Of a DNA stretch of 15,992 nt, positions 1 through 15,992 are shown piece after piece. The position numbers were made by a program, and so were the translations under genes. Source of the DNA: Muribaculaceae bacterium (GTDB lineage Bacteria; Bacteroidota; Bacteroidia; Bacteroidales; Muribaculaceae); contig JAKSMA010000025.1 of the NCBI GenBank assembly GCA_024400895.1, positions 1 through 15,992 of the forward strand, read 5' to 3'. The stretch's first letter is position 1. Every line of letters starts with the position of its first letter. Below the pieces are notes generated by a model. It was not told the DNA's origin. It ran no database searches and worked only from the letters and a program-made list of their open reading frames with translations.

Positions 1-441
1 TGCTTCTTCGCTCAGCAAGAAGTCGTCGACGAAAGGCTTGGTGGTATCACTGGCAAACTTCATCATCATGCCGGCAGGGGTGTCGGCGTTCATGTTGGCG
101 TTTTCGCGAGTGATATCGTTGTTTTTAGCATTGATGATTTCCTTAAACACGTTGGCGGTGCCGGCTTTGCGTGCCACATTGCGTGTGTGGCGATATTTGA
201 TGTAGGTGCGCGCCACTTGCTTGTAGGGGCTCTTCATCAATTCGTTTTCCACCATATCCTGGATTTCTTCCACGGTCATTTGGCTTTTTCCGCGCATGCC
301 AATGCGGTCGGCAATGCGTAGGATGACGGCTTCGTCGTCGGCCACTTCTGCAGCAATCATCGCTTTGCGGATTGCTGCTTTAATCTTCTCTTCGTTGTAG
401 CCCACTTGACGGCCATCGCGTTTGAGTACGGTTTGTATCAT
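1..441 (-). CDS. nrdD: Anaerobic (class III) ribonucleoside-triphosphate reductase, N-terminal part, cut by window edge
   Basis: The reverse strand encodes 147 codons, open through the left edge, so the rest lies outside. Translation begins MIQTVLKRDGRQVGYNEEKI, the start of an ATP-cone allosteric domain (about residues 1-90; VLKRDGR, then KIKAAIRKAM). It runs into ENANMNADTPAGMMMKFAS and TTKPFVDDFLLSEEA, characteristic of the start of the NrdD catalytic region. The family reduces NTPs to dNTPs in the absence of oxygen, using a glycyl radical installed by NrdG. The glycyl loop and active-site cysteines are beyond the window and cannot be checked. The ATG at 439-441 was chosen because the ATP cone starts there and a -7 promoter box lies about 90 bp upstream. 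The identification rests on conserved family wording and is strong; completeness is unknown. Confidence 0.93.
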   Translation of the reverse strand, partial: MIQTVLKRDGRQVGYNEEKIKAAIRKAMIAAEVADDEAVILRIADRIGMRGKSQMTVEEIQDMVENELMKSPYKQVARTYIKYRHTRNVARKAGTANVFKEIINAKNNDITRENANMNADTPAGMMMKFASDTTKPFVDDFLLSEEA

Positions 442-499
442 AATGCGTAAAAATTGTGCTATATTGAATGGTTTTTTGTTATAGTTCAGTGCGTTATAA

Positions 500-519
500 A
501 AGCCCACGAATGCGGGCTT
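500..519 (-). promoter_or_regulatory. Hairpin in the nrdD leader
   Basis: The reverse strand reads AAGCCCGC, loop ATTC, GTGGGCTT: an 8-bp stem with one G-U pair, followed by TTAT. It falls just after the predicted start of transcription. It could be a 5'-stabilising or attenuating hairpin; the T-run is too short for a clear terminator. Role inferred only. Confidence 0.4.
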
Positions 520-533
520 GAATTTCGATACTA

Positions 534-568
534 CAAAGGTATTTAAACCTTTCTAAATATGCAACAAA
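534..568 (-). promoter_or_regulatory. Bacteroidota promoter of nrdD
   Basis: On the reverse strand TACCTTTG (534-541) matches the -7 consensus TAnnTTTG. A TTGTTG stretch (562-567) supplies the -33 element with a 20-bp spacer. Transcription would start near 525, giving a leader of about 85 nt before nrdD. Confidence 0.6.
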
Positions 569-576
569 AAATTGCA

Positions 577-676
577 GAAAAGTTTTCTAAAAATTTCGTT
601 TTGGAAAACTTTTTATTCTTTTCGAAAAATTAAACCGTTGAAAACGAAGTGTTTGTAAAAAGTTTTGGAAAACTTT
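577..676. repeat. Cluster of small A/T-rich palindromes in the 442-1041 spacer
   Basis: The 600-bp spacer between nrdD and the LRR gene is strongly A/T-rich, and I see no credible gene in it. Within it lie GAAAAGTTTTC (577-587), GTTTTGGAAAAC (598-609) and AAAGTTTTGGAAAACTTT (659-676). The last two share the 12-base palindrome GTTTTGGAAAAC. They lie upstream of the nrdD promoter and could be binding sites for a dimeric regulator or simply low-complexity sequence. Confidence 0.35.
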
Positions 677-967
677 ATTTTTATTTTGGCTTGCAGAAGT
701 TTACTTTTTTGGAAATTTTCCGGCACAAAAAGTTGTCAAAATTAGGCAATAATAGTGATTACTAAATGGTTAGCAAAAAGCTGCAAAAAAAGGCAAAAAA
801 AATGCCCGAAAAACTTGCATTTTTTCAAGTGTCTGTATATTAGAGAAATTGGCTGATTAATGGCAGAAAATTATAAAAAATCAAAAGCAAATGTGTTGGG
901 GGAAATAGGTGTCCCTCGCCACCAAACACTTGTTGACTTGTAGACTCGTATAAAACACTCTGGCGGG

Positions 968-1013
968 GAAAAATCAGAGGCGGTTGCCCCGGTGTTGGAG
1001 CTGCCGCCTCTGA
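968..1013 (-). terminator. Intrinsic terminator of the LRR gene
   Basis: A perfect 10-bp inverted repeat (TCAGAGGCGG at 974-983, CCGCCTCTGA at 1004-1013) is followed on the reverse strand by TTTTT (969-973). It lies about 30 bp past the LRR stop codon, the usual place for a Rho-independent terminator. Confidence 0.85.
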
Positions 1014-1041
1014 AAATTGTCAGTATGAAAAATCGTTGTTG

Positions 1042-2265
1042 TTATCGGATGAATTTCCTTGATTGGGAAGTGCCGTCGGTGTAGTGGGTCACCTCAATGT
1101 TGAAGCCGTTGAAAGGCTCAGCGCTCTCATGCCCCTGCAAATCAAAATACCGCACCCCACTCACAACCTTGTTTGTCGAAACATCTTCAACACCAGACTT
1201 ATCTAAATAGCCACCTATGACTTGCACTGTTGACACGATAGTGTTTTGGGGTGGATTCGCGATGTATCTATAGAAGAAAATCCCTCTGTTGTTAACACAA
1301 CTAAAATTCCTCGAAACGATAAATGAAAGTCTTTGGTTGCCCAAACTGTCTACGAATGTCTTGCTGGACACTAATGCCGTAGGATAATAAAATGGCTCGA
1401 AATTCCAAGCATTAGCAGCGTAATAATTTAATCTTGATGGGTCGAAAGTTTCAGGCATAATCATCTCCGCCATGTCAGAAGATATCCATTTCCATGGCAA
1501 TTCCGTATATTGATTTAAGTTAGAGTCTTTACTGATATCCTTCACGGGTGGAAGTGTGAGATTTGGGATATGATTCCCTGCCAAGTTCACAGACTGCAAG
1601 TTAAGGCAACTTGATAATTCGATATCTGTTAGTTCGCAAGAATCTGCACAAAGTGTAGTCAAATTGGGTAAGTCGTTCAGTTTCAAAGTTGAAGTTGAAA
1701 ATTGATTTTTTCTGCAATTTAATGTCTCAAGACTCGCGCATCCGTCAAGTTTTATAGATTTCAGATTAGCGCGAGGAACAGATATAGATTTCAGATTAGC
1801 GCATCCACTACAGTCTAATTCTGTTATGCTTGCTTGCGTAATGGATATTGTTTCCAGTTCGGGCAGGTTTGCAATATTCAGAGATGAAAGAGCGGGTGCT
1901 GCTGTGGAAGTGCGAGAAAACGTGAAATGCTTGAGTTTCTTGTTCTGAGACAAGTCCACATTTGTTATTGAGCATACCCGTTGAGATTCTGTGGTGTTTG
2001 TGATGTTTAATCTCTCAAGATCTGTCAGGAACTCGATGCCTGTTATGTCGCTAATATTATTGAAATTCATAATGTAGGTGTCGATTTCGGTGATATTTGC
2101 GATTTCTTCATCCGTTAGTACTCCATCATTCACTAAATCCACATTGTGAGCTACCCATACTCGGAAATTCAGATTAGGAAAATTTGTGGCGTTAATTACC
2201 ACATCAGCTTTAGCGAAGCCGAAGCAAACGGTTGCCAGCGCAAGTGATAAAATGATTTGTTTCAT
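1042..2265 (-). CDS. Secreted leucine-rich-repeat protein with Bacteroidales C-terminal domain
   Basis: 407 residues. Residues 1-20 are a signal peptide ending FAKA. Residues 21-90 match the usual opening of gut Bacteroidales LRR proteins, including an EF-hand-like loop at 43-54 (DLVNDGVLTDEE). From about 65 to 240 there are irregular leucine-rich repeats of the ITELDCSGCANLKSI / LETLNCRKN type, then a non-repeat region. The last ~51 residues (357-407: GVEDV, VRYFDLQG, YTDGTS, KFIR) form the short C-terminal beta domain carried by many secreted Bacteroidales proteins and resembling type IX sorting domains. It is probably exported to or beyond the outer membrane and binds a protein or glycan; the ligand is unknown. 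It has its own promoter and terminator. A 20-base direct repeat (1753-1772, 1783-1802) duplicates the ANLKSI segment. Confidence 0.85.
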   Translation of the reverse strand: MKQIILSLALATVCFGFAKADVVINATNFPNLNFRVWVAHNVDLVNDGVLTDEEIANITEIDTYIMNFNNISDITGIEFLTDLERLNITNTTESQRVCSITNVDLSQNKKLKHFTFSRTSTAAPALSSLNIANLPELETISITQASITELDCSGCANLKSISVPRANLKSIKLDGCASLETLNCRKNQFSTSTLKLNDLPNLTTLCADSCELTDIELSSCLNLQSVNLAGNHIPNLTLPPVKDISKDSNLNQYTELPWKWISSDMAEMIMPETFDPSRLNYYAANAWNFEPFYYPTALVSSKTFVDSLGNQRLSFIVSRNFSCVNNRGIFFYRYIANPPQNTIVSTVQVIGGYLDKSGVEDVSTNKVVSGVRYFDLQGHESAEPFNGFNIEVTHYTDGTSQSRKFIR

Positions 2266-2304
2266 ATCTATTTTTATTTTAAATCGTCGTTAATTCCTTG
2301 ATTG

Positions 2305-2338
2305 CAAAGTTATTTTTTTTTTTTTTTTTTTAAACAAA
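2305..2338 (-). promoter_or_regulatory. LRR-gene promoter with a 19-T homopolymer as spacer
   Basis: On the reverse strand TTTG (2335-2338) and TAACTTTG (2305-2312) fit the -33 and -7 elements. The 22 bp between them are almost entirely a homopolymer (T on the given strand, 2313-2331, 19 bases). The -7 box is about 40 bp upstream of the LRR start codon. The spacer is slightly longer than the usual 19-21 bp. Confidence 0.6.
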
Positions 2339-2415
2339 ATTATAACCAATAAAAATGCAATCAGTATGAAAAAATGTGACAAATGGAGGCGTTGGGCCTG
2401 AAAAAGTAGGGGAGA

Positions 2416-2448
2416 TTTGGTGGAATTGCAGGAAAATGCTTACCTTTG
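2416..2448 (+). promoter_or_regulatory. Promoter of the cobalamin riboswitch transcript
   Basis: TTTG (2416-2419), a 21-bp spacer and TACCTTTG (2441-2448) form a good Bacteroidota promoter. It lies immediately upstream of the riboswitch, predicting a start near 2456. Confidence 0.7.
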
Positions 2449-2459
2449 TAGCCGAAAAT

Positions 2460-2683
2460 GCGATAGGTTCTTCCGCAAGTGTGGCTTAAAAGTGCCCACG
2501 CTCGCGAAGATCAAAAGGGAATCAGGTGAAATTCCTGGACAGTACCCGCTGCTGTGAGTTTCCGAAATACATATCCGTTTCACACACGATAAGCCACTGG
2601 TGGAATATTCGCTTTTGCGACTACATCATTACCGGGAAGGCGTGAGACGGATGGAAACGAAGTCAGAAGACCTGCCTATACGC
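2460..2683 (+). ncRNA. Cobalamin (B12) riboswitch aptamer
   Basis: The conserved blocks of the cobalamin riboswitch family occur in order: GGGAATCAGGTGAAATTCC, then ACAGTACCCGCTGCTGTGAG, GCCACTGG (2593-2600), CCGGGAAGGCG (2632-2642), and the B12 box AGTCAGAAGACCTGCC (2661-2676). The outer P1 helix can be drawn as GCGATAGG (2460-2467) with CCTATACGC (2675-2683), one A bulged. The family senses adenosyl- or other cobalamins and usually represses B12 uptake or synthesis genes, in this phylum typically btuB-like TonB receptors. No such gene follows here. Confidence 0.95.
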
Positions 2684-2932
2684 AGCCTCAGCCCACAGAA
2701 GGGCTGGTGATGGTCTACGTGGCATTTAGGCCTGGGCGAAAAGAGATACGATGTAGTCGCGAAAAAACCAATTATCAGTTTTTTTCACGATCACCCGTCA
2801 GGAGCATGATGATGGCATTTGAGGTGCCGTCGGTGTGCGTATGTGCGGCTCTGCGCTATTGTGTGAGCGCGGGGGAGGCACAGGTGAGGCTCGAATTAGC
2901 ATCATACAGATTATTATATAGTAACACTGAAG
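2684..2932 (+). ncRNA. Downstream part of the riboswitch transcript, no recognisable protein
   Basis: Between the aptamer and the terminator I recognise no coding sequence. A stem CAGCCC-acagaa-GGGCTG sits at 2690-2706. The segment 2750-2764 is complementary to 2613-2627 inside the aptamer (15 pairs, one of them G-U). The same bases can instead form CGCGAAAAAAC...GTTTTTTTCACG (about 2758-2790), so two exclusive folds are possible. An open frame 2707-2985 exists but runs through the terminator and has no recognisable homology. The segment may be an expression platform left by a lost gene, or a B12-controlled small RNA. Confidence 0.4.
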
Positions 2933-2973
2933 TGGCACCCATCCGTGATAGGACCGGTGCCATTTATTTTTTT
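2933..2973 (+). terminator. Intrinsic terminator of the riboswitch transcript
   Basis: TGGCACC (2933-2939) and GGTGCCA (2956-2962) form a 7-bp stem followed by TTTATTTTTTTTC. It closes the transcript that begins near 2456, giving an RNA of about 520 nt. Confidence 0.8.
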
Positions 2974-3066
2974 TCTTCTTTTTGAGGGGCAACGAGTCAA
3001 TGAGTCAACGAACTTTTTGGACTCAGTGGAAAGTGGTGCGCAAGACTCACAAAAACCGAGAAAACC

Positions 3067-3196
3067 CCTTGTGGAGGGTGGGTGCTGAAGCACCTGGCTG
3101 TATGAGTGCATGATTTTCCTTGTGAGCAAGCTCCCTGACAAAATCACACACTCATCCCACCACCTTCCTTGCGGAAGGCCACCACCCTCCGCAAGG
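3067..3196. repeat. 130-bp nested inverted repeat, MITE-like intergenic element
   Basis: Outer arms 3067-3081 and 3182-3196 are complementary at 14 of 15 positions (CCTTGTGGAGGGTGG against CCACCCTCCGCAAGG). Inner arms 3102-3117 and 3140-3155 are complementary at 14 of 16 (ATGAGTGCATGATTTT against AAAATCACACACTCAT). Smaller perfect hairpins sit between them: GGTGCT/AGCACC (3081-3094) and CCTTCC-TTGC-GGAAGG (3163-3178). No open frame in it looks real. Layered palindromy of this kind fits a non-autonomous mobile or REP/MITE-like element, though no target-site duplication was identified. The nearby 2985-3066 stretch holds only a small inverted repeat, TGAGTC/GACTCA (3001-3025). Confidence 0.5.
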
Positions 3197-3258
3197 CGAT
3201 AAATAATAATAAACATTTCTGCTACCCACCCCATAGTAGTCACCCCCAGGGGTGGGTC

Positions 3259-3298
3259 GGAGCGCTCGGAGTTCTCGGAGCGCTCTGGGTTCTCTGAG
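3259..3298. repeat. Nonamer repeat GGAGCGCTC/GGAGTTCTC
   Basis: Four consecutive 9-base units: GGAGCGCTC (3259-3267), GGAGTTCTC (3268-3276), GGAGCGCTC (3277-3285), TGGGTTCTC (3286-3294), then TGAG. A related patch, CTCGGAGTTCTCTGAAATCTCTGAG, lies on the other side of the next gene at 4936-4960. Confidence 0.7.
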
Positions 3299-3303
3299 AT
3301 TTT

Positions 3304-3359
3304 CTAATTTCTAACATCTAACATCTAACATCTAACATCTAATTTCTAATATCTAAATT
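3304..3359. repeat. Heptamer tandem repeat (CTAACAT)n
   Basis: Eight 7-base units in register: CTAATTT, four exact CTAACAT (3311-3338), CTAATTT, CTAATAT, CTAAATT. The array ends about 33 bp upstream of the -33 element of the DUF1846 gene. It is a simple microsatellite with no spacer structure, not a CRISPR. Confidence 0.85.
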
Positions 3360-3391
3360 CTTTTTTCTGAAATCTTTTTTTGGTTGGCGTA

Positions 3392-3422
3392 TTGGTAAAT
3401 CGTGAAAATTTTCGTAAATTTG
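3392..3422 (+). promoter_or_regulatory. Promoter of the DUF1846 gene
   Basis: TTG (3392-3394), 20 bp, then TAAATTTG (3415-3422). The -7 box lies inside the frame that would be translated from an ATG at 3402, so it supports the downstream start at 3450. Confidence 0.65.
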
Positions 3423-3449
3423 TATCCCGTATTTAAGTGGTATCAAATT

Positions 3450-4916
3450 ATGAAATACGGCTTCGACAACGACAAATACGTCAAAATTCAATCAGAACAC
3501 ATCAAGGAGCGAATCGCTCAATTCGGTAACAAACTCTACCTCGAACTCGGGGGTAAACTCTTCGACGACTATCATGCTTCTCGCGTGCTGCCTGGCTTCA
3601 AGCCCGACAGCAAACTCGACATGCTTCAGCAGCTCAGCGACAGTGCTGAAATCGTGATTGTGATTAGCGCTGTGGACATTGAGAAGAACAAGGTGCGCCA
3701 AGACTTGGGCATCACCTACGATGTGGATGTGCTTCGCCTGCGCGACGAGTTTATGAAGCGCGGCTTCCTGGTGAGCAGCGTGGTGATTACCCACTACAAC
3801 GGGCAGAACAGCGCCGACGCCTACCGCCAGAAGCTGGAGCGCCTCGGCATTCGCTCGTTCTACCACTACACCATTGAGGGCTATCCCAACAATGTGGAAC
3901 TCATCGACTCGGATGAGGGCTTCGGTAAGAACGACTATGTGGAAACCACACGTCCGCTGGTCATCGTTACGGCCCCTGGCCCCGGTAGCGGCAAGATGGC
4001 GGTGTGCTTGAGCCAACTCTATCAGGAGCACAAGCGTGGCGTGACCGCAGGTTATGCTAAGTTTGAGACTTTCCCTGTGTGGAGCCTCTCGCTGAAGCAC
4101 CCGGTGAACATTGCCTACGAGGCAGCCACTGCCGACCTCAACGATGTGAACATGATTGACCCATTCCATTACGAAGCCTACAACAAGATTGCCATCAACT
4201 ACAATCGCGATGTGGAAATTTTCCCAGTGCTCAATGCGCTGTTTGAAGGTATCTACGGCGAAAACCCATATAAGTCGCCTACCGATATGGGCGTGAACAT
4301 GATTGGATTCTGTATCAGCGACGATGAGGTGTGCTGCGAGGCGGCGAAGGATGAAATTATCCGCCGCTATTTCACGGCGCTCAACGAACTGGCTGAAGGC
4401 GGTGGCAACGACAGCGAAGTGAAGAAAATAGCACTGCTCTTTAAGCAGGCCAATATCAACACCGCCTACCGCAAGACCACTGTGGCTGCTCGCGAGCGCC
4501 GCGAGCAATCGCTGGGCAAACCTACAGCTGCCATCGAATTGGTGGATGGCACTATCATCACTTCGGAGCAGAGCGATTTGCTCGGCCCAAGCGCTGCACT
4601 CATCCTCAACGCCACCAAGCATCTGGCTGGCATTGACCATGGCAAGAAACTGATACCCCAGAGCATGATTGAGCCGATTCAGCACACCAAGATAGAATAC
4701 TTGCGAGGACGCAACCCCCGCTTGCACACCGATGAGGTGCTGGTGGCGCTTTCGGTGCTGAGTACACAAGACGAGGACTGCCGACGCGCACTCGAGGTGC
4801 TGCCGCAGCTCTACGGATGCCAAATGCATAGCACTGTGATGCTCAACGAAGTGGATCGCAAAATTTTCCGCAAACTCGGCGTGGGCCTTACCTGCGACCC
4901 AAATCGCAAGAAATAG
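3450..4916 (+). CDS. DUF1846 family protein
   Basis: 488 residues from the ATG at 3450, beginning MKYGFDNDKYVKIQSEHIKE. This opening, the VLPGF.PD..LDML segment, ITHYNGQ (113-119) and the glycine-rich APGPGSGK loop (175-182), followed by AVCLSQLY, are the features by which I recognise DUF1846. The length fits the family's roughly 490-500 residues. It is a soluble cytoplasmic protein with no signal peptide or membrane segment. The biochemical role of the family is unsettled; the GPGSGK loop suggests binding of a phosphate-containing ligand, which is inference. An in-frame ATG at 3402 was not used because the -7 box lies downstream of it. The gene stands alone between repeat-rich spacers. GC and codon use look native and highly biased, which produces a long but meaningless open frame on the opposite strand. 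Confidence 0.88.
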   Translation: MKYGFDNDKYVKIQSEHIKERIAQFGNKLYLELGGKLFDDYHASRVLPGFKPDSKLDMLQQLSDSAEIVIVISAVDIEKNKVRQDLGITYDVDVLRLRDEFMKRGFLVSSVVITHYNGQNSADAYRQKLERLGIRSFYHYTIEGYPNNVELIDSDEGFGKNDYVETTRPLVIVTAPGPGSGKMAVCLSQLYQEHKRGVTAGYAKFETFPVWSLSLKHPVNIAYEAATADLNDVNMIDPFHYEAYNKIAINYNRDVEIFPVLNALFEGIYGENPYKSPTDMGVNMIGFCISDDEVCCEAAKDEIIRRYFTALNELAEGGGNDSEVKKIALLFKQANINTAYRKTTVAARERREQSLGKPTAAIELVDGTIITSEQSDLLGPSAALILNATKHLAGIDHGKKLIPQSMIEPIQHTKIEYLRGRNPRLHTDEVLVALSVLSTQDEDCRRALEVLPQLYGCQMHSTVMLNEVDRKIFRKLGVGLTCDPNRKK

Positions 4917-4935
4917 ACGATAGACGGTTAGAAAC

Positions 4936-4960
4936 CTCGGAGTTCTCTGAAATCTCTGAG
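4936..4960. repeat. Second patch of the GGAGTTCTC-type repeat
   Basis: CTCGGAGTTCTCTGAAATCTCTGAG repeats the motif seen at 3265-3298, so the DUF1846 gene is bracketed by related short repeats in the same orientation. Confidence 0.55.
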
Positions 4961-4993
4961 TATCCAGAAAATTCCGGGTATCACTATTCATTT

Positions 4994-5067
4994 AATTCGT
5001 GACCTTCCACTACATTTCCACTGAACCTTTTTTTCGGGTGTGGAAGTGGGGTGGGAGGTCACGAATT
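4994..5067 (+). repeat. Long hairpin: 28-bp arms around an 18-base loop
   Basis: Arms 4994-5021 and 5040-5067 start AATTCGTGACCT and end AGGTCACGAATT. They match at 24 of 28 positions. Three of the four mismatches become G-U pairs in RNA of the + strand, leaving one true mismatch. It lies about 80 bp past the DUF1846 stop and may protect or terminate that transcript, but no T-run follows. It could also be a mobile palindromic repeat. Confidence 0.6.
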
Positions 5068-5172
5068 TATTGGATTTATCTAATTTATCGAATTTTTACT
5101 CGTGGTTGAAAATAGTAATCTGGTTGCAAAAATTGCTTTTTTTATTAAAACGGTTAAAAAATGCAGTTTTTC

Positions 5173-5204
5173 TTTGTGTTGCGCATATTTATTCTTTATA
5201 TTTG
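5173..5204 (+). promoter_or_regulatory. Promoter of the FGE-like gene
   Basis: TTTG (5173-5176), a 20-bp spacer and TATATTTG (5197-5204) match the Bacteroidota consensus. The predicted leader is about 80 nt. The rest of the 4917-5290 gap holds the two repeats above and no credible gene. Confidence 0.75.
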
Positions 5205-5290
5205 CAATTGATTGAAAGAAAGTAAATGGAAGCGAGTCTGATGATTTAGCCTTCGCGCACAGCAAATGAAAGAATTATATGCATAGCCAA

Positions 5291-6274
5291 ATGAAAAAAT
5301 TGTCAACAATCCTTTTGTGCACAACGATGTGGGTGGAGTGTGCCTTCGCCCACGGCGCTTTGGCTGGCATTTCGGAGAAATCTGTTTATGATATAAATGG
5401 CGATGCTGTGGTGAATGTGGGCGATGTGGCACAACTGATTACATATGTGACGGATCCCGCTTCCGGATTTCCTGAAGCCGTGAATGAGCAGTATCGTGCC
5501 ATGGTGAGTATGGAACCAGGTGTTTTCGGCATGGGCGCATCGTGGGAACAGAAGCGCTATGCTATGGAAAATGAGCGTCCGCTACACGATGTCACGCTAT
5601 ATCCCTTCAGCATTTCGAGTCACGAGGTGACACAGGCTTTGTGGGAATGTGTGATGGGCAACAATCCCAGCGAGCACGTAGGCAAGAATCTACCTGTTGA
5701 AAATGTGGCATACGATGAATGTGAAATGTTCGCGGAGCGATTGCGCGCACTCACGGGCATCAACTACCGTATGCCCACCGAGGCAGAGTGGGAATACGCA
5801 GCTCGTGGAGGGATGTATAGCGGGTTTTTTGTGTTCAGTGGTGGCGAAGACCCGTATGAAGTGGCTTGGTTTAGCGACAATTCCGGCGGTCACACTCACC
5901 CGGTGTGCCAACTTGCGCCAAACGAAAAAGGCCTCTATGACATGGGCGGAAATGTGGCGGAATGGGTTGTCGACCGATATGCAACCTACAGCGATGCCCA
6001 TCAAACCAATCCTGTAGGTCCTCAAGAAGGAAGCAATAATTGTGTGATTCGTGGCGGCTCGTGGAGCGACGGCTATGCCGATTGCCGCACCACCCGAAGA
6101 AAGTCGATGTATAAGTATTATTTTTCGCCCACAGTGGGCCTGCGCCTTGTCATCGACAGGGACGACTACAACCACACACCTGAGTATTTGATTGGCTACG
6201 ACGTGAATGGCGATGGGCTGCTGAATGTGACCGATATCACCACACTGATTTCTGTGGTGCAGGATGATATGTAG
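5291..6274 (+). CDS. Secreted SUMF1/FGE-like domain protein flanked by single dockerin-type repeats
   Basis: 327 residues from the ATG at 5291 (MKKLSTILLC...), with a signal peptide of about 20 residues ending CAFA. The in-frame ATG at 5279 would put polar residues before the signal and is less likely. Residues 33-52 (YDINGDAVVNVGDV) and 303-323 (YDVNGDGLLNVTDI) each form one calcium-binding dockerin-type repeat with D-x-N-x-D-x3-N-x2-D. Between them (about 68-297) is a formylglycine-generating-enzyme/sulfatase-modifying-factor fold: SSHEVTQALWE, NLPVENVAYDE, YRMPTEAEWEYAARGG, GLYDMGGNVAEWV, RGGSW, VGLRLV. In true FGE the catalytic pair lies after the GGS motif; here R254-GGSWSDGYAD-C265 keeps only the second cysteine and has Asp at the first. 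Oxidase activity is therefore doubtful; a structural or glycan-binding role is more likely. It has its own promoter. Confidence 0.85.
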   Translation: MKKLSTILLCTTMWVECAFAHGALAGISEKSVYDINGDAVVNVGDVAQLITYVTDPASGFPEAVNEQYRAMVSMEPGVFGMGASWEQKRYAMENERPLHDVTLYPFSISSHEVTQALWECVMGNNPSEHVGKNLPVENVAYDECEMFAERLRALTGINYRMPTEAEWEYAARGGMYSGFFVFSGGEDPYEVAWFSDNSGGHTHPVCQLAPNEKGLYDMGGNVAEWVVDRYATYSDAHQTNPVGPQEGSNNCVIRGGSWSDGYADCRTTRRKSMYKYYFSPTVGLRLVIDRDDYNHTPEYLIGYDVNGDGLLNVTDITTLISVVQDDM

Positions 6275-6431
6275 CGCGCGCACACAGAACTTGCTCTGTC
6301 ACGGCAATACGCATCTAAATACGGAGAAAAACGCACATTTTCCAACGGGCATAGGGACGCCTATGTGGACGAAAGATAGCACAAATCAGCCTATGAGAAA
6401 CAAAATATTGCCATTTGCTCCTAATGAACTT

Positions 6432-6461
6432 TTTGGGTTTAAAAAGAAAACCTTAACTTTG
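6432..6461 (+). promoter_or_regulatory. Promoter of lgt
   Basis: TTTG (6432-6435) and TAACTTTG (6454-6461), spaced 18 bp, lie 30-59 bp before the lgt start. The 216-bp gap before lgt otherwise shows only weak hairpins: ACAGA/TCTGT at 6284-6299 and CATAGG/CCTATG at 6350-6365. Confidence 0.6.
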
Positions 6462-6490
6462 TAGCCAAATTAACAGATAACATATTTTCA

Positions 6491-7363
6491 ATGCTCGATT
6501 TTATTACATGGACCGCGAGTCCCGACATCTATAGTGGCTTCGTCACCGTGCGCTGGTACGGGCTGATGTTTGCCATCGGTTTCTGGTTTGGCTACGAAGT
6601 GGTTTGGCGCGAATTTCGTCACGAAGGCGCACCCGAATCGTGGGTTTCGAAACTCTTTATTTACGTGATTGTTGCCACTGTGGTGGGCGCTCGCCTGGGG
6701 CATGTGCTGTTCTACGACTGGGCCTACTATAGCCAGCACCTTTCCGACATCCCCAAAATTTGGGAAGGCGGACTGGCGAGCCATGGCGGTGTGCTGGGCA
6801 TCATGATTTCGATTTGGCTCTATAGCAAATTCGTGACCAAGCGCCCGATGCTCTGGACATTCGACCGCGTGGTGGTGCCAGTGGGCGTGGTGGCAGCCCT
6901 TATCCGTATGGGCAACCTCTTCAACCACGAAATCTATGGTGGTCCCACCGATTTGCCTTGGGGCTTCCGATTCATTGAAAACATTCCTCAATTCCTACAC
7001 TGCGCAGAAGCACGCTTCACCGCACCTTGTCATCCAACCCAGATTTACGAGGCGCTGGCATATCTGCTCACTTTCGCAGTGGTGATGTGGCTCTACTGGA
7101 AGCGCAACGAGCAGGAGCGCCCCGGATTGATTTTCGGCACATTTATGCTGGGCATTTTTGGCGCCCGCTTCTTGGTGGAATTTGTAAAGAATGTGCAAGA
7201 GCCTTGGGAAATCGAAATGCGCGCCATGTGTGGCATGGACATGGGTCAATTGCTCAGCATCCCATTCATCGTGCTCGGCATTTGGCTCATAGTGAGAGCG
7301 CTCCGTCGCCCCCGCGTGGCACTGGAATACCCGGGCAAATTCGCCGACGAAAACAAAAAGTAA
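6491..7363 (+). CDS. lgt: Prolipoprotein diacylglyceryl transferase
   Basis: 290 residues, the normal family length. Lgt transfers diacylglycerol from phosphatidylglycerol to the lipobox cysteine of prolipoproteins, the first step of lipoprotein maturation, in the inner membrane. Visible landmarks: RWYGLMF (21-27, the conserved Tyr), GLASHGG (94-100, His98 equivalent to E. coli His103), the Lgt signature RMGNLFNHEIYG (139-150, with Arg139, Asn145 and Glu147), HPTQIYEA (181-188) and ARFLVEFVK (225-233, the conserved C-terminal Arg and Glu). About seven hydrophobic segments span the sequence. A strong hairpin terminator follows at once, so it is monocistronic here. All recognised key residues are present and an active enzyme is expected. 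Confidence 0.97.
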   Translation: MLDFITWTASPDIYSGFVTVRWYGLMFAIGFWFGYEVVWREFRHEGAPESWVSKLFIYVIVATVVGARLGHVLFYDWAYYSQHLSDIPKIWEGGLASHGGVLGIMISIWLYSKFVTKRPMLWTFDRVVVPVGVVAALIRMGNLFNHEIYGGPTDLPWGFRFIENIPQFLHCAEARFTAPCHPTQIYEALAYLLTFAVVMWLYWKRNEQERPGLIFGTFMLGIFGARFLVEFVKNVQEPWEIEMRAMCGMDMGQLLSIPFIVLGIWLIVRALRRPRVALEYPGKFADENKK

Positions 7364-7383
7364 GCAATTTTAAATAAAGAGAT

Positions 7384-7430
7384 AAATCGTGGCACTTCTA
7401 CATGCAAAAGAATGTGCCACGATTTTTATT
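7384..7430 (+). terminator. Intrinsic terminator after lgt
   Basis: AAATCGTGGCAC (7384-7395) and GTGCCACGATTT (7414-7425) form a perfect 12-bp stem with an 18-base loop, followed by TTATTT. The A-rich left flank could allow some reverse-strand termination too. Confidence 0.88.
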
Positions 7431-7482
7431 TCCATGTTTAAACTTTTGGAAGGGAAAGTTATCTATAAAGCGGAAAATTAAT

Positions 7483-7490
7483 TATATTTG
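7483..7490 (+). promoter_or_regulatory. -7 element of the lipoprotein operon
   Basis: TATATTTG fits the Bacteroidota -7 box, 36 bp before the start codon. No convincing TTTG lies about 20 bp upstream, so the promoter may be weak or activator-dependent. Confidence 0.5.
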
Positions 7491-7526
7491 CAAAAGTAAT
7501 AACTAAATAGAACAAAGTGAACCGAC

Positions 7527-8570
7527 ATGAATAGAGTTTTCGTCTTAAGCCTCGTGGTTTTGGTTTCGGCCATGACACTGGCATGCAAAAGTACAAAGAG
7601 TGATAGTGAAAATTCCGCAAGCGAGCAGCAAGTGGCTGTGAATCTTTCCGAAGTGCCATTTCTCAAAGCCATCGGGCTGGATGTGAGCAAAGTGGCAATT
7701 GAGAAGGATTTTAGCACAGCTGGTGTTTTTGAAACAGAAGGTGCAGATCCGAAAGGCGTGATGCTGAATGAAAAGCAGCGTGAAGCGCTTCTCGACGATG
7801 TGCCTATGGTGGATTTTGACGAAGGTGGCGGCCCATTTATCGTGGGTGCAAAGGCGTTTGCCGACAATGTGCTGCTCGTGTACTGGCACGAAATGGGCGA
7901 TGGCCATGAAATAATACTTGTCAGTTACAACAAGGATGGCAAGTTGAAAGATGTAGTCACCACTCCTTCGTGGGAATACACCATGCCATGGGATGGCGAG
8001 GAAGCTGTGCAAACCGTGTGTTACGACTCTTGCCACGCCACCTTTAGCGCCGATAGCTTCGTGCTTCACCGCACTGTGGGCCGCGATGCCGGCAAAAATC
8101 CGGTATGGAGCCAAAAGCGCGACTACACCTACACTGTGAATGCCGATGGCACAATGCGATTGGCAAAAGTTGATGCACAGCCTCTGAAGGGCACCCAGTC
8201 AGAAAAATTTGGCGATCACACTCCTGAAGCGCATACCATCTACGACGTGGACTATTACCCATACTCCGACCAAGGACTGTTTGAGAATTTCGACAAACTG
8301 GCAGGGAAATATTTCAAAAACAACAAACTCAAAGAAGATTTGATGAGCATGGTGGTGCGTATGATGTACAGCCGTGAAGAGTTGCTGCTCCAGTATCTGG
8401 GCACCCATCGCCAGTCGGCCATCACCGAGGTGCTTCACCAGTGCATCAGAGAGGAATGGTGGCAGAAAAGCGAACTCTATGAAGATATTCAAGAGATGCC
8501 TGAAGGCGATTCCAAGAAATATCTAAACGAACTCACCGCCCAATGGGGACCTGATGGAGCGGTAGGATGA
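7527..8570 (+). CDS. Hypothetical lipoprotein, first of a tandem paralogous pair
   Basis: 347 residues. The N-terminus is a lipoprotein signal (MNRVFVLSLVVLVSAMTLAC) with Cys20 as the probable lipidation site, although the lipobox T-L-A-C is not ideal. A Ser/Lys/Glu-rich linker follows, then a soluble domain. I do not recognise the family. It shares blocks with the next gene: PFLKAIGLDV near the N-terminus, DSFVLHRTVGR, VWSQKRDYTYTVNADG in the middle, and an almost identical C-terminus, LTAQWGPDGAVG. The region from about residue 260 on is helical and charged. The ATG at 7527 gives an intact signal and sits just after a -7 box. With the next gene 32 bp away and no terminator between, the two form an operon. 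Probably an outer-membrane or periplasmic lipoprotein; function unknown. Confidence 0.8.
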   Translation: MNRVFVLSLVVLVSAMTLACKSTKSDSENSASEQQVAVNLSEVPFLKAIGLDVSKVAIEKDFSTAGVFETEGADPKGVMLNEKQREALLDDVPMVDFDEGGGPFIVGAKAFADNVLLVYWHEMGDGHEIILVSYNKDGKLKDVVTTPSWEYTMPWDGEEAVQTVCYDSCHATFSADSFVLHRTVGRDAGKNPVWSQKRDYTYTVNADGTMRLAKVDAQPLKGTQSEKFGDHTPEAHTIYDVDYYPYSDQGLFENFDKLAGKYFKNNKLKEDLMSMVVRMMYSREELLLQYLGTHRQSAITEVLHQCIREEWWQKSELYEDIQEMPEGDSKKYLNELTAQWGPDGAVG

Positions 8571-8602
8571 TAACGATGAATCAAAAAATACAAAAATAGA
8601 CA

Positions 8603-9586
8603 ATGAAGAAAAATTTATTTTGCCTGGTGGCACTCATGCTGATGGCTTTGCCAGGCGTTGCGCGAACGCAATTTCCATTCCTTGATGCACTCGACCTGGA
8701 TGTTACACCGGTTATAACCAGCGGTGCGACCACCGTGAGCACATCGTCGATATCAGAAATAAGAGTGAAACTCACCACCGACCAGTCGGAGAAACTTTTG
8801 GGCGGTTTGGATAACTATGAAAACGAATACGATGGTGCAGGCATACACATCGCTCGCAAAATTGCCGGTGGCAATTTCTTGTTGCTCTTCCGCGTTCCTT
8901 ATCCCGATGGCGACCTGACATATCTGGTCACTTACGACAAAGCAGGCGTGATGATTGACTATATCAACACCAGCGATTGGTGCCAAGACGAATACTTCGA
9001 TTTGGAAAATGATTCATACATAATGTATGACATGAAGTGGGGCGAATTTAAGGATGCCGACAAATTCGTGCTTCATCGCACCGTGAGCAGAACAACACCT
9101 GCTGAAGTGGGAAATCCGAAGGAACTGTGGAGCCAACAGCGCGACTACTACTATTCTGTTGACGCCAACGGGTTCTTCACTCGCGAAAAAATCGTCGTTG
9201 GCAAGGTGAAGGGCAAAAAATATACGAAAACCGACCTCGTGACGATTGATTTGGACGAATTCACTTGCTATGTGCCAAAGTCGGCAAAGGGACTGGTGGG
9301 AAATCTGCACCAACTCTGCCTCGCGAAAGACGCTCCAGGCGATATCCACACAATGTTCTCCTATGTGGCTGCCGCACTCTACAGAGGCAATAAAATGGAA
9401 GTGCTCAACTTCATCTACAGCAATCCTAAGTCGCCAGTGGTGGGCTTGCTGGAATTTGCTGTGAGCGATGGCAATATCGAAAAATATGACCTGTATCAGG
9501 CCATTGCGGCGCTCCCTGATGGCAAGCAAAAGACTGCGCTACACAAACTTACAGCCCAGTGGGGACCTGCTGGAGCAGTGGGATAA
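8603..9586 (+). CDS. Hypothetical secreted protein, second of the paralogous pair
   Basis: 327 residues with a signal peptide of about 20 residues (MKKNLFCLVALMLMALPGVA) and no cysteine in lipobox position, so it should be soluble in the periplasm or exported, unlike its lipoprotein neighbour. Shared blocks with the upstream protein: FPFLDALDLDV (24-34), DKFVLHRTVSR, LWSQQRDYYYSVDANG and the final LTAQWGPAGAVG. Elsewhere the two have diverged strongly, so the duplication is old. The C-terminal AQWGPxGAVG, kept to the last residue in both, suggests a functional tail such as a binding or sorting signal; this is inference. No known domain recognised. A terminator follows at 9621. Confidence 0.8.
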   Translation: MKKNLFCLVALMLMALPGVARTQFPFLDALDLDVTPVITSGATTVSTSSISEIRVKLTTDQSEKLLGGLDNYENEYDGAGIHIARKIAGGNFLLLFRVPYPDGDLTYLVTYDKAGVMIDYINTSDWCQDEYFDLENDSYIMYDMKWGEFKDADKFVLHRTVSRTTPAEVGNPKELWSQQRDYYYSVDANGFFTREKIVVGKVKGKKYTKTDLVTIDLDEFTCYVPKSAKGLVGNLHQLCLAKDAPGDIHTMFSYVAAALYRGNKMEVLNFIYSNPKSPVVGLLEFAVSDGNIEKYDLYQAIAALPDGKQKTALHKLTAQWGPAGAVG

Positions 9587-9620
9587 AATAGGCTATCGAC
9601 TGTGTGTTGAAAATATTAAT

Positions 9621-9661
9621 CGCACCCGAGTCTTTTATTAGGCTTGGGTGTGTGCTTTTTT
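9621..9661 (+). terminator. Intrinsic terminator of the paralogue operon
   Basis: CGCACCCGAGTC (9621-9632, the G at 9622 forming a wobble pair) pairs with GGCTTGGGTGTG (9641-9652) through 12 pairs including three G-U, around an 8-base loop, followed by TGCTTTTTT. Confidence 0.75.
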
Positions 9662-9685
9662 CAAGCAATAAAAAGTGCCTACTTC

Positions 9686-9716
9686 TTTGGTGTGCGCGGT
9701 TTTTTTAGTAAATTTG
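9686..9716 (+). promoter_or_regulatory. Promoter of the DUF4919-like gene
   Basis: TTTG (9686-9689), 19 bp, then TAAATTTG (9709-9716), 35 bp before the start codon. Confidence 0.75.
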
Positions 9717-9750
9717 CAAGACAAAATTAATTGCGACAAACCCATTAATC

Positions 9751-10383
9751 ATGGACAAGAATATGATGGATTACAAAGCTTCCGAAGCTTTCGTAAAAGA
9801 AAATAGACCTCAGTTTGACGCTCTCGTGCGCCGTTTCGCGGCTGCCGACACCTCGCTCACTGCAGAAGAATTGGCAAAAGTGTACTATGCTTCGCCTTTC
9901 GCTGGATTTGAGCCTCTTGCCGACCTTGTGAAGACCGCCAACCAACTTTATCGTATTCGCGACTACCGCGTGGCCTACTATATGTATCGCGACGCCCTCG
10001 TTGCCGACCCTCTCTCTTTGCTCGTGATGAAGAAGGCTGCCAACTGCAGTTTCTTTGCAGTGATCGACAGTAATGCCACAGCCGACCTTCGCGCTCGCGT
10101 GAAGATGCTCCAGGAGGTGATTCTCGCCACTGGCGATGGCGCAACCCCAGCCACTGCATTCCACGTGGTGCAAACCAGCGATGCTTACCAGGTGCTCTGG
10201 GATGCCATTGGCGTGAAAGATGTGCTGAGCTGCGACGTTGTGGCCACTGAGAACGGCGTGTCGGTCGACGAACTGCTCGTGCAGGTGCGCGACGAAAAGG
10301 AACCTCGCAAGGTGTATGTGGCTTGCTACGGTGAAACCGACGACGACCGTGCCGACTTCTTCATTCGCAAGAAGGGCTTCTAA
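9751..10383 (+). CDS. DUF4919-like protein
   Basis: 210 residues, no signal peptide or membrane segment, so cytoplasmic as read. The order FDALVRRFAAADTSLTAEEL, VYYASPFAGFEPL, then a TPR-like helical stretch RIRDYRVAYYMYRDALVADPLSLLVMKKAA, resembles the DUF4919 family found mostly in Bacteroidota. The C-terminal half contains HVVQTSDAYQVLWDAIGVKDVLSCDVV and a short beta-type tail. The function of the family is unknown. It has its own promoter. No clear terminator separates it from the flavoprotein gene 109 bp on; the gap between them carries only an imperfect -7 box (TAACTTTC at 10477-10484). Family assignment is from memory of the motif order and is moderate. Confidence 0.6.
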   Translation: MDKNMMDYKASEAFVKENRPQFDALVRRFAAADTSLTAEELAKVYYASPFAGFEPLADLVKTANQLYRIRDYRVAYYMYRDALVADPLSLLVMKKAANCSFFAVIDSNATADLRARVKMLQEVILATGDGATPATAFHVVQTSDAYQVLWDAIGVKDVLSCDVVATENGVSVDELLVQVRDEKEPRKVYVACYGETDDDRADFFIRKKGF

Positions 10384-10492
10384 ATTTTTTTGATAAGTAA
10401 AAACGCTTGTATGGTGCGAATGTGGCTACGTGAGCGCTTGTCGCGAGTAAAGGCAGTTTTTTCGCATATGTTTAATTAACTTTCGGACGTCA

Positions 10493-11071
10493 ATGAAAAT
10501 TCTAATTCTAAACGCCAGCCCGAGGCCAAACGGGAATATATCAAAAATGCTTGATGTGATTCGCCAGGAGTGCGAAAACATGCAGGCAGAGGTGGAGATG
10601 GTGCGTGTGCAGGACTTGAATGTGCGACCATGCATGGCGTGTATGAAATGCCGCAGCACGCATGAGTGTGTGTTGCCCCCAGATGATGCCCAGCGAATTT
10701 TGTCGCTCATCCAAGAGTCGGATGCCCTTGTGGTAGGCGCACCTTGCTATTGGGGCAATATGCCAGGCACCCTCAAGTTGCTTTTCGACCGTATGGTCTA
10801 TGGCATGATGGGGGAGAACAGTTTGGCTATTCCGCAGCCCATGCACAAGGGTAAGCGTTGCTATCTCGTGAGCGCTTCGAGCACGATGTGGCCATTCAAC
10901 ATCCTTGCAAATCAGACCCGTGGCGTGGTTCGCGCCCTCAAGGAAATACTCGGTTGGAGCGGTTTTAAATGCGTAGGCACAATCCAGAAGGCCGGCACCT
11001 TCCGCCATCCAGAATTCACCGACCGCGATCGCCGCAAATGCATCCGAGCCGCCCACCGCATCATGAAATAA
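10493..11071 (+). CDS. Iron-sulfur flavoprotein / flavodoxin-fold NADPH-dependent FMN reductase family
   Basis: 192 residues of flavodoxin-like fold. MKILILNASPRPNGNISKML (1-20) is the FMN-phosphate loop, and GAPCYWGNMPGTLKLLFDR is the second conserved FMN-binding region. A compact cysteine cluster C47-x2-C50-x2-C53-x5-C59 matches the [4Fe-4S] motif of the Isf family, so the protein probably passes electrons between an iron-sulfur cluster and FMN. The physiological partner is not evident; Isf-type proteins in anaerobes are linked to electron transfer and oxidative-stress relief. The ATG at 10493 starts directly at the first beta strand of the fold. Standard length; no oddities seen. Confidence 0.88.
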   Translation: MKILILNASPRPNGNISKMLDVIRQECENMQAEVEMVRVQDLNVRPCMACMKCRSTHECVLPPDDAQRILSLIQESDALVVGAPCYWGNMPGTLKLLFDRMVYGMMGENSLAIPQPMHKGKRCYLVSASSTMWPFNILANQTRGVVRALKEILGWSGFKCVGTIQKAGTFRHPEFTDRDRRKCIRAAHRIMK

Positions 11072-11129
11072 CTCCTGGCAGCATAATAATCACCTAATTT
11101 TTCAGTTTTGTTTCAAAAAGGCTGTAAGT

Positions 11130-12173
11130 ATGATGAATCAAGAGCATTTAGGAGAGCACCGAAAAGTTGCCGCTCCAAGTTATTCTGAAGAACCATCAAT
11201 AGTAATATACACTAATGAAGACAACGGTGTTCAACTTGATGTGAAGTTGGAAGGTGAAACTGTGTGGCTGAGTCAGCAGCAGATGGCTAGACTATTTGAC
11301 ACCACACCCCAGAATATTACGATGCACATTCGTAATATATATAAAGTTGAAGAATTGAAAAAAAATGCAACATGTAAGGAATTCTTACAAGTTCAGCATG
11401 AAGGTCATCGAAGTGTTGCTCGAAACATGAAATTTTATAATCTTGATTTAATAATTTCTGTGGGTTACAGAGTAAACACAAAGCGTGGTATTCTTTTTAG
11501 ACAGTGGGCGACTTCGATTCTCAAGGATTACCTAATTAAAGGGTTCGCTATCAACCAGAAGTTGAAACTTGAGAGGTATCAAGAGCTCAAGGGGGTGGTG
11601 CGCTTGATGGGACGGACAATATCTTTGCAAGAAAAACTTTCTTCCGATGAATATGATGGACTGTTTAGTGTGATTGGCGACTATGTTTATGCTCTTGACA
11701 CGCTTGACCATTATGATTATCAAGACTTGTCAATAGATAAAATTACTAATTCATGTAATTTTCGTGCGACATACGAAAATGCTATGGAAGTGATCGGGCG
11801 CCTGAAGGAAAAGTTTGGAGGTAGTGCCTTGTTTGCCAACGAAAAAGATGATTCATTCAAAAGCTCAATTGGTCAGATTTATCAAACTTTTGATGGGGTA
11901 GACTTGTATCCAAGTGTGGAAGAAAAAGCTGCAATGTTGCTATATTTGGTCGTGAAAAATCATTCGTTCAGCGACGGAAATAAGCGTATTGCTGCTATGC
12001 TGTTTTTGTGGTTTCTGCACAACAATGGCGTTCTTTATGGGGATGATGGACATAAGCGAATCGCCGACAACACTCTCGTCGCCATCACGCTGATGATAGC
12101 AGAAAGTCGTCCTGTAGAGAAGGATATTATTGTGAAAGTAGTGGTTAATCTTATCAATCAAAATAATCAATAA
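11130..12173 (+). CDS. RhuM-family protein with C-terminal Fic/Doc domain
   Basis: 347 residues. The N-terminal half (about 22-135) is a virulence RhuM domain: VQLDVKLEGETVWLSQQQMARLF, NITMHIRNIYK, FYNLDLIISVGYRVNTKRGILFRQWA. The C-terminal third carries H278-S-F-S-D-G-N-K-R286, the Fic/Doc active-site motif. It has the Doc form (NKR) rather than the AMPylator form (GNGR); Doc with this motif phosphorylates EF-Tu, so phosphotransfer rather than AMPylation is the better guess. I saw no obvious inhibitory-helix motif or adjacent classical antitoxin. The gene is more A/T-rich than its neighbours, which fits horizontal acquisition. ATGs lie at 11130 and 11133; the first was taken, the second is equally possible. 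The stop codon overlaps the ATG of a small membrane ORF (TAATG). Likely a toxin or phage-defence effector. Confidence 0.88.
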   Translation: MMNQEHLGEHRKVAAPSYSEEPSIVIYTNEDNGVQLDVKLEGETVWLSQQQMARLFDTTPQNITMHIRNIYKVEELKKNATCKEFLQVQHEGHRSVARNMKFYNLDLIISVGYRVNTKRGILFRQWATSILKDYLIKGFAINQKLKLERYQELKGVVRLMGRTISLQEKLSSDEYDGLFSVIGDYVYALDTLDHYDYQDLSIDKITNSCNFRATYENAMEVIGRLKEKFGGSALFANEKDDSFKSSIGQIYQTFDGVDLYPSVEEKAAMLLYLVVKNHSFSDGNKRIAAMLFLWFLHNNGVLYGDDGHKRIADNTLVAITLMIAESRPVEKDIIVKVVVNLINQNNQ

Positions 12174-12392
12174 TGACACGTAATAGCGATTACATTTCTC
12201 TAATTATGGGCTTGTTGGCGTTGATAATTTCGTTATCATTCTTCAACTGATTCCGTGGGGCACTTTAATGATAAACTGGCTGGGACATCTCTATATTATA
12301 TGGTTAGTTATTGGTCTGTCACAATGTCGTTAGTAGTCTGCTTGATTATCTGTCGGAAATATAGAAAGAAAAAACAACCTAATAAAAAATAA
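12173..12392 (+). pseudogene. Small two-span membrane protein, apparently frameshifted
   Basis: ATG at 12173 overlaps the RhuM-Fic stop and reads MTRNSDYISLIMGLLALIIS then LSFFN and a stop at 12248-12250 (25 residues, one hydrophobic span). One base out of that phase, a frame opens before this stop and continues as STDSVGHFNDKLAGTSLYYM, then VSYWSVTMSLVVCLIICRKY and a basic tail RKKKQPNKK, ending TAA 12390-12392. Joined near 12240-12248 they would give about 72 residues: span, loop, span, positive tail. Either a one-base frameshift broke one gene, or the pieces are separate micro-ORFs (the second from ATG 12300, 30 residues), or the shift is programmed. The end lies one base before the next gene. 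Function unknown; a partner or antitoxin-like role for the Fic protein is speculation. Confidence 0.45.
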
Positions 12393-12393
12393 T

Positions 12394-12855
12394 ATGGAAC
12401 AAGAAGTGAAGCTCAACGCGCACAATAAGCAAGAGTTTCCTCCAATGCACACCGCAGAGCACATTCTCAACGGCACAATGGTGAAAATGTTTGACTGCGG
12501 TCGGGCAGTGAGTGCTCATGTGGAGCGCACCAAGTCGAAACTCGATTATGATTTTCCTCGCGAACTCACGGCAGAAGAAGTTGCCGCCGTTGAGGCCCGC
12601 GTCAACGAGGTGATTGCTGCCGATATGCCGGTCACTTACGAGTTTGTCTCTCAGCAAGATGTGGCGGAGCGGTTCGATTTGATGCGACTTCCAGATAATG
12701 CTTCCGAAACGGTGCGAATCGTGAGCATTGGCGACTACGACCACTGCCTGTGCGCTGGCACCCATGTGGAGCATACAGCCGAAATAGGCACCTTCCGCAT
12801 TTCAAGCACTCGGTTTAAGGATGGGCGTTTGCGCATCGTTTTCCGCCTTGGTTGA
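12394..12855 (+). CDS. Stand-alone alanyl-tRNA editing protein (AlaX type)
   Basis: 153 residues, matching the second additional (editing) domain of alanyl/threonyl-tRNA synthetases without any synthetase. The zinc-binding set is complete: H19-TAE-H23 within MHTAEHILNGTM, and C120-AGT-H124 within CLCAGTHVEHT. The final segment, IGTFRISSTRFKDGRLRIVF, is also typical. Such proteins hydrolyse mischarged tRNA, most often Ser-tRNA(Ala), in trans. The length fits the small AlaX class. The start is one base after the stop of the small membrane ORF, so translation may be coupled to the RhuM-Fic unit; no separate promoter is visible in the preceding 30 bases. Specificity (Ser- or Gly-tRNA(Ala)) cannot be told from what I see. 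Confidence 0.87.
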   Translation: MEQEVKLNAHNKQEFPPMHTAEHILNGTMVKMFDCGRAVSAHVERTKSKLDYDFPRELTAEEVAAVEARVNEVIAADMPVTYEFVSQQDVAERFDLMRLPDNASETVRIVSIGDYDHCLCAGTHVEHTAEIGTFRISSTRFKDGRLRIVFRLG

Positions 12856-12863
12856 AAATAGGA

Positions 12864-12893
12864 TTGGCGTTTCGCAAAAAATCATTATTTTTG
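12864..12893 (+). promoter_or_regulatory. Promoter of the MscS-family gene
   Basis: TTG (12864-12866), 19 bp, then TATTTTTG (12886-12893), 26 bp before the start codon. It begins just past the alaX-like stop, so there is no room for a terminator between the genes and read-through is possible. Confidence 0.6.
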
Positions 12894-12918
12894 CATATCA
12901 GATTTTTACGGTAATTTT

Positions 12919-15744
12919 ATGATGAAGAAAATTCTATTTATTTTTTGTGCCATTTTGCTGGCCTTGCCATCGAAGGCTGTCCTGAGCGAAAAAAACCTTG
13001 ATGAGGCGCTGAAGGTGCTCCGTGGCGAACTTGAGCAGGCTATCAAAAAGCAGCAGCAGAATATGGCACATTATAAGCAATATAATGAAAGCCAAAAGCT
13101 GACGCTGAAGGAAACGATGGAGCACTGCGGTGAAGTGTCGTTGATGCTATATTCGCAAAACCAAGACTATGTGTTCGACCTCACTTACGCTTGTAATGAG
13201 GCCACACAGCTCTACCGCGATTTTACCACGACCAACAAAAAACCGTACGACCTTATCAATGCGCGAATGAACAACGAACTTCAGCGCTATGATGGCTTGA
13301 TTTTTAGCTTAAAATGCTTGCCGCCAGCGCTGATTGAATTCAAAGGGAAGCGTAAGTTCCACACTCCCGACACGCTTTCGCTCGCAGCTCAGGCCGATCG
13401 TGCTGCCTGTATCAAATATGCTATGAAACTTCGGGATAATATCGAGCAATCTCAAAGTATGATTACGGCCGACAGTACCGCTTTCGCGCGCGTGTCGGCT
13501 ATTTTGGGTAAACTTGATGAATATGCGAAGAAGCGCTACGATGATATCCAAAGTTCGATTTTCCGTAATAATGGAAGCAACTATTTCGTGATTTTAGGCA
13601 ACCTCAAGCGTAATGTGGCTCGCGCCATGCTTGATGTGTCGAATAAATACAATTTGGGCAACGAACACCGCTTCGCTAAGAGTCAATGGCGTGGCTCTGT
13701 GATTATTGGCTTCGTTGGCTTCGTGGTGTTCTACCTCGTTTTGTCGCTTCTGCTGGGCTATCTGCTGGTGCGTGTTCTTTATCATTTCTTGAAGCGAATG
13801 AAGTGGGCAACCGCTGCCACTGACGAGATTCGCGCTGCGCGAATAGCCAAGATGAATAAAATCAAGCCGGCAATCATGGTTGCATTTGCTGCGTTGATTT
13901 TTGTTGTCACTATCATGGTGCTCAATCGCCATCTCTACAACAACTTTTTCATCATGGCGTCGCACCTTCTGGTCGATTATGCGATGCTGCTGGTGGCTAT
14001 CACTTTCTCGTTGTTGCTCCGTTTGCGTTACAACCAGATGTCGCATGGTTTTCGCGTGTATATGCCAATGCTGGTTTTGGGCTTGGTCATTATATTGTTC
14101 CGTATCGTGTTCATCCCAAACAGCGTTGTCAATCTCATTTTCCCTCCTGTCGTTCTGCTCTTTCTTGTTTGGCAATGGCGGGCTGTCCGTAAGCACACAG
14201 GCAAGTTGCGACAGAGCGAAATCATTGTTGGTGAGGTAGAGCCTGACGCCGATGGTGATGACGACGACGACGATGACGACGACGACGATGGTCTCCTTGA
14301 AGAAGAAAGCGAGGCTAAAGAGCGAAGAAAAGAACGTGCCATCAAAAAGCAGATTGAAGGTCTTGTTGCCGACGATACACTGGTGGCGAAAGGGCTGGCT
14401 TCCATTCTCAGAGTTCGCAAGAAGAAACCATCGGATAGTGATGTCAGCGATCCGCTCTCCGAACACAATAAATTGCCACACACCGACCTCGTTTATGCTT
14501 GGCTGTCTTTTGCTGTAATTCTGGTTGCCACGTTGCTTACATGGTCGGGACGTACATTGATGTCGGTTGAGGTGGTGATTTGGTGGCTGTTCCAGCTCAC
14601 GGCCATTCAGGCCTTGATTGCAGTATTCCGTTTGCTGGATATTTACGAAAAAGCGCGCCTTTACGACTCGCTGCGCGACAGCGGAACAAAAGTCAGCGAA
14701 ATTGCCAAAGGACTACGGGAGGGCGACTATGTCACTCGCACATGGTTCTTCGATTTCGTACACATGGCGCTTGTGCCTATCACCGGAGCATATACTTTAT
14801 TGATTAGCTTCTGGCTCGCAGCCGATGTCTTTAATCTCGCCGACACCTGTCGCGACTTTTTCCTGTATAATTTCGTCGACATTCCAAATGTCGTACAATT
14901 GTCTATCGCTAAGTTAGTCGTCATCGCGGCTTCCTTCTTCGTCTTCCGATATCTCAACTATCTCTTTAAGGCGCTTTTCAGAATCTATAGCTATCGACGC
15001 CACCGACTCAAGACCGGTAAAGAAAAAGTACGCACCAACGAAATCAACCTCACCTTGGGATATAATGTGATTGGCATTCTCGTTTGGGGCCTTTTCGTGA
15101 TTCTGGCTTTCATTTTGCTCAAGATTCCAAAATCTGGCATTTCGCTCGTCACGGCTGGTTTGGCAACCGGTATCGGTTTTGCGATGAAGGACTTGCTCAA
15201 CAACTTCTTCTACGGTATTTCGCTCATGGCCGGACGCCTTCGTGTGGGCGACTGGATTGAGTGCGATGGCGTGCAGGGTAAGGTGGAGAGCATCACATAT
15301 CAAAGTGTGCAAGTCATTACCACTGACAACTGTGTGATGTCGTTCTTGAACTCCACTTTGTTTGCCAACAATTTCCGAAACCTCACGCGCAACAATTCCT
15401 ATGAATTGATAAAAGTGCCTGTTGGCGTTGCCTATGGGGCCAACGTAGAGCATGTGCGTAAGGTATTGCGCGAAGCGCTGCTTGAATTGCAATTCACCGA
15501 CAAGTATGGCCGCAATGTGATGGACATGAACAACGGGCACGATGTTTTGGTGATGTTCGACAGTTTTGGCGACAGCAGTGTAAACTTAAATGTAGCCATT
15601 TGGGTGCTTGTGGTTGAGAAAATCAAATTTGTTGCTCGTGTGAAAGAAGTGATTTATCAAACCCTGCAAGCCAACAACATCGAAATTCCATTCCCGCAGC
15701 AGGATGTTTATATCAAAGAAATTCCTGCCGAGCAAAAGGAATAA
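12919..15744 (+). CDS. Large MscS-family mechanosensitive channel
   Basis: 941 residues (940 if ATG 12922 is used). A signal peptide (1-20, ending PSKA) is followed by a periplasmic, largely helical domain to about 255. Membrane segments lie near 258-290, 316-335, 342-370, 381-399, 402-420, 524-545, 549-573, 611-636, 659-690 and 711-735. The pore helix is GISLVTAGLATGIGFAMKDLLN (740-761). Then comes the MscS beta domain: RLRVGDWIECDGVQGKVESI (773-792), TTDNCVMSFLNSTLFAN and NFRNLTR, and the cytoplasmic cage. It resembles large MscK/MscM-like members and would open under membrane tension to release osmolytes. A cytoplasmic loop between spans carries 11 consecutive aspartates (447-457) and a Lys/Glu-rich stretch, which is unusual. 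It has its own promoter and terminator. Confidence 0.92.
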   Translation: MMKKILFIFCAILLALPSKAVLSEKNLDEALKVLRGELEQAIKKQQQNMAHYKQYNESQKLTLKETMEHCGEVSLMLYSQNQDYVFDLTYACNEATQLYRDFTTTNKKPYDLINARMNNELQRYDGLIFSLKCLPPALIEFKGKRKFHTPDTLSLAAQADRAACIKYAMKLRDNIEQSQSMITADSTAFARVSAILGKLDEYAKKRYDDIQSSIFRNNGSNYFVILGNLKRNVARAMLDVSNKYNLGNEHRFAKSQWRGSVIIGFVGFVVFYLVLSLLLGYLLVRVLYHFLKRMKWATAATDEIRAARIAKMNKIKPAIMVAFAALIFVVTIMVLNRHLYNNFFIMASHLLVDYAMLLVAITFSLLLRLRYNQMSHGFRVYMPMLVLGLVIILFRIVFIPNSVVNLIFPPVVLLFLVWQWRAVRKHTGKLRQSEIIVGEVEPDADGDDDDDDDDDDDGLLEEESEAKERRKERAIKKQIEGLVADDTLVAKGLASILRVRKKKPSDSDVSDPLSEHNKLPHTDLVYAWLSFAVILVATLLTWSGRTLMSVEVVIWWLFQLTAIQALIAVFRLLDIYEKARLYDSLRDSGTKVSEIAKGLREGDYVTRTWFFDFVHMALVPITGAYTLLISFWLAADVFNLADTCRDFFLYNFVDIPNVVQLSIAKLVVIAASFFVFRYLNYLFKALFRIYSYRRHRLKTGKEKVRTNEINLTLGYNVIGILVWGLFVILAFILLKIPKSGISLVTAGLATGIGFAMKDLLNNFFYGISLMAGRLRVGDWIECDGVQGKVESITYQSVQVITTDNCVMSFLNSTLFANNFRNLTRNNSYELIKVPVGVAYGANVEHVRKVLREALLELQFTDKYGRNVMDMNNGHDVLVMFDSFGDSSVNLNVAIWVLVVEKIKFVARVKEVIYQTLQANNIEIPFPQQDVYIKEIPAEQKE

Positions 15745-15774
15745 GCAAAAGAAACAATCATCCTTATATATATA

Positions 15775-15817
15775 ATGTGTGTGGGCGCCACCCGGCATCC
15801 CCACACACATATTTTTT
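15775..15817 (+). terminator. Intrinsic terminator of the MscS gene
   Basis: ATGTGTGTGGG (15775-15785) and CCCACACACAT (15800-15810) form a perfect 11-bp stem with a 14-base loop, followed by ATTTTTT. Confidence 0.88.
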
Positions 15818-15856
15818 GCGCCCTCCAAAAAATCCCACACCAAAAAAGCCGCCGTT

Positions 15857-15876
15857 CCCGCCGGTTTTCCGGCGGG
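15857..15876. repeat. GC-rich perfect hairpin before the last gene
   Basis: CCCGCCGG, loop TTTT, CCGGCGGG: an 8-bp all-GC stem. On the reverse strand it is followed nine bases later by TTTTTT, so it may terminate transcription arriving from the right; on the + strand it lies upstream of the predicted promoter. Confidence 0.5.
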
Positions 15877-15901
15877 TAATTCGCAAATTCCCCTTTTGCT
15901 C

Positions 15902-15932
15902 TTGACTTCCCGCCCTCCATCCCTTATCTTCG
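15902..15932 (+). promoter_or_regulatory. Possible promoter of the last gene
   Basis: TTG (15902-15904), 20 bp, then TATCTTCG (15925-15932), one base off TAnnTTTG, 27 bp before the ATG at 15959. Confidence 0.45.
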
Positions 15933-15958
15933 CGCCCAAAAACCAAATCGACACAGCC

Positions 15959-15992
15959 ATGACCACAACCCAATTCCAGTTCGAAGTCGCCT
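15959..15992 (+). CDS. Start of an unidentified gene, cut by window edge
   Basis: Only eleven codons are visible (MTTTQFQFEVA), open to the edge. The support is the ATG after a plausible promoter and an upstream terminator that ends the previous gene. Too little protein is present to name it. Confidence 0.5.
   Translation, partial: MTTTQFQFEVA

Follow-up and report, generated by a model that had tools for sequence, protein, structure and literature searches.

A cobalamin riboswitch transcription unit without a gene in a Muribaculaceae genome

The window analysed here (the whole 15,992-nt stretch of DNA from a Muribaculaceae bacterium) exhibits an element that is, judged by its aptamer and its kissing-loop complementarity, a cobalamin riboswitch without the usual neighbouring gene. 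With a probability of about 0.58, we consider this element to be an emptied B12-uptake transcription unit, the gene of which has been lost. The original operon would have encoded B12 capture proteins (BtuG-like or of the DUF4465 type) under a cobalamin riboswitch. Its coding part would have been lost and promoter, riboswitch leader and terminator retained, so that transcription would now run from near 2455 to near 2972 and give an RNA of about 515 nt that contains no gene. Once the aptamer has bound a cobalamin, base pairing of L5 with L13 would be expected to disrupt an alternative hairpin at 2757-2790. The start codon to be shut off being absent, such switching would have no obvious output at present.

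The element and its surroundings

The element's host is a 2.18-Mb draft genome in 261 contigs, with a completeness of 67%. The only other cobalamin riboswitch found in it lies on another contig and precedes an intact B12 operon, which encodes a 274-aa protein without Pfam match and a BtuG-like DUF5074 protein. The following features were identified in the window.

2416..2448, plus strand: predicted Bacteroidetes-type promoter, matching the pattern TTTG-N21-TACCTTTG; same pattern in the sister genome G043
2463..2679, plus strand: cobalamin riboswitch aptamer (RF00174; 84.6 bits, E 5.3e-20, gathering score 31.5)
2613..2627, plus strand: L5 strand of the kissing loop, TTTTGCGACTACATC; pairs without interruption with 2750-2764 over 15 positions, counting G-U
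2680..2914, plus strand: non-coding stretch by alignments and lack of Pfam match, with a leader hairpin carrying ACGTGGCATTT in its loop region, the L13 region and a spacer of about 120 nt
2750..2764, plus strand: L13 strand of the kissing loop, GATGTAGTCGCGAAA; in part also able to form a hairpin at about 2757-2790 instead
2810..2837, minus strand: fragment in inverse orientation, similar to DNA that encodes the C-terminal tail (YTDGTS) of B12-uptake and other secreted proteins (24/27 identity at best)
2915..2925, plus strand: 3'-end motif TATATAGTAAC, common to B12-riboswitch transcripts of the genus
2930..2975, plus strand: terminator hairpin and T-run, by fold; hairpin 2930-2965 with an internal loop and the internal motif ATCCGTGATAGGACCGG
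3392..3422, plus strand: predicted separate promoter of the DUF1846 gene (TTGG, 19 nt, TAAATTTG)
3450..4916, plus strand: DUF1846 gene (PF08903 and PF20921), the next gene downstream

The first-pass annotation of this DNA, made without database searches, had proposed a promoter, a cobalamin aptamer, a stretch without recognisable gene, an intrinsic terminator and a DUF1846 gene with a promoter of its own, and each of these was borne out. The promoter pattern at 2416-2448, which we take to be the Bacteroidetes-type consensus, would turn up by chance 0.03 times in 1,150 nt of base-shuffled sequence, and a transcript start is accordingly predicted near 2455. A sigma-70 scanner, the coverage of which does not extend to this promoter type, returned 2 sites for 1.8 expected. 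The covariance search with the Rfam model gave RF00174 as the sole match at threshold within the whole window, and scanning of positions 2300-3450 for weaker Rfam matches gave no credible one; a further RNA family of Rfam in the 3' part was rejected accordingly. The L5-L13 kissing loop is described as a feature of the cobalamin riboswitch class in passages of PMC9600662. The 15-pair match of the window was reached by none of 50 shuffles, in a test of complementarity only; across the genus, 49 of 142 aptamers beat all 50 shuffles in this test and 93 do not. The alternative hairpin competing with L13 is A-U rich, and the terminator scan found no terminator there. From these features, the element would be expected to be transcribed and to bind its ligand.

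No credible gene was found between the aptamer and the DUF1846 gene. A 92-aa frame at 2707-2985 crosses the terminator and has no Pfam match, and was rejected as a gene; its search against 5.8 billion proteins gave one match among three candidates, a 57-aa frame in what seems to be a further copy of this DNA. The frames of 91, 100 and 120 aa listed by script for the window, G043 and a third genome with a similar unit (G004) were discounted since they run through the terminator. A hidden short protein was likewise rejected, the frames in such gene-less units having nothing recognisable in common. The terminator itself is indicated by the fold of 2905-2975 (-21.7 kcal/mol, z -4 against base shuffles). 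A simple terminator scanner missed its hairpin and reported one other site for 1.2 expected.

Downstream, no B12-related gene stands under the riboswitch before position 3450, where DUF1846 begins with its own promoter. The same promoter type precedes DUF1846 in the related genome G042, whose two riboswitches are on another contig, and the gene appears not to depend on the riboswitch. Between the element and DUF1846, positions 3257-3375 contain tandem repeats of short units (TCGGAGCGC and TCTAACA).

Gene-less units in the genus and the loss of a gene

The riboswitch model was searched against the window's own genome and 62 further ones of the 101 genus genomes, and gave 185 matches (90 + 95) in the 62. 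The DNA downstream was assessed for 142 distinct aptamers of the genus, some of them from genomes outside the 62. An open frame starts within 400 nt of 137 of them (these frames were only partly domain-checked; two odd-looking ones are CobA), one is cut by a contig end, and four are gene-less; gene-less units devoid of the 3' motif may occur in the remaining 38 genomes. For comparison, passages of PMC11575231 report four predicted cobalamin riboswitches in Xylanibacter ruminicola KHP1, two of which are directly upstream of annotated cobalamin transport or synthesis genes.

The four gene-less units are those of the window, its sister species G043, G004 and G033. The aptamers of the last two score 102 bits each. 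The promoter pattern is present in all four, in G004 with a looser TTGC, and the L5-L13 match beats 50 of 50 shuffles in the window, G043 and G033 and 49 of 50 in G004. All four terminate in TATAGTAAC and a hairpin carrying ATCCGYGATWGGACMGG. The features next downstream (DUF1846, methyladenine glycosylase, tRNA-Asp) have no relation to one another, and a separate promoter pattern precedes each. A phylogenetic analysis of the leaders places the window with G043 (support 1.0), among leaders of BtuG-type operons (0.75), and G004 in another group (0.94); G033 clusters with three genomes carrying the gene type discussed below (G063, G092 and G012; 0.998). Since window/G043, G004 and G033 fall in separate groups, the gene-less units probably have three origins; this count and the grouping of the window come from one quick tree of leaders.

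Gene loss is directly visible at one of these loci. Between G033 and G063 the leader is 83% identical over 366 nt and the 3' end is identical at 67 of 67 positions; what lies between the two is 108 nt in G033 and a 6.2-kb gene in G063. The gene is intact in G063 (2,070 aa) and in G092 (2,071 aa). The neighbourhoods of G033 and G063 are alike, with an upstream gene 59% identical, a tRNA-Asp in both and a cytochrome bd subunit II 96% identical. Thus a gene has been cleanly lost at the G033 locus. The missing gene type is that of a surface protein with a DUF4465 domain, reported as B12-binding in passages of PMC13398666. Because this leader and 3' end enclose an intact gene in G063 and G092, we interpret gene-less units as emptied B12-uptake units.

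For the exact locus of the window we infer the same event. The first-pass annotation had offered two possibilities, loss of a btuB-like gene or cobalamin control of a regulatory RNA. Loss as such, direct at the sibling locus, is supported at the window by the BtuG-type grouping of its leader, by the shared 3' end and by the inverted scrap of tail-coding sequence; the gene lost need not have been btuB. This scrap is inverted, hence no simple leftover of a deleted gene, which weakens the support for an emptied unit.

That annotation had also named, as a finding that would speak against it, a relic, recognisable by a btuB-type gene at this very spot in close relatives and by decaying sequence in the window. 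No relative with a gene at the exact spot was found. Between the LRR gene (a leucine-rich-repeat-type gene upstream of the element in the window) and DUF1846, G042 carries a Sel1-repeat gene and no riboswitch element; the public contig L033 was equated with G042 for this purpose on the strength of matching DUF1846 coordinates. In G043 the element adjoins a partly matching upstream stretch, and the contig ends 54 bases past the hairpin motif; a further G043 contig, which takes up the match at window position 5186, opens with sequence that differs. It is possible that the element has the same location in both genomes. No decay is visible in the window element: aptamer, promoter, kissing-loop match and terminator are intact. 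Over 2361-2647, the window and G043 differ at 72 of 294 aligned columns, and the aptamer scores are equal (84.6 and 83.7 bits). Intact parts at such a divergence are more than expected of a dead remnant, which tells against the emptied-unit reading.

The shared 3' end, the inverted fragment and the rival explanations

The main rival is that the element is a cobalamin-controlled regulatory RNA, with its 3' portion as the working part. We regard this as a serious minority reading, clearly less probable than the emptied unit, which we rate best. It comes in two variants, and either may apply: the antisense stretch at 2810-2837 would pair with mRNAs coding for YTDGT-type tails, or the TATATAGTAAC-hairpin end would act as a decoy for a factor binding the ends of B12-uptake mRNAs. 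In its favour, promoter pattern, aptamer, kissing-loop match and terminator have been kept in units of probably three origins, and the 2361-2647 divergence described above has come about without loss of aptamer score.

The 3' end bears on the decoy variant. The hairpin motif ATCCGYGAYNGGACNGG is rare, an exact copy being present in 8 of the 101 genus genomes. Four copies belong to the gene-less units and three close intact B12-riboswitch transcripts (in G042, G063 and G092). The last, in G012, follows a gene of the same type as in G063, which a contig end separates from its leader on another contig. The motif with a preceding AGTAAC was found in 7 of 397 family genomes, all seven within the genus, most but not all members of which were in that sample. 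That four of the eight motif units are gene-less, among 142 aptamers, has a chance of 4e-6, or 8e-5 when window and G043 are counted once, which counts in favour of the regulatory RNA; in G033, however, the motif is probably inherited. The sequence TATATAGTAAC was found 41 times in 14 genomes, its reversed control 33 times. When combined with a hairpin of -18 kcal/mol or lower, it marks 11 of 11 riboswitch-linked sites (window and G043 included) against 1 of 19 others, in a comparison of 30 of the 41 sites with a cut-off picked post hoc and labels given by hand from riboswitch positions. This too favours the regulatory RNA. A general 3'-end motif of all genes was rejected as an explanation of TATATAGTAAC, given its concentration at B12 transcripts. 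No description of this shared 3' end was met in titles and abstract openings among the papers listed on cobalamin riboswitches together with noncoding RNA in Bacteroides, with Prevotella, or with small and intergenic RNAs.

In leaders of the CobA type (L227, L238, L274, L277, L280 and L174), some 200 non-coding nt separate the aptamer from TATATAGTAAC or a near variant of it, after which come a hairpin and then the gene; the unit from aptamer to hairpin is about the size of the gene-less elements. Two further cobA leaders (L228 and L241) have no TATATAGTAAC-type motif ahead of the gene.

The antisense variant derives from the inverted fragment, of which the first sign was a 13-mer of the spacer recurring in the LRR gene at 1070-1082. 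Read in reverse, 2810-2836 encodes HTDGTSNAI and is identical at 24 of 27 positions to the tail-coding stretch of a protein of G082 (tail QPFAGLNIIVTRYTDGTSSAVKVIR), with an alignment score of 21, against 14 at most for 480 control blocks of the same genes. The plus-strand RNA at 2810-2837 is accordingly antisense to mRNAs with such tails. The longest antisense run (G-U allowed) between the window spacer and 37 distinct tail-coding segments from genus loci has a mean length of 13.1 nt. The controls stayed below this, with a highest mean of 10.3 nt when other blocks of these genes were drawn 20 times and of 10.2 nt for 40 shuffled spacers; the test was devised after the 13-mer had been noticed. 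The run reaches 17 nt with the neighbouring LRR mRNA and 13 nt with one gene of the genome's own B12 operon.

This excess supports a regulatory RNA, but the post hoc nature of the test counts against it, as does the behaviour of G004 (9.2 nt) and G033 (10.0 nt), which lack the fragment and stay within the gene-block controls. Also unfavourable are the duplex tests with four start regions (z +0.9, -2.6 for BtuG, -0.6 and +0.6) and the search for a 12-mer antisense to the own B12 operon, which found none. The fragment allows two readings, as an inverted leftover from the end of a gene or as a site through which a B12-controlled RNA acts in antisense; its being a remnant would accord with the emptied unit. 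A combination of the two, in which an emptied B12-uptake operon has turned into a B12-sensing antisense RNA, one RNA under riboswitch control, with the 3' end of B12 transcripts, addressing many tail-coding mRNAs including those of B12 uptake and the LRR protein, appears rather improbable.

Similar C-terminal tails, GVNIVVTTYTDGT for instance, are carried by the LRR protein (1042-2265), by B12-operon proteins and by other proteins of the genus (L126; L132), and this shared tail is perhaps a sorting tag. The LRR gene is flanked by a short direct repeat (1020-1036 and 2363-2378, with a CAGTATGAAAAA core). G043 has a single copy of the repeat beside the element and no LRR gene there, which implies gain or loss of the LRR gene between the repeats.

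The first-pass annotation had named conservation across strains as a possible sign of function. Over 2648-2958 the window and G043 are identical at 308 of 311 positions (P 4e-16 in a binomial test, fourfold sites differing at 41 of 302). The letters are identical at the inverted fragment, and the sole difference within 2681-2958 is at position 2866. However, an identity this high is not exceptional: in two sliding-window comparisons it is attained by 1,271 of 5,666 windows (22%) and 1,798 of 8,724 (21%), which removes this support for a regulatory RNA. Stretches of 98-99% identity alternate with stretches of about 88-96% between window positions 5186-15926 and the G043 contig C90, a mosaic that points to recent recombination. 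The idea of an ultraconserved RNA was dropped for both reasons. Phage origin was also rejected, one phage record matching over 51 bases and a search of viral contigs with an exact 29-mer giving nothing; a single viral match to the 3' motif was judged to be chance, 1,500 of the 5,848 bases of that record having been inspected.

There is little to recommend a third explanation, in which 2930-2965 is the terminator of a long-range attenuator and read-through in the absence of B12 feeds DUF1846. A precedent can be seen in G072 (contig C48, locus L203), where an aptamer is followed by TATATAGTAAC and a T-tailed hairpin at +207 and by a TonB-receptor-type gene at +352, possibly a riboswitch attenuator. 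DUF1846, however, begins 475 nt past the terminator with a promoter of its own, as it does in G042, where no riboswitch is present at this place, and the unrelated next features of the other gene-less units, with their own promoter patterns, fit attenuation poorly (in G043 the contig ends too early to tell). An assembly artefact, by which the element was misjoined to the DUF1846 contig, is about equally improbable: the draft is fragmented and the G043 contig stops shortly after the motif, but G004, a single-contig genome, has a gene-less arrangement of the same kind, and so does G033 in the interior of a contig.

Known B12-controlled RNAs and the fate of a riboswitch without its gene

The emptied unit that we favour is closest to the leaders of Bacteroidetes B12-uptake operons (btuB/btuG/btuH/btuJ loci), with which the element shares the aptamer family, a kissing-loop match and a related leader and 3' end; it differs from them in having no gene behind it. 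Passages of PMC8079631 describe, in Listeria monocytogenes, a B12 riboswitch heading the non-coding transcript AspocR (Rli39). The window riboswitch, as far as its sequence tells, likewise heads a non-coding stretch. The antisense target of AspocR is pocR, and this RNA exists in two lengths, 1,400 nt and a truncated 230 nt, whereas the window exhibits one recognised terminator and a short candidate antisense stretch. In Listeria, a B12 riboswitch also controls the stand-alone RNA Rli55, according to passages of the same source (PMC8079631). Rli55 sequesters EutV via an ANTAR element past its regulated terminator; the window holds no Rfam family beyond the aptamer. The eut RNA of Enterococcus is similar to Rli55. 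Having one recognised terminator and no proven target, the window element is not filed with AspocR or Rli55.

Riboswitches are usually treated as tied to the gene that they control. Gene-less units of probably three origins in a single genus raise the question whether an RNA that senses a metabolite may persist on its own after its gene has gone, for which G033 without the gene, and G063 and G092 with it, offer a ready comparison. The inverted tail-coding piece suggests a route by which a remnant may become a multi-target antisense RNA. Independently of this, the TATATAGTAAC-hairpin 3' end that B12 transcripts of this genus share can be put to the test.
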